The notes below the pieces were generated by a model. That model did not search any database. It was given only the letters and a program-made list of their open reading frames with translations, and was not told where the DNA came from. DNA of 64,000 nt from NCBI RefSeq assembly GCF_000214705.1, contig NC_015573.1, positions 2,177,001 to 2,241,000 on the forward strand. Reading direction: 5' to 3'. Position numbers and translations under genes: made by a program. Shown here one piece after another: positions 1 to 64,000 of this stretch; position 1 is the stretch's first letter; each line of letters begins with the position of its first letter. The DNA comes from Desulfofundulus kuznetsovii DSM 6115. GTDB taxonomy: Bacteria > Bacillota > Desulfotomaculia > Desulfotomaculales > Desulfovirgulaceae.

Positions 1-563
1 TCCCGGGTTAGCTGCCGGAGAATGGCCATTACTTCCAGCCGGTGCTTTACGTCCAGATGGGTGGTTGGCTCGTCCAAAATGATCAGTTCCGGTTCTTGTG
101 CCAGCGCCCGCGCCAGCATAACCTTCTGCTTTTCGCCGTCGCTTAGCTCGGCAAAATACCTGGTGGCAAGATTCTCCCCATTTACCAGGCGCAGAGCCTC
201 TTGAGTTTTGCACCGATCTTTTTCGGTGAGGTGCCCCCAGAAGTCCGTGTAAGGGTAACGTCCCATGGCTACCACTTCAAAGGCCGTGAGCAGCCCCGGA
301 GAAAGGCGTTCCGTGAGAACCACAGCCATGGTCCTTGCCAGATCCCCAGGCCCCAGGGTATAAAGCTGGTTTCCCTTTAGATATACCGAACCCCTCAAAG
401 GGGCCAAAAGTCCGGCCAGGCAGCGCAAGATGGTAGACTTCCCGGAACCGTTAGGTCCTAGAAGGCAGATAAATTGACCCTTTAAAGCATCCAGATTAAT
501 GTCATTTACCACCGTCCTGGTACCATAGCCCACGGCCAGATCGCAGGCCTGTAACACTTTCAT
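1..563 (-). CDS. FecE/BtuD-type ABC ATPase (C-terminus cut by window edge)
   Basis: Cytoplasmic ATPase of a class II importer for siderophore, heme or corrinoid. The minus frame opens at an ATG at 563 and stays open to the window edge, so the C-terminus is missing. Visible motifs are Walker A GPNGSGKS, the ABC signature as LSDGEKQK (Asp in place of the usual Gly) and Walker B LIILDEP. Its ATG overlaps the stop of the FecCD permease by 4 bases (ATGA), so the two are translationally coupled. It is the third gene of a fecB-fecCD-fecE operon behind a cobalamin riboswitch, which makes a corrinoid the most likely cargo. The family is clear; the substrate is inferred from the riboswitch. Confidence 0.93.
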   Translation of the reverse strand, partial: MKVLQACDLAVGYGTRTVVNDINLDALKGQFICLLGPNGSGKSTILRCLAGLLAPLRGSVYLKGNQLYTLGPGDLARTMAVVLTERLSPGLLTAFEVVAMGRYPYTDFWGHLTEKDRCKTQEALRLVNGENLATRYFAELSDGEKQKVMLARALAQEPELIILDEPTTHLDVKHRLEVMAILRQLTR

Positions 564-1588
564 AGAGCGGTCCTCCTTTTCAACAACAGCCCGATAACAA
601 TAGGTGCACCAAAAAATGACGTAATGGCGCTAATCGGCAGCTCCACAGGTGACAGGGCCATCCTTGCCACCAGATCACATAAACTGGCAACAGTAGCCCC
701 CAGTAAAATGGTTGCCGGCAGGAGCGCTCTGTTATCTGAAGTGCCCAAAGAAAGCCTGGCCATGTGTGGCACAGCGAGGCCAATAAAGGCCACCGGCCCG
801 GCAAAAGCAGTAACCAAACCGGCCAGGGCGCTGGCCAGCATCACAATGGCCACCCGAAAACACCGGATGTTCACCCCCATGCTCCGGGCATAATCTTCCC
901 CCAGTAAAAAAGCGTTAAGGGGCTTGCAGAGCAGGAGAGAACACAGGAGCAGCGGCCCGCTCAACCCCATCAGGACCACCAGTTCATCCCAGGTAAACCC
1001 GGAAAAGCTGCCCAGCGTCCAGAGGACAAAGCCGTGCACCTTTTCCTTTTCCGCCAGAGCAATTAAAATGCTGCTTACCGCGCTGCACAAATAACCCATC
1101 ATCAAGCCGACGACCAGCAGAGTAACCACATTTCTTACCCGGTTGGCCACGGCCAGGACGAGTATCATCACTAAAAGGGCACCGAGAAAAGCAGCCATGC
1201 TCAGGGCAAAAGGATGGAGGGTCAGGCCCACGGAAAGGCTGGTGAGCATGACCAGCGCCACAAGCAGGGTGGCCCCGGAAGAAATGCCCAGCACGTAAGG
1301 CCCCACAATGGGGTTGCGGAAAAAGATCTGCAACAGCAATCCTCCAGTGGCCAAAGCCGCCCCGCCAAAAAGGGTGGCCAGGGAGCGGGGAAGACGAATC
1401 TTCCAGATCACCGCTTGAAAGGTGGTATTATCAACAGGCTGGTGCAGGACGACCCGGTAGACCTCTTTTAGCGGTACGGGTACTGAGCCTAAACTAAGAT
1501 TTAAGAGAAACAGGGCCCCCACCAAGAAGGCAAAAATAATGGTAAAGATATAATATCGGCCTGTCTTTTCCTTGAAAAACACCTTCAC
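560..1588 (-). CDS. FecCD-family ABC importer permease
   Basis: A 342-residue polytopic inner-membrane permease of the FecCD/BtuC family, which normally works as a dimer with about ten helices per subunit. Family hallmarks visible are LPRSLATLFGGAALA near residue 65, RNPIVGPYVLGISSGA near residue 90, and the C-terminal FAGPVAFIGLAVPHMAR segment that contacts the ATPase. It starts with GTG behind GGGAGATGA. It lies between the substrate-binding lipoprotein (52-base gap) and the ATPase (4-base overlap), and is expected to be under the same B12 riboswitch. Length is normal for the family and nothing looks broken. Confidence 0.95.
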   Translation of the reverse strand: MKVFFKEKTGRYYIFTIIFAFLVGALFLLNLSLGSVPVPLKEVYRVVLHQPVDNTTFQAVIWKIRLPRSLATLFGGAALATGGLLLQIFFRNPIVGPYVLGISSGATLLVALVMLTSLSVGLTLHPFALSMAAFLGALLVMILVLAVANRVRNVVTLLVVGLMMGYLCSAVSSILIALAEKEKVHGFVLWTLGSFSGFTWDELVVLMGLSGPLLLCSLLLCKPLNAFLLGEDYARSMGVNIRCFRVAIVMLASALAGLVTAFAGPVAFIGLAVPHMARLSLGTSDNRALLPATILLGATVASLCDLVARMALSPVELPISAITSFFGAPIVIGLLLKRRTAL

Positions 1589-1640
1589 TCATCTCCCTGA
1601 TTACCGGGACCCGGCAGGCCGGGTCCCGGTGGTACAACAC

Positions 1641-2765
1641 TTACTTTTCCGGCAAACTCATAAAATGCCTGGGTTGGTAACCAGACCAGGAAACAGGGTA
1701 AAATATAGCAGCCAGGTCCTCAATTTGCTCGTCTGTTTTATCCATTGATTGATAGTACCAGGGCTGAACACACCAGATCCTTTTTTCTTTTACCGGCTTG
1801 ATATCTGCCAGGACCGGTGCTTGTTCTAGAAGTTTGGCAATGGAGGTGATGCCGGTTGACTGGGGGCTGAAAGGTATAATGAAAATATCTGCATCCTTGC
1901 CTCTGGCATAAAATTCCTCCAGGGTGATATTGGCATTGCCCGTAGCCGAACCGCCAAGGTCCTTGAAGACGTAATCGCCCCCGGCCATTTCAATCATCCT
2001 GGCCACGTAAGAGTTGCCGGCAGGTACGTATACTTTGCCCTTAAAGATGCTCCCCCAGAGGACCTTGGGCCTTGTCCCGGCAGGTACCTTCCTGGCCACC
2101 TGCTCGACGTTAGCGACCACCTGGCGGAAGTAATCATCTGCCTCCTTTTCTTTGTTGTAAAAGGCGGCCAGGAACTTCACCCATTCCACCCTGCCCAAAG
2201 GATGAGACTCCAGCCACTCGTTATCCACGGCGTAGGGGATGCCCAGTTCGTTTAACTTCTGGGCAAACTCCGTTCCGCCCATGACGTGCGTGTAGGTAAA
2301 AACTACATCCGGGGAAAGGGCCTTGATTTTTTCATAGTCCGGGGCACTGTTCTTGCCCAGGAAAGCAACCCGCCCCTTTTCCATTCCTTTCGTTACTTCG
2401 TCAATGTACCAGTCTTTTTTCTCCGTGGTTACCCCGGCAATGGTACCCAGCACCCCGAGCGGCCTGAGAAGGGCGGCCTGGGTGGTCGAGCCAACAACTA
2501 CCTTTTGTACAGGAGTATAGATAACCGGAAGGTTCCCGTAATCCGCGGGCGGCTTTTTGCCCCGGGGTACCAATAGCAACTCTCTCCCGTCGCCGTCAGT
2601 TACCTTTTTGCAGCCGGCAGGTAGATTTTCGATGCTAAAGCCAGTGGCATACTGCAGACTAACCTTTTCCCCCGGCCTGACCTTCTCCGCGGTACAACCG
2701 GCGAGGAGGATTATTAAACAAATTAAGGACAAGATAGACAAGATTCTCCCATATTTAGGATACAT
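1641..2765 (-). CDS. FecB/BtuF-like substrate-binding lipoprotein, riboswitch-controlled
   Basis: A 374-residue periplasmic-binding protein of the FecB/BtuF type, predicted to be lipid-anchored. The start at 2765 gives a signal peptide (MYPKYGRILSILSLI, then a lipobox LLAGC). An upstream in-frame start would add a non-signal extension and was not used. The body has the two-lobed pattern: a PVQKVVVGSTTQAALLRPLG opening strand, then LSPDVVFTYTHVMGG and DADIFIIPFSP segments. A cobalamin riboswitch with its own terminator lies directly upstream, so corrinoid uptake is the best-supported role. It is less like the three FecB proteins at 28-39 kb than those are to each other. Confidence 0.93.
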   Translation of the reverse strand: MYPKYGRILSILSLICLIILLAGCTAEKVRPGEKVSLQYATGFSIENLPAGCKKVTDGDGRELLLVPRGKKPPADYGNLPVIYTPVQKVVVGSTTQAALLRPLGVLGTIAGVTTEKKDWYIDEVTKGMEKGRVAFLGKNSAPDYEKIKALSPDVVFTYTHVMGGTEFAQKLNELGIPYAVDNEWLESHPLGRVEWVKFLAAFYNKEKEADDYFRQVVANVEQVARKVPAGTRPKVLWGSIFKGKVYVPAGNSYVARMIEMAGGDYVFKDLGGSATGNANITLEEFYARGKDADIFIIPFSPQSTGITSIAKLLEQAPVLADIKPVKEKRIWCVQPWYYQSMDKTDEQIEDLAAIFYPVSWSGYQPRHFMSLPEK

Positions 2766-2864
2766 GGCCAAATCAACTCCCCTAAAAGTTTCTGAGCAAA
2801 AGGCTATAATCCACCTGCTCCAGGAACCTCTTCTGCCTGGTGGCACCAGGATTTAAAACTATAT

Positions 2865-2897
2865 AAAATTGAAAACCCCGCTGCCGAAAAGCGGGGT
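2865..2897 (-). terminator. Intrinsic terminator of the B12 riboswitch expression platform
   Basis: Read on the minus strand, a 7-bp stem ACCCCGC/GCGGGGT (2891-2897 with 2875-2881) is followed by TTTTC and further T-rich sequence. It sits between the aptamer and the fecB-like start, so cobalamin binding probably favours this hairpin. A smaller hairpin (GGTAAGCC...GCCTTACC), about 20 bases upstream, may be part of the switch. Confidence 0.85.
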
Positions 2898-2954
2898 AAG
2901 GCAAAGTACTGGCTTACCACCTCCCTATCCGCGTAGGCAGCATGGTAGATAAAA

Positions 2955-3215
2955 CGGGGCAGGTCTCCTGGCTCGGGTTCATCGGAACTCCACGTCTTCC
3001 CATCCAGCACTCAGCCATGCTATGGTTCCCTCAACCGTAACCTTATCTTAGCAGTAACCAATTTCTATCAAAGCTGAAAACAATCTTACTGAGTGCTGGA
3101 CAGTGACATAATGTGGGGCCCTTCCCCCTCACAGTGGCGGGACCGCGCCGGATTTGCACCGGCTTCCCTTTTCAGCCTGCCCCCACCAGGGAAGCAGGAC
3201 ACCCCGTTTCGCACT
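2955..3215 (-). promoter_or_regulatory. Cobalamin riboswitch
   Basis: The minus strand carries the exact B12 box AGCCAGGAGACCTGCC at 2973-2958. Upstream of it are the other conserved aptamer blocks: GCCGGTGCAAATCCGGC, then GGTCCCGCCACTGTGA, and the GGGGGAAG segment. A long variable arm, closed by the stem CCAGCACTCAG/CTGAGTGCTGG, fills the usual peripheral domain. It lies between a sigma-A-like promoter with a second leader element upstream and the fecB-fecCD-fecE operon downstream, and ends in an intrinsic terminator. This is established Rfam-type evidence for adenosylcobalamin control of uptake. Confidence 0.97.
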
Positions 3216-3266
3216 ATTTAGTTGAAAAAACCACCCCGGCGTCAGGGTTCAAGCCCTTTGCGTACT

Positions 3267-3309
3267 AAAAAAAGAGCGGGGCATGTGGGGGTGACCAAGC
3301 CCCACATGC
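3267..3309 (-). terminator. Terminator hairpin at the 3' end of leader element copy 1
   Basis: On the minus strand a 10-bp stem GCATGTGGGG (3309-3300) pairs with CCCCACATGC (3290-3281) around a TTGGTCA-containing loop. It is followed by CCCGCTC and a run of seven T (3273-3267), a standard intrinsic terminator. It stands between the structured leader element and the B12 riboswitch, so transcripts must pass two or three terminators before fecB. Confidence 0.8.
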
Positions 3310-3501
3310 CAGGACGAAAGGAGGTACAGCATGCAGGGTTGACCAGACCCCTGCATACCCGTTGAGAAGGAGTCGGACCCGTTTACCGGGGATCCCGTCC
3401 GGCAAACAGGTATAGGGTTAAAAGCTAATGCCAAGGTTTAGCTTAGACCCTCGAAAGTTGGAAAGACGCTGCCTATCCTTACGGTTGGCCTCGCACCGGG
3501 G

Positions 3502-3564
3502 AAAAACAAGAAAACCATGAAAGCCTGCCTCCTTCCTCTGGAGGGAAACAGCACCTTCATGGTT
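3502..3564 (-). terminator. Upstream T-tailed hairpin of leader element copy 1
   Basis: The minus-strand stem AACCATGAA/TTCATGGTT (3564-3556 with 3521-3513) encloses a purine/pyrimidine inner hairpin and is followed by TTCTTGTTTTT. The same architecture occurs in copy 2 (48914-48964) and, with different bases, upstream of cobN (42882-42935). Confidence 0.65.
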
Positions 3565-3724
3565 GCCTCTACGCTTCTTCCTGCTTTATGTCAAAGCGAA
3601 CATTAAACCGGTGACTTCTGTCACCACTTTTATTTTACTTCACTTACACTTTCGTCGTGGTGCAAACGGTGTTTTTTAACACTATCCGCCGGGATACGTG
3701 AAACAGCACCATCCTCTGTAAATT

Positions 3725-3754
3725 ATTATACTGCTTCTCCCTGTATAAAGTCAA
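3725..3754 (-). promoter_or_regulatory. Sigma-A-like promoter for the fecB leader
   Basis: The minus strand has TTGACT (3754-3749), an 18-base spacer and a perfect TATAAT (3730-3725). The predicted start near 3717 places both the repeated leader element and the cobalamin riboswitch in the same about 950-base leader of the fecB operon. Confidence 0.8.
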
Positions 3755-3789
3755 TTAAATTTTAATTCGAGATATCCACCACAACAATT

Positions 3790-4070
3790 TTATCTGCCGC
3801 TTCCAGTGTACAGACCACTGTAGACCCGCTTGTCGTACTCACCCTCCCTGCCCAGAGTTTCATCGGCATACCGGGTGTAAAAAAGCCAGTGCCCGGGATT
3901 GCCCAGGAAAAATTTCACCCGTCCCGCGTCATCGGTTGTTGCACTCAGCCCCCAGTCCTCTTCTTCCCGCAGGCTCCAGGTGGCTTTTAATTCCGCTCCC
4001 GGCAAAGGCCGTCCCGGTAAAGAACTTCCAGGATCACCTCGTCGCCCACCCGGTAGGCACCGGGGGCCAT
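3790..4070 (-). pseudogene. DUF4198-like C-terminal fragment with frameshift
   Basis: From an ATG at 4070 the frame reads MAPGAYRVGDEVILEVLYR and then breaks near 4013. The expected continuation, GRPLPGAELKATW...DDAGRVKFFLGNPGHW, is in the neighbouring frame down to 3790. One extra G in the GGG run would restore it. The restored text resembles the C-terminal beta-sandwich of DUF4198 proteins, often linked to nickel/cobalt uptake, but lacks the N-terminal part. It follows the FmdE-type gene by about 20 bases. It is either a decayed gene or one sequencing error in a short gene; the family call rests on pattern recognition. Confidence 0.55.
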
Positions 4071-4091
4071 GACCAGGCCGGCTTTATCTCT

Positions 4092-4670
4092 TTATACCAG
4101 ACAATCCTTACAGACCGGACGTCCATTCTGAAAAAAGGCATGATCTTTCATCATTTCTTCGCCGCAGCGGCTGCAGGTAATCATCTGCAAACAGAGTTCA
4201 GGAAGAGATTTTTCCAAATTTACAACCTGCATTTCAAAAATTTCTTCAACCGGCCCTTCCAGGATGTACTTCATCAGGGGTTCCTGGCGGCGGTAAAACT
4301 CCTCCCGCTCCCCTTCTGTAGCTACGCCGTTGGCCACCTTTTCCATGAGGGTTACAAATTCATCACCTTCCCTGCTCAGCACCCCTGCCTTTAAGCTTAC
4401 CCGCAAAGCTTGCCGCTCTCCCATGCGGGCAAAGGTAAAGACGTATTTGCCGTTGTCCCTGTAGACGAAGTTCCTCTTACCAAAGGTGCAGCCCGACATC
4501 ACCTGCACCGCGTCAGCGGCACAGGTACGGTTTTCCACCACGGCCACCAGGTCGTGCCCGGGAACACCAGCACCCAGTTTCTCCAAAGCAACCCTTGTTG
4601 CCCGGTACCCGATGGCCAGCAAACAACAGGGGTGCCCGTGAAAGGATACCACATTTTCCCAATCAGTCAT
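4092..4670 (-). CDS. FmdE/FwdE-type protein with C-terminal zinc ribbon
   Basis: A 192-residue protein of the FmdE (formylmethanofuran dehydrogenase subunit E-like) family. The N-terminal motif VSFHGHPCCLLAIGYRA matches the family FHGHxCxG metal/ligand site, followed by NRTCAADAVQVMSGCTFGKRN. The C-terminus is a CSRCGEEMM...PVCKDC zinc ribbon. In bacteria these stand-alone proteins are not linked to methanogenesis; a metal- or pterin-related role is suspected but unproven. The ATG at 4670 has AAGGAGGTAG upstream. It is divergent from the MarR operon and shares a 90-base intergenic region containing the MarR-type palindrome, so it may be co-regulated. Confidence 0.85.
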   Translation of the reverse strand: MTDWENVVSFHGHPCCLLAIGYRATRVALEKLGAGVPGHDLVAVVENRTCAADAVQVMSGCTFGKRNFVYRDNGKYVFTFARMGERQALRVSLKAGVLSREGDEFVTLMEKVANGVATEGEREEFYRRQEPLMKYILEGPVEEIFEMQVVNLEKSLPELCLQMITCSRCGEEMMKDHAFFQNGRPVCKDCLV

Positions 4671-4711
4671 TAAAAACTACCTCCTTATTAACTAAAAATG
4701 TTAAATATATA

Positions 4712-4740
4712 TTGATCATCAAATATTTTAGTAATATAAT
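4712..4740 (+). promoter_or_regulatory. marR promoter with overlapping palindromic operator
   Basis: TTGATC (4712-4717), a 17-base spacer and TATAAT (4735-4740) form a near-consensus promoter. The perfect palindrome TTGATCATCAA (4712-4722) overlaps the -35 box, the usual arrangement for autorepression by a MarR dimer. The site is central between two divergent genes, so it could also affect the FmdE-type gene. Confidence 0.75.
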
Positions 4741-4760
4741 ATTATAATAGAGGTGATTTA

Positions 4761-5231
4761 ATGAACAACAATAATGAACAATTGTTTACTGAAAAAATTG
4801 CCGATGCCCTGTGGCAAATCTGGCGTTACTGGCGTTTGACGTCACACCCGGTAAAACAGGGCAAAATAACACCCGAGCAGTACTGGGTTTTGCACATCCT
4901 TCACCGATTCGGGCCACAGCGGATCAAAGATATAGCCGTACGTGTAGGTACTGGCTCAAGCGCGGTGACCATTGCTATCAAGAGACTTGAACGGGATGGC
5001 CTGGTCTGCAGAAGACGGGGAACGGAAGACGAGCGGGTAGTAACCGTACATCTTACCGAACACGGACAGGCAGTCTTTCACGCCTGGCGCCAGGAAAGGC
5101 ACAGGGTTTTATCAGCTCTTTTTGAACCGTTAGACGGAGAGGAAAAACGCCTGCTTTATGGCCTACTGGAGAAAGTGCTGGCGCACATGCAAAAAGGAGC
5201 GATATCCGGTGGAGGTAATTGTCGAAGTTGA
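4761..5231 (+). CDS. MarR-family transcriptional regulator
   Basis: A 156-residue winged-helix repressor. The recognition part IKDIAVRVGTGSSAVTIAIKRLERDGLV (read in two segments) and the wing RRGTEDERVVTVHLTEHG are typical MarR. The ATG at 4761 lies behind AGAGGTG. It is the first gene of a three-gene operon with a DrrA-like ATPase and an ABC-2 permease, overlapping the next gene by 23 bases. MarR proteins in this setting usually sense the exported compound and release the operator found at 4712-4722. The ligand is unknown. Confidence 0.93.
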   Translation: MNNNNEQLFTEKIADALWQIWRYWRLTSHPVKQGKITPEQYWVLHILHRFGPQRIKDIAVRVGTGSSAVTIAIKRLERDGLVCRRRGTEDERVVTVHLTEHGQAVFHAWRQERHRVLSALFEPLDGEEKRLLYGLLEKVLAHMQKGAISGGGNCRS

Positions 5232-6009
5232 ACAACTGAAAAAATCCTTCGGCAAACACACCGCGGTAAAAGGTGTTTCTTTTAACATTGCAGCCGGGGA
5301 GGTTTTTGGCCTGCTGGGGCCAAACGGAGCGGGTAAGACAACCATTGTACGCATGTTGACCACCCTCTTACTGCCTGATAGCGGCCGGGCAACGGTCTGC
5401 GGTTATGATGTGCGCCGGCAGGCGGCCCGGGTACGGCAATGTATCGGTTATGTACCCCAGGCTCTGTCGGTGGATGGGGCACTCACCGGGTATGAAAACA
5501 TGATGATTTTTGCCAAACTGCTTGGTTTAAAAGGAAGAGAAAGAGAAAGGCGTATTGCCGACCTGTTGCATTTCATGCAACTGGAAGATGCTGCCGGCCG
5601 GCTGGTGCGCACCTATTCCGGCGGTATGGTGCGGCGGCTGGAAATCGGCCAGGCCGTACTCCATTACCCGCGCGTGCTTTTCCTGGATGAGCCCACGGTG
5701 GGGCTGGACCCGGTAGCCCGCAGGGGAGTCTGGGAAATACTTGCGGAACTGCGTCAGATTTACCGGATGGCCATCCTGCTCACCACTCATTATATGGAAG
5801 AGGCCGATACAGTCTGTAATCGAATCGGCATACTTAATCGTGGCGAAATGGTGGTTACCGGCACGCCGGAGGAATTAAAGGCACTGGTGGGTAACCCCGG
5901 TGCTTCCATGAATGATGTATTTACTTATTTTACCGGTAATTTTTTGGATGCGGGGGGAGATTTTCGTGGAATCAGACAGGTTCGCCACATCAGCCGCCGC
6001 CTCGGTTGA
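5209..6009 (+). CDS. DrrA-type ABC exporter ATPase
   Basis: A 266-residue ATPase of the DrrA/CcmA exporter class. The chosen GTG at 5209 has AAAAAGGAG nine bases upstream and overlaps the marR 3' end. Motifs: Walker A GPNGAGKT, signature YSGGMVRRLEIG, Walker B VLFLDEPTVGLDP, switch His in LLTTHYMEEAD. It pairs with the overlapping downstream ABC-2 permease to make an efflux pump for a drug-like or amphipathic molecule. This is one of three exporters of this type in the window and the only one under an obvious dedicated repressor. Confidence 0.93.
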   Translation: MEVIVEVEQLKKSFGKHTAVKGVSFNIAAGEVFGLLGPNGAGKTTIVRMLTTLLLPDSGRATVCGYDVRRQAARVRQCIGYVPQALSVDGALTGYENMMIFAKLLGLKGRERERRIADLLHFMQLEDAAGRLVRTYSGGMVRRLEIGQAVLHYPRVLFLDEPTVGLDPVARRGVWEILAELRQIYRMAILLTTHYMEEADTVCNRIGILNRGEMVVTGTPEELKALVGNPGASMNDVFTYFTGNFLDAGGDFRGIRQVRHISRRLG

Positions 6010-6799
6010 ACCGGCGGCAAAATCAGGCAGCACAGTGCTGCAGGCACTAACAGACATGCTGGTCATTATTGAAATGGAACTGCGCAAGCTGCGCCACGAA
6101 CCGACCGAGCTGTTCACCCGGGCCGTGCAGCCTGTGCTCTGGCTGCTGATTTTCGGCCAGGCTTTCAGCAAGGTACGCGCATTTGACACAGGCGGGGTAA
6201 CTTACCAGACTTATATGACCCCCGGCATCCTCTCGCAGTCGGTGATGTTTACAGCCATCTTTTTTGGTCTTTCGACTATCTGGGAAAGAGATATGGGTAT
6301 ACTGCAAAAGTTTCTGGCCATGCCCATACCCCGGGTGGCGCTGGTGCTGGGCAAGGCTATGGCAGCCGGAGTACGTGCCCTAAGCCAGGTAACCATTATT
6401 TTTCTGCTTGCGGCCATAACCGGCATACCCCTGCACTGGCACCCGGCCCTCCTGTCAGCAGCAGCCGGTGTGGTCATACTGGGAGCCGTATTTTTTGCCA
6501 CCCTGTCCATGATTATTGCCGCCATTGTTAAAACCCGTGAACGTTTCATGGGTATCGGCCAGTTAATCACCATGCCCTTGTTTTTTGCTTCCAACGCACT
6601 GTATCCCATCTCCATCATGCCCGACTGGCTGCGCGTGGTGGCATCGGTCAACCCGCTAAGCTATATGGTGGACTTCCTGCGTGGCGCCCTTGTTACCGGC
6701 CAATTGACCAACTGGCAGGCCGACGTAGGAGTTTTGCTGGTAGCCTGCATTCTGGCTACAGCAGTGGGCACATACCTTTATCCCAGGATAGTCGCTTGA
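5966..6799 (+). CDS. ABC-2 type exporter permease (DrrB-like)
   Basis: A 277-residue ABC-2 permease. The GTG start at 5966 follows GGGGGGAG and lies inside the ATPase 3' end, giving translational coupling. About six membrane segments are visible, including PVLWLLIFGQAF, the MTPGILSQSVMFTAIFFGL segment, and the family signature LFFASNALYPISIMPDWL...VNPLSYMVDFLRG near the C-terminus. The gene ends 25 bases from the convergent nifH-like gene, with no obvious terminator between. Confidence 0.92.
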   Translation: MESDRFATSAAASVEPAAKSGSTVLQALTDMLVIIEMELRKLRHEPTELFTRAVQPVLWLLIFGQAFSKVRAFDTGGVTYQTYMTPGILSQSVMFTAIFFGLSTIWERDMGILQKFLAMPIPRVALVLGKAMAAGVRALSQVTIIFLLAAITGIPLHWHPALLSAAAGVVILGAVFFATLSMIIAAIVKTRERFMGIGQLITMPLFFASNALYPISIMPDWLRVVASVNPLSYMVDFLRGALVTGQLTNWQADVGVLLVACILATAVGTYLYPRIVA

Positions 6800-6824
6800 C
6801 ACCCTGCAGGCTCATTCTGAAAAT

Positions 6825-7583
6825 TTACCCCTTAGTCCTGCCCCCTGCTATTATTTCAGCCAACCTGTGGTAGATCCCGGCCAGAGGAGAATCCGGTGCC
6901 CCCTCCACCACCGTTACATTCCTTTCCTCACATAACTGCACGGTAGAATCGCGGGGGATTTCAATTATCACCCTCGTACCCATCTCCTCAGCCGCAGCCT
7001 TTACCAGGGCGGCCTCATTGGGCACACCCCTGGCATTGAGAATGAGACCCTTCAGCCGGGCATAACCGCGACCTTTGAACTGTTCAACTGCCCGGGCAAT
7101 GTTCCGGGCGGCAAACAGTGACATCTTTTCTCCTGAGGTTACAATGTAGATTTCTTCGGCGTACCCTTTACGAAGCGGCATGGCAAAACCACCGCAGACT
7201 ACATCGCCGAGTACATCGTAAAAAACTATATCCGGCCGGTAAACTTCAAAGGCCTTTAAAAATTCCAGAGTTTCAAAGGCAGCGATGATGCCCCTGCCGG
7301 CGCAGCCCACCCCAGGGGTCGGCCCCCCGGATTCGGCACACAAAACCCCACCGAAACCCGTGAAGACAATATCCTCCAACCGGACGCCATTTTTCTTTTC
7401 CCTTTGTACATCCAGTATTGTGGGGATCTCCCGGCCGCCCATAAGCGTTCTGGTGGAATCTGCCTTGGGATCGCAGCCGATCTGCATCACTCTATAGCCC
7501 TGCCTGGCCAGGGCTGCGGACACGTTAGCTGTGGTAGTGGACTTGCCAATGCCGCCCTTTCCGTAAATAGCTATCTTTCTCAA
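6825..7583 (-). CDS. NifH-like ATP-dependent reductase of nitrogenase-like set B
   Basis: A 252-residue iron-protein homologue of the NifH/BchL/CfbC superfamily. It has the P-loop GKGGIGKST at residues 8-16 and the two cysteines that hold the bridging [4Fe-4S] cluster: Cys94 in GVGCAGRG and Cys130 in [10 protein letters not shown]. Switch region DPKADST is intact. It would hydrolyse ATP while passing electrons to a NifD/K-like partner. Its ATG overlaps the stop of the partner gene (ATGA). It is about 40 residues shorter than true NifH, and no nif cofactor genes are near, so N2 fixation is unlikely. The partner is interrupted by an insertion sequence, so this reductase may now be idle. Confidence 0.93.
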
Positions 7584-8072
7584 AACTGCAGCACCTCCCG
7601 GTGCGCATTAAGCGAGTTAATCAGGGTCTGAGTGAGATAAAGGTTCCCCCTGAAGCCTATAAAGGGAGTGCCGTCGTAAAGATAGAGGTAATCATAGGCA
7701 GGTATAGCAGCGTGGATTTGAATGGGCACCTCCGGTGCCAGCTGAAAATCATAGGAATTTCCAAAAAGAATATGCGGCTTGATTTCTGCCATGGCTGCCT
7801 TGAATTCTCCGGGCTCAGGACTGATGAGGACCTTTGACACTCCTAACGCGGTGAACATTTCCTTTGTTTTAGGATTTTCAGGTGCTGTTGGCAGGGTCAC
7901 CATTGCTACCTCAAGCTCAACTTTGACAGTAAAAGCCGGTTTTAGGCTCCATCAACTCTTGAAAACCTAGTAAAATCAAGGATGTATATTGGGATTATCA
8001 AAAAATGTTGTGCCACGTATACCATTTACTGTCTTTGAATATCCAATATTGCCATGTTATAATGATTATGCT

Positions 8073-9653
8073 ATGTTTGTCAGGACTAAAACCTTCACCA
8101 ATAAAGATGGCACCAAAAGGACGTACTTACAAATAGTTGAAGGTGTTCGCGAAAACGGTAAAGTACGCCAGAAAGTTGTTGCTAACCTGGGCCGCATTGA
8201 AGATGCCCAGTCGGGTAGCCTCGACCGTTTAATTGAAAGCCTGGTTAAATTCTCCAAAAAGAGGTGGGTTCAAGCTGAAGCCGCCAGGCTCATGGTTTTA
8301 GAGGCAAAAGAATGGGGTACCGAGCTGATCTTCCGGCACCTGTGGGAAAAGCTGGGACTGGCTGCCATTATCAAAAACCTTCTTGATAAAACAGAAATAA
8401 CCAGCCCTCTTGATGAAGCCATATACGCCATGGTCCTAAACCGTATCAGTGATCCATTGTCCAAGCGGGCGGTCAACGAATGGATCAACGAGATCTACCG
8501 GCCCGCCTTTAAGGAACTGGAGTTACACCATTTTTACCGGGCACTGGATTTTCTCATCTTACATAAGGAAACCATTGAACTGGAGTTATTTGAGCAAACG
8601 AAAAATCTATTTAACCTGGAACTGGATCTGGTTTTCTGGGACACCACCTCCACCTACTTCACTGGAAATGGTCCCGAAGGTCTGGCGAAATACGGGTATT
8701 CCAAAGACTACCGCTCCGACCGGGTGCAGATTATTGTAGGTGTGCTTATGACCCGGGAAGGAATACCGGTGGCTCACCAGGTTTTTCCCGGTAATACTGC
8801 CGACATCGAGACCTTCAAGAAAGTCATCCATGATACCCGGACACGGTTTCTACTCCGGCGGGTAATCTTCGTAGCCGACCGGGGAATGGTTAGCCCAACA
8901 CTTCTGGATGAGCTGGATAAAGAACATATCGAATATATCGTTGGCGTAAAAATGCGCCGGATGCAGGCGGTTGCGGAAGTGTTGAAAACGGGCGGCCGTT
9001 ATAAAGAAGTGGCCGAGAACTTGAAAGTAAAAGAAGTCTGGCATGATGCCAATCGTTACATTATCTGCTATAACCCAATGGAGGCTGAACACGACCGAAA
9101 AGCCCGGGAAGAGATTGTCAAGAAATTGGAAAAACAGCTCAACGAAAAAGGTCTTAAATCAATGCTATCAAACAGTGGCTACAGCAGGTTTCTGAAAGTA
9201 TCAGGCGCCAATGTTACCGTGGATCAGAAGGCTCTGGAAGAAGATGCCCGTTATGACGGGAAGTATGTTCTCAGAACCAACTCCCAAGTGGACACCGCAG
9301 AGGCAGCCCTGGCATACAAAGAACTCTGGCGGGTGGAAAGGGCCTTCCGGGAATTAAAATCTACCCTTGATTTAAGGCCAATCTACCACTGGAAAGACCG
9401 CCGGGTAAGGGCACATGTCATGGTTTGTTTTCTGGCGCTGGTGTTGGAATCGGCTTTTTACCGGTATCTCAAGCTGGCCGGCAGCCAGGTTGAATACTTG
9501 TATCTCATGAGAGATTTAAAAAATCTAAAAGCCGTCGAGTTAACCCTGGAAGGCATAAGATACTTGTGCCGAACTGAATTACCAGGAAATGCTTTTCAAG
9601 CTTTTAAAGCACTGGGAATAGGAGTTCCAAATCATGTAATAATCATTAATTAG
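8073..9653 (+). CDS. IS1634-family transposase
   Basis: A DDE transposase of the IS1634 branch of the IS4-like group, about 526 residues from the ATG at 8073, a normal length. Recognisable segments are MFVRTKTFTNKDGTKRTYLQ at the N-terminus, LDLVFWDTTSTYFTG with the first catalytic Asp, RVIFVADRGMVS with the second, and the WRVERAFRELKSTLDLRPIYH block with the catalytic Glu. No Shine-Dalgarno is evident before the start, and a TATAAT (8058-8063) lies close upstream, so initiation may be leaderless or elsewhere. No disruption is seen; the element may be active. Confidence 0.93.
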   Translation: MFVRTKTFTNKDGTKRTYLQIVEGVRENGKVRQKVVANLGRIEDAQSGSLDRLIESLVKFSKKRWVQAEAARLMVLEAKEWGTELIFRHLWEKLGLAAIIKNLLDKTEITSPLDEAIYAMVLNRISDPLSKRAVNEWINEIYRPAFKELELHHFYRALDFLILHKETIELELFEQTKNLFNLELDLVFWDTTSTYFTGNGPEGLAKYGYSKDYRSDRVQIIVGVLMTREGIPVAHQVFPGNTADIETFKKVIHDTRTRFLLRRVIFVADRGMVSPTLLDELDKEHIEYIVGVKMRRMQAVAEVLKTGGRYKEVAENLKVKEVWHDANRYIICYNPMEAEHDRKAREEIVKKLEKQLNEKGLKSMLSNSGYSRFLKVSGANVTVDQKALEEDARYDGKYVLRTNSQVDTAEAALAYKELWRVERAFRELKSTLDLRPIYHWKDRRVRAHVMVCFLALVLESAFYRYLKLAGSQVEYLYLMRDLKNLKAVELTLEGIRYLCRTELPGNAFQAFKALGIGVPNHVIIIN

Positions 9654-9703
9654 CATATCTACCACAATAAGGGAAAATGTTGTGGCACGCCAACTCGTTA
9701 TGT

Positions 9704-9732
9704 CCCGGAAGCCTTGATTTTCCGGGGTTTTA
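9704..9732 (+). terminator. Terminator at the right end of the IS1634 element
   Basis: CCCGGAA (9704-9710) pairs with TTCCGGG (9720-9726), followed by GTTTTATT. It would end the transposase transcript inside the element. Confidence 0.6.
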
Positions 9733-10687
9733 TTGGGATTGGGTGTTAAAGTTCAGTCAAGGCCCCATTCTTCCCGGACAAACCGGGCTAAACCCAGAGC
9801 ATAGTCATAAGGACAGGAGATAGCTACCTTCAGGTGTTCATAACGCTGCCACCAGGAGGTCAGCTCGGCCAGTGTATAGCCGTATTTTTTCAGTTCTGCC
9901 GCAATTTCTTTTTGCTCTATGGCAAGGCCAAGCTTTTGGGCTACCTGTTCCAGCCAGGCAACGGTGCCTTTCAACCCAAAGGGAAGGCCGTAGTGATAGG
10001 GGGTACCAAAGCGCTCTTCCAGCAGTTCAGCGGCTTCCAATCCAATATCTCTGGTAACTATATTGAGAGCAGCAGAGGAAAGGTTTTTTATCTGCTGAAC
10101 ATCCGTATTAGCGGTAAACACTGTGCTGACCTCTAAGTTGAGCAGTCCAAGCAACCTTTTAAGTTCCGCATAATCTGAGGGATGATTGAAGGTATCAATG
10201 GTGGGACCGATAATATTGACGGCCCGGGTATTCTTCTCTGCCGGTTCAATTACCACCTCATTAACCAGAACGCGAAAAACTTCTTTGATTCCTTGCGTAT
10301 AATCGCCGCGAAAGCCTCCGCCCGGGAAAGCCAGTAATTTTGCATTTACCTCAGGCTGCAGTTCCTCGATTATACCATACAGGTCCAGGCCAATTACCGA
10401 GGTTACGGCGGTAGCCACTAAGGAAATTATGTCCGGTTTATACAGCTCATCCAGTTCTCTGGCGGCCTGGATTATTTTATCTTCGCGGCCCATAACTACA
10501 TCGTCCTCATCCAGGCCGGTGGTAAAAATAATCCCTTTGGGAGACTGTTTATTCATTATCCCGAAGCTAACGGTGTTGTAGAAGGCCGTTCCGGTAGCCC
10601 CGTGCTCCAGGATTAACGCGTTTTTAATCCCTGCCAGAGCCCATAACACTCCAAAATAATCCGAAGGAACAGGGGCACTTTTCCATA

Positions 10688-12037
10688 CTAAATCCATATT
10701 GACATTTCCTCCGCATTCTTGATGATTTGTTCTTTGTAATGCAGGATCTCTGAACCGAACGGCTCCCGGTTCAGCAGGCGCAGTACCTGCTGAGTACCGG
10801 CAAAACCCAGCGTATGGTAGGCAAACAGTAAATTGCGCGCCTTAATGCCCAACCTGGCCAGCACCCGGCGGTCACCGTGACCGATATAATAGTCGGGCTT
10901 CAGTTCGGCCAGGAGCTTTTCACTCTGCAGGGCATTACCGCTCTTCACCACAAGGGGATCAACGCCGGCGGAAAGAAGGTCCTGAATATCCTTATGGTCG
11001 CCCGGAAGAATACGGTTCAAATAAAGTAAAACCGGCTTCATGCCCAGGGTGACCAGGAACCTGGCCAGGTCAAAGGCTCTCCCCTGCTGTACACCGAGAG
11101 CAAAAGTTTTGTCGGCCAACCTGCCTTCAAATTGCAGAATAGTTTCCTCTGTTTGCTTTTTCAGCGCAGCTATTTCCTGGGTAAGGTCAATGTGCAGTAC
11201 TTCGGCAATCTGCCGGTACCAGAGCTCAACCGAATCCAGAGCATAAGGCCGCTCGCAATAAATGTACTCTGTCCCGAACATTTCCTTCATTTTGTGAGCA
11301 AGAGGCAAGGCATAGTGTTCCAGAACGATGTTTAACCGGGCCTCCGGAGCACGGGCAATTTCAGCCGGGGTACTGTAAGAGGGTATCACATTCTTGATTT
11401 TGATTCCCTTGCTTTCCAACAGGCAAACCGGTTCTGTTTTTCTTCCTCCAGGCGCACGCAGGCCCAAAAGGTTAACTGATTTCTCCTCGACAGCCTGAGG
11501 CTGCATCAAATCGGCAAGGGCAAGAAAAGTACGCTCTATTCCCGGCGCCGCATCTTCACAGGTAAAGTTATCGGTATGAATCACCAGCAGCTGCGCCCTT
11601 ACTTCCGGGCGGATTTCTTCAATAGCCGCATCGAAGTCCTCGCCGATGATTTCCTGTGTGCAGGTGGTAACGACAAACAAAACCTCGGGCCGGTACTTCC
11701 TGTCCACCTCAATCACAGCCTGCTTAACTTTTTCATGGGCACCGAAAATGATGTCTTCCTGGGAAAATGGAAGAAGCAGCAAGTTATCCGGGCGGGGATC
11801 TGATGTCAAAGCCCTGAGATTGATGGTCAGCTTGGCATTATACAAACAGATGGCCGGCCCTAAAAGCAAGGCGTAACTGTTAGTGATCAATGGTACTGTT
11901 CCGGCTACTCCAAAAAAAGCACAGTGAGAGCCGGGATACTGGGCGTGAGCCGCCGGGGACAGAACGGTGTCTTCTGTAATTTCGCTTAAGCGCAGGTATT
12001 TCCGGAGTAGGGATAATTTTTCCGGTAACATCCTCAT
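10688..12037 (-). CDS. Nitrogenase component 1-like protein, set B first subunit (cysteine-bearing)
   Basis: A 449-residue NifD/NifE/BchN-like protein. The start at 12037 has GGAGG six bases upstream and is preferred to an ATG ten codons earlier with no ribosome site. Cysteines sit at residues 39 (GSHCAFFG), 64 (GPAICLYN) and 126 (TTCTQEIIGEDFD), the same spacing order as the P-cluster ligands of NifD. Three Rossmann-like lobes follow, ending with YIGHGDRRVLARLGIKA. Family members bind an Fe-S cluster and a reducible substrate, such as a tetrapyrrole in DPOR, COR and CfbD. It overlaps the interrupted second subunit by 10 bases. The substrate is unknown. Confidence 0.92.
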   Translation of the reverse strand: MRMLPEKLSLLRKYLRLSEITEDTVLSPAAHAQYPGSHCAFFGVAGTVPLITNSYALLLGPAICLYNAKLTINLRALTSDPRPDNLLLLPFSQEDIIFGAHEKVKQAVIEVDRKYRPEVLFVVTTCTQEIIGEDFDAAIEEIRPEVRAQLLVIHTDNFTCEDAAPGIERTFLALADLMQPQAVEEKSVNLLGLRAPGGRKTEPVCLLESKGIKIKNVIPSYSTPAEIARAPEARLNIVLEHYALPLAHKMKEMFGTEYIYCERPYALDSVELWYRQIAEVLHIDLTQEIAALKKQTEETILQFEGRLADKTFALGVQQGRAFDLARFLVTLGMKPVLLYLNRILPGDHKDIQDLLSAGVDPLVVKSGNALQSEKLLAELKPDYYIGHGDRRVLARLGIKARNLLFAYHTLGFAGTQQVLRLLNREPFGSEILHYKEQIIKNAEEMSIWI

Positions 12038-12253
12038 CTTTTGCCTCCGGTCAAAGAAAAATGACATACATGATCTTCATCTCTTCGCCGCAGCGGCTGC
12101 ATTTTGGGGCTTAAAACCTCCCAACCAGTCAGGCATATTTTCTGATTTGTCGACGATATAATTGTCATGAGAGGGGGTGGGGTCATAAATCCTTATTTTG
12201 TGCAAAGAGCTGTTGAGTTCAGAAGGTTACAACTCCCGATACCATAGTGACCA

Positions 12254-12278
12254 GGCCCTGAGGAGGGCCGCTTTTTTT
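12254..12278 (+). terminator. Terminator-like hairpin between nitrogenase-like sets
   Basis: GGCCCT-GAGG-AGGGCC (12254-12269) is followed by GC and seven T on the plus strand. No plus-strand gene precedes it, so its role is unclear; it may block antisense transcription into the set A nifH-like gene. The rest of the 284-base gap (12038-12321) shows no gene. Confidence 0.45.
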
Positions 12279-12321
12279 ACTTTTGCAGCCAGACTTTAAC
12301 CAGACCTGGCTTGACCATGAA

Positions 12322-13308
12322 TCATGTTTTACGTCGCGAACCTCCGGTTATGCCCGGCGAACAGACACACTCCTCATGGTTACAGGGCAAAAAGAGGCCT
12401 TGCCTGGCCAGACCGCTTCCCTGCCAGAAGCGTTCCCGTATCTTACTCTTGATTTCCTGCCCAAGCCGTAACATCTCTTCCGCAGACAGTGGCCTGGGGA
12501 TGGTCTTTTTTTCGTTTAAATAGATCCTTTCCGCAAGTTCCCTGTATAACTGGGCAGTTTCACTTTCCGGAGCATACTCGATCACTGTTTGCCCCTCTAT
12601 TTCCGCCTCGGCAATCAAGTGGCTGTTCGGCACTTTTCCTATGATCTGGCTGCCAATCCGCTCCACAAAATTAGAAATGATATCGGGTTCGTCCAGAGTC
12701 CCCCGCACGTTGTAAATCAGGCCGCCAAGAGGAGAACCGCCCCGCCTGGCCAGTTCTGCCACTCCCCTGCAAATATTATTGGCTGCATAAATGGACAGGT
12801 AATCAACACTGGTAACAATATAAATTTCCTCCGCCAGACCCATGCGCAAGGGCATGGCAAAACCGCCGCAGACCACGTCTCCCAGCACGTCGTAAATAAC
12901 TATGTCGGGCTTAAGCCTCTCAAATACCCCTATTTTTTGCAGTAGATCCATGACGATTATCACCCCTCTCCCGGCACAGCCGTAACCGGGCTTGGGGCCG
13001 CCTGCCTCAACGCAGTAAATCCCGCGATACCCTTCAAAAACAATTTCCTCCAGTTTAATAGTTTTGCCGCTAATCAGTTCCTCGATAGTGTTCTTTTCCA
13101 TCCCTTTGTCCCTTAAAACATCCAATGCTGTAGGTATCTCCCGGCCCCGGCGCAAATTACCGGTACAGTCGTGTTTTGGGTCACAACCTACCACCATTAC
13201 TCTATATCCCTTCTCCGCCAGGGCTGCCGCAACATTGGAAGAGGTGGTGGATTTACCCACCCCGCCTTTGCCGTAAAAGGCCACCTGTCTCACCCGTTTC
13301 TCAGACAT
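12322..13308 (-). CDS. NifH-like reductase of set A with cysteine-rich tail
   Basis: A 328-residue NifH/BchL-type protein. P-loop GKGGVGKST begins at residue 13, switch DPKHDCT follows, and the [4Fe-4S] ligands are Cys111 (GYGCAGRG) and Cys147 ([10 protein letters not shown]). It is longer than the set B homologue because of an insert after residue 65 and a C-terminal tail that ends in CNHEECVCSPG, an extra potential metal or cluster site. It is the third gene of set A, 28 bases after the NifK-like gene, and should be the electron donor to the two preceding subunits. Two different reductases imply two distinct enzymes rather than one. Confidence 0.94.
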   Translation of the reverse strand: MSEKRVRQVAFYGKGGVGKSTTSSNVAAALAEKGYRVMVVGCDPKHDCTGNLRRGREIPTALDVLRDKGMEKNTIEELISGKTIKLEEIVFEGYRGIYCVEAGGPKPGYGCAGRGVIIVMDLLQKIGVFERLKPDIVIYDVLGDVVCGGFAMPLRMGLAEEIYIVTSVDYLSIYAANNICRGVAELARRGGSPLGGLIYNVRGTLDEPDIISNFVERIGSQIIGKVPNSHLIAEAEIEGQTVIEYAPESETAQLYRELAERIYLNEKKTIPRPLSAEEMLRLGQEIKSKIRERFWQGSGLARQGLFLPCNHEECVCSPGITGGSRRKT

Positions 13309-13336
13309 TTTAAATCATCTCCGTTTCTGTTTACCT

Positions 13337-14596
13337 CTAAAGTGAGAATAACGAATTTACTATCTGTTCCAGCCAGGTAACCACTCCGCGAAAACCGGCA
13401 TAGGGGGCATCAGTTAAAGAAACCATATCTATAACCGGATAAGAAAATCTGATTAACGGCGCCCTGGCCTGATAGGCCAGTTTCTTGTCGAAGGTGGAAC
13501 CGAAGACCAGGTTGATATCGGCCTGCCCGATGTACTCCTCCAATTCCAGGCGGTCGGGTTCTACCATGATCTGTTCTGCCAGCCCCTTTATTGTAGCAAG
13601 CCGGTCTTCCCAAACGGGGTTTTTCGAAGTAAGCACTAACACTTTCACTTCCAGGCCTATTTCCCCGGTTAAAAATCTAGCTAAGGACACGGCTTTACCG
13701 GTACCGCCGATAACGGCACAGGACAGCCCGTACAGGCCCCTCAGGTAAAACTGGATCTTTTCAATTGCTTTTTTCACGTAATTTTGTTCTGCCAGCAAAA
13801 ATCCTTCATCAATTTCCAGCTCCAGTTTTTCTGCTACCTGACGAAGGAACTCCCGGGTTCCGGCCAGGCCGTACGGGTAGTCTACTGTAACATAGGGAGT
13901 CCCAAATTTATCGGCCATGGCCTGGGCCAGCTTTATGCCATCTCCGCCCAGGACCACATTGAGAGAAGCACGGGGGGCATTGATTATATCAATAAAGGCG
14001 CCACAGTTTAAAACAGCGTTTAGTTGTATGCCGGCAGCCCGGCAAATCCTGGCTATTTCTTCCAGGTCGGTTGTGCTTTTCAATTCATCACTTTGAAAGC
14101 CGATCAGGTTAATTGAGTTTTTCTTTTTCTCCCCGGAAACGACCATGAATTTAACCAGGCTCAACAGCGCCTCTTCATAGCCCTGCCACATGTAGCTGTG
14201 AAAACCGGCACCGCTAAAGTACATCATGGTAGCCGATACTCCGTCTTTTCGGGCCTCTTCAATCATTGCCGGCAGGTCTTCGCCTAAAATGCTGGCAGCA
14301 CAGCAGTCCATTAAAACCATAAATGACGGCCGGAAGGTATTGTGCAGCTTTTTCAGAGTTAATAAGGCTTTTCTTTCTGCTCCGTAAACCAGGTCACGGG
14401 TGTGCAGGCCGGAAAGGGCCACCCTCATGCTGGTATTGTCCGGCAGGCAGTTTAAGAGTAATGCCCCTGAATGACAGCCGGGTGGTGAGTGTAATACTAC
14501 AAAGCCGTCTTTTATACCGTGAAAGGCACGCATGGCGCCGACCATCCGGCATCCCTGGGTGGGGTCTAAAGATAAATGCTGCTTCTCCTCAATCAT
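13337..14596 (-). CDS. Nitrogenase component 1-like protein, set A second subunit
   Basis: A 419-residue NifK/NifN/BchB-like protein. Cysteines at residues 16 (TQGCRMVG), 41 (PPGCHSG) and 98-99 (MDCCAASILGED) match the order of cluster ligands in the family. The middle lobe INLIGFQSDE and the C-terminal ADINLVFGSTFD...FRGVVTWLEQIV segment are typical of component-1 proteins. It overlaps the preceding subunit by four bases (ATGA) and is followed closely by its nifH-like gene. Unlike the set B counterpart it has kept cysteines, so this heterodimer could carry a cluster bridging both subunits. N2 reduction is not suggested. Confidence 0.92.
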   Translation of the reverse strand: MIEEKQHLSLDPTQGCRMVGAMRAFHGIKDGFVVLHSPPGCHSGALLLNCLPDNTSMRVALSGLHTRDLVYGAERKALLTLKKLHNTFRPSFMVLMDCCAASILGEDLPAMIEEARKDGVSATMMYFSGAGFHSYMWQGYEEALLSLVKFMVVSGEKKKNSINLIGFQSDELKSTTDLEEIARICRAAGIQLNAVLNCGAFIDIINAPRASLNVVLGGDGIKLAQAMADKFGTPYVTVDYPYGLAGTREFLRQVAEKLELEIDEGFLLAEQNYVKKAIEKIQFYLRGLYGLSCAVIGGTGKAVSLARFLTGEIGLEVKVLVLTSKNPVWEDRLATIKGLAEQIMVEPDRLELEEYIGQADINLVFGSTFDKKLAYQARAPLIRFSYPVIDMVSLTDAPYAGFRGVVTWLEQIVNSLFSL

Positions 14597-16095
14597 TTAC
14601 CACCCTCCCCTGCGCATTCACACACGTCACAAAACCATACGGACTGGAAACATTCAGCTATATTGGCCCAGTATTCTGTTAAGTGGGGCCTTTCTTTTCC
14701 GGAACTGTAATCAAGGAGAGATAACAGGGTCTTCCGGGATACCGGCCTGTCAAAAACCCTTGCCACTTCCTTTGCTAAATTCAGGACGAATTCAAAACCT
14801 ACCCGTACGTGGTGCCTGGTGAAACGTCCCTCATCGAAAACCCGGATGCCGCGACCGAGATAGGCACTGAGATTAACCGCATTCAACCCGCAAACTGCCA
14901 GGTCAATATTGTTCTGTTTTATGGCTGCTATCTCATCCTCCGGCGCCGGGTCGAACAGGACCACCGGCTCAGAGCGCTGGTGCCTTTGGATAAAGTCTAC
15001 GACCCTCCGGATCATCTCTTCGACTGATTCCCTTTTCAAGGAACGTGAAAGGGCAGGAGTTTTTATGATCAAAACACCGCATTCCATCCCCAGTTCCTTG
15101 ACCATGATGGAACCGGCCCCCCCGTGTAAGAAAAAGGTCATGGCGATACGTTTACCCTGCAGCTTTTCTTTCCACCTAGCCAGCTCATTTTCTACCTGCC
15201 GCTTCTTTCTTTCGATTGCGGCATAAGCCGGCTCCCCTAAATCCAGCTCCCGGGCTATGTGCTGCAGAAGCTTTACCGTACCGCTTACAGTACCGGGACT
15301 GTCATCCAAAGATTTAAACTGAAACTGGTTGAGGGCCAATGATTTCATCCCGAATTTATTTTCTGCGAGCCGGCACCACTCCTGGCGCGTGTCGGTGATA
15401 TTAAGTTTCGCGCGTGAAAGTTTTCTGATCTGGTCTACAGTGCTGTCGATAAAATAGATACCGTTAATTTGGGCTCCGATTTCTTCCAGCAAGGCCTTCA
15501 GCTCCGCTATCTTAAAAGTGGCGTTATGGGCGGGCAGGGTGCAGATGTTGACGCCATGCTCCAGCTTTTCTGCCGGTTCATCCACCAGCTGGTCAATGAC
15601 TGAAGTGAGAGCATCCTGTACCCCGACCGGCTGCCGCCTGGCGTTCCCGGTCGTATAGATAACCTCACACGGGATTTCCTTCCGCACTTCTCTGATTACA
15701 CTCTCAAAGTCGTCGCCGATCAGGTCGGGAGCACAAGTGGAAATGACCAGGACCAAATCGGGCCGGTACTTCCCGGCTACCGCCTTGATGGCGTTGAACA
15801 GCCTGTCGTTTCCCCCGTAAACTGTTTCCACTTCCGTTATCCCGGAACAGGGCGTGTCAAAAAAGATATCCCAGGGACGAAACGGGTTGACTTTACGCTG
15901 AAAAGCACAGCCTACCGGGGCATGGAGCAGGGGTATGCAGTTTTTGATACCCCTGGCCACCAGCAGTGCGCCAGGCACTTTCCCGGGCACCCCGCTCTGG
16001 CGGTGCAGCGGGATGGGGGCACACATGTCGATGATCCCTGTGTAATACCCGGGATTATCGTACCGGCCGCATCCGCTATCCTGTATATCCGCCAA
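14593..16095 (-). CDS. Nitrogenase component 1-like protein, set A first subunit
   Basis: A 500-residue NifD/NifE-like protein starting at TTG behind GGAAGGTGAG. Cysteines at residues 9, 25, 53, 63 (APVGCAFQ), 83 (DTPCSGIT) and 121 (STCAPDLIGDDF) include the three canonical cluster positions (63, 83 and 121). The protein is longer than its set B relative and ends in WFCDVCECAGEGGK, a CxxCxC motif that could bind another metal centre. It opens the set A operon (D-K-H order). A pair of GGCTAGCTT repeats lies about 50 bases upstream. The enzyme class is clear; the substrate, perhaps a tetrapyrrole as in CfbCD, DPOR and COR, is inferred from the neighbourhood. Confidence 0.92.
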   Translation of the reverse strand: MADIQDSGCGRYDNPGYYTGIIDMCAPIPLHRQSGVPGKVPGALLVARGIKNCIPLLHAPVGCAFQRKVNPFRPWDIFFDTPCSGITEVETVYGGNDRLFNAIKAVAGKYRPDLVLVISTCAPDLIGDDFESVIREVRKEIPCEVIYTTGNARRQPVGVQDALTSVIDQLVDEPAEKLEHGVNICTLPAHNATFKIAELKALLEEIGAQINGIYFIDSTVDQIRKLSRAKLNITDTRQEWCRLAENKFGMKSLALNQFQFKSLDDSPGTVSGTVKLLQHIARELDLGEPAYAAIERKKRQVENELARWKEKLQGKRIAMTFFLHGGAGSIMVKELGMECGVLIIKTPALSRSLKRESVEEMIRRVVDFIQRHQRSEPVVLFDPAPEDEIAAIKQNNIDLAVCGLNAVNLSAYLGRGIRVFDEGRFTRHHVRVGFEFVLNLAKEVARVFDRPVSRKTLLSLLDYSSGKERPHLTEYWANIAECFQSVWFCDVCECAGEGGK

Positions 16096-16141
16096 TTAAA
16101 CTCACCTTCCTTATCTGTTAAACTCAAATTAGATAGCAGGA

Positions 16142-16162
16142 AAGCTAGCCTAAGCTAGCCAA
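16142..16162 (-). promoter_or_regulatory. Direct/palindromic repeat upstream of nitrogenase-like set A
   Basis: The minus strand has GGCTAGCTTA immediately followed by GGCTAGCTTT, two 10-base units with one-turn spacing, each containing the palindrome GCTAGC. It lies upstream of the TTG start and could be a regulator site. No protein is assigned. Confidence 0.4.
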
Positions 16163-16249
16163 AAATATAGCCAAAGGTTTCCGGGAAAAGGATTTCACCT
16201 CCTGGCAGTTCGACTGCTTACAAAAGAGCTACCTTTCCCGGATCAAATT

Positions 16250-16319
16250 TGCAGACTGCGGTTCATAGAAGGGTTGTGCTTCGAGCACCACGTTAGATAA
16301 GGCCCACTGCCAGTCTGCA
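16250..16319 (+). ncRNA. Candidate IS110 bridge RNA segment
   Basis: TGCAGACTG (16250-16258) and CAGTCTGCA (16311-16319) form a perfect 9-bp stem around an inner hairpin GTGC-TTCGA-GCAC. It lies in the 5' noncoding end directly before an IS110 transposase, where the IS110 group encodes the bridge RNA that pairs with donor and target DNA. The full RNA probably starts further left, near 16180. Confidence 0.5.
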
Positions 16320-16347
16320 GCCAATCTCTATACCGGAGGTTCTCGAC

Positions 16348-17556
16348 ATGTACTTCGTAGGGATTGACTGGTCTGACCTGCATCATGACGTAGCTGTGCT
16401 TGATGAAAAAGGTCACGAGCTTAAGTATTTCACCATCCCTCACAACAGAAAAGGCATGGAGTTATTAAAGGAAAGGCTCTTGAGCATCGATCCCGAACCG
16501 GAAAACTTCGCCTGCCTGCTCGAAACCAAAAACGGTCTTCTGGTGCAGTTTCTGTTGGAAGCCGGCTTTCCGGTTTACCCGCTCAATCCGAAGATTGTGG
16601 ATTACCGGCGTAAACCTTCCGGGGCAAAAAGCGACCCCATCGATGCCCGGTTGCTGGCCAACATCGGCCGCTCCGACCTGGCACAGCTAAAGAGGCTTAA
16701 GCCAGATGCGGAACTGATCGCGGAACTAAAGATGCTCACTCGCGACCAGGATAGCCTGATCCAGGAATCCACCCGGCTGACCAATAAACTCATTGCTTGC
16801 CTGAAGGAGTATTATCCGGTAGCCCTGGAGTTCTTCTCGAAGCCAACCCTGCCGGTAGCCCTGGAGTTTTTCAAGCTTTACCCCACCCCGGATCTGGTCA
16901 GGGAAGCTACCGTTCCGGAGATGGCCGCTTTTCTGAAAAAGCATAAGCACCCCCGGCCCAACCAAACGGCCATCTCCATCTGGCAGAAGGCGCATGAGCC
17001 GCAGCTTCAGGCCAGCGCTCCCACCGTGCGGGCAAAAGGCCGCTTAATGCTCGCCCTGGTGAGACAGCTGGAGGTAGTACAGGAGCAAATCGCTGCTTAC
17101 GACGAGGAGATCAACCGCCTTTTTCAGCAGCACTCCGACAGCAGGATCTTCGCTAGCCTGCCAGGGGCGGCCGGGCGGCTTGCGCCAAGACTGCTGGCGG
17201 AGTGGGGGGACGACCGGGAACGTTACGAAAATGCAGCCGTGGTCCAGGCTTTAGCGGGTACCTCGCCGGTTCTCTTTCAAAGCGGCAAGTACCGCTTTGC
17301 CAGGCAGCGCAGATCCTGCGTAAAACCTTTCCGACGAGCTCTGCACCTGTTCGCCTTCCAGAGCATCAGGCAGGTTTCCTGGGCACGGGAATATTACGAC
17401 ACCAAGAGAAGCCAGGGCAAAACCCACCATGAGGCTTTGCGGGCATTGGCAAATATCTGGGTACGAATAATCTTTGCCATGTGGAAAAACCGTACTTGCT
17501 ACGACGAAGCCACATTTCTCGCAGCCCGTGCCAGGCATCTTAGTCGGGCAGCATGA
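16348..17556 (+). CDS. IS110-family DEDD transposase (recombinase)
   Basis: A 402-residue IS110-type recombinase. The N-terminal RuvC-like DEDD domain is seen as MYFVGIDWSDLHHDVAVLD and SDPIDARLLANIG. The C-terminal Tnp_20 domain, which has the nucleophilic Ser in this family, covers SLPGAAGRLAPRLLAEWGD and ALAGTSPVLFQSGK. The ATG at 16348 follows CCGGAGG. The gene looks intact. Exact element ends were not determined, as IS110 elements leave no inverted repeats. It separates the nitrogenase-like region from the ECF region. Confidence 0.93.
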   Translation: MYFVGIDWSDLHHDVAVLDEKGHELKYFTIPHNRKGMELLKERLLSIDPEPENFACLLETKNGLLVQFLLEAGFPVYPLNPKIVDYRRKPSGAKSDPIDARLLANIGRSDLAQLKRLKPDAELIAELKMLTRDQDSLIQESTRLTNKLIACLKEYYPVALEFFSKPTLPVALEFFKLYPTPDLVREATVPEMAAFLKKHKHPRPNQTAISIWQKAHEPQLQASAPTVRAKGRLMLALVRQLEVVQEQIAAYDEEINRLFQQHSDSRIFASLPGAAGRLAPRLLAEWGDDRERYENAAVVQALAGTSPVLFQSGKYRFARQRRSCVKPFRRALHLFAFQSIRQVSWAREYYDTKRSQGKTHHEALRALANIWVRIIFAMWKNRTCYDEATFLAARARHLSRAA

Positions 17557-17590
17557 TGTTAAATATTCGGTTTTCAATGTTCTTTAGCCG

Positions 17591-17653
17591 CCGGCGAGGG
17601 CTGGATTTTAATCTGGCCCTCGCCGGGCGGAGCGGGCGAAGCCCGTCCTTTTT
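17591..17653 (+). terminator. Double hairpin downstream of the IS110 transposase
   Basis: An 11-bp perfect stem CCGGCGAGGGC/GCCCTCGCCGG (17591-17626) is followed by a short GCGGGC-GAA-GCCCGT hairpin and CCTTTTTAAA. The second hairpin has the T-tail of an intrinsic terminator. Confidence 0.6.
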
Positions 17654-17726
17654 AAAGACCGCGAACATTTGTACTACCTAAAATTTTTTGATAAACCTAT
17701 TGACATAGAAGGTCTTTAATCTTAAA

Positions 17727-17990
17727 TTGTGTAACCTGCAAAATTCAGATTCCTGGCTGGCAGTAAATAACATCCAAGGAGTATAGATGGGAATTCGACC
17801 CTGTACCATCATGGCAAATTGCCAAAAATTATTCTGACAATGATATGATAAAATTCAACATGAGGTAGGTAATCCCTTCTTTTTATGCTAAATTGTGTGA
17901 TCTGAGTTAATAATAGGTATTGAGTGAACTTGACCTGATCCCCTGCGTAAGCCTTGATTATTAAGGGTTAAGAGTTTTGCAGGTCACACA
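17727..17990. repeat. Inverted repeat pair in gene-free stretch, possible MITE
   Basis: TTGTGTAACCTGCAAAA (17727-17743) and the opposite-strand copy TGTGTGACCTGCAAAA (17990-17975) match at 15 of 16 positions across a 264-base interval. A partial direct copy, AAATTGTGTGATCTGAG, lies near 17890. The interval has no gene. The layout resembles a miniature inverted-repeat element or a degenerate element remnant. Nothing else was recognised between 17660 and 18013. Confidence 0.45.
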
Positions 17991-18013
17991 TCAAAATAGC
18001 AAGGAGCCATTAA

Positions 18014-18928
18014 TCATAAATACCAATGAACAAACCAGTATAACGGCTGCAAGGCCTCGTTATAATATATGTTACCTACCCATAGGTAAAATAGCAGTTT
18101 TCCCACTAGTATGAAAGTCGTCGTTAATACAAACACACCAATCAGTACCTTATCCGTAACCCTCAGTTTATTGTCATACATCTCCGTTCGCTCATCGTAA
18201 GCCCGAAAGGCCCGGGAGTCGGCACTCCTGGCCATGGTAGTCGATTTTCTAACACAGTTGGCCAGTAGCGGAAGCATAACGGCAAGGGTGGTCTTAAAAA
18301 GGCCGTAACCGAGGACTATGCCTTTGATTTCAAAAGGGTTGTATTTTCGCAATTTCTGTGAACTGACGATTACCCGTGCCTCCCCAATGGTGATGGGAAT
18401 AAATCTCAAGCAGGTCATCACCATAAAGGATATTACATATGGCAATTTAAGTTTCGTCAATCCGACCAATATTTTCATTGGATTTTCCGTCCAGAATATG
18501 AGCAGTCCCAGCGTCATCGGAGTAACCAGCCTCAAAGATTGTTTAATCCCATAGGTAAACCCTTCGTAGTAGATGGCCAGCCCTTCCCAAAGTCCTCCGA
18601 TGACCGGCGCAGACGGATTGACCAGTTTCGGCGGAACCAAGTATACCAGCGGAGTCCTTGGATAGGCGTCGTAAAACATGGCCTGCACCCACATTATCCC
18701 CCATATGGTAAGAAAGGTAATGACAATCAAGGCCTTTGTCTTATCCCAGGACAGCCTGGCACCAACCACAAACGCCAGCACCAGCACATACCCACAGGCT
18801 ATCGTCGTCCAGTGATAAAGCGCAATGTTGATGATGGCAATGCATAGGAGCATGATCAACTTTGTTCTGGCATCCAGCCTGTGGAAAAATGTATTTCCGA
18901 GTTCTGGCTCAATAAACTTTACTCGCAT
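18014..18928 (-). CDS. ECF transporter T component (EcfT/CbiQ-like)
   Basis: A 304-residue integral membrane protein of the EcfT family with about six hydrophobic segments. The coupling helix contains MARSADSRAFR, matching the conserved Ala-Arg-Ser/Gly motif that docks onto the ATPase. Its ATG overlaps the stop of the upstream S-component fusion (TAATG), giving tight coupling. With that protein and the two-domain ATPase at 24174-25772 it makes a complete ECF importer. Substrate is unknown. Confidence 0.88.
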   Translation of the reverse strand: MRVKFIEPELGNTFFHRLDARTKLIMLLCIAIINIALYHWTTIACGYVLVLAFVVGARLSWDKTKALIVITFLTIWGIMWVQAMFYDAYPRTPLVYLVPPKLVNPSAPVIGGLWEGLAIYYEGFTYGIKQSLRLVTPMTLGLLIFWTENPMKILVGLTKLKLPYVISFMVMTCLRFIPITIGEARVIVSSQKLRKYNPFEIKGIVLGYGLFKTTLAVMLPLLANCVRKSTTMARSADSRAFRAYDERTEMYDNKLRVTDKVLIGVFVLTTTFILVGKLLFYLWVGNIYYNEALQPLYWFVHWYL

Positions 18929-21024
18929 TATTCAATCACTCGCTTCAATTTATTTCCCAGGTAAATGCCCAGGATAGCACCTAGTGCAGAATATATTGCC
19001 GAAACAATGGCATTAATGTTGATATACCAGTCCGGATAGAATAACCGATACATATACATCCAGATATAGTAGAAAGTATATGTAGAGTAAATGTGCTGCA
19101 CGGCAAAAATAACGGCAACCAGTGAAAAAACCCCGAAACATTCGGTAAACAGCCTCTTGCCGCTGGTAAATCCCGCCACATACAACAGCATGTCCGCCAG
19201 GGCTGAATAAGAGAGCACCAGCAAAATAGAAATCGGGTTGAAACTCCCGAAGGCAACTCCCTGCAGAATGACCCTGACCACGGAAGAGATTATCACCACT
19301 CCCGGTTTGGGCACCACTGAAAGCAAGGCTACTAGAAACATGGCGTTAAGTATATCCCAAAAAATCCCCGTAAAAATGTGCATGAAGGGCCCCAGCGGGC
19401 CAAAGGCGGCCCGGGTTACATCTCCAAATATAAACCACGGAATGTCGACTATCGAAAATTTCGCTGCCGTAAAGAGAGCAATGATTATTATGTGGCTGGT
19501 CCGCAGGCTTTTTATCCATTTCCTCTGATTAAATGCCAGCAAACAAACACTAACCAGTGAGAGAACCACGGCCAGGGCACTTACCAGTGTTTTAACCTGG
19601 CTCTCCTTTTCTACACAAAATTCGAAATCCCGTGTACTAACCACACTTTCGGCACCAAAAAGAGAGACTCTAACTACTCCGTGATAAGTACCAGGCTTTA
19701 CAGAGTAAATATCGGCATAAACAGGCATCTTAAAATCCTTGGTATCGTGAGCGCCGACGCCGATGACGGTCTCCGGAACAGGGGCATCATTGCCTTCCTC
19801 TCTTTTGATGTGCTCACCACGGAAATACAAAATTTCCTTGCCCTCGTTATCAATCACCGCAAACTTTACGTGTAGAGGCAAGTTAAGGTTATTGGTGTTC
19901 TCCAGAACTCCACAAACCATTCCTGCCGGCTCGTCAAAACTTTCTTCTGAACCAAACAGTTTATGCAGTACGGAAAAGACATCCTCCCTCACTTTGATAT
20001 AATTCTTTAACTCTTTCTTGATAGTTATCTTTCTGAACTCGCGCTTGACCGGGTAAACGCCCTCATCCAACAACTTGATATTACTTTGAATAGAGGATAA
20101 ATCGGGACAGGCGATATCCCTTTCCAGAACTTCCGTATCATCATTCAATTCTGCTTTTAGTGCCATTCTACCCGGTCCGGAGCCGATGACCGAAATAATG
20201 AAGGATTCTTCCGCATATCCCGCACCCATTACCAGGGGAATACGAAGAATATGATCTTTGACCAATGCTATTCTCTGCGGATCATATTTTGTTACTTTTA
20301 CCGATTCCGGAAAAGTAATAGTAAGATTCCCTGTAGCATTCGCCTTTAGTAAGGTGCGGACCTGTACTTCCACAGGAAGCTCCAAGCCTTTTACCAGATA
20401 ACAATCTCCATCATTTCCCTGGGGAAGCTGAACTCTGAGGTAGATTTCTTTTTGCACTTCATCGGAAGGTTTCACAGCAGCTTTTTTCGCGGCATAATCC
20501 AATACCGCAAAGTCCTTTATCTCTACCTCACCCTCTGCAACTATACCAAACTTCAGGTCACAAACATCAACCTCTTTACTACCGCAGTAGTCCTGATAGT
20601 CCCGGAGCAGGTCTATAGAAATTTTGCCCTGCGGCAATAACAGTATTTTAGGCACTATTATCCTTGGGACGCCATTTTGGTCGATATACGTTTTTCTTTT
20701 GATTTCCGGGACCTTGCTCCCTTCCATTACATAACAAATCTGGTTTTTATCCGAATACTCCACAGAAACCCATGCCTGACCTGAGCCGGCCCAGGCCCAT
20801 TCTATTTCTTTTGGAAACCTGCCCGGGGGAAAAACCGCTTGAAAAACGGCTCGTCCCCGTTCTGTCGAAATACCGTTCTGCCAGCGCAGATTTCCCTCCA
20901 CGGTTTGAAAGATGATGTCGTCAGCTCTTGAACCCGGCGCCGGCTTTGCATCAGATTCATCAAACACGCACAAAGCCACGATGGCAGCCAAAATTATCAA
21001 AATAACGGTTTTCGCAAACCTCAT
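18928..21024 (-). CDS. ECF S-component fused to a large extracytoplasmic domain
   Basis: A 698-residue protein. It has an N-terminal signal-like segment (FAKTVILIILAAIVALCVF), about 450 residues of beta-rich extracytoplasmic sequence with no recognised domain, a membrane helix near residue 475, and a C-terminal block of five to six helices of about 190 residues. That block has the size and Ser/Gly/Ala-rich style of an ECF S component, and it directly precedes the EcfT gene. The extracytoplasmic part may help capture substrate. S components are normally about 200-residue proteins without such a domain. The S-component call rests on topology and operon position; ligand unknown. Confidence 0.7.
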   Translation of the reverse strand: MRFAKTVILIILAAIVALCVFDESDAKPAPGSRADDIIFQTVEGNLRWQNGISTERGRAVFQAVFPPGRFPKEIEWAWAGSGQAWVSVEYSDKNQICYVMEGSKVPEIKRKTYIDQNGVPRIIVPKILLLPQGKISIDLLRDYQDYCGSKEVDVCDLKFGIVAEGEVEIKDFAVLDYAAKKAAVKPSDEVQKEIYLRVQLPQGNDGDCYLVKGLELPVEVQVRTLLKANATGNLTITFPESVKVTKYDPQRIALVKDHILRIPLVMGAGYAEESFIISVIGSGPGRMALKAELNDDTEVLERDIACPDLSSIQSNIKLLDEGVYPVKREFRKITIKKELKNYIKVREDVFSVLHKLFGSEESFDEPAGMVCGVLENTNNLNLPLHVKFAVIDNEGKEILYFRGEHIKREEGNDAPVPETVIGVGAHDTKDFKMPVYADIYSVKPGTYHGVVRVSLFGAESVVSTRDFEFCVEKESQVKTLVSALAVVLSLVSVCLLAFNQRKWIKSLRTSHIIIIALFTAAKFSIVDIPWFIFGDVTRAAFGPLGPFMHIFTGIFWDILNAMFLVALLSVVPKPGVVIISSVVRVILQGVAFGSFNPISILLVLSYSALADMLLYVAGFTSGKRLFTECFGVFSLVAVIFAVQHIYSTYTFYYIWMYMYRLFYPDWYININAIVSAIYSALGAILGIYLGNKLKRVIE

Positions 21025-22704
21025 GTTATCACACCTGTTTTCCAGTGCATTTTAGCCGGGGGGGTTGATAGATAACCGCTGCGGAATTAATCTATCAACC
21101 CCGGACAAAACCCCGATTATAAACCTCCTGGAACTGGATAAGCTTATGGTACAGAATGAAAATTAGCAGAGATTTATTCCATTTTCAGGATATAAAGGAT
21201 ATGCTGTCCGTGTTTTTCCGTCCCCACTCTGGTAGGCCAGGTAGTGGCGCAAATCACCTTCCCATCATCCGAGACCCCCATGCTATCCCACAGAATGGCC
21301 CCGTCCGTCTGGTAATAATCGATATATTTCTCCAGCACAGACTGTTCTGTGGCCTTTAGCTCGGAGCCTTCGCCTTTTTGTGAGAGGTCAAAGGCATAAA
21401 CTCCACAGTAACTGTAATCCAGGTTATCCTGGTTGTGAGAAGTCCCCAACAGGAGGTATCTTCCCCTGACCAGCATGTTTGTCACATTGCCGCCCAACCT
21501 GAATTTCCACTGAAGGTTTCCGTTCAAATCGTACACCATCACCGACCCTGCATCCGGGTGTTCAACCGGCGCTTTGGCATAGTACTGGGTAACTCCTTTT
21601 ACATTGGTCTTTTGCGGCGCAAGAATCAAGACATTCTTTCCAAAATCGACACTACTCTCCCATACATTGGTACAGATGGTGTATTCATTATGCTTGACAG
21701 GCTTGAAAGCAACAAATTCATTGATCTTCTTGCCGTTTTCATCCAAAACGTAAACCTTTCCGAAATTGGCCACGGCAACTACTTTATCCCCGACCACGCC
21801 CGCGTTTACAGAAGTTGTTTCTTTATAAGCCAGTTCGTCATCATGTTCCACGTAAAATTTCCACAGTTCTTTCCCGGTTTTGATATCATAGGCATGCACA
21901 TACGCCGGGCCGTTGATATTATCACCGTAGCTATACGTACCCATGACAAGTTTGCCGTTAATAACCTGCATTTTACTCAGGCTGTAGATGCCGGGATAAC
22001 CGTGCGACTCAACTTTCCAGTTGCACTTGCCGTCTTCTCCGAGACACAGAAGCACCTCTACCCTATCGTTGGATTTCCCTGCCGCCCATGTGGTATAGCC
22101 GTCTACAAAGACATAATTGTCATAAACGCTAAATTTAATGTAACAGCATATACTAACTTGAGCATCCGCCGGCTTGTACTTTTGGACCAGCGGCAGTAAA
22201 TCCTTATTTACATCGTATCTCCAGAGCTCGTCTCCCGACTTCCTATCCAGGCAGATCAGGTAACCGTGTTCCTTTTCACGCTTGTTACCATATTTTTCAG
22301 TTAGATAAATACGGTCTCCGCTCACCCAATAGTTGTCTATACCGCCATAAGTGGGCTTCTCCCAGATTTTACGGCCTGTGGCAGTGTCGTACATAGTCAT
22401 TTTCGCCTGCTCTACTACCAGTACGCTCTTGCCATCCGGAGCAAGCACCGGCTTTGTATAAGGCACGCCGAAGCTCCAGTTCTCTTTGGTAACCTCCGGA
22501 ATGTTGTCCGGCGCCACATTACCGAGGGAAATTTGATGCGCCAGCTTCAGTTGGGGTTTTAAGCTCGTACGGGTGGTTTCCGAACTTTCTTTTTTCTGGT
22601 TACACCCACATACCAATAATATTAATGTCGTTATAGCCATAAGGACATAAATTTATAATGGACCCAGGATTTTAGACAGTGAAAAGGGGGTTTTTTAGAA
22701 CCAA

Positions 22705-23001
22705 ATGTCTGTTCGTAAACAATATTCGCCGGAATTCAAAAGCAAGATCGTACTGGAAATTCTCAAAGAAGAAAAAACCCTCTCTCAGCTATCATCGGAA
22801 TACGGGGTCCATACCACTCAGTTAAAGAATTGGAAAAAAGAAGTACTCGAAAACCTGCCCCAACTTTTTGATAAAAGAAATATAGAAGCCATGAAAAAAG
22901 ATTACGAAAAGCAAATCCAGGACTTGTATGCCGAGATTGGTCGTCTGACCACACAACTGTCCTGGTTGAAAAAAAAATCTGGCATCCAGCATGACCCGTG
23001 A
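22705..23001 (+). CDS. IS3 transposase OrfA (DNA-binding)
   Basis: A 98-residue helix-turn-helix protein: YSPEFKSKIVLEIL then LSSEYGVHTTQLKNWKKEVL, followed by a leucine-zipper-like segment. It overlaps orfB by 11 bases. A run of nine A lies near its end, but orfB is in the +1 frame relative to orfA. A standard -1 slip would therefore not fuse them, and orfB may start at its own ATG. Confidence 0.9.
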   Translation: MSVRKQYSPEFKSKIVLEILKEEKTLSQLSSEYGVHTTQLKNWKKEVLENLPQLFDKRNIEAMKKDYEKQIQDLYAEIGRLTTQLSWLKKKSGIQHDP

Positions 23002-23890
23002 GCAACGCATGGCACTGGTCGAATGGGATAACCCGGAAATTCCCATTGCAACACAGGCCAGACTTTTGAGCCTTAATCGCACAAGCCTTTACTACAAGCC
23101 TGTGGGACCTTCACCAGAGGAAATCGCTATCAAACACCGCATTGATGAGATCTACACAGAACATCCGTACTATGGTTCCAGACGGATTACAGCACAGCTT
23201 CGCCGCGAGGGCTTTGAAGTCAACCGTAAAGCAGTACAGCGACATATGCGGGAAATGGGGATCGCCGGCATCCATCCCGGGCCAAACCTGAGCAAGCGCA
23301 ATCAGCAACATAAGGTTTACCCCTACTTGCTTAGAGACCTCGAAATCACCCATCCAGACCAGGTGTGGGGCATAGATATTACCTACATTCGTCTGCAAAA
23401 GGGCTGGGTGTACCTGGTAGCAATCATGGATTGGTACTCCCGTTATGTGGTCAGTTGGGAGATGGATCTCTCGCTGGAGATTTCCTTTGTCCTGGAAGCG
23501 GTTAAACTGGCCCTGGCCCGGTCCCGGCCGGAAATCATGAACAGCGACCAGGGAAGCCAGTTCACCAGCCCGCAGTACATAGAGCTTTTAAAAAATGCAG
23601 GGGTCCAAATCAGCATGGACGGTAAAGGTAGAGCTACAGATAACATCTTTGTCGAACGCCTCTGGCGCAGTCTGAAATACGAAGAAGTTTACCTGCACGA
23701 CTACGCCAGTCCCCGCGAGGCCAGGCAAAGAATCGCCCACTACCTGGACTTTTATAACTATCGTCGCCCTCATCAATCACTTGGCTACCAAACACCTGCA
23801 GAAGTTTACACACAATCATGCCAAAATATACAAAAGGAGGTGGCCACAACCAGGGATATTATAACAGATTTGGTAGTGCCAATGGTTTAA
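22991..23890 (+). CDS. IS3 transposase OrfB (DDE integrase core)
   Basis: A 299-residue rve-type integrase core. An N-terminal HTH_21 region (HPYYGSRRITAQLRREG) precedes the catalytic residues: Asp in VWGIDITYIRL, Asp in IMNSDQGSQFTS and Glu in DNIFVERLWRSLKYE. The C-terminus YNYRRPHQSLGYQTPAEVY is typical of the family. It looks intact, so the element may still move. Confidence 0.94.
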   Translation: MTREQRMALVEWDNPEIPIATQARLLSLNRTSLYYKPVGPSPEEIAIKHRIDEIYTEHPYYGSRRITAQLRREGFEVNRKAVQRHMREMGIAGIHPGPNLSKRNQQHKVYPYLLRDLEITHPDQVWGIDITYIRLQKGWVYLVAIMDWYSRYVVSWEMDLSLEISFVLEAVKLALARSRPEIMNSDQGSQFTSPQYIELLKNAGVQISMDGKGRATDNIFVERLWRSLKYEEVYLHDYASPREARQRIAHYLDFYNYRRPHQSLGYQTPAEVYTQSCQNIQKEVATTRDIITDLVVPMV

Positions 23891-24173
23891 TAACCCTAAC
23901 CATTCTACCTATTACAAGGTCTATAAAACACGTGTTTGGCTCTTAAATTTTAAATAAAACTGTCTTGACAATGGGGTCCACCTTGATTTTTGACAATAAC
24001 TTCATGTCAAAACGTTCCTCCTTTGTCTCGTCCTGATTACGCATAGTTAACAAAACTTGTTCCTTACTGTCATAAAATATGCACCAGCCATATTTCACCT
24101 CCCATCGGCAGAAAACTACGAAATAACCCATCCCCATCCATGATAATTCAGAAATGTTTCAGGCCAGGGCGCC

Positions 24174-25772
24174 CTATACAACCTTTAGTCCTCTTCCCGT
24201 TTCAATAGTTATCAATTCATCAACGACCTCCGTGTGAAGGACTTCCTCCGGATTGCAGTCTGCGAAAATCTTTCCGTCCTTCATAATAATTATTCTATCG
24301 GCATATTCCATCGCTATTTCGAAATCATGGGTTATGAAAATAACGGTCCTTCCTTGTCCTGCTAATTTCCGACACAGGTCCATTAATTTTCTGATATGGT
24401 AAATGTCCTGCCCGCTGGTAGGCTCGTCCAGCAAGATAATGTCCGGAGTCATTGAGAGAATAGCAGAAACAGCGCACCTTAACCTCTGGCCGCCGGATAA
24501 GGTCTGAGGGTGGTAATCTTTTAGGTTTTCCAACTCCAACGCTGTCAAAGAGTCTGAAACTCTTCTTTCAATTTCTTCTTTCGCTATTTTTAGATTTTTC
24601 GGCCCAAATGAGACTTCCTCGTAAACCGTATTACAAATCAGCATTAAAGACGGATTTTGAAACACTATACCGACAGTACCTGCAAGTTTATATGCGTCGT
24701 ATTTATTTGTGTTCTTGCCCATAATTGTTAAATTACCCTTTTGGGGCCTGAATATCCCGGCAAAATGATGTAACAGGGTGGATTTGCCGCTACCGTTGTT
24801 CCCCATTAACGCTACAATTTCGCCCTCACAGATATCCAGATTTATTCCTTTCAAGATCCATTTTTTCTTGTCAAAAGATTTTTTGCTTTCATAAGAGAAC
24901 CATAAATCGTTGACTTCGATGACTTTTCTACCCTTTTGAAAGCTCCCCTCTGATCCGGCCCCGTTCTTTGTCAAAGCCGATTCTGCCGGTTTGAGAGGCA
25001 ATTTTCTTTGCGGGTTCGATTTACAGTATGGTTCGGCTGATTTTGGGACTCTCAAGCCGAGCTGTTTAAAAGTGTCTATATGTTCGAAAGCTTTCCCGGC
25101 CGGTTCATCGAGGACGATTTCCCCGCCGTTCATTATAATGATCCGGTCGACCCAACGGGCCACTTCGTGAATCCGGTGTTCCACCAGGACTATGGTCATT
25201 CCCTCATCGCTCAATCTTTTTACCACACCGAGGACCTCTCTCGCCCCTTTCGGGTCCAACTGGCTGATTGGTTCGTCCAGAACCAGGATACCCGGTTTCA
25301 GCGCCAAAACCGAAGCTACAGCGACCCTCTGCTTCTGTCCCCCTGACAACGCGCTGGTGCTTTCGTAGATAAATTCTTTCATGCCCACTTTTTCCAACGC
25401 CCATTCTACTCTTTCCCGTATTTCCTCTTTGGGAAAACAAAGGTTTTCCGGCCCAAAAGCAACCTCATCTAAAACTCTGGTAGAGAAGATCTGCTCATCA
25501 GGGTTTTGGAATACCAAGCCAACTTGCTGGGCCAAAATCCTGATGGGGTGATCTTTTGTGTTCATGCCGCAAACTATAACGTCCCCATAAAATTCGCCCG
25601 ACGATTCATGTGGAATGATTCCATTTAAGCACTTTAATAAAGTTGACTTCCCGCAGCCCGTTGGACCAGTGAGCAAAACAAATTCCCCTTTTTGAATATG
25701 CAACGACACATTATTTAAAGCAAAATCATCACGGGTGGAGTATTTGTAAGAAAGATTCCGGATTTCAATCAT
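24174..25772 (-). CDS. Two-domain ECF transporter ATPase (EcfA1-EcfA2 fusion)
   Basis: A 532-residue protein with two nucleotide-binding domains in tandem. The ATG at 25772 (MIEIRNLSYKYS) has GAGGTG upstream; an earlier in-frame start was rejected. First half: Walker A GPTGCGKST, signature LSGGQKQ, Walker B ILVLDEPISQLD. Second half: Walker A GNNGSGKST, signature LSGGQRL, Walker B IILLDEPTSGQD. A linker of about 60 residues joins them. It powers the ECF importer whose T and S genes lie at 18014-21024; the IS3-split lipoprotein gene lies between, suggesting one original operon. Confidence 0.94.
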   Translation of the reverse strand: MIEIRNLSYKYSTRDDFALNNVSLHIQKGEFVLLTGPTGCGKSTLLKCLNGIIPHESSGEFYGDVIVCGMNTKDHPIRILAQQVGLVFQNPDEQIFSTRVLDEVAFGPENLCFPKEEIRERVEWALEKVGMKEFIYESTSALSGGQKQRVAVASVLALKPGILVLDEPISQLDPKGAREVLGVVKRLSDEGMTIVLVEHRIHEVARWVDRIIIMNGGEIVLDEPAGKAFEHIDTFKQLGLRVPKSAEPYCKSNPQRKLPLKPAESALTKNGAGSEGSFQKGRKVIEVNDLWFSYESKKSFDKKKWILKGINLDICEGEIVALMGNNGSGKSTLLHHFAGIFRPQKGNLTIMGKNTNKYDAYKLAGTVGIVFQNPSLMLICNTVYEEVSFGPKNLKIAKEEIERRVSDSLTALELENLKDYHPQTLSGGQRLRCAVSAILSMTPDIILLDEPTSGQDIYHIRKLMDLCRKLAGQGRTVIFITHDFEIAMEYADRIIIMKDGKIFADCNPEEVLHTEVVDELITIETGRGLKVV

Positions 25773-25989
25773 CGGAATACACCTCAACTTTACCCCAAAA
25801 CGAAAGACCATGAAAAGCTTCATGCTTCGACTCTACTACTTTGAGAACAGCCCGGACGCCGTTTCGTCGAATGCTGCCCGGTCGGAGAGCTATTTTTTGG
25901 TCGTATACTAAGAGCGCGCTCCATAGCAAAACTTCCGCCGAACGGGTGACCACCATTGGCGAGTAAAGGGCGTCGATGACGTGCAACAA
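25765..25989 (-). other. Short unrecognised reading frame before the ECF ATPase
   Basis: A 74-codon frame (LLWSALLVYDQKIALRPG near its middle) ends overlapping the ATPase start. It reads like a protein fragment, but no family was recognised, the start is a TTG preceded by a stop, and no ribosome site is clear. It may be a remnant left next to the degraded IS110 copy. Confidence 0.2.
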
Positions 25990-26139
25990 TCAGCATTTAC
26001 AGCGCCGGCTAGGCCGGTCGGAAGCGAGCCGTGGCGCACATCTTACGCGGAGCACTGGAGCGAGCAGTACACACGCCGGCCAGAAAACAGATAGTTATTT
26101 GTGTGGAGCTGTACTAAGTGTACGCCAGCACTGTCAGAC

Positions 26140-26400
26140 GCGTTCACCGCTGATAATATCCCTCTCGTTCGCTCGGGCAACTTCTACCTGCGCTACTACC
26201 TCACCGAGGCCCCCAACTCCGTCCGGGTGCGGAAACCGGAGTACGCCGCCTTGTACCGGCGCAAGTTTCGAGGAGGTCCGCCACCACCATCACAAGCGCA
26301 CCCTAGCCCTGATGGCCAGGAAGCTCGTACGTCTGGTCTTCGCCGTGCTGAACAAAGGCCAAATCTACCAGCACGGGAGGTTGAAATGCTAATCCGGCAT
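26140..26400 (+). pseudogene. IS110-family transposase C-terminal remnant, frameshifted
   Basis: One frame gives SGNFYLRYYLTEAPNSVRV and KPEYAALYRRKF; after a shift near 26268 the next frame gives HHHHKRTLALMARKLVRLVF. Together these are the C-terminus of an IS110-type recombinase of a different subgroup from the intact copy at 16348. No N-terminal part is visible, so this is a dead fragment. Confidence 0.8.
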
Positions 26401-26542
26401 AATTGATTTCTTAAAGGTCCATTTCGGTGAAATTACGCTTTTCACTGACTACTGTCCTAATCACTAAACCACAAGTAGGACTTCCATTATCTACCTCCTC
26501 TCATTCAACTTCGCGTCTCTCCTCAAAAACAAAAGCCAAATT

Positions 26543-28481
26543 TTATCTTCCTAACTTCGCCTTGATTTCCCGCATCTTTGCTCCCCAGTCGGCCACCTCC
26601 TCGGCGGTGAGGATGTCGATGGCGCCGCCCTGGAAGTCGCCCTTGATGTCGCCCATTCTCTCCTCCAGCCAGCCCTCGATCTCCAGGTAGTATTCTTTCA
26701 ATCCTTCCAGCACTTCGGGATCGGCATTCCACAGGCCGCGCTGGTGGGCCTCCAGCAACCGGCGGGCGATTTCTTCCAGCGCCCAGGGGTTGTGCTCTTC
26801 AAAGAAGCGGCGGTTTTCTTCGTCCAGGATAAAGGTCCTGGTGATGTCGTCAAAGATCCAGTCGTCCACTTCCTGCGTGGTGGCTTCCCAGCCGTAGACC
26901 CGGCCAATACGTTTGGAAATGTCCCCGGCGCCTTTATAACCGTGCCACTTCTGCCCCTCGATCCACTTCGGGTTCAAAAGCTTCGTCCGGACCACCCGCC
27001 GGATCTCATCGGCCAGGGTGCGTACTTCCACATGCTCCGGTTCCCTGGTGTCGCCGTAGTAGGTCCTCACCTCTTTGCCGGAGGCCACCCGGGCGGCGGC
27101 AGTCATCCCGCCGTGGGTGCCGAAGTAGCAACAGCAACCAAAGAGGTCGTACTCGTCGGTAACCACCTTGTTGTAGGTTACATCCACCGTCTTCAGGCTG
27201 GCCTGCAACTGGCGGAAGGCCTCCTTGCCAAAGACGCCCTTGCCGTAGGCGTAACCGTTCCAGTAGATAAAGATATCGGCCAGGTCCTTCTCCTCTTTCC
27301 AGGCCGAGGCGTAAACGGCCAGGTTTACCCCGGCCATGTAGGTGCCGGGCTTCGAGGCAAAAATGCGTAAAGTGGCGTCCCGCCAGGCCTGCGGGTCGTT
27401 CTGCCCGTCCAGCTGGGCCAGGGTGTGCTTGCGGACGTAGTTTTGTTCAACAGGCTCGTCAAGGGCGGCCACGGTCTGAATGGCCTCATCTAAAAGCTCC
27501 ACGCAGTTGGGGAAGTTGTCCCGGGTAATGCCGGATACCCGCACGGTCAGGTCAATGCGGGGGCGTCCCAGTTCTTCCAGCGGGATTACTTCGATACCCG
27601 CCACCCGACCGTTGGGCAGCCACCGGGGCCTCACACCCAAAAGGTAGAACATCTGCCCCAGGCCCTCGCCGTCGGCCCACATGATGTCGTTGCTCATCCA
27701 GTAAAGGGCAACTTGCCGTAGCGAGTCGAGAACCTTCCCTGGTCGGCCAAAAGCTCGGCCAGTTCCAGATTCATGAGGCCGGCCACGGCCCGGCGTAAAG
27801 AGACCTTTTCCCCGGCGTCAAAGCGCAGGATGGAGTTGATGAATTCCACCCGCCGCTCTCCTTCCGGTATCTCGCCGAAGATGTGCTGCCCGTCCTGGAT
27901 CTGCGTGTTGCGGATGGTGGAAAGCACGGCGTGGGCTTTTTCGGCAATGGCGGCAAAATTATCATGGCCGCCTTCCACGGGAATCTGCTTGTCCAGGTTG
28001 GTCTTTTTGATTTCTTCAATAATTAAATGCTCCAGAGTATGGGCCCGGGCCGGGTCGGCTATTTTGGCCTTTTCGTATTCCTCCAGGTAGCGCTCCAGCT
28101 CGGCCAGCTCGTCGTAGAGACCACCCCCGGTCATCACCGTCTGCATGTGGTCCACCAGGGTGGCATAGCTCCTCCTTTTGGCAATGGTGCCCTCCGGCGG
28201 GTTATCCGCGTTGTAGATGTATAGGTGCGGCAGGGTGCCAATGGCCAAATCCGGGTAACAATCGCCGGAGAGACCCACGCCTTTGCCGGGCAGAAATTCC
28301 AGGTTGCCGTGGAAACTACCTCCGGCCCCACTGTGGAAAGAACCCATAAAGCCGGGTCGTGGGCCACACAGACTACCGGTTTGCCCAGTTCTTTTACCGC
28401 CCTCTCCAGCTCACTCCAGGTGCTTTCGGCCATGGAACGGTAAAGAAACACCAGGTCGGCCCGGGCGAGGTCATCCAAGCC
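26543..28481 (-). pseudogene. Decayed partial duplicate of cobN
   Basis: This stretch is nearly identical to the intact cobN at 38959-42855 but has two internal deletions. At 28310-28312 a TGG microhomology joins the N-terminal part (ending VLSTVGPEVVS) to the HGNLEFLPGKG region, removing about 1,396 bases of the parent and shifting frame. At 27710/27711 about 421 bases are missing, shifting frame again. The first about 45 codons are also absent. The 3' end is complete but ends AKLGR instead of AKLESY. It begins about 28 bases downstream of a fecB-like stop. A functional product is very unlikely. Confidence 0.95.
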
Positions 28482-28509
28482 GTTTATGTTCGCAAGAGAA
28501 ACTCTGCCC

Positions 28510-29547
28510 TTACGGGTAAACCCATGTCCCTTCCAGATTTGTGCCGTAAAACTTCTCCATCAGCTCCCGATGTATGGCTTCCGGGTCGATGTCGGCAAAT
28601 TGATCGGGATGCAGCCACCTGGCCAGGTAGGCGGCGCCTACGACCGCTCTCGCCCCGGTATATACTTTCCATCCGATTACATGGACTCTGCCGTTTTTTA
28701 CCGCCGCTATTTTACTGAAGCCGGGGCGGGAGATAAGCGCATCCCTTTCTTTCTGCATGATGTCTTTTTGGGTTTTATCACTGGTAACCACCTTAACAAT
28801 AACATCGGGGTTTTGAGCTATTACCCACTCTGAAGTAACCTTGGGAGAGGGTACCGCTTCGCTGGCGGCAATATTTTTTCCGCCGGCAAGTTCAATAATT
28901 TGAGCGGAAGGACTTTTCTGGCCGTACGTCGACAGCGGAGAAAAGCCTTCTACATAAACCCGCGGCCTCTTATCTGCAGGAATTTTTCCGGTTACTTCCG
29001 TTATTTTTTTAAAGTTACTTTCGATAAACGCAACAAATTTTTGGGCATTCTCCTCCTTACCCAAAATGCGACCCAGATTATGCACATCCTGGACAAATGT
29101 TGGCATATCATTGCAGGGTAAAACCACAAAAGGAATACCCGCTGCTTCAATCTTTTCGGCCACTTTGTTTTCAATGGAACTCGCGTAACCCAGCACCACG
29201 TCCGGGCGAACTTCTATAATCTTTTCCACGTTGGGTTGCGAGAAATTGCCCACTTCAGGAGTATCCGCAAACCTTTCCTTTACAATTGGGTATCTCTTGA
29301 GCGTACTGGAAACGGCTGCGACCTGCTTTTCTCCTTTCAATGCACAGATTACTTCCCCTGCATCACTGCTCAAACAAACCACTCGTTTGGCCGGATAAGG
29401 AACCTTTACCTGCCGTCCTGCCGCATCGGTAATGGTAATGGTTTGCTCCCTGGTATCTCGAGCACCTCCCTGCCCACAACCGGCCAATAGCAACAAAACC
29501 ATCCAACAAGCAATGGCAACGAGCATGGTTTTTCGCAATGTTACCAC
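28510..29547 (-). CDS. FecB-like substrate-binding lipoprotein (third paralogue)
   Basis: A 345-residue FecB/BtuF-type binding protein. The GTG at 29547 sits eight bases after GGAGG. A signal peptide ends in lipobox LLLAGC. The body opens with TITDAAGRQVKVPYPAKRVV and has EVRPDVVLGYASS and a C-terminal FYGTNLEGTWVYP that it shares with the two paralogues at 35631 and 37865. All three probably serve the FecCD/FecE pair in this operon with different ligands, or capture ligand at the cell surface. The gene is last before the decayed cobN copy. Confidence 0.92.
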   Translation of the reverse strand: MVTLRKTMLVAIACWMVLLLLAGCGQGGARDTREQTITITDAAGRQVKVPYPAKRVVCLSSDAGEVICALKGEKQVAAVSSTLKRYPIVKERFADTPEVGNFSQPNVEKIIEVRPDVVLGYASSIENKVAEKIEAAGIPFVVLPCNDMPTFVQDVHNLGRILGKEENAQKFVAFIESNFKKITEVTGKIPADKRPRVYVEGFSPLSTYGQKSPSAQIIELAGGKNIAASEAVPSPKVTSEWVIAQNPDVIVKVVTSDKTQKDIMQKERDALISRPGFSKIAAVKNGRVHVIGWKVYTGARAVVGAAYLARWLHPDQFADIDPEAIHRELMEKFYGTNLEGTWVYP

Positions 29548-29565
29548 TCTCCCTTCCTCCATATC

Positions 29566-30357
29566 TCAGCCATCCAGCATTTTCAACCTGAGCCAGCCCA
29601 GGGTAAATAAAACAACACACCATCCTCCCAGCACCGCCGCCAGCCGCCAGTTGAATCCGTTCCCGGTCAGGGTGGTACGCAACAGTTCTGCCGCCGGGGT
29701 AAGGGGGAAAAACCATACCACGTGCTGCAAGAATCCGGGCAGGCGTTCCACGGGGATTAGGGTACCGCTTAAAAAGGTGACGGGGACCAGGATAAATTCG
29801 CTGACCAGGGCCTGGTCGTCAAAGGAGCGCAGGCACAGGCCGATGAGCACGCCAAAAGTCCCGAAGCAAAGGGAGGCCAGCAGCATCGCCCCGAAAAAAG
29901 GCCAGTTTAGCTTTAAACCAGGGACAAGCAGGAACACCATTGTCAGAACAATCAGACCAGCTAAAAGGCCACGCATGGCGCCGGCCAGGGTGTAGCCCAG
30001 GCAAATGGAAAAATTACTCACCGGGGCCAGACGGTAGGCTTCAAAACTCTGGAAGTGAAGGCGCGTATAGAACATGCGCACCGTTACCGATGTCACCCCG
30101 TTATTGAACAAAGCCAGGGCCACCACGCCCGGCACTAAAAAGTCCAAATAGCTCATCCCTCCGGGCATGATCATCTGCAACCGCCGCCCCACCCCGAATC
30201 CAAAGGAGAGCAAAAAGAGCATGGGGGAGAGCATGTAGGTGGCCAGGTAGAGCCAGAACTTGCTCCGCCAGTAGATCATTTCCTCCCAGATAATTGGGTA
30301 CCATGGGGGTAAAAAGCAGCGAGCCTTTACCCCGCCCGTGGTTGCCGGAACACGCAA
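29566..30357 (-). CDS. ABC-2 type permease (second of a pair)
   Basis: A 263-residue ABC-2 permease with about six membrane segments. Family features are YWRSKFWLYLATYMLSPMLF near the N-terminus and FLSGTLIPVERLPGFLQHVVW followed by PLTPAAELLR near the C-terminus. The start is uncertain (TTG at 30357, or an internal ATG at MIYWRSKF). With the upstream permease and ATPase it makes a heteromeric exporter, an arrangement sometimes seen for antibiotic or lipid efflux. It sits inside the FecB/CobN operon, so it may export something tied to that system. Confidence 0.88.
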   Translation of the reverse strand: MRVPATTGGVKARCFLPPWYPIIWEEMIYWRSKFWLYLATYMLSPMLFLLSFGFGVGRRLQMIMPGGMSYLDFLVPGVVALALFNNGVTSVTVRMFYTRLHFQSFEAYRLAPVSNFSICLGYTLAGAMRGLLAGLIVLTMVFLLVPGLKLNWPFFGAMLLASLCFGTFGVLIGLCLRSFDDQALVSEFILVPVTFLSGTLIPVERLPGFLQHVVWFFPLTPAAELLRTTLTGNGFNWRLAAVLGGWCVVLFTLGWLRLKMLDG

Positions 30358-30520
30358 ACAACATCACATCCTCTACAGAAACCGGCGATTGAATATCCCC
30401 GGGTTCTGGTTACCCCAGCTTAAGCCTGCCCCGGCTCACGCTCGACCATGTGCCTTAGGGACCCGCCAGGGCAGCTTCAAAGAGCGGCATTCGAGCAGGC
30501 CGTAAAAGCCGCTGCCCTGT

Positions 30521-31357
30521 TTAATCTTCCAGCCGCCACCTCAATAAGAGGTAAGCAACCAGGTACAGACCAGCCAGCCAGCCCAGGCTCTGGAAAAACC
30601 ATCCCGGCTTACCGGTACCGGTCAGGACAAGAGCGCGCAGGTTATATGTTGCCGCCGTCAGGGGCAGGCCCCAGCTCAAGCACTCCAGCGGGCCGGGCAG
30701 TTGCTCCACCGGAAAAAAGGTGCCGCAGAAAAAGGTCATCGGAAACACGATCAGGTTGGTAAACATCAGCGTATCTTTATCACCCCCGGCGACCATGGCC
30801 ACGGCCACCGCCAGGCAGGCAAAGGTGAGGCAGATAATTAATAGTTGAATAAAGCAGAAAATGGAAAACTGGAAACTCTTGACCAGCAGGGACGCGGTCA
30901 GGAACACCACCAGGGAAGTAAGAAATCCCTTGATTCCTGCACCAAGCACGTGCCCGATTAAAAGTGAACTTTTGGAAATGGGAGCCAGCAGGTACTCGTC
31001 CAGCACCCGGTAAAAAGTACGCCTCAGGGTAAACCAGTTCACCAGGTCGGCATAGCTGGCCGAAACTGCAGCCATGACCACCAGGCCGGGCACCAGAAAA
31101 CCCAGATAACTGCCGGTGGCGGTAGCCGTCTTATCGCCCAGGTTCCAGGCAAAAATAACCAGGAAGATCAGCGGCCTGTTCAATCCCCCGATGAGAAAGC
31201 GCCACCAGCGCCGCCGCCAGACCATCCCCATGGCCAGCACAATGGGCAGCCAGTCAAGACGGGCTAAAGGCGACCAGACTCTGAAAGAGCCCCCGGCCAG
31301 GGGGACACCCTCACCGGTAGATAACTTTTTAGACTGAAGCCAGTTCCCTTGCTTCAC
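30521..31357 (-). CDS. ABC-2 type permease (first of a pair)
   Basis: A 278-residue ABC-2 permease overlapping the ATPase gene by 29 bases. It has the LGFLVPGLVVMAAVSASYADLV-type central segment (here shortened) and TFFCGTFFPVEQLPGPLECLSW close to the C-terminus. A short Arg/Trp-rich segment (WRRRWWRFL) lies before the first strong helix. Half-permeases of this kind usually pair with a homologue, here the product of 29566-30357. Confidence 0.88.
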   Translation of the reverse strand: MKQGNWLQSKKLSTGEGVPLAGGSFRVWSPLARLDWLPIVLAMGMVWRRRWWRFLIGGLNRPLIFLVIFAWNLGDKTATATGSYLGFLVPGLVVMAAVSASYADLVNWFTLRRTFYRVLDEYLLAPISKSSLLIGHVLGAGIKGFLTSLVVFLTASLLVKSFQFSIFCFIQLLIICLTFACLAVAVAMVAGGDKDTLMFTNLIVFPMTFFCGTFFPVEQLPGPLECLSWGLPLTAATYNLRALVLTGTGKPGWFFQSLGWLAGLYLVAYLLLRWRLED

Positions 31358-32276
31358 GGCCGGTCAGCTCCACAAAAACATCCTCCAGGTTGGTACGCCG
31401 GACTACCGTATCAAAATCTTTGCTCTGGGCATACGCCTTTGCTTCGCTCCGGGTGGCGAAGAAATGCCGCTCGGTACCCTGTTCGTTCAAGAATTCCACG
31501 CAGTAATTCCCCAGCCTCTCCTTTAATTCCGCCGGCGTCCCCAGGACGATAAGCCGGCCGTGGTCAATGATGCCTACCCGGTGACACAGGCTGTCCGCCT
31601 CTTCGATGTAATGGGTGGTCAAAAGGACCGTCATCCCGTCCCGGTTCATCAGCTGGATCAAGTCCCAGATCCTGCGGCGGGTCTGCGGGTCCAGGCCAAT
31701 GGTCGGTTCATCCAGAAAGAGAATGGGCGGGCAATGTAGCAGGGCCCGGGCAATGAGCAGGCGGCGGGCCATACCGCCCGAATAATGCTGTACCCGTTCA
31801 TCAGCCCGGGAAGAGAGGCCTACATAATCCAGCAACTCCTCAATACGCCGCTCCCGCTCAACCCGGGGCATCCTGTGCAGCAGGGCATGGAGCAAAAGGT
31901 TTTCCCGCCCGGTTAATTCCCGCTCCAGGTTATTTTGCTGGGGCACCACGCCGATGCGCTTCTTAACCTCCACCGGGCAGGTAGCCACGGGGTAACCGGC
32001 CACATATAGCTCTCCGGCGGTGGGCCTGGTCAGGGTCGTGAGCATGCGGATGGTGGTGGTTTTGCCGGCCCCGTTGGGGCCTAAAAGGCCAAAGATTTCC
32101 CCCTGCAAAACCTGAAAACTCACGCCGGCTACGGCTGTTATACGGCCGTAGTTTTTGACTACGTCCTTCAGTTCGATCATTACCGCCGGCTGCTCTTGTA
32201 CACAGGTATCGGCTCCGGCACCTTTCAACCTCTCCCGCTCCTTCCACGCCCTTCCTTCAGGCCTCCGGCGACTCAT
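31329..32276 (-). CDS. DrrA-type ABC exporter ATPase
   Basis: Up to 315 residues; the ABC domain proper begins at MIELKDVVKNYG (ATG at 32180), and the start upstream of it is uncertain. Motifs: GPNGAGKTTT, YSGGMARRLLIARALL, ILFLDEPTIGLDP, LLTTHYIEEAD. It is very similar in plan to the ATPase at 44176. It energises the two downstream ABC-2 permeases. It follows the FecE-type gene by 77 bases, so an importer and an exporter appear to be in one transcription unit. Confidence 0.92.
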   Translation of the reverse strand: MSRRRPEGRAWKERERLKGAGADTCVQEQPAVMIELKDVVKNYGRITAVAGVSFQVLQGEIFGLLGPNGAGKTTTIRMLTTLTRPTAGELYVAGYPVATCPVEVKKRIGVVPQQNNLERELTGRENLLLHALLHRMPRVERERRIEELLDYVGLSSRADERVQHYSGGMARRLLIARALLHCPPILFLDEPTIGLDPQTRRRIWDLIQLMNRDGMTVLLTTHYIEEADSLCHRVGIIDHGRLIVLGTPAELKERLGNYCVEFLNEQGTERHFFATRSEAKAYAQSKDFDTVVRRTNLEDVFVELTGREARELASV

Positions 32277-32353
32277 ATCCGCCCAGAGGGCATGGAATCA
32301 TATCCCAGATAAAACTGGTCGACCAGCCCCTCTCAAAGTAGATTTACCAACCG

Positions 32354-33175
32354 TCATCCCCGAGCAGCCAGAACTACCTTTACCATTCCCTTCGTTCCGG
32401 TCATATCCAGCGGCGCCACCGGCGTCACCTGCAGGCCCCACCTGGACTCTGTTACCACTGCTTCGACCCCATATACAACACGAATGTTCTCCGGCGTAAG
32501 CACCGTTTTGGGAGTACCGGCGGCAACAATACGCCCGTTATGCAGCAACAACAAACGATCGCTAAAGCGGCTGGCCAGATTGAGGTCGTGAAGCACCATT
32601 ACCACCACCCGCCCCTGTTCCGTGGCAAGTTCCCGCATCCGCGCCAGAACCTCAAGCTGGTAACGTATATCCAGGGTCGCCGTGGGTTCGTCCAGTAGAA
32701 AAACCTCGGGTTCCTGGGCCAGGGCCCGGGCAATAAGCACTTTCTGCCGCTGGCCGCTGGAAAGTTCACCGAGCTGCCTCTCCCCCAGGTCGGTTAAACC
32801 CAAATAGGCCAGCGCTCTGGTTACCGCAGCAAGGTCGCCATGGCTAACTCCCCAGGTGAGGTGGGGACGGCGTCCTTGCAGCACCGTTTCCAGTACGGTG
32901 CACGGAAAAGCCTGCCCCGTACCCGGTGGGGGCACGTACCCCAAATAGCGGCCCACCTCCCGGCCGCGAAGAGCGGCCAGGTTTTTCCCGTCCAGAAAAA
33001 CCGTCCCCATACGCGGCTTCAACACCCTGGCCAGGCAGCGCAAAAGGGTACTCTTGCCGGAACCATTGGGCCCTATAATGCCCAATGTCTCGCCGGCCTG
33101 TACTTTAAAGGTCACATCTTCCAGAACTGATACGCTTCCGTAGGAAAAACACACGCCCTTAACTTGAAGCCGCAC
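32354..33175 (-). CDS. FecE-type ABC importer ATPase
   Basis: A 273-residue ATPase of the FecE/BtuD class: Walker A GPNGSGKST, signature LSSGQRQKVLIARALAQ, Walker B VFLLDEPTATLD, switch VVMVLHDLNLASRFSD. It pairs with the FecCD permease at 36771 and the FecB paralogues around it. The surface stalk-domain protein gene lies between permease and ATPase, an uncommon interruption. The ligand is a metal-chelate or corrinoid by family. Confidence 0.94.
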   Translation of the reverse strand: MRLQVKGVCFSYGSVSVLEDVTFKVQAGETLGIIGPNGSGKSTLLRCLARVLKPRMGTVFLDGKNLAALRGREVGRYLGYVPPPGTGQAFPCTVLETVLQGRRPHLTWGVSHGDLAAVTRALAYLGLTDLGERQLGELSSGQRQKVLIARALAQEPEVFLLDEPTATLDIRYQLEVLARMRELATEQGRVVVMVLHDLNLASRFSDRLLLLHNGRIVAAGTPKTVLTPENIRVVYGVEAVVTESRWGLQVTPVAPLDMTGTKGMVKVVLAARG

Positions 33176-33247
33176 CCCGATTTCCTCCTCTCCTGGATAC
33201 AGTACCGGGGGTACGCTGGTTTACGGAGCACCCCCGGTACTACCTTA

Positions 33248-35602
33248 TTAACGGATAATCACCTGCTGGGCAGATTCATTCCACTCTGCCTGCAGTCCCA
33301 GCGCCTGCGCTACAAAGCGGTATGGTAGCATTGTCCGCCCGTTGACTATTTCCGGCGCTGCATCAATAGAGATGGGCACACCCTGGATGAGATAGGCCTT
33401 TTGCCCCACCTTGAACTGGACCACCCGCTTGCCGGCCAGAAGGGTTACGGTCTGATTTGAACCGTCCCACAGGATGTTTTCGTCATTCAGACCGGCAGCC
33501 AGGGCAAGGTACCTTACCGGAGCATAGGTACGGCCGTTCTTAACGTAAGGCTCCACGTCCATTTCCTTTTCCTCACTGCCGATGCGGTACTTCTTGCTGC
33601 CAATGGTGAATACAGCCGCCACCCTAATCTGATCCGGGGCAGGGGTGCCACAAGTGGCCAGAGGTACTTTCAGTTCATTTAATGTACCGGAAAAAATCCT
33701 TTCAGTCTCGCTTAAGGCACTGCCGCTTACTTTCAGATTGACCGCGCCTTCCGGAACTGTTCTATCTACGGTTAACACTATACCGCTGACCGTGATGGTA
33801 CTACCCTGTGTTTCTGTACCGCTACTTGTTTCAGTACCACTACCGGTTACTCCCCCTTCTGTACTGCTGGCGGACTTTTCTTCTGCTTCACCGGTGGGGG
33901 AACCTTCAGACTGCGCAGCAGATTCCTCAATCGGTTTACTAACAGGACTGACACTGGAGGTCTTGACAGGAATCACCAGCACCCGGTCGTCCTGTTCTAG
34001 TCTGATATTAGTGTTGTCTAAAACCAGATCTCCGGTGCTCACTTCCACCACCGGTTTTTGAGCGAAAGTAACACCTTCAGGTAGCTCAAGCCTGAGGAAT
34101 GCCGTGGCACCGCTGGCGTCCCTGGCCCGCACAGCACCAGGCATATTTTCGGTAATCGTCAGCTTGCCGCCGGGCTGGTTGGGAACACCAATGCGTACCG
34201 TGGTCTTTTCTGCAACCACCGCAACCGGAAGCTGTACATGGGCTACAGTTACATTACCCCTGGCCCCGGCAGAGCCGCCCACGGTGATATCCACCTGCTC
34301 GGGAGCATTCAGAGCCAGGTCAACCGTGGCATATTTGAAGCAAAAAGCGGTTTTCTCAGTACCCGACCTGACCACGGTAAATTTGATTGTTCGTCTGTCA
34401 TCGCCCACCGGCACGGGACCGCTTAGTTCGCCATTTCCGGCTTCCCTTTTTACTGTGGGATAAGTGTTCCATTTAACTCCTTCAGGTAACGTTAGGGTAA
34501 TGGTACGACCTCTGGCCAGATCACCGGCCATCCCCTCAGTCACGGTAAACTCTCCTATCCGCTGGTTGCTGTGGCCGGCAACAACATCGGTAGCAGTTTT
34601 ACCGTTGACGGCTGCTCCTGCAGTGCTGTATTCAGCTACTGTAAGCAGAGCCGGATCAACACCCGGATTATTACCCTCGTAGCTTACCTCCACCTTACCG
34701 GACCGGGCTATGCTTTCGTCCACGGAAACAGTTCCCGAAATAATTACCCGCCCCACCCCGGTATCCTTCGTGGTTTCTTTTTTGATTTGTAAATACAGAA
34801 CACTCCTGCCACTGGTATCCTCACCAATGGCATAATCAATATCACCTGACTGCCATCCCCAGCTGGGGAGCAGAACTACGGTTTGCCAGGTAAAACCAGG
34901 GGAAAGGACAAATTTTACCGTATCCTGTTTTCTGAAATCGGTACCGTTCATTTTAAGAGCCCCGGGGACATTCTCCTTAAGGGTAATATTAGCCACTTTC
35001 CCCCCCAGGTCGGTCAAGCTTTCCGGTGAAGCAGCCGTAGCCGTACTTCCACCAATGGAGACATTGGCCACCGTAACTGTACCTGGACTAAACCCGCTAC
35101 TTGAAGGAGCATCGAGGGTTACATCTATCTTCCCTGATTCCTCAGGTGGCAGGGCCTTGATATAAACCCGGTCGAAGTAGATGTAGCAGCGGAAAGTTTT
35201 ACTTGTAGGTGCTCCGCCAGCACTAACTTTAAGGCTAAAAGTGTTCAATCCTTCTTTTTGCAGGGCAACGCCACTTCCGCCCAGAGAAATCTCATCTCCC
35301 ACGTTGTACACCGCATAAGGAACAGTATAGTCGCCTGAGGGCCAGTAGGATGTGCCGCCAGGAAAATAAAAGCGCAATTGCTGCAGTTCCACAAAGGAAG
35401 GCAGGCTGATGGTAACCCAGTCACTTGTCTTAATGGAGTTGGCGTACTCTTCTTTAATCAGTAATGTACCTAGGGCCACCGTACTATCGGCATTAACGGT
35501 AGGAGTTTCCTGGGCTTTAACTGTTGTATAGGCCGCCGCCGGTCTTGCCGCAGGCAGCAAAAAGCAGAATACGCAAATCAACACCAGAATTTTGCGCAGC
35601 AT
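33248..35602 (-). CDS. Secreted stalk-domain surface protein
   Basis: A 784-residue exported protein. The signal peptide is KILVLICVFCFLLPAARPAAA. Several beta-rich repeats of about 130 residues follow, each with an LPEGVxW or LSPGFTW strand and a GxVTVAxV-type ending. A Ser/Thr/Glu-rich linker leads to a C-terminal copper amine oxidase N-terminal-like (stalk) domain, with VKNGRTYAPVRYLALAAGL and IVNGRTMLPYRFVAQALGL. Such domains are common on Clostridia surfaces. Its place among FecB genes suggests a surface receptor or scaffold for uptake, which is inference. ATG 35602 was chosen; a GTG slightly upstream is possible. Confidence 0.85.
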   Translation of the reverse strand: MLRKILVLICVFCFLLPAARPAAAYTTVKAQETPTVNADSTVALGTLLIKEEYANSIKTSDWVTISLPSFVELQQLRFYFPGGTSYWPSGDYTVPYAVYNVGDEISLGGSGVALQKEGLNTFSLKVSAGGAPTSKTFRCYIYFDRVYIKALPPEESGKIDVTLDAPSSSGFSPGTVTVANVSIGGSTATAASPESLTDLGGKVANITLKENVPGALKMNGTDFRKQDTVKFVLSPGFTWQTVVLLPSWGWQSGDIDYAIGEDTSGRSVLYLQIKKETTKDTGVGRVIISGTVSVDESIARSGKVEVSYEGNNPGVDPALLTVAEYSTAGAAVNGKTATDVVAGHSNQRIGEFTVTEGMAGDLARGRTITLTLPEGVKWNTYPTVKREAGNGELSGPVPVGDDRRTIKFTVVRSGTEKTAFCFKYATVDLALNAPEQVDITVGGSAGARGNVTVAHVQLPVAVVAEKTTVRIGVPNQPGGKLTITENMPGAVRARDASGATAFLRLELPEGVTFAQKPVVEVSTGDLVLDNTNIRLEQDDRVLVIPVKTSSVSPVSKPIEESAAQSEGSPTGEAEEKSASSTEGGVTGSGTETSSGTETQGSTITVSGIVLTVDRTVPEGAVNLKVSGSALSETERIFSGTLNELKVPLATCGTPAPDQIRVAAVFTIGSKKYRIGSEEKEMDVEPYVKNGRTYAPVRYLALAAGLNDENILWDGSNQTVTLLAGKRVVQFKVGQKAYLIQGVPISIDAAPEIVNGRTMLPYRFVAQALGLQAEWNESAQQVIIR

Positions 35603-35630
35603 GGCTGTCACCCAACCTCCCTTAAAACCT

Positions 35631-36674
35631 TTATTTGGCCGGATAAGCATAAGCCCCTTTAAGCTCTATGCCGTGAAACTTTTTGAGCATCTCTTTGTGG
35701 ATCGCCTCCGGGTCGATGTCCCGGAAGAGCTCCGGGTAAATCCATTTGGCGAAGTAGGCCAGGCCGACGATCGCCCGCGGACCGGTATAAATCTCGCTGG
35801 AAAGCATATAAACTTTCCCCTGCTGTACGGCGGTAATTTTGTTCCAGCCAGGGCGGCGCATCATTTCGGCGCGCTTCTTTTTCATCGCGTCCGCATTCTC
35901 CCCGTAACCGCTGGGAACGCTGGTGCTGCACGCTTTAATGATCACCTGCGGGTTCTGGGCCACCACCCACTCCGCGTTCACCTTCGGGTAGGGCTGCCGC
36001 AGCGCCGCGCAGATGTTCCTCCCCCCAACGCAGTCCAGCATCTGGGCGCCGCCGGAGCCGGGGGCTGCGGCGGAATAGTCCGTATAGCCCTCGAGGTAGA
36101 CCCGCGGCCGCTTGTTAAGCGGGATGTTCTTCGTCCGTTCCTTAAAAAGCTTCTGGTACTTCTCGAAGTAGGCAAGGTACGCTGACGCCTCCTTCTGGCG
36201 GTTGAGGATAGTCCCCAGGGTGCGGATGTCCCGCGCCATGGTTTCGATCTTGTAGCAGTCGAGAAGCACCACGGGTATGCCCGCCCGCTCAATCTGGGCA
36301 ATAATTTCCGGCTTCAAGAATCCGCCGTAGCCGAAGACTACATCTGGTTTCAGCGCCAGGATCTTCTCCACGCTTGGGGTGAAAGCATGGCCCACCTTCG
36401 CTTTGCGTTTTACCACGGGCGGAAAGTCGGCGGTGTCCGCGACGCCAACAATTCTTTTCTCCTCCCCGAGGGCATAGATGAGCTCAGTGAGGTCGGAGTT
36501 CACCGAGACGATCCGCTGCGGCGGGCAGGGAACGCGGACCGTACGGCCGTGGGAGTCCTTGATGGTAATCCGCTTCTGGGCCACTGCTTCCCTGCTGCCT
36601 GCCAGTCCGGATAGAGCAGTAAGAGCGATTAAAAAGCAGGTTAAAAGAAGCACCCATTTTCTGCATGCTGACAA
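35631..36674 (-). CDS. FecB-like substrate-binding protein (second paralogue)
   Basis: A 347-residue binding protein starting with TTG behind GGGAGGAGG. The signal peptide lacks a clear lipobox (ALTALSGLAGSREAVAQ), so it may be released or held by an uncleaved helix. Conserved positions: ITIKDSHGRTVRVPCPPQRI, ILALKPDVVFGYGGF and FHGIELKGAYAYP. It directly follows the FecCD permease gene. It is clearly paralogous to 28510 and 37865. Confidence 0.92.
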   Translation of the reverse strand: MSACRKWVLLLTCFLIALTALSGLAGSREAVAQKRITIKDSHGRTVRVPCPPQRIVSVNSDLTELIYALGEEKRIVGVADTADFPPVVKRKAKVGHAFTPSVEKILALKPDVVFGYGGFLKPEIIAQIERAGIPVVLLDCYKIETMARDIRTLGTILNRQKEASAYLAYFEKYQKLFKERTKNIPLNKRPRVYLEGYTDYSAAAPGSGGAQMLDCVGGRNICAALRQPYPKVNAEWVVAQNPQVIIKACSTSVPSGYGENADAMKKKRAEMMRRPGWNKITAVQQGKVYMLSSEIYTGPRAIVGLAYFAKWIYPELFRDIDPEAIHKEMLKKFHGIELKGAYAYPAK

Positions 36675-36770
36675 AATTACACGCCTCCTCCCTTAACCTT
36701 GAAGTCGAGAGCCGCTTATTTAAACTGGTTGCCCCTACCACCTCCTTTCCCGGTTTCCTCTTTATTGAAC

Positions 36771-37886
36771 CTACCCCCACCACTGCCGCTTTTTCTTAAT
36801 TAGCAGGTAGATGAAGAAGGGAGAGCCCATCAGGGCGGTGATAATCCCCACCGGAATTTCCGTCGGCGCAATGATGGTCCGCGCCAGGGTATCGGCCAGA
36901 AGCAGGAGCACCGCTCCCATCAGGCAGGAGCAGGGGATCAAAAACCGGTTGTCGCTGCCCACAAGCATCCGGCAGATGTGCGGCCCCACCAGGCAGACAA
37001 ACCCGATGATGCCGGTGAAGGCCACCGTAGCTGCAGCAGCAAGGGTAGCCAGAGTCAGGGTATAAACCCTCAGGTGCCCCACTTTGATCCCCAGACTGGC
37101 CGCCACCTCCTCCCCGGCCCCCAGGACGTTGAGATCCCAAGAGTAGAGGAGGAGTCCGGCCATACAGAGAAGCACCACCGGTGTGAGGAGCGCCACCGTC
37201 CGCCAGTCCGCCCCCCAGAAGCCGCCCATCAGCCAGACCACCAGTTCTTTTAAGGCTTCGTTATTGGAAATGTACTTCAAGAGGGAGACGCCCGCCTGAA
37301 AGAGGTAACCAATGGCAACCCCGCCCAGAACCAGTGTCTCGGGCGCCATCCCCTTGAACCGCGCCAGGGAGAAAGCCAGGAGTGTGGTCAACCCCCCGAA
37401 GATGAAGGCGTTGGTAACGATGAGCCACCGCGATACTTCGAGGTAGTTCCCGCCCACCAGGCCCGTCCCCAGCACGATGGCCAGGGCCGCCCCAAAGGCC
37501 GCGCCGCTGGAAAGCCCCATCGTGTAGGGCGAGACCAGGGGGTTGCGCAGCACCCCCTGCATCACCGCCCCGGCCCCGGCCAGGCTCATCCCGGTGATGG
37601 TGGCCAGCAGAATGCGGGGGAGGCGGATCTCCCAGACCACCGTCTCGGCCAGATCACTTTCCAGGGTTACCGGCACACCCATATGTAAAAGAATCACCCG
37701 CCAGACGTCCGCCGCACTTATCCCGGCTGCTCCCACCGCGGTAGCCACCAGGGCAGTAGCACCGGTTAAGCCGAGCAAAACACCGACCAGGAGGATTTTC
37801 CGGCCAATGTGGCGGGAATATGCCGTTTTAATAGCACTTATATCTGCCCCCGGCCCAGGGCCGCCTACTTCGACGGGTAAACCCAT
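36771..37886 (-). CDS. FecCD-family ABC importer permease
   Basis: A 371-residue permease with about ten helices. Hallmarks: LPRILLATITGMSLAGAGAV, RNPLVSPYTMGLSSGAAFG and the C-terminal VAFTGIIGFVCLVGPHICRM coupling region. ATG 37886 has GGAGGAG upstream and overlaps the preceding fecB gene by 22 bases. It has no adjacent ATPase, but the FecE gene at 32354 in the same operon is the natural partner. Confidence 0.95.
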   Translation of the reverse strand: MGLPVEVGGPGPGADISAIKTAYSRHIGRKILLVGVLLGLTGATALVATAVGAAGISAADVWRVILLHMGVPVTLESDLAETVVWEIRLPRILLATITGMSLAGAGAVMQGVLRNPLVSPYTMGLSSGAAFGAALAIVLGTGLVGGNYLEVSRWLIVTNAFIFGGLTTLLAFSLARFKGMAPETLVLGGVAIGYLFQAGVSLLKYISNNEALKELVVWLMGGFWGADWRTVALLTPVVLLCMAGLLLYSWDLNVLGAGEEVAASLGIKVGHLRVYTLTLATLAAAATVAFTGIIGFVCLVGPHICRMLVGSDNRFLIPCSCLMGAVLLLLADTLARTIIAPTEIPVGIITALMGSPFFIYLLIKKKRQWWG

Positions 37887-38932
37887 ACGCCTTTAAGCTC
37901 CTCCCCGTAGAACTTCTTGAGCATCTCCCGGTGCACCGCCTCCGGGTTCACGTCACGGAAGAGTTCAGGGTGCAGCCATTTGGCGACGTAGTACTCGCCC
38001 GCCGCCCCGCGGGGCGCGCAGGTAATGAGATCCGAAATCAGGTAGACCCGGCCATGCTTTACAGCGTTCGTATTTTTAAGGCCCGGCCGGGACATGAGCT
38101 GACGGCGCAGTTCCTCCAGTTTTTTAGTATCGCTTACCGTCCAGCCGGCGTGTTCACGACCAACATATTTAATAATCACGTCCGGATTTTTAGCTGCCAA
38201 CCATTCCGGGCTCACCACAGGGTTGGCGATTCCCAGGTCTGCAGCAACGTTGATCCCCCCGGCCCACTTAATTAGCGGGTGCAACCCCGAGCCAGGGCCG
38301 CCTGTGTTCCCAGCACCGTAAGAATACTCCCAGTAAACCTTTGGCTTTTGCCGGGAGCTCAGTTTTTTTGTCCGCTCCTGGACCGTTTGCCAGTGCTTCT
38401 CAATGTAAGCCGCATAGGCATTGGCCCGCTCCTGGCGGTTAAAGACCAGACCCAGTGTCCGGATTTCTCTGGTGAGAACTTCTGTTTTATAGCCATAAAT
38501 CTTAAGGACGGGAATCCCAGCACGTGTAAGTTGATTCCTCTGTTCAGGCTTCATAAAAGCCTCGATGACCAGGTCCGGTTTAAGCGCTACAATCTTTTCC
38601 ACGCTGGGGGTAAAAGAACTTCCCACGTGCGGAACCTTCAAGACATATTCTGGCCACCGCGTATTATTCTTGGTGGATTCATCAACCGCGACCACCGCTT
38701 TTTCTACCCCGAGAGCCTTTATCATCTCCGCCGGATAAGCACCCAGAACCACCACCCGCCGGGGCGGGCAGGGCACCCGGACCGCGCGTTTTTCAATCTC
38801 TCCTTTGGGGGTGACGAAATATTCCGTAACCGTAATTCTCTTCTGCTGTGCAGCCACTGCAGGCCAAACTGCGGCTGCCAGCAGGAACGCTGCCAATACC
38901 GCCGCTCCCAGAACCAACCAGTACCGCCGCAA
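37865..38932 (-). CDS. FecB-like substrate-binding protein (first paralogue)
   Basis: A 355-residue binding protein. The TTG at 38932 follows GGAGGT and gives the signal peptide LVLGAAVLAAFLLAAAVWP; longer frames upstream overlap the cobN 3' end and are not used. Features: ITVTEYFVTPKGEIEKRAV, CPPRRVVVLGAYPAEMIKAL, IVALKPDLVIEAFMK and the C-terminal FYGEELKGVWVYP. It lies 26 bases after the cobN stop, so metal-chelatase and binding protein are co-transcribed. Confidence 0.92.
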   Translation of the reverse strand: MRRYWLVLGAAVLAAFLLAAAVWPAVAAQQKRITVTEYFVTPKGEIEKRAVRVPCPPRRVVVLGAYPAEMIKALGVEKAVVAVDESTKNNTRWPEYVLKVPHVGSSFTPSVEKIVALKPDLVIEAFMKPEQRNQLTRAGIPVLKIYGYKTEVLTREIRTLGLVFNRQERANAYAAYIEKHWQTVQERTKKLSSRQKPKVYWEYSYGAGNTGGPGSGLHPLIKWAGGINVAADLGIANPVVSPEWLAAKNPDVIIKYVGREHAGWTVSDTKKLEELRRQLMSRPGLKNTNAVKHGRVYLISDLITCAPRGAAGEYYVAKWLHPELFRDVNPEAVHREMLKKFYGEELKGVWVYPSK

Positions 38933-38958
38933 AACAAAACCACCTCCGGCAAAATATT

Positions 38959-41900
38959 TCAATATGACTCCAGCTTCGCTTTGATTTCCCGCATCTTTGC
39001 TCCCCAGTCGGCCACCTCCTCGGCGGTGAGGATGTCGATGGCGCCACCCTGGAAGTCGCCCTTGATGTCGCCCATTCTCTCCTCCAGCCAGCCTTCGATC
39101 TCCAGGTAGTGTTCTTTCAATCCTTCCAGCACTTCGGGATCGGCATTCCACAGGCCCCGCTGGTGGGCCTCCAGCAACCGGCGGGCGATTTCCTCCAAAG
39201 CCCAGGGATTATGCTCTTCAAAGAAGCGGCGGTTTTCTTCGTCCAGGACGAAGGTCCTGGTGATGTCGTCGAAGATCCAGTCGTCCACTTCCTGCGTGGT
39301 GGCTTCCCAGCCGTAGACCCGGCCAATACGTTTGGAAATGTCCCCGGCGCCTTTATAACCGTGACGCTTCTGCCCCTCGATCCACTTCGGGTTCAAAAGC
39401 TTCGTCCGCACCACCCGCCGGATCTCATCGGCCAGGGTGCGTACTTCCACATGCTCCGGTTCCCTGGTATCGCCGTAGTAGGTCCTCACCTCTTTACCGG
39501 AGGCCACCCGGGCGGCGGCAGTCATCCCGCCGTGTGTACCGAAGTAGCAGCAGCAACCAAAGAGGTCGTACTCGTCGGTAACCACCTTGTTGTAGGTCAC
39601 ATCCACCGTCTTCAGGCTGGCCTGCAACTGGCGGAAGGCCTCCTTGCCAAAAATACCCTTGCCGTAGGCGTAGCCGTTCCAGTAGATAAAGATATCGGCC
39701 AGATCCCTTTCCTCTTTCCAGGCCGAGGCGTAAACGGCCAGGTTTACCCCGGCCATGTAGGTGCCGGGCTTCGAGGCAAAGATGCGTAAAGTGGCGTCCC
39801 GCCAGGCCTGCGGGTCGTTCTGCCCGTCCAGCTGGGCCAGGGTGTGCTTGCGGACGTAGTTTTGTTCAACCGGCTCGTCCAGGGCAGCCACGGTCTGAAT
39901 GGCCTCATCTAAAAGCTCCACGCAGTTGGGGAAGTTGTCCCGGGTAATGCCGGATACCCGCACGGTCAGGTCAATGCGGGGGCGTCCCAGTTCTTCCAGC
40001 GGGATTACTTCGATACCCGCCACCCGACCGTTGGGCAGCCACCGGGGCCTCACACCCAAAAGGTAGAACATCTGCCCCAGACCTTCGCCGTCGGCCCACA
40101 TGATGTCGTTGCACATCCAGTAAAGGGCAATGTTCTCCGGATAGCGGCCTTCATCAACCAGGTGTTTTTCCAGAATTTTTTCCGCCAGGCGCCTTCCCAC
40201 TTCCCAGGCCGCCCGGGTGGGCACCCGGTGGGGATCCAGGGAATAAAAGTTGCGGCCAGTAGGCAGTATATCGTCCCTGCCGCGGGTGATCAGCCCCGAG
40301 GGCCCCGCGGGGATGTATTTCCCGTCAAAACCAGCCAGCAGCGATTCGATCTCCTTAGAACCTTCAATACGCTCGTTCAAATCCAGCACCCGTGGTAAAA
40401 GGGCGTTTACTTCCGGCAAAGCCCCGGGGCAGACAAACTTATCCCCCAGGACCTCTTGAGCAAAACCCGGATCCACTTCCTGTCCCTTTAAGAACCGGCC
40501 AATAAAGGCTTTAGCCGCAGCATCAATTTCTTCCAGGAGGGCACCATAGGACTTGCCGTAGCGAGTCGAGAACCTTCCCTGGTCGGCCAAAAGCCCGGCC
40601 AGATCCAGATTCATGAGGCCGGCCACGGCCCGGCGCAAAGAGACCTTTTCCCCGGCGTCAAAGCGCAGGATGGAGTTGATGAATTCCACCCGCCGCTCTC
40701 CTTCCGGTATCTCGCCGAAGATGTGCTGTCCGTCCTGGATCTGCGTGTTGCGGATGGTGGAAAGCACGGCGTGGGCTTTTTCGGCAATGGCGGCAAAATT
40801 ATCATGGCCGCCTTCCACGGGAATCTGCTTGTCCAGGTTGGTCTTTTTGATTTCTTCAATAATTAAATGCTCCAGAGTATGGGCCCGGGCCGGGTCGGCT
40901 ATTTTGGCCTTCTCGTATTCCTCCAGGTAGCGCTCCAGCTCGGCCAGCTCGTCGTAGAGACCACCCCCGTTCATCACCGTCTGCATGTGGTCCACCAGGG
41001 TGGCGTAGCTCCTCCTTTTGGCAATGGTACCCTCCGGCGGGTTATCCGCGTTGTAGATGTAAAGGTGAGGGAGGGATCCGATGGCTAAATCCGGGTAACA
41101 CTCGCCGGAGAGGCCCACGCCCTTGCCGGGCAGAAATTCCAGGTTGCCGTGGGTGCCCACATGAACGATCACGTCCACGCCAAAGTCCCGCTCCAGGTAG
41201 CGGTAGGTGGCCAGGTACTGGTGCGGCGGCGGGATGTCCGGGTCGTGCAGGATTTTACAGACCTGACCATCGCAGCGGGCACCGGCACAGCCCCGCTTCG
41301 GCTGCACGCATACCACAGCGTTGCCATATTGAACTCCGGTAATGACGATTTTCCCCTCGTGGACCATGGCCGCGGGTACGCCGTTTTTGGCTTCTCCCGG
41401 CGGGGCACCCCAGGCTTCAGTAAGCCGTTCCTTCACCCGCAGGGATAAATGATCAAACCACTGCCGGTACTCTTCCACGGGCATGAGCTTTAACGCCCCG
41501 CCCTTGCTGATAATTTCATCGGTGGTAGTCCAGCGGAATTCCGAGATGGCCTTCCGGTTCATAATGGTGTCGATTAACTCTTTGCCGCCGGCGGGAACTT
41601 CCACGGAATAACCCGCTTCCTTCATACGGCGCAAAATCCTGGCCACGCTCTCCAGGGTATCCAGGTTGGCTCCACCGCCCACCGTGGCTTCCACCGAGGC
41701 ACAGGGATTGTTGTGCAGGATAAATGCCACTTTTCGCTCGTGGACCGGTTTTTGCGCCAGTTCAACCCACCTGGCCACCCGGTCCACCAGGTGCCGGCAG
41801 CGCTCTTCCACGGGAACGCGGATTTCCAGTTCCCCTTCACGCCTGGCTCCGGCAATGAAAACCGGCTCGATGACCCCCTCAAACTCGGGCAGAGCTACAC

Positions 41901-42855
41901 ACCAGGCAATGTCCCGGTTTAAACCCTGGGGATCCTCTACCCATTCCTCCACCGTGCGGTAAAAGGAAGTTACAGGCTGGAAGACGGGCACGCCCAGCCG
42001 CTGTAAGAGGGCCACTCCTGAAGAGGCCACGTCCTCACGCAGGAAGTCATCGGTTCTGGTGCGGGCTTCCAGAAAGAAGGAGATTAACTTAACCAAAGCG
42101 TTGATCCGGGACCGTCCCCCGGAGTTGAAGAAATATTCCCTGACCACTTCTCCGGAACCCCTGGTGCCCAGTTCGGCATCTTTCAGGGAATAGCAAAAAG
42201 CAGGAATTACCTTTAATCCTTTTTCTTCCATCAAACGAATTAATAGGTCCTCTACAGCCAGGTTGCCGTTTACCCAGTTGTTGCGGCCAAAGAGAAGGCC
42301 CACGGTGGGAGCGGAAGCGACCAATGATTGGGGCCAACCGGCTTGACTGAGGTATGTCTCGTACCAGGACAGGTAATCTTCTACCGTAGCAAAACAACCA
42401 GAAGCGGCCGGGTGGTAAATACCCTCCCAGGGGAAGGTAAGCGGCTCGCTGTATTCCAGCCGTTCACCCAGAACTTCGACAGCCAGATACCGGAGCATGT
42501 GGGCAAAGTTTTCTTTACCGCCCTGAACTATATATGTGTAGCATCTGGAAACCACATCCGGCCCCACTGTTGAAAGGACCCACAAAGCCGGATCATGGGC
42601 CACGCAAACCACGGGCCTGGCCAGGTTTTTTACTGCCTTTTCCAGCTCATCCCAAACGGTTTCTGCCGTAGAACGGTAAAGAAACACCAGATCGGCCCGG
42701 GCCAGGTCATCTAAAGCTAAAGCCAGGTCTTCTTTACCTTCATCTAAAAAGCGGGCCGAGTAAACCTTAACCTCCAGCTCGTCCCTGACCAGCTCTGCGG
42801 CCCGCCGCATGGTAGTGGTGTGGCTATGCCACATCACGGCGGCAATTTTTTTCAT
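38959..42855 (-). CDS. cobN: CobN/ChlH-family metal chelatase large subunit
   Basis: A 1,298-residue protein of the CobN/BchH/ChlH family, which holds the tetrapyrrole during metal insertion (cobalt into hydrogenobyrinic acid diamide, magnesium into protoporphyrin) or, in HmuS-type relatives, metal removal. The ATG at 42855 follows GGGGGTGG. Visible signatures are MKKIAAVMWHSHTTT at the N-terminus, HVGTHGNLEFLPGKGVGLS at mid-length with the family His, and FGCCCYFGTHGGMTAA near residue 1070. AAA+ and AAA+/VWA partner genes lie at 45043-48174. It leads the operon into FecB-FecCD. A T-tailed hairpin lies in its leader. Whether it inserts or removes metal, and which metal, cannot be read. Confidence 0.95.
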   Translation of the reverse strand: MKKIAAVMWHSHTTTMRRAAELVRDELEVKVYSARFLDEGKEDLALALDDLARADLVFLYRSTAETVWDELEKAVKNLARPVVCVAHDPALWVLSTVGPDVVSRCYTYIVQGGKENFAHMLRYLAVEVLGERLEYSEPLTFPWEGIYHPAASGCFATVEDYLSWYETYLSQAGWPQSLVASAPTVGLLFGRNNWVNGNLAVEDLLIRLMEEKGLKVIPAFCYSLKDAELGTRGSGEVVREYFFNSGGRSRINALVKLISFFLEARTRTDDFLREDVASSGVALLQRLGVPVFQPVTSFYRTVEEWVEDPQGLNRDIAWCVALPEFEGVIEPVFIAGARREGELEIRVPVEERCRHLVDRVARWVELAQKPVHERKVAFILHNNPCASVEATVGGGANLDTLESVARILRRMKEAGYSVEVPAGGKELIDTIMNRKAISEFRWTTTDEIISKGGALKLMPVEEYRQWFDHLSLRVKERLTEAWGAPPGEAKNGVPAAMVHEGKIVITGVQYGNAVVCVQPKRGCAGARCDGQVCKILHDPDIPPPHQYLATYRYLERDFGVDVIVHVGTHGNLEFLPGKGVGLSGECYPDLAIGSLPHLYIYNADNPPEGTIAKRRSYATLVDHMQTVMNGGGLYDELAELERYLEEYEKAKIADPARAHTLEHLIIEEIKKTNLDKQIPVEGGHDNFAAIAEKAHAVLSTIRNTQIQDGQHIFGEIPEGERRVEFINSILRFDAGEKVSLRRAVAGLMNLDLAGLLADQGRFSTRYGKSYGALLEEIDAAAKAFIGRFLKGQEVDPGFAQEVLGDKFVCPGALPEVNALLPRVLDLNERIEGSKEIESLLAGFDGKYIPAGPSGLITRGRDDILPTGRNFYSLDPHRVPTRAAWEVGRRLAEKILEKHLVDEGRYPENIALYWMCNDIMWADGEGLGQMFYLLGVRPRWLPNGRVAGIEVIPLEELGRPRIDLTVRVSGITRDNFPNCVELLDEAIQTVAALDEPVEQNYVRKHTLAQLDGQNDPQAWRDATLRIFASKPGTYMAGVNLAVYASAWKEERDLADIFIYWNGYAYGKGIFGKEAFRQLQASLKTVDVTYNKVVTDEYDLFGCCCYFGTHGGMTAAARVASGKEVRTYYGDTREPEHVEVRTLADEIRRVVRTKLLNPKWIEGQKRHGYKGAGDISKRIGRVYGWEATTQEVDDWIFDDITRTFVLDEENRRFFEEHNPWALEEIARRLLEAHQRGLWNADPEVLEGLKEHYLEIEGWLEERMGDIKGDFQGGAIDILTAEEVADWGAKMREIKAKLESY

Positions 42856-42872
42856 GAAACCACCCCCTGTCC

Positions 42873-42935
42873 ATAAAATAAAAGCCACGAAGACAGTAAA
42901 CCCCTTCGTAAAGGAAAGTTCCGCCTTCGTGGCTT
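42873..42935 (-). terminator. Attenuator-like hairpin in the cobN leader
   Basis: On the minus strand AAGCCACGAAG (42935-42925) pairs with CTTCGTGGCTT (42892-42882), then TTTATTTT follows. An inner hairpin (CCTTTACGAAGG) lies within the loop, as in the hairpins at 3502-3564 and 48914-48964. Position before the cobN start suggests attenuation. A further hairpin GGCGACCGGAGTCGCC lies upstream at 43007-42992. Confidence 0.7.
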
Positions 42936-43181
42936 ATTACTTAAAAATATTAAGCTTTAAAAGTGGCTATTATTTGAAAATGTCACGAGGTGGCGACTCC
43001 GGTCGCCTTTGTAATAATACTGGCTTAGTTTCCCTCTATTCCACTTACGGTGGAAATATTCTACGCAAAGTGAAAAATTCCTCCCGAAATAAAAATTTTA
43101 CTAATTAAAAATTTTTCAGGTATCTTTTCCCGCAGGATGAGGCAAACTTCAGGATAAAAAAATTTTAAGGAGGATATGCAA

Positions 43182-43415
43182 ATGAGCTGTTCCAGCATCA
43201 AACACCGTTTTGAAGAAGAAAGGCAAAAGGGTTTAACCTTCGAACGGGCCATGGAAATGTACCGGGAAGTGGAAGGTTCGCTGGCCGCGCACCGCCTGGA
43301 ACTGGAAGACCTGCAACGCACAAATGCCGATCCGGGCCGCATCAGTCATCTGCAGGCACATATAAGCGACGGCGAAAAATTGCTCAAGGAGATGAAACAG
43401 CTTCACCTGCATTAA
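43182..43415 (+). CDS. Small coiled-coil protein of unknown function
   Basis: A 77-residue charged protein, mostly predicted helix/coiled coil (FERAMEMYREVEGSLAAHR, then ISHLQAHISDGEKLLKEMKQ). The ATG at 43182 lies eight bases after a perfect GGAGG, so it is very likely translated. It is the only plus-strand gene in the 26-64 kb part besides the IS remnant, set between the divergent cobN leader and a convergent exporter gene. It ends in LHLH. No family was recognised. Confidence 0.7.
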   Translation: MSCSSIKHRFEEERQKGLTFERAMEMYREVEGSLAAHRLELEDLQRTNADPGRISHLQAHISDGEKLLKEMKQLHLH

Positions 43416-43442
43416 GGAAGGGGGCCTTACAGGCCCTCCTCC

Positions 43443-44183
43443 TTACCTGACCCTTTTCACCACCATTACGCCAGCAACAAACAACACCGCCGCATACCCC
43501 ACCAGCACTGCCAGGGATACGGGCAGAAGCCCGTCCCCGCGGGCCAGGGCACGTAAGGCATGGCTGGAGTGGGTTAAGGGCAGCACCTCTATTATATACG
43601 CTACGGCCCCGGGCAGGCGGTCGGGGGAAAAGAAGGTACCGCAGAGAAAGGACATGGGCAAAATAACAAAAGTAGAAAAGTTGGCCATATCCTCGTGGGA
43701 GTTGATGGTCATGGCCGCCACCACTCCCAGGGCGGCAAAGAGAAAACAGGTGAGGATGACCACCAGGAAAAACCACCCATTTATAGCAAGGTGGGCTCCA
43801 AACACAAAAGCCAGGGCCAGAATGATCAGAGAAGCAACCAGGCCGCGCACGGTGCCCGCCAGCACTTTGCCCAGCACAAAAGCACCGGCGCCGATGGGAG
43901 CAATCAGGTATTCCTCTAAGGTTTTGTGGTACAGGCGGCTCATATTCAGGGAAACGCCCACGGCGTTAAAGCTGGTATTCATGGCCGAAAGGGCGATAAT
44001 CCCGGGCACTACAAATTCCAGATAGTTGCCCCCATTCATTTGAATCCCCCGGCCCAGCCCCCAGCCAAAGGCCACCAGATATAAAAGGGGGCTGACCAGC
44101 CGGGAAGCAAAGAATTTAACAAAGGTGCGCCTGAAAACCACCATTTCCCGCCAGAATACGGTGTAGAAATCGATCTCAATCAC
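43443..44183 (-). CDS. ABC-2 type exporter permease
   Basis: A 246-residue DrrB-like permease starting at GTG and overlapping the ATPase stop. It has FASRLVSPLLYLVAFGWGLG, VVPGIIALSAMNTSFNAVG, and LPMSFLCGTFFSPDRLPGAV followed by PLTHSSHALRAL. It ends about 30 bases from the convergent small coiled-coil gene. The operon order chlD-chlI-ATPase-permease links export to the chelatase subunits. Confidence 0.92.
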   Translation of the reverse strand: MIEIDFYTVFWREMVVFRRTFVKFFASRLVSPLLYLVAFGWGLGRGIQMNGGNYLEFVVPGIIALSAMNTSFNAVGVSLNMSRLYHKTLEEYLIAPIGAGAFVLGKVLAGTVRGLVASLIILALAFVFGAHLAINGWFFLVVILTCFLFAALGVVAAMTINSHEDMANFSTFVILPMSFLCGTFFSPDRLPGAVAYIIEVLPLTHSSHALRALARGDGLLPVSLAVLVGYAAVLFVAGVMVVKRVR

Positions 44184-45015
44184 CCACCTTACGCCCGGTT
44201 AGCTCGACGAAAACATCTTCCAGGTTGGATTCCCGGATTAAAACATTTCCATCCAGCTGGCCGGCATAGGCCAGGGCCCTATCACGGCTGGGAAAAAGTT
44301 TATAACCGGTATCCTTACCTCCAAAAGATTCCACTACCACTTCTCCTACCTTTTGCTTTAATTCCCGGGGTGTCCCCAGGGCAATCAACCGGCCTTTATC
44401 CATAATGCCCACACGGTGGCAGAGTACTTCTGCTTCTTCAATGTAATGGGTGGTTAAAAGGACAGTCATGCCTTCACTGTTCATCCGCCGGATTAAGTCC
44501 CAGATCTTGCGGCGGGTCTGGGGGTCCAGACCCACGGTAGGTTCGTCTAAGAAAAGAACTTTTGGGTTGTGCATCAATGCCCGGGCAATCATCAGCCGGC
44601 GCTTCATGCCGCCGGAAAATTTGCTCACCAGATCCCCTGCCCGCTCCCGGAGTTCCACGTAGTCGAGGAGTTCCTCGATTCTCTCCTGCCGGCGGGAAGC
44701 AGGAATCCTGTGCAGGCGCCCGTGCAGTTCCAGGTTTTCCCGGGCGGTTAACTCCTGGTCCAGGTTCATATGCTGGGGCACCACGCCGATTTCCTTTTTC
44801 ACCTTGTCCAGATCCCGCATAACGTCATAGCCATTGATTAAAGCCGTGCCGCCGGTAGGTTTGGTGAGCATGGTCAGCATCCTTATAGTGGTAGTCTTAC
44901 CGGCACCGTTGGGACCGAGCAGGGCGAAGATCTCCCCTTTCTCAATATGCAGGTCCAGGCCGGCTACAGCGATAATGTTTCCGTAATGTTTGGTCAGCTG
45001 GCGAAGCTCAATCAC
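44176..45015 (-). CDS. DrrA-type ABC exporter ATPase
   Basis: A 279-residue ATPase. The GTG at 45015 has GGAGG nine bases upstream, favoured over a longer start. Motifs: GPNGAGKTTT, FSGGMKRRLMIARALM, VLFLDEPTVGLDP, LLTTHYIEEAE. It is close to the ATPase at 31329 in sequence and gene order, which suggests duplication of an exporter module. It lies 28 bases after the chlI-type gene. Confidence 0.93.
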   Translation of the reverse strand: MIELRQLTKHYGNIIAVAGLDLHIEKGEIFALLGPNGAGKTTTIRMLTMLTKPTGGTALINGYDVMRDLDKVKKEIGVVPQHMNLDQELTARENLELHGRLHRIPASRRQERIEELLDYVELRERAGDLVSKFSGGMKRRLMIARALMHNPKVLFLDEPTVGLDPQTRRKIWDLIRRMNSEGMTVLLTTHYIEEAEVLCHRVGIMDKGRLIALGTPRELKQKVGEVVVESFGGKDTGYKLFPSRDRALAYAGQLDGNVLIRESNLEDVFVELTGRKVGD

Positions 45016-45042
45016 TCTTCCAAACCTCCAGCCCAATCCGAA

Positions 45043-46110
45043 TTAACGATGGCTGTGCCCGTGGGAATGTTCGTGAAAATGGCGGGCTTTTTGTCCACCC
45101 ATGATCACCTGCAGTTTCTCCCGATCGATATCCATTTCCTGGAAAGGCTTGCGGCGCATGCGGTGGAGCAGGGCAAGGTTCACCGAACTGTGCACATCAT
45201 CGCGGGTAACCTCGGTACGGCCGGCCAGGGCGGCCATGGTCTTGGCCGCCTTCATCATCACCAGATCGGCCCGGTGGCCGTCCACACCCATTTCAATGGC
45301 TATCTTTGCGATCAGATAAAGCATTTCCTCCGGGATTTCTACTTCCGGCAGCAGTTTTTTAGCCGCCACGATTTGCCGGCGTAACTTTTCTTCTTCCCCC
45401 TCCCACTGCCTGGTAAACCCTTCGGGATCTTCTTCAAAAGCAGCCCGGCGCCTGATCACCTCCACCCGCAGCTCCGGGTCCATAATACCGGTGATATGTA
45501 CACAAAGGCCGAAACGGTCCAGCAACTGGGGTCTCAGTTCACCTTCCTCCGGATTCATGGTGCCCACCAGAATAAATTGTGCCGGGTGGGTGAAGGAAAC
45601 CCCTTCCCGCTCCACAGTGTTTACTCCCATAGCTGCGGAATCCAGCAACACATCGACCACGTGATCGTCTAAAAGGTTTACCTCATCCACATAAAGAATA
45701 CCCCGGTTGGCCTGGGCCAGAACACCCGGTTCGAAGTGCTTTTCTCCTTTTTTGATGGCCTGCTCAATGTCCAGCGTCCCCACCACCCGGTCTTCAGTGG
45801 CAGATACGGGCAGGTCCACCACCCGCATTTTTCGCCTGGCCCGGGGCAGTTCCTCGCCCGCGGCAAGGCGTTGCCGGCAGTCCATACACATGGTGGTGAT
45901 ATCATCGGGGTCACAGCTAAAGGGGCAGTCGGCAACCACATCAATCTCCGGTAATAATGCTGCCAGAGCCCGTACGGCGGTTGATTTGGCGGTGCCCTTT
46001 TCACCCCGGATGAGAATACCAGATAGTTTGGGGTTAACGGCATTTAACAACAAGCCTTTTTTCATTTCCTCCTGCCCGACAATGGCTGAAAAAGGGTAGA
46101 TATATTTCAT
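45043..46110 (-). CDS. ChlI/BchI-type AAA+ chelatase subunit with His-rich tail
   Basis: A 355-residue AAA+ ATPase of the magnesium-chelatase I type, which drives metal insertion by CobN/ChlH-class subunits. Walker A is GEKGTAKST, Walker [15 protein letters not shown], sensor [22 protein letters not shown] four-cysteine insert (CPFSC...CMDC) is typical of the bacterial and archaeal chelatase-like subgroup rather than chlorophyll enzymes. The C-terminus, [12 protein letters not shown], is a histidine-rich tail like those of metallochaperones for nickel or cobalt. It follows the chlD-type gene by 27 bases. Confidence 0.94.
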
Positions 46111-46137
46111 CTTCCCATCTCCTGTATTTTAGAATTC

Positions 46138-48174
46138 TTAAATTATTTCTCGCACTGCCTGTACCAGAATATCGGCCTTTAAATCGTCTATTTTGTAATA
46201 TTCCGCCCCCAGGGCAAAAGCAAGCTCCCGGGCCAGGCCAAAGGTAATAAAACCATCTTTTTCTACATCGATGACTAAAGTTTTAATTCGCTCTTCTTCC
46301 CGGATTATCTCTGCCACGCGGCGGACCTCAGCCTGAGGCTTATCCTGACCCATGCTGACATTCGCCCGCCCATCGGAGATAAGAATCAAGAGAGGCGATA
46401 TGTTTGGGTCCTTGTACAGGTGGGTCCTGGCCACCTCATAAGCCTTGAGCAGACCGGCGGAAAGCGGGGTCTTCCCGCCGGTGGGCAGTTCTTCCAGCAG
46501 CTTATAACCCATCTCCACGCTACCGGTGGGCGGCAGCAAAACTTCTGCCGTATCCCCCTTAAAGGCCACCAGACCGATTTTATCCCGCTTCTGATAGGCA
46601 TCCATCAAAAGGGAGAGAATCGCACCCTTGGTTTCCACCATACGCTGCTGCGCCCCCATGGAGCCGCTTGCATCGACGACGAAAAGTAAAAAGTTCCCGA
46701 TGCGCTTTTCCCGCACTTTTTCCCGGATGTCTGCCGGTGTAAGCGCCACAGCCAGGCCATTCTTTTCTCGATAAACCTGATAGGGGGCCGCCGCCCTTAA
46801 GGTAGCATCAAAGGCCAGGTCGTTGTTTTTGCGCTGCATGGTACTGCGCACATATCGTCCGGCCCGGGTGGCCGTCCTGGTGCGGGAACGGCGCCCGGAG
46901 CCTTTGCGCAACAGACGGTCCCGGTCATAAGTAATACGCCGGACCGGAAAGGGCTGCCCCACAGCAAAGACCACATCCTGCGCAACTGCGGGAGGAGCGG
47001 AAGCCTGATCCGGCTCATGATCCTGTGTGGACGACTCCTGGTCCCGCGATTCCTGTTGTTCTGCCGACCGGCTATCTTCAAAAGACTCCCCGGCCGGGGC
47101 CTCTTCGCTTTGTTCCGGGTTTTGTTCCTGATGATCTTCCTCTTGCGGCGGTTCCGGTTCCTCTTGAGGCGGTTCCGGCTGCTCCGGAGGCGGTGGAGGA
47201 GCTTCCCTCGCCCGGTGTGGAAGAACCAGCTCTGCCGCTTCCAGGATGTCATTTTCGGTTACCTCTATCCGGCCGTCGAAGGCGGCAATAGTCCGGGCAG
47301 CAGCGGCCATGACAATGTCGGCCCGGTGCCCGGCCGCCAGGGCTTCCATGCTCAAACGGGCAGCCAGGTGTAACAGATTCTCCGGGATGGTAACCCGGGG
47401 GAGCATAGCGCGGGCGGCAATGATTTTCTCCCTTAACCTTTGTTCTTCAGGCGCCCAGCAGGCCAAAAAACCCATTGGATCCGCATCAAAGGCCTCCCGG
47501 CGGCGAATGATTTCCACCCGTTGCTCCGGGTCGTCCACCCCCTCAATTTGCACACAAAGGCCGAAACGGTCCAGCAGCTGGGGCCGCAGTTCTCCCTCCT
47601 CCGGGTTCATGGTGCCCACCAGGACAAACTCCGCCGGGTGGGAGTATGAGATGCCTTCCCTTTCCACCACATTCACGCCCATAGCCGCCGCATCTAAAAG
47701 GACATCCACAATATGATCATCCAGCAAGTTGACCTCATCTACGTAGATGATTCCCCGGTTGGCCCGGGCAAGCACCCCGGGCTCGAAACGGGGCCGGCCG
47801 TGCTTAATGGCGTATTCAAAGTCCAGGCTGCCCACCACCCGGTCCTCGGTGGCCGAAACAGGCAGATCAATGACCTGTACCCGGCGGCTGGTTCTTTCCA
47901 GCTTCCGGCCGGCCGCCAACCGTTCTCTACACCCGGAACAAAGGCGAGCAAGGTCATTGGGATCGCAGTTAAAGGGACACCCTACCACCACTTCAATTTC
48001 CGGCAACAGGGCAGCCAGTGCCCGCACGGCGGTGGACTTGGCCGTACCCTTTTGCCCGCGGATGATGATTCCCCCCAGACGGGGGTTAATCGCATTCAAG
48101 ATTAACCCTTTTTTCATTTTTTCCTGGCCCACAATGGCCGTAAAGGGGTATGTTACCCGCTGAAAAACCGACAT
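46138..48174 (-). CDS. ChlD/BchD-type AAA+ and VWA chelatase subunit
   Basis: A 678-residue protein. An N-terminal AAA+ domain ([23 protein letters not shown], and a CPFNC...CSGC insert) is followed by a Pro/Glu/Gln-rich linker at about residues 330-410. A C-terminal von Willebrand A domain has the MIDAS motif DASGSMG near residue 500. Chlorophyll ChlD usually has a degenerate ATPase site, whereas here Walker A and B are intact. ATG 48174 has GGAGG eight bases upstream. With ChlI and CobN it would form a three-part metal chelatase. It opens the chelatase-exporter gene run after DUF3842. Confidence 0.94.
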   Translation of the reverse strand: MSVFQRVTYPFTAIVGQEKMKKGLILNAINPRLGGIIIRGQKGTAKSTAVRALAALLPEIEVVVGCPFNCDPNDLARLCSGCRERLAAGRKLERTSRRVQVIDLPVSATEDRVVGSLDFEYAIKHGRPRFEPGVLARANRGIIYVDEVNLLDDHIVDVLLDAAAMGVNVVEREGISYSHPAEFVLVGTMNPEEGELRPQLLDRFGLCVQIEGVDDPEQRVEIIRRREAFDADPMGFLACWAPEEQRLREKIIAARAMLPRVTIPENLLHLAARLSMEALAAGHRADIVMAAAARTIAAFDGRIEVTENDILEAAELVLPHRAREAPPPPPEQPEPPQEEPEPPQEEDHQEQNPEQSEEAPAGESFEDSRSAEQQESRDQESSTQDHEPDQASAPPAVAQDVVFAVGQPFPVRRITYDRDRLLRKGSGRRSRTRTATRAGRYVRSTMQRKNNDLAFDATLRAAAPYQVYREKNGLAVALTPADIREKVREKRIGNFLLFVVDASGSMGAQQRMVETKGAILSLLMDAYQKRDKIGLVAFKGDTAEVLLPPTGSVEMGYKLLEELPTGGKTPLSAGLLKAYEVARTHLYKDPNISPLLILISDGRANVSMGQDKPQAEVRRVAEIIREEERIKTLVIDVEKDGFITFGLARELAFALGAEYYKIDDLKADILVQAVREII

Positions 48175-48208
48175 AAATGGACCCTCCATGTGAAGATAAA
48201 CAGCGGCT

Positions 48209-48643
48209 TTAACCCTGTCCCGCGCACCTGGCAGCCATTATAGTCTTCACCCGTTCTACCAGAAAATCAATCAAATGGGGTAGCGGCTCGGCAACTACCC
48301 CCACTATCTCTACATTGGAGCGATTTAGGTGCAAAAGAATCTTTCTCGCAGGGCTCTTCGCCACCGCTTCGGCCATGGCCGGGGTGAATTCCCCCAGCAT
48401 ACTGTGGGGCATCAGCACGGCAATGGTGCCCACAATAATGTCCACCTTATCCGCATTGTAAATAACGGCATTTTCGCCGCTGGCTGCATCGTTGGCCCCT
48501 GCCTTGAGCATCAATGCCGCCGCCATGGCGTTGGTACCCAGGGCGATGATTTCCACATCGTCCTTGGGCAGGGCCTTCCGCAACTTTTCCACGATGACCC
48601 GGCCAATGCCCCCGCCCTGCCCGTCAATTACTGCTATACGCAT
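48209..48643 (-). CDS. DUF3842 family protein
   Basis: A 144-residue DUF3842 protein with a nucleotide-binding-like start, MRIAVIDGQGGGIGRVIVEKL (GxGGGxG loop). The family is widespread in Firmicutes and has no established function. ATG 48643 has GGAGGAG ten bases upstream; a longer in-frame opening that runs into the repeated leader element is rejected. It lies 35 bases before the chlD-type gene, and directly downstream of the second copy of the structured leader. Confidence 0.88.
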   Translation of the reverse strand: MRIAVIDGQGGGIGRVIVEKLRKALPKDDVEIIALGTNAMAAALMLKAGANDAASGENAVIYNADKVDIIVGTIAVLMPHSMLGEFTPAMAEAVAKSPARKILLHLNRSNVEIVGVVAEPLPHLIDFLVERVKTIMAARCAGQG

Positions 48644-48668
48644 GTCTTTTGCTGCTCCTCCAAATTTT

Positions 48669-48964
48669 AAAAAAAGAAGTGGGGGCATGTGGGGGTGACC
48701 AGTCCCCACATGCCAGGACGAAAGGAGGTACAGCATGCAGGGTTGACCAGACCACTGCATACTCGTTGGGAAGGGGTCGGACCCGTTTACCGGGGATCCC
48801 GTCCGGTAAACAGGTATGAGGTTAAAAGCTAACGCCAAGGTTTAGCTTAGGACCCCCGCAGTTAAACCGCGGCTGATGCCGCACTGCCTGCCCCGGGCAG
48901 GCAAAAATAAGAAAACCATGAAAGCCTGCCCTCCTCCCTGGAGGAAAACAGCACCTTCATGGTT
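48669..48964 (-). promoter_or_regulatory. Repeated structured leader element, copy 2
   Basis: Second copy of the element at 3267-3564. It has the same two T-tailed hairpins: the upstream one with stem AACCATGAA/TTCATGGTT (48964-48956 with 48922-48914), the downstream one GCATGTGGGG/CCCCACATGC-like with T-run 48675-48669. The 9-bp hairpin GTTTACCGG/CCGGTAAAC and the paired loops with CTGGTCA are present. The variable stem differs completely between copies (CCGCGG- and GCCTGCC-containing here) while its position is kept. It directly precedes the DUF3842-chlD-chlI operon, so it likely controls it in cis. Confidence 0.6.
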
Positions 48965-49088
48965 GCCTGTACTCTAAACTTTGAATTCAATTGCCGAATA
49001 GTGATCCCTAAATGGTCCCTGAATCCAGACGGCTTCTGCCGCCCATTAATTTCATAAAAGTTGTTCGCCATCAAGTTCAAAGTTCCTG

Positions 49089-50402
49089 CTACCCTTGCAA
49101 ATTTTTTATCCCCAATTTTGCTCCCCTCCTTTTCAGGGTAAAAATCAAAGCCAGGCCGGCAATGGCGGCTCCTGCACCGGTGAACAGCAATAAGGGAGTA
49201 TTCAATGTTCCGGTCCCCTCTAATTTCAGCAACAAAATCTCACTCCCGGCACCTTTTTCCATCCCCTTTCTCCCCGCCACAACATACCCGCCGTCTTTTG
49301 ACTGCAGGATGCTGTAGCCGCTGTTGCATCCGGCGCCGGCGATGGTCTTCTCCCAGACAGGATCGCCGTTTTTGTCTGTTTTCACCACCCAGGTATCGTA
49401 GCCGCCCCCGGCGGATTCTTTTTTACCCGCCAGGATATACCCGCCATCCCCGGTCTTGCGGACGGCATAAGCCGAACCGGCGCTTTGGCCCCCGTACGTC
49501 TTTTCCCAGAGCAAATTTCCATCAGAGTCAACCCGGACCAGGTAAGGCGCCAGAATCCCGCCCTGCCCGCCGGTAATCTCCTTCTCGCCGGCAATCACAT
49601 AGCCGCCGTCACGGGATGGAGCCAGAGACCAGCCGTAATCCGACCCCTTGCCGCCGTATGTCTTCTGCCAGATCACCTGCCCGTTTCCGTCCGTTCGCAG
49701 GAGGTATACGTCGGGATTTCCGTTACCAAAGGATTCAGCATTACCTGCAATGAGATAACCGCCGTCACCCATCTCCAGCACGGCATAACCGCAATCGGAA
49801 CCCTTACCGCCGTATGTTTTTTCCCAGAGCTTCTTACCGGAAGAATCCAGTTTGATCAGGTAGACGTCATATATACCCGCGCCAAAGGACTCCGTACCCC
49901 CGGCCAGGATGAAGCCACCGTCTTTTGTCTGCTGCACGGACCAGGCATAGTCACAATACCGGCCGCCGAAGTTCCGTTCCCACAAGGGCTCGCCCTTTTC
50001 ATCCGTCCGCACCACATAAACATCGTGGTCATAGCCGTTTTTGGATTTTGTATCCCCAACAATGATAAAACCGCCGCCGCGGACTTCTTTTACACAGTAC
50101 CCGCAGCTGTAGCCATTGCCCTTGAATACTTTTTGCCACAGCCTGTTCCCTTTACGGTCCATCCGGGCAAGGAAAACGTCAGAACCCCCTTCCCTGGACT
50201 CGATCCAGCCGGTGCAAACATATCCTCCGTCCCCGGTCTGGGCCACACAGCGGGCCTCACCCTTACCCGGGGAAAAGGCCCACTCTACCGCCGGAGCCCG
50301 CCCGGGAGCTGCTTTTACCTGCCCGGGAAAAATTAATCCTGCAGCGGCCAGGCAAAAGGGCAGTAAGATCAGCAAAAACAAAAACGGCCTTCTCATAAAC
50401 AA
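49089..50402 (-). CDS. Secreted beta-propeller protein with C-terminal membrane anchor
   Basis: About 437 residues. After a signal peptide (FLFLLILLPFCLAAAGLIF) come about seven or eight repeats of 50 residues with pattern DGGYIxAGxxxS, DVYLxxxDxxGxxLWxKTYGG, forming a propeller. A C-terminal hydrophobic helix followed by KRRGAK anchors it to the membrane. The TTG at 50402 is well placed after GGAGGG; ATG 50396 is the alternative. No catalytic residues are evident. A structured, unassigned RNA-like sequence lies upstream. It follows a cobalamin-type uptake cluster and may be a surface accessory. Confidence 0.82.
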   Translation of the reverse strand: MFMRRPFLFLLILLPFCLAAAGLIFPGQVKAAPGRAPAVEWAFSPGKGEARCVAQTGDGGYVCTGWIESREGGSDVFLARMDRKGNRLWQKVFKGNGYSCGYCVKEVRGGGFIIVGDTKSKNGYDHDVYVVRTDEKGEPLWERNFGGRYCDYAWSVQQTKDGGFILAGGTESFGAGIYDVYLIKLDSSGKKLWEKTYGGKGSDCGYAVLEMGDGGYLIAGNAESFGNGNPDVYLLRTDGNGQVIWQKTYGGKGSDYGWSLAPSRDGGYVIAGEKEITGGQGGILAPYLVRVDSDGNLLWEKTYGGQSAGSAYAVRKTGDGGYILAGKKESAGGGYDTWVVKTDKNGDPVWEKTIAGAGCNSGYSILQSKDGGYVVAGRKGMEKGAGSEILLLKLEGTGTLNTPLLLFTGAGAAIAGLALIFTLKRRGAKLGIKNLQG

Positions 50403-50524
50403 AGCATTCTGCCCTCCTTCTCTAAAACATGTAAATATTTGGCAATCCGTTATAACAAGGATGCACTGTCCGGAGCGAATGACGCAGGCACACGCCGGTA
50501 ACAGCACCCGGCAACCCAGCGCTC

Positions 50525-50650
50525 ACCGGCAAAGATGCTCATTCCAAGCCTGCTATGGCAAGATAGTAAGTGCAGGCCTTTCCAGTATAGCTTTTTCAGT
50601 GAGTGCTGGGCGGCTCAGCTCTCAAGGATGTATGCGGATTCTTCTCCTTA
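50525..50650 (-). promoter_or_regulatory. Structured leader-like sequence upstream of the propeller gene
   Basis: On the minus strand CCAGCACTCAC pairs with GTGAGCGCTGG (one mismatch) about 90 bases apart, enclosing an inner stem GCCTGC/GCAGGC. It is followed by GGGTTGCCGGGTGCTGTTACC. The TGGGTTGCCGG motif recalls the 3' end of c-di-GMP-I riboswitches, but the diagnostic 5' core (ACGCAAAGC) was not found, so no class is assigned. Confidence 0.35.
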
Positions 50651-51274
50651 TCACCTTTCCAGATATTGTATGTTCATCTTCTTATGGAAATATTGCAGAA
50701 TCTTCAAGGTCTGGTGCCCCAGGGCGGCACAGAAGAAAAGATTGCCGGCAGCCCGCAGGGAATCGAAGCTAAAACCCGCCGCCCAGGTGAGAAAATAGGT
50801 CTGCCAGGTCAGGGGGCGCATAAAGACGGTCCACTGCCAGACATCCATGATGGCCCCGTAAAGGTAGCCCCAGAGGAAGCAGACTGCGGTCAGGGTTTTG
50901 TTTCCCGCCTGTGGGAACAGGGCTTTGACCACCGCTCCGGAAACACCCACCAGCCCCCAGCAGAGCATCTGCCAGGGCGTCCAGGATCCCTGCCCCATAA
51001 AGAAGTTGGAAATCAAAGGGGTCATGGCCCCTGTAAAGAAGCCGACCCGCGCACCATAGACAAATCCCGTTATCTCCACCAGAAACATGGTGGGCTGCAG
51101 AAATAAAAGACCCACTCCCGTCACCGCCCGGCCGGCCGCACAGAGGGCGGCCAGGACGGCAATAACCGATACCTGCCGGGAGTCCAGCGCTCCTTTTTTC
51201 TCCATGGCGGACAAAAGCAATAAAGCGGCAAGAATGCCGGTCAATGTGGTGTACAGCCCCCAGCTCGTCCCCAT
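50651..51274 (-). CDS. ECF transporter S component
   Basis: A 207-residue membrane protein with about six helices. Features typical of ECF S components are VSVIAVLAALCAAGRAVTG near residue 35 and the Gly-rich GFVYGARVGFFTGAMTPLIS segment. It overlaps the ECF ATPase gene by 34 bases and is followed by no other transporter gene. The neighbouring DUF4430 and toroid proteins suggest a corrinoid ligand, as proposed for CbrT-type S components. That ligand call is inferred from context. Confidence 0.87.
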   Translation of the reverse strand: MGTSWGLYTTLTGILAALLLLSAMEKKGALDSRQVSVIAVLAALCAAGRAVTGVGLLFLQPTMFLVEITGFVYGARVGFFTGAMTPLISNFFMGQGSWTPWQMLCWGLVGVSGAVVKALFPQAGNKTLTAVCFLWGYLYGAIMDVWQWTVFMRPLTWQTYFLTWAAGFSFDSLRAAGNLFFCAALGHQTLKILQYFHKKMNIQYLER

Positions 51275-52995
51275 ATGGCCTTCTCTCCCGTGCTTTTGAT
51301 TAAGACGGCCGGTTTAGCGGCCAGAAGCGGCCCAAGCTGTTCCTGCGCTTCGGCAAAGGTGAGCACTCCATCGCAAATGCCCCGGCACAACTTGCTGATC
51401 TGCGGAGAATAAAATACAGATCTTCCCAACACCGCGTGCTTTTCCCCGTCGGCGACAATCCTTCCCGCAAACATCATCACCACTCTTCCGGCAAACTCGG
51501 CCGCAAACTCCACATCGTGGGTCACCACGATTACCGTTTTGCCCTTTGCGGCCTCCTCTTGCAGAAAATGTCCCAGTTCCGACTTTAAACCCAAATCAAC
51601 CCCCCTGGTGGGTTCATCTAAAATGATCAAACCGGGGTCGGTAACCAGAACGGAAGCTAAAGCCACCCTCTGCCTTTCCCCGCTGCTCAGGTCCCGTGGA
51701 TTTCGCCGGCGGTAGGGCTCCAGTTGCAGTCTGTGCAGGATTTCCTCCACCTGCCCCCGGTCTTTTAAGCCGAAATTACGCATGGTGAAAAGCAGCTCAT
51801 CTTCCACCGTCTCCTGGAAGAGATAGTCGTTAGGGTTCTGGGATAAGTAGGCGGTAAACTTTCTGATCTCTTTAAAACCATTCCGGCCCGCCTCTTTTCC
51901 CTGCACATAAACCCTGCCCCGGCCAGGTCTGAGCAAACCCACTATGATCTTGAGCAGGGTCGATTTACCGGCGCCGTTTTCCCCCAGGATGGCTACAAAT
52001 TCCCCTTCTTTTATATCAAGACTGATATCTTTTAAAACCTCTTGACCGCCCGGATAACCAAACCATACATTTTTCAAGCTGATAATGCTATTTTTCTCAT
52101 GCTCTTTTATATTAGAATTATGGTTACGGCGGGGAACATCTGGTTTCGTAACGGCTATATTTCCTTTTAGGTAAGACTGTAAGAGTTCCCGCCCTTCCTT
52201 TACCGTAACGGGTACAACCGGCGAGTTGAGGCAGGCAAAAAACCTGGCCACAGACGGCACAAAAGGAAGTCCCCTTCTGACTGCTTCCCGGGCTCCCTCG
52301 GCGGCACTGCCGTGGCAGATAATTTCGCCCCCGGCCATGAGCAGCACCCGGTCTGCTAAATGAAAACATCTTTCCAGCCTCTGCTCAACCATGATTACCG
52401 TAAAGCCCATTTCTTCATTAAGCCTTTTCACCACATTCAGGATTTCTTCCGCCGAGACGGGGTCCAGTTGAGAGGTAGGTTCGTCAAGAATAAGCACACG
52501 GGGCTGCATGGCCAGCACGGAAGCCAGCGCCAGCTTCTGTTTCTGGCCGCCGGAGAGATTGGCTGTAAAGGCCTCCTGAACCGGGGATAGATTCATGAAA
52601 CTGACCACTTCGGCAACCCGGCGCGACATCTCGTCAGGTGGTAACCCCAGGTTTTCCAGGCCAAAGGCTATTTCCGCCTCCACACAGCTCTGTACAATTT
52701 GCTTTTCCGGATCCTGAAAGACCATGCCCACTTCCCGGGCCAGTTTGCGGCGGTCCAGCGTCCGGATCTCTCTACCCCTGAAAAAAACCTTGCCCCCGAT
52801 ACGCCCCCCGTAAAAATCAGGGATCAGGCCCGCCAGCACCCTGGCCAGGGTGGATTTGCCCGAACCGGAACCGCCTGTAACAAGGAGAAACTCTCCTTCC
52901 CGGATTTCCAGGCTGATATTTTTCAGGGCGGGTTTTTCCGTTCCGGGATAGTAATAGGTCAGATTTTCGACTTTAAAAAGCGGCAATGCTTCCAC
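51241..52995 (-). CDS. Two-domain ECF transporter ATPase
   Basis: A 584-residue fusion of two ECF ATPase domains. First: GGSGSGKST, LSGGQKQKLALASVLA, VLILDEPTSQLD. Second: GENGAGKST, LSSGERQRVALASVLV, LIILDEPTRGVD. A linker of about 80 residues includes a basic stretch. It starts at GTG 52995 inside the T-component 3' end and overlaps the S-component gene, so the order T-A-S is fully coupled. It is paralogous to the ATPase at 24174 but not a recent duplicate by eye. Confidence 0.95.
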   Translation of the reverse strand: MEALPLFKVENLTYYYPGTEKPALKNISLEIREGEFLLVTGGSGSGKSTLARVLAGLIPDFYGGRIGGKVFFRGREIRTLDRRKLAREVGMVFQDPEKQIVQSCVEAEIAFGLENLGLPPDEMSRRVAEVVSFMNLSPVQEAFTANLSGGQKQKLALASVLAMQPRVLILDEPTSQLDPVSAEEILNVVKRLNEEMGFTVIMVEQRLERCFHLADRVLLMAGGEIICHGSAAEGAREAVRRGLPFVPSVARFFACLNSPVVPVTVKEGRELLQSYLKGNIAVTKPDVPRRNHNSNIKEHEKNSIISLKNVWFGYPGGQEVLKDISLDIKEGEFVAILGENGAGKSTLLKIIVGLLRPGRGRVYVQGKEAGRNGFKEIRKFTAYLSQNPNDYLFQETVEDELLFTMRNFGLKDRGQVEEILHRLQLEPYRRRNPRDLSSGERQRVALASVLVTDPGLIILDEPTRGVDLGLKSELGHFLQEEAAKGKTVIVVTHDVEFAAEFAGRVVMMFAGRIVADGEKHAVLGRSVFYSPQISKLCRGICDGVLTFAEAQEQLGPLLAAKPAVLIKSTGEKAIWGRAGGCTPH

Positions 52996-53888
52996 CCCTT
53001 GCTCAGGATAAGCGGTACTGACAGGTAAAATAACACAATGAAAAGGACCGCCAGAGTCGTGCCGTTTTTAATAAGAAAGTCCGCCTCCGGGTAAAAGCTG
53101 TACCGGCCGTAGCCGTAACGCAACCCCCATACTGCCGCCAGCAGAGCCAGCAGGCTGCCGCCGAGACAGAAGAGATCCCGGGGCCTGAGGATATTCCGGC
53201 TGTACACGGAACGCCTGCCGCTGCCAAAGGCCCTGGCCTGCATGGACTCGGCAATCTCCATGGCGCCCTCCAGGGAGGATAAAAGCAGCACGTTATATAA
53301 ACCGGAGTATTTCTTTGCCCGCTGCCACAGGCTGCCCGTGTCAAAGTCGACGCCCCGCAGCTGCTGCACTTCCCTGATCCTCTGCAGGTCCCTGACCATG
53401 GTGGGAAACAGCCGCGTGGCCAGGGTCATCACCAGGACTGATTTACCGGCTATTCTGGAAAAAAGATTCAACACCCTGTCCGGGTTGATCATCAGGTTAT
53501 ATAGGCAAAAAATGCTGATGATGACCAGAAGCCTCAGGCTGGAAGCGGCGCCGAAATAAAGTGCCTCCATGGATATGTCCAGCTTCCCCAGAAAGGGAAC
53601 TGCAGGACCGTGCCAGATAATGGTTTTGCCGGCCCGGATCACCAGGGGGTTGACCATCATCACCACCAGCATTAAAAAGACCCCTGCTTTTAAAAATCCC
53701 TCCCAGGCATCCAGGCCGTCCACTTCCCTGATCAGGAGGGCAAGCAGGAGAAAGAGCGCCAGCAGATACAGGGGATGATCATAGATCAGGCTCAGGATGA
53801 GGAGCACCAGAAGATAAACCAGGACCGTGGCCGGGTGAAAGCTCTGCAGGAAAAGCCCCTTTTCCCGGTAAAAAAGCCTGTCAAACAT
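52959..53888 (-). CDS. ECF transporter T component (EcfT)
   Basis: A 309-residue membrane protein. It has N-terminal helices (ATVLVYLLVLLILSLIYDH), then the two coupling-helix motifs: REVQQLRGVDFDTGS and ESMQARAFGSGRR, the latter with the conserved Ala-Arg-Ala/Gly motif. It follows the DUF4430 gene by 12 bases and overlaps the ATPase by 37. With the flanking genes it forms the second complete ECF system of the window. Confidence 0.92.
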   Translation of the reverse strand: MFDRLFYREKGLFLQSFHPATVLVYLLVLLILSLIYDHPLYLLALFLLLALLIREVDGLDAWEGFLKAGVFLMLVVMMVNPLVIRAGKTIIWHGPAVPFLGKLDISMEALYFGAASSLRLLVIISIFCLYNLMINPDRVLNLFSRIAGKSVLVMTLATRLFPTMVRDLQRIREVQQLRGVDFDTGSLWQRAKKYSGLYNVLLLSSLEGAMEIAESMQARAFGSGRRSVYSRNILRPRDLFCLGGSLLALLAAVWGLRYGYGRYSFYPEADFLIKNGTTLAVLFIVLFYLSVPLILSKGWKHCRFLKSKI

Positions 53889-53900
53889 CCCGGCACCCCT

Positions 53901-54674
53901 TTACTTTTTGCTTACCAGGTCTTCCCACCGGGGAGGTGGCTGGTCCATGCTCCTGCTGTACCACCAGATTACTTTGTCCCCCGTTTTTACCGGGTGCTTG
54001 CTGGCCATGTGCATGGGCACCTCACCGTTTACCGAATACATCCACCCGGCCATACCGCTGCAGGCCTGGCCGCCAATGGAATCCACAAAATCGGGCCAGG
54101 CCGGTTTCATGGCGTAGGGAAGACCGGTGGCATCCAGGGCGCCCAGGGCGGTGACCCCCCACTTGTTGTCCGTTTCAACAGTAACCTGCGCCGGTCTGAA
54201 AAGGAACTCATCATTTTTCCCGATGACGGCCACCCAGACCCTGCATCCGGCTTTACTCTCCGGCGCAGCAGAAGCATTTTTAGCCGGCTCGCCAGAAGAA
54301 GCACTTTCATCCGGCCCGCCAGAAGCCGTACTCTGCCGGGAAGCAGCGGTAGACTGCTTGCTCTGGCCGCCGCCAGCCGCCCCGGCTTTTTCTTTGGCCG
54401 CAGGTGACGGGCTTGGTGTTGATTCGCCGGAAGGCCGGGTTGTACTTATTCCGGCAGAAGGTTGACCGGAACCGGCGGCGGGCTGGCTCTGCGCAGGAGC
54501 ATTTTCCTGTTCGGTTGCACTGTAGTTAGTTGTCTGGCTGCCGGTCACCTGGTTGCTATAAGCCTGCCGGTATTGCTGCTGAGAGCTGAAAACTTTGTGC
54601 ATGTAAAGGGCTGGGCCCAGCACCCCGGCCAGGATCACCAGCAAACCGATAAGATAAATGAGTTTGCGCTTCAT
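53901..54674 (-). CDS. Secreted DUF4430 protein
   Basis: A 257-residue exported protein. The ATG at 54674 follows GGGGTGA; signal/anchor helix LIYLIGLLVILAGVLGPALY. A Ser/Ala/Pro-rich linker of about 100 residues leads to a C-terminal DUF4430 domain (KWGVTALGALDATGLPYA...CSGMAGWMYSVNGEVP). DUF4430 is related to the small C-terminal domain of transcobalamin/intrinsic factor. Placed first before ecfT, it is a plausible membrane-tethered ligand-presenting protein for the ECF importer. Confidence 0.9.
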   Translation of the reverse strand: MKRKLIYLIGLLVILAGVLGPALYMHKVFSSQQQYRQAYSNQVTGSQTTNYSATEQENAPAQSQPAAGSGQPSAGISTTRPSGESTPSPSPAAKEKAGAAGGGQSKQSTAASRQSTASGGPDESASSGEPAKNASAAPESKAGCRVWVAVIGKNDEFLFRPAQVTVETDNKWGVTALGALDATGLPYAMKPAWPDFVDSIGGQACSGMAGWMYSVNGEVPMHMASKHPVKTGDKVIWWYSRSMDQPPPRWEDLVSKK

Positions 54675-54724
54675 GGAATCACCCCATGTAATACAGAAGT
54701 AACGCATTTCATGCTGTAGTGCCC

Positions 54725-54752
54725 GCGGGAGCGGAACGGCACCCGCTCCCGC
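54725..54752. other. 10-bp perfect hairpin between SLH and DUF4430 genes
   Basis: GCGGGAGCGG (54725-54734) pairs exactly with CCGCTCCCGC (54743-54752). No T-run follows on either strand, so it is not a standard terminator; it may be a processing or RNA-stability element. Upstream on the minus strand (54800-54890) a further long GC-rich stem, GGGCGGTGGTCGT with ACGACTGCCGCCC, is visible. Confidence 0.45.
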
Positions 54753-54934
54753 ACAAGGGCGGCACGCGGCCGGCAGCATGCTCCTGGTTCACCCGGCATC
54801 CCTAATAAGGTACCGTTGCCAAATCACCCGGGCGGCAGTCGTCCTCCGTCGCTCCTGGGCTCCGGAACGACCACCGCCCGTTCTTCCATGCCCTGATTCC
54901 TGCTAAATGCAGAATGGAGGTTTTATCTTTCCTG

Positions 54935-57754
54935 TTACTTGTTTTGAGCAGGCGGCTGTAACTTTTGCCACACCCGGTATAACACTACAGTAGCTTCTGC
55001 CCGGGTGGTATTGCCTGCTGGTACAAACTGGGCCACTGTCCGGCCCTTCATTATTCCCTCCCGTACTACCAGAGCTACGGAATTGCGCGCCCAGGGAGAA
55101 ATAGAGGCAGCATCTTCAAAGCCGGCCAGTATTCTGGCCGCATCGGCCTCACCAATACCCATATCCTGTCCTTCCCGGGCCATTAACCGCACCATCATGG
55201 CCGCCATTTGCTCCCGGGTGATGGGCTCATTGGGTGCAAAACTGTGTTCGCCGGTTCCCCGCACCAAGCCTGCTTTCGCCGCCGCACCCACCATGCCGCA
55301 GTACCAGGCGTTTTGCGGCACGTCATTGAAGCGCCTTGCCCCGTCCGGATCGGCCGTCAGGCCGGCCATACGGGCCAGGATGGCGGCAAATTCGGCCCGG
55401 GTGACGGTGGCTTCCGGTGCAAATTTGTTGTCGCCTACACCGGCCACGAACCCTTTCGTGGCCATAATTTCGATCTCCTTCTGCGCCCAGTGCCCGGCAA
55501 TGTCGGCAAAGGTTTTTAATTCAGGCGGGGCGGAGGTTTCCATCAAGGCGTACTTGCTGAAATGATCGGCTTTAAAAGTCAAGCCACCTGCCACCGGGTC
55601 ATAGGTTCCGCCCACTTCCTCCCAGGTCTTTTCACTTTCATCATAGCGGTATACCTTCACCCGGCCGCCCGCAGCCGCTTCCTTAGCCTCAGCGGGTACC
55701 GGCAGCATTACCAGGCAGCCGGGAATCTGCGCGATTTTCTGCACCGTGCCGTCTTTCTTCACCGCCAGCACGTCCAGCTCATAGACATCGCCCACCAGTT
55801 TAAGTTCGCCGGTAACAGGCTTGACCAGTTCATGGGCTTCGGTACTGCTCAATTTCTGGGCTTTAACCTGCAACTGCGCCGCATCGGCAACCTTCAATTC
55901 CGGCACTTTCAGGCTGTCCACCGAGAGTACAAACTGCACGCCCTGAACGGTTACGGCCAGGGGTTTATTGACACCGGTTATTTTAGCCAGCTGATCCACC
56001 GTCAGGGCCAGAACAGTTTGATTTTCTTCCGCCTGCAGAACGACCCGGCCGGCAGAACCGGCATCCTCGATGGCCGCATTTAAGGTGGAATCGCTTACCG
56101 GAGCGGGTAGATTGCCCGTTTGAATATTCCCGGCAGAAACCTGCTTCATCAGGTCGTCCCATTTGGGGGGCTGCTGGTCCATGCTCTTGCTGTAATAGAA
56201 GATAATCCTGTCGCCCTCTTTAATGTTGTACTTTTCGGGACCATAGGAGGGAACCTGCCCGTTCACCGTATACATCCAGCCGGCCATGCCGCTGTTGGCC
56301 TGCCCGGCAATTTCATCTACCAGAATGCCCCAGGACCACGTGGAGGTATGGTAGGGAACGCCCGATGCATCCAGGGCGCCCAGGGCGGTGAGGCCCCATT
56401 TGTTTTCTTTCGGTACCATTACGTAGGAGGGGCTGTAGAGCAGTTCTCCGTTCATGCCCACTACGGCCATCCCTACCGTCACCGCGGCAGCGGTCCCGCC
56501 GCCCCCAGCTGCAGATTTCACGGTCAGGGCGGCCGAAGCCGTAAGCCCGTTGTAAACGGCCTTCACCACCGTCTGGCCGGCGCTTTTCGCCGTAACCAAG
56601 CCACTGCCATCGACGCTGGCGATGCTGCTGTCGGCCACGGACCAGATGGCCCACTGCGTTACGTCAGACTGGCTGTACGCGTCCTGCCAGACGGCCCGGA
56701 ATTGTTGCTGGGCGCCTATATTCAAAGTGTTGCTTAAAGGGTCAAGGTAAAAACGCCAGACGGTAGGCTGTATGCCCAGTGAATTACAGGCACTGAGCAC
56801 CCAGATGGCATCCATGGCGTTTTTTGAGGTGCCGAAACTACCATCCGGATTGAGGACATTATTCATCAGATAATCAACGGCCGTTTTTCCGTCACCGGTC
56901 TTCCAATCAGCCGGATCCCTTCCCAGCGCCTTTAGGGTCACAACCACTTCAGCGGTGTCAATGGCCGGGTCGTCCCAGCCGGCCACAAAACTGCCGTCAG
57001 CCTTTTGCTGGTTCCTCATCCAGTTAAGGCCGTTATTAATGGCCGCCTGCACCCTGGCATCCTGCCCGCCGGGATCGAGATAATGCAGCGCCCTTACCGC
57101 CTGGGCCGTGGCCATGAAGTCGGCAAAATAGTTTGTGTTGCCCTTGTCATCCGTCCAGCTCCCGCCCCAGGCACCGTATACCTCTGCGGGCACAGTAGAC
57201 TGGGTAAGTTGATTGCTTAAAATGTAATCCCTGGTATAAGCAGCGTTTACAACGCTCAGCTTACCCGCCCGGCCCAGCAGGTCAAAGGCCGGCAGGTTGC
57301 TGAAAAGGCTGTAAGCTCCCGTGTCAAAGCCGTTCTCCGTCTGCCTGTTTTTCAATATCTCCACAAGCTGATCGGCCAGATCGCTTCGCCCCAGCGCCTG
57401 TACCGCCACCAGATCCTGGGCCAGGATCTTGGCCGGAACATTATCTGGCTGTGAAATATCGTTATAAACAGCGTTTATAACCGCATCATTTAGATTTTCA
57501 CCATTATACACCCAGGAAGCAACATCAACACCGGCCTGTTTTAAGACATAAAGAGCATAGGAGCCGACCCCATACTCCGAATTATTGATTCCTTTCTGGA
57601 TGTATTCGTTGTACAGAAACTGCACGGCATTGTTGGCCGGTGAGGCCGGCATCCCGCTGGCGCCGGCATTTACCGCCGGTGTCAGCATGGTTACGGCCAT
57701 GACTAAAACCAGTAACAAACTCAGCTTTTTAATCATCCTTTTATGATTATACAA
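54935..57754 (-). CDS. SLH-anchored alpha/alpha-toroid, Big2 and DUF4430 protein (transcobalamin-like)
   Basis: About 939 residues. Order: signal peptide (SLLLVLVMAVTMLTPAVNA); a terpene-cyclase/prenyltransferase-like alpha/alpha-toroid of about 300 residues with repeats such as YFADFMATAQAVRALHYLD and ADGSFVAGWDDPAIDTAEV; a Big2-like Ig domain; one DUF4430 domain (KWGLTALGALDASG...NSGMAGWMYTVNG); about 200 residues of unassigned beta-rich sequence; and three SLH repeats (FADIAGHWAQKEIEIMATKG first). Toroid plus DUF4430 is the architecture of eukaryotic intrinsic factor/transcobalamin, so surface corrinoid capture is likely. Start is TTG 57754 or ATG 57736. Confidence 0.9.
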   Translation of the reverse strand: MYNHKRMIKKLSLLLVLVMAVTMLTPAVNAGASGMPASPANNAVQFLYNEYIQKGINNSEYGVGSYALYVLKQAGVDVASWVYNGENLNDAVINAVYNDISQPDNVPAKILAQDLVAVQALGRSDLADQLVEILKNRQTENGFDTGAYSLFSNLPAFDLLGRAGKLSVVNAAYTRDYILSNQLTQSTVPAEVYGAWGGSWTDDKGNTNYFADFMATAQAVRALHYLDPGGQDARVQAAINNGLNWMRNQQKADGSFVAGWDDPAIDTAEVVVTLKALGRDPADWKTGDGKTAVDYLMNNVLNPDGSFGTSKNAMDAIWVLSACNSLGIQPTVWRFYLDPLSNTLNIGAQQQFRAVWQDAYSQSDVTQWAIWSVADSSIASVDGSGLVTAKSAGQTVVKAVYNGLTASAALTVKSAAGGGGTAAAVTVGMAVVGMNGELLYSPSYVMVPKENKWGLTALGALDASGVPYHTSTWSWGILVDEIAGQANSGMAGWMYTVNGQVPSYGPEKYNIKEGDRIIFYYSKSMDQQPPKWDDLMKQVSAGNIQTGNLPAPVSDSTLNAAIEDAGSAGRVVLQAEENQTVLALTVDQLAKITGVNKPLAVTVQGVQFVLSVDSLKVPELKVADAAQLQVKAQKLSSTEAHELVKPVTGELKLVGDVYELDVLAVKKDGTVQKIAQIPGCLVMLPVPAEAKEAAAGGRVKVYRYDESEKTWEEVGGTYDPVAGGLTFKADHFSKYALMETSAPPELKTFADIAGHWAQKEIEIMATKGFVAGVGDNKFAPEATVTRAEFAAILARMAGLTADPDGARRFNDVPQNAWYCGMVGAAAKAGLVRGTGEHSFAPNEPITREQMAAMMVRLMAREGQDMGIGEADAARILAGFEDAASISPWARNSVALVVREGIMKGRTVAQFVPAGNTTRAEATVVLYRVWQKLQPPAQNK

Positions 57755-57872
57755 CTTCCTGACCCCCTTACGATGTTTCTCATGCAGAGCCTTGTAAAAT
57801 TCCACCATGGCAGCTTGTCCCCCGCAGGAACAAATTCCTTCTTTTGCCTTTCAGGGCCTTTTCGATACCCTC

Positions 57873-59489
57873 TTACAGCACATCAGTCAGGCGCAAAAGC
57901 ATGGCGGCCGCCTCGGCCCTGGTGACCTTTTTTTCAGCCCGGAAGGTCCGGTCGGGATAGCCGCCGGCAACCCCTTTGGCGTAAGCCACCCCCACGGCCT
58001 CTTTCGCCCAGGCCGGAATTTGATCCGCATCGGCAAAATCCAGCTCTTTCGGCGCCACCTCCCCGCATTTCTTTTCAATAATCCGGGCCATAACGGCGGC
58101 CAGTTCGGCCCGGCTTACCGGTTCCTCCCCTTTAAAAATAAGGGTACCGTCCGGTTGCGGGTAACCGGAGATGAGTCCCTCCCTCAAGGCCACGGCCACG
58201 GCCTCATGGGCCCATTGCGGAATATACCGGCTATCTTTAAACTCCCGGTCGAGCATAAGCAGGTCTTGCCGGGAAACCGCCGCCGGCTTTAGCAGGCGCA
58301 CCATCATGGAGGCTATTTCATAGCGGGTTACCTGCTCTTCGGGTTTAAAGGTGCCGTCTGGATAACCCGACGCAACCTGCATTTGAACCAGCCTGTTGAT
58401 GGCCCCTTCCGCCCAGTGGCCTTTCAAATCCGTAAAACTGGCCACCATACCGGGTTGCGTTTGCCGGCCGGATTCCTCCTGCGGGCCGGGTTGTGGCTGT
58501 GTTACCTGGTTCTTCGCCTTCCCTTCCAGCGCCAGACAGGCCCACAGCACCCACGTGGCGTCCATGGCATTCCCCGACGTACCGAAGCTCCCATCGGCGT
58601 TCAGTGCCTTACTCATCAGATAATCAACAGCGCTCTTTCCTGTGCCGCTTTTCCAGGCCGCCGGGTCCATACCCAGGGTTTTCAGGGTCACAATTACTTC
58701 CGCAGTATCGATCACCGGGTCGTCCATACCGGCCACAAAGCTGCCGTCTGCCTTCTGCTGCTTTTGTATCCAGGCCAGGCCGTTTTTAATGGCCTCCTGC
58801 ACCTGAGGATCTTTCTTTTCCGGATCCAGGTAGTGCAGCACCCTCACCGCCTGGGCCGTGGCCATGAAATCGGCGTAATATGCATTACCATCCAGTGACC
58901 CCCAGCTTCCGTACTGGGCATTTTGTGCCTTGACATACTGTTTTTCCAGGATGTAATTCCTGGCCAGGCCGGTGTTTATCTGATCCATTAACCCGGCTCT
59001 GCTTAAAAGATCAAAGGAAGGCATGTTGCTGTAGATGCTTAACGGCCCAATGTCTTCAAATCCTTTGTCTGTCTGCCTGTTCTTCAAGACCTGCAGCAAC
59101 CGGCCGGCCAGATCCTTTTCTCCCAGCGCCTGCATGGCCACCAGGTCCTGGGCAAGCTGCTTTGCCCGCACTTCACCTGCTTTATCCAGATCATCTCTGA
59201 CCGCCTTTAGCACTGCCTCCCGGAAACTTACTCCCTGGCGTACCCAGGCACCGGCATCAACACCGGCCTGGCTTAGCACATAAAAGGCATACGAGCCCAC
59301 ACCCACCTCCGAGTTAATCAACCCGTTTTTTAAATAGTCACGATGCAGAAACTGTACTGCCTTATCAGCCAGGGGTGAAACTGCCGCTTCCACCCGGCCC
59401 GGTACCCCAAGCGGCATCAGCAGGCCGAGGAATAAACAGACTGTTGCAACCAGGGCTGTTAACCGCCCGGCAAAGTGATGGGTTTTCAC
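57873..59489 (-). CDS. SLH-anchored alpha/alpha-toroid protein
   Basis: About 538 residues: signal peptide (LTALVATVCLFLGLLMPLG), a toroid of about 300 residues closely resembling that of the preceding-coordinate paralogue (YYADFMATAQAVRVLHYLD, DGSFVAGMDDPVIDTAEV), a short linker and three SLH repeats. It lacks the Big2 and DUF4430 domains, so it may supply only half of the capture fold or bind a different ligand. GTG 59489 follows GGGAGG; a TTG one codon earlier is possible. The two toroid genes look like tandem duplicates that diverged in domain content. Confidence 0.9.
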   Translation of the reverse strand: MKTHHFAGRLTALVATVCLFLGLLMPLGVPGRVEAAVSPLADKAVQFLHRDYLKNGLINSEVGVGSYAFYVLSQAGVDAGAWVRQGVSFREAVLKAVRDDLDKAGEVRAKQLAQDLVAMQALGEKDLAGRLLQVLKNRQTDKGFEDIGPLSIYSNMPSFDLLSRAGLMDQINTGLARNYILEKQYVKAQNAQYGSWGSLDGNAYYADFMATAQAVRVLHYLDPEKKDPQVQEAIKNGLAWIQKQQKADGSFVAGMDDPVIDTAEVIVTLKTLGMDPAAWKSGTGKSAVDYLMSKALNADGSFGTSGNAMDATWVLWACLALEGKAKNQVTQPQPGPQEESGRQTQPGMVASFTDLKGHWAEGAINRLVQMQVASGYPDGTFKPEEQVTRYEIASMMVRLLKPAAVSRQDLLMLDREFKDSRYIPQWAHEAVAVALREGLISGYPQPDGTLIFKGEEPVSRAELAAVMARIIEKKCGEVAPKELDFADADQIPAWAKEAVGVAYAKGVAGGYPDRTFRAEKKVTRAEAAAMLLRLTDVL

Positions 59490-59646
59490 CAAAAACTCCC
59501 TCCCTTGTTTTTCTAATTTATTTAAACCAACCGCTAATTTTAAAAAGTAGCCCGGCCTGACTTAAAGCCGGATATATATTTACTCCTGAAAGGAGAATGG
59601 GTTAACGAAAGGGAAAACGAGCCAAACTGCAACACAGGTAGCGGCC

Positions 59647-59680
59647 GCACCTTACCGTGCAGGGCAGCACGGTAAGGTGC
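59647..59680. other. 14-bp perfect inverted repeat
   Basis: GCACCTTACCGTGC (59647-59660) pairs exactly with GCACGGTAAGGTGC (59667-59680) around a six-base loop, 16 bases after the stop of the CobN-like gene. No T-tail is present on either strand. It could terminate poorly, slow decay from the 3' end, or be an operator. The flanking 59490-59695 has no gene. Confidence 0.55.
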
Positions 59681-59695
59681 GGGACCGGAGAGCAG

Positions 59696-64000
<4,305 letters not shown>

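Follow-up and report, generated by a model that had tools for sequence, protein, structure and literature searches.

A leader RNA class, found mainly before nickel-related genes, that includes the cobN leader of Desulfofundulus kuznetsovii

In a stretch of 64,000 nucleotides from Desulfofundulus kuznetsovii DSM 6115 (contig NC_015573.1, positions 2,177,001 to 2,241,000; hereafter the window), a gene for a CobN-like chelatase is preceded by a hairpin-containing leader resembling an element that occurs twice elsewhere in the same stretch. Do the three leaders belong to one regulatory RNA class, and what might such a class control? The proposal of the first-pass annotation, that the cobN leader is a third member of one class, is borne out by R3, a held-out covariance model of 99 matches taken only from other families and phyla and none from the window's family. 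We consider it rather probable that the class is cis-regulatory and serves as a nickel-linked transcription attenuator, in which an RNA-binding protein, probably dimeric or oligomeric, would act as reader by holding a small hairpin called P0. The elements and their parts are as follows.

38962-42855, minus strand: CobN/BchH-type metal chelatase large subunit, 1298 amino acids, behind the cobN leader (NCBIfam NF004646 above cutoff; Pfam PF02514)
42871-43010, minus strand: cobN leader, complete class member (R3, 78.9 bits, E 2.9e-11; R1, 106.8 bits)
42992-43007, minus strand: P1 hairpin of the cobN leader, GGCGAC[CGGA]GTCGCC (from the sequence)
42923-42933, minus strand: P0 of the cobN leader, GCC[ACGAA]GGC, within the 5' arm of the terminator (class-wide complementarity at -1/+10 and -2/+11)
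42882-42935, minus strand: predicted terminator hairpin of the cobN leader, AAGCCACGAAGG...CTTCGTGGCTT (fold and covariation)
about 42916-42901, minus strand: P3, the apical hairpin of that terminator (fold)
42872-42881, minus strand: U-rich tract 3' of the terminator hairpin (from the sequence)
48902-49046, minus strand: copy 2 (R3, 81.6 bits), upstream of DUF3842 and ChlI/ChlD-type genes
49043-49028, minus strand: P1 of copy 2, GGCGGC[AGAA]GCCGTC (from the sequence)
48963-48953, minus strand: P0 of copy 2
48964-48914, minus strand: predicted terminator of copy 2, with CCATGAAGG starting at 48962
48209-48643, minus strand: DUF3842 protein behind copy 2 (Pfam PF12953, E 2.4e-55)
3501-3628, minus strand: copy 1 (R3, 71.0 bits), 5' of a cobalamin riboswitch
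3625-3610, minus strand: P1 of copy 1, GGTGAC[AGAA]GTCACC (from the sequence)
3564-3513, minus strand: predicted terminator of copy 1, CCATGAAGG...CTTTCATGG starting at 3562

The cobN leader consists, in this order, of P1 with an NGRA loop, an AT-rich linker of about 59 nt, a terminator hairpin whose stem starts with CCAYGRAGG and which contains an inner CCTT..AAGG, and a U tract, followed by a Shine-Dalgarno sequence and the cobN ATG at 42855. The NGRA-looped P1 and a terminator hairpin with a stem starting CCAYGAAGG are common to all three elements. Every string that had been quoted for a shared hairpin architecture is present in the sequence, as are the paired base changes between the P1 hairpins of the cobN leader and copy 1 and the looser P1 match upstream of copy 2. 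Copies 1 and 2 each form part of a longer paralogous unit, about 85% identical across some 310 nt.

Evidence that the class is real comes mainly from covariance models. R3 identifies exactly three sites in the window, its remaining matches there being opposite-strand echoes of the same hairpins, and a further model, R1, finds the three window sites and many in relatives; another, R2, comprises 68 members. A covariance search had been named beforehand as the result that could overturn the proposal, and it placed the shared hairpins far above chance. In a structure-aware alignment of 19 leaders, two-sided changes were present in 12 of 21 pairs, and in the held-out set of 99 members in 17 of 21, with P1 showing them at all six pairs across the class. 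The covariation score of the held-out set was 0.576, against 0.220 for shuffled and at most 0.154 for slid alignments; alignments A3 and A5 are fitted to a model and the related sequences in them are not independent. Four congeners retain the cobN leader in front of their cobN gene, and Desulfovirgula has an element upstream of a cobN homologue (L035:4291, minus strand). DNA searches of 31 related genomes showed that P1 together with the CCAYGAAGG hairpin recurs before other genes too. Further members before cobN-like genes, as had been anticipated, do exist, but the class is not cobN-specific and its regulon is mainly nickel-related.

The element is present in 1-15 copies per genome in Desulfotomaculia, Clostridia, Negativicutes and Desulfobacterota. 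In the window's own class, matches at E 1e-4 or better were found in 58 of 113 genomes, with up to 14 per genome, and among the sampled genomes of the phylum of Desulfocicer the element was present in 12 of 148. A pattern scan of named genomes gave at least 118 loci, about 7 matches being expected by chance according to our own estimate, and some of the matches are plain chance within genes (L174 and L199, for instance). The loci listed include Desulfotomaculia, Syntrophomonas, Sporomusa, Clostridium, Tepidibacter, Romboutsia, Geosporobacter, Thermincola, Desulfobacter, Desulfocicer and others.

With respect to the genes preceded by the element, these include nikB/opp2-type permeases, CbiM/NikM, DUF4198, LarC/LarE, FmdE, DUF3842 and CobN/ChlID. 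For the 87 intergenic elements among the matches listed, the most frequent first genes encode DUF4198 (13), CbiM (9), NikB/Opp2B-type permeases (8) and methyltransferases (8), followed by FmdE (5), DUF3842 (4) and SBP_bac_5/NikA (4), and more rarely by Peripla_BP_2 (3), ECF (3) and TonB receptors (2). LarC stands behind one element and LarE behind two, their identity having been read from the sequence. In the window's own genome, additional copies precede genes for a Nik-type permease and for a BtuF-like protein, among others. There are also members before genes without an evident nickel link, such as an amino-acid permease and SAM methyltransferases. The element is sited 5' of operons, in many cases 13-40 nt from the start codon. 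These contexts support the view that it heads a regulon that is large, spans two phyla or more and is concerned mainly with nickel; the class would then yield a list of likely nickel genes, namely DUF3842, FmdE, DUF4198 and one class of SAM methyltransferases.

Of the 61 non-redundant members, all except two have a terminator stem that starts with CCAYGRAGG, and CCAYGAAGG is found in 52 of the 61. The 5' arm of this stem doubles as an inverted repeat, NNCC[AYGRA]GGNN (loop in brackets), which can form the small hairpin P0 that the first-pass annotation had overlooked; examples are AAACC[ACGAA]GGTTT, GGCC[ACGAA]GGCC, TATACC[ACGAA]GGTATT and ATTGCC[ATGAA]GGCGAT. The P0 pair -1/+10 is possible in 60 of 61 members (49.5 when shuffled), base -1 being also pairable with the base following the terminator 3' arm in 60 of 61. 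The pair -2/+11 is present in 47 of 61 (30.3 when shuffled) and, in the held-out set, in 71 of 90 versus 50.6, slid registers being at background; the pair -3/+12 follows with 54 of 90 versus 42.8. P0 and the terminator are mutually exclusive, as the covariation shows, so that the leader is bistable. Since a plain terminator has no use for the P0 pairing, P0 is read as an antiterminating alternative. In isolation, the P0 of the cobN leader has a predicted stability of -3.9 kcal/mol. The copy 2 transcript is predicted to fold into P1, P0 and P3 when the terminator 3' arm is removed, whereas with this arm the terminator dominates by far. P0 is thus much weaker than the terminator and would need a stabiliser.

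P1 carries an NGRA loop closed by a C-G or U-A pair. Among 121 elements found by a pattern that is blind to P1, an upstream (N)NGRA hairpin (tetra- or pentaloop, at least 5 bp, at most 120 nt upstream) was present in 61, compared with 4.1 in shuffles, while hairpins of this type 280-400 nt upstream were at background level. Across the class, the distance between P1 and P0 lies anywhere between 6 and about 100 nt; P1 is lacking in many elements, some members having no recognisable one. The terminator apex, P3, often shows the same loop (GRA-G in 32 of 113). The leader therefore consists of two or three small hairpins in an array, all capped alike. In three loci (L139 and L246, both of Desulfosporosinus, and L243) a single terminator contains two consecutive P0-type hairpins, ACC[ATGAA]GGT ... 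AACC[ATGGA]GGTT, and these support the hairpin-array reading.

From this arrangement we infer termination, nickel as the signal and a reader acting in trans. The nascent RNA would form P1, an optional upstream hairpin, and then P0 and P3. If P0 were held, the 5' arm of the terminator would be unavailable and RNA polymerase would read on; if it were not, the long stem and the U tract would end transcription. A protein that binds RNA, probably as a dimer or oligomer, would recognise the repeated GRAG-capped loops, holding P0 when nickel is short and letting go when it is plentiful. Like-capped modular hairpins with loose spacing fit recognition by a protein better than an aptamer.

The best current candidate for the reader, though it cannot be the sole reader, is the CooT family (Pfam PF10133; solved structure 6fan). 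CooT is a small nickel-binding protein, of a family once annotated as predicted RNA-binding. In the window's class, CooT is present in 55 of 58 element-positive versus 28 of 55 element-negative genomes (Fisher p 8e-8, uncorrected for kinship), and it adjoins elements in eight loci. This co-occurrence may be a mere sign of a nickel-dependent lifestyle. A CooT search of 30 named carriers gave no match in five (Mobilitalea, Fervidicella, Clostridium sporosphaeroides, Anaerovorax and C. vincentii), so no single tested protein explains all. A single-sequence AlphaFold model of CooT was poor (pLDDT 72). A more far-reaching reading, which we regard as doubtful, would see in the class the means by which Clostridia-like bacteria and Desulfobacterota regulate nickel independently of NikR, namely a hairpin-array antiterminator with a nickel-binding reader such as CooT; nickel loading would loosen the reader's grip, uptake genes would be turned off, and CobN/ChlID-type chelatases would belong to the nickel and not the cobalt economy.

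The absence of every tested protein family from some carrier also speaks for a riboswitch, in which the RNA would bind Ni2+/Co2+ or a nickel/corrinoid cofactor through the GRAG-capped loops without any protein. The loop letters are highly conserved across two phyla, and tandem small hairpins are able to sense ligands. However, neither a junction nor a linker is conserved, the spacing of P1 is variable and P1 itself frequently absent, and although nickel should turn uptake genes off, the terminator wins unaided, so that an effector seems required for switching on. We regard the riboswitch as somewhat unlikely.

Elements clustered in gene islands, sometimes in tandem, could also be ordinary intergenic intrinsic terminators whose likeness is that of a repeat family (MITE or REP-like) devoid of regulatory role. 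This is very improbable in view of their position 5' of operons and near start codons, the compensatory stems inside single genomes, the conservation of a P0 superfluous for a plain terminator, and the recurrence of the same gene families behind elements in distant phyla. We give next to no credence to a DNA operator pair of imperfect palindromes serving a transcription factor since, although P1 and P0 are inverted repeats, their stem letters vary freely with compensation and their loops are fixed, the opposite of an operator, and the P0 bases are shared with a U-tailed hairpin.

The regulon also raises the possibility that nickel is handled by the window's CobN/ChlID chelatases and nitrogenase-like genes. 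Nitrogenase-like proteins (NifE/BchN/CfbD-like) and several CobN-like genes share a region with nickel-type attenuators (10688-16095 and 26543-63958), and a possible nickel-tetrapyrrole pathway is worth checking. The blocks 26555-28478 and 38974-42714 are repeated, being 82-99% identical, which suggests that part of the cobN gene has been duplicated. A 77-amino-acid protein starting MSCSSIKHRFEEE... is encoded divergently from cobN (43182-43412, plus strand) and had no match in Pfam or NCBIfam. It adjoins elements in seven loci from several Desulfotomaculia, and was rejected as a general reader because, among the loci examined, it was found near elements in Desulfotomaculia only.

Downstream of the attenuators of copies 1 and 2 lie additional features.

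2941-3221, minus strand: cobalamin riboswitch 3' of copy 1 (Rfam RF00174, 124.6 bits)
1644-2846, minus strand: substrate-binding protein of Peripla_BP_2 type, encoded downstream of both copy 1 and the B12 riboswitch (Pfam PF01497)
3268-3454, minus strand: second conserved leader motif 3' of copy 1, recurring in other families
48672-48858, minus strand: second conserved leader motif 3' of copy 2

Copy 1 and the cobalamin riboswitch stand in tandem (2941-3628, minus strand) before a Peripla_BP_2 (BtuF-type)/FecCD pair, which makes a two-input leader possible. The second motif, directly 3' of the attenuator in both copies and absent from the cobN leader, contains AGCTAAACCTTGGCRTTAGCTTTTAACC, a GTTTACCGG/CCGGTAAAC hairpin, ACCTCCTTTCG and hairpins with YTGGTCA loops; it was also found in six other loci, and its two window copies gave zero Rfam matches. 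Its ACCTCCTTTCG looks like an anti-Shine-Dalgarno sequence, and the motif is possibly a further switch, acting on translation.

The RNA class is apparently undescribed so far. Rfam 15 at gathering score placed no family over any of the three elements, and the same scan of 138 kb from carriers gave nothing beyond cobalamin, RNase P and tRNA; permissive scans of the elements returned noise only. No description of a nickel, cobN, larC or DUF4198 leader RNA was found in literature lying largely outside subscription journals, and the genome-wide RNA surveys examined make no mention of nickel or cobalt. The elements are not cobalamin riboswitches, RF00174 matching only at 2941-3221 and at none of the three. 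The NiCo (czcD) riboswitch, with which the class shares the nickel/cobalt theme, is a four-way junction serving efflux genes; it gave no Rfam match at gathering score in the 138 kb of carriers or in the window. Guanidine-II (mini-ykkC) RNAs likewise have two small like-looped hairpins with a variable linker, their loops being ACGR. The P1 loops of the class (AGAA/TGAA) are unable to form the CpG loop-loop pairs of guanidine-II, for which there was also no Rfam match, and P1-P0 kissing of that type was discarded on inspection since the second loop base lacks complementarity.

CsrA/RsmA binding hairpins also present a GRA-type core in a small loop closed by C-G. The CsrA motif needs GGA in a small hairpin loop, whereas GAA predominates in the class, and CsrA was rejected as general reader because it is absent from three carriers, one of them Desulfocicer, each with several elements. 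A close parallel is provided by ANTAR target RNAs (EutV/NasR dual-hairpin antiterminators), with small like-looped hairpins, one of them overlapping the terminator, mutually exclusive antiterminator and terminator, and several leaders per genome. These RNAs have two hexanucleotide loops with A1 and G4, on stems of roughly 3 bp, and a linker of about 5-12 nt, and Desulfotomaculum acetoxidans is among the reported ANTAR regulons (PMC3369931). In contrast, the class has an NGRA tetraloop, an AYGRA pentaloop, a P1 of about 6 bp or more, a spacing of 6-100 nt, and nickel rather than nitrogen genes. With loops and spacing misfitting and the ANTAR protein absent from six carriers, the class resembles ANTAR-type dual-hairpin antiterminators in its presumed working but does not belong to them. 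The NikR regulon has overlapping target genes (nik, NikMNQO), but NikR is a DNA-binding repressor and was rejected as regulator, NikR (NikR_C) being absent from 22 of 24 carriers. Comparative genomics found NikR in less than half of the organisms that have NikABCDE, which implies control without NikR (PMC2667541). The RNA class could fill this gap in anaerobes with nickel-dependent CO dehydrogenases, hydrogenases and lactate racemases and, if a protein does read it, that reader would be, to our knowledge, the first known nickel-responsive RNA-binding antiterminator.
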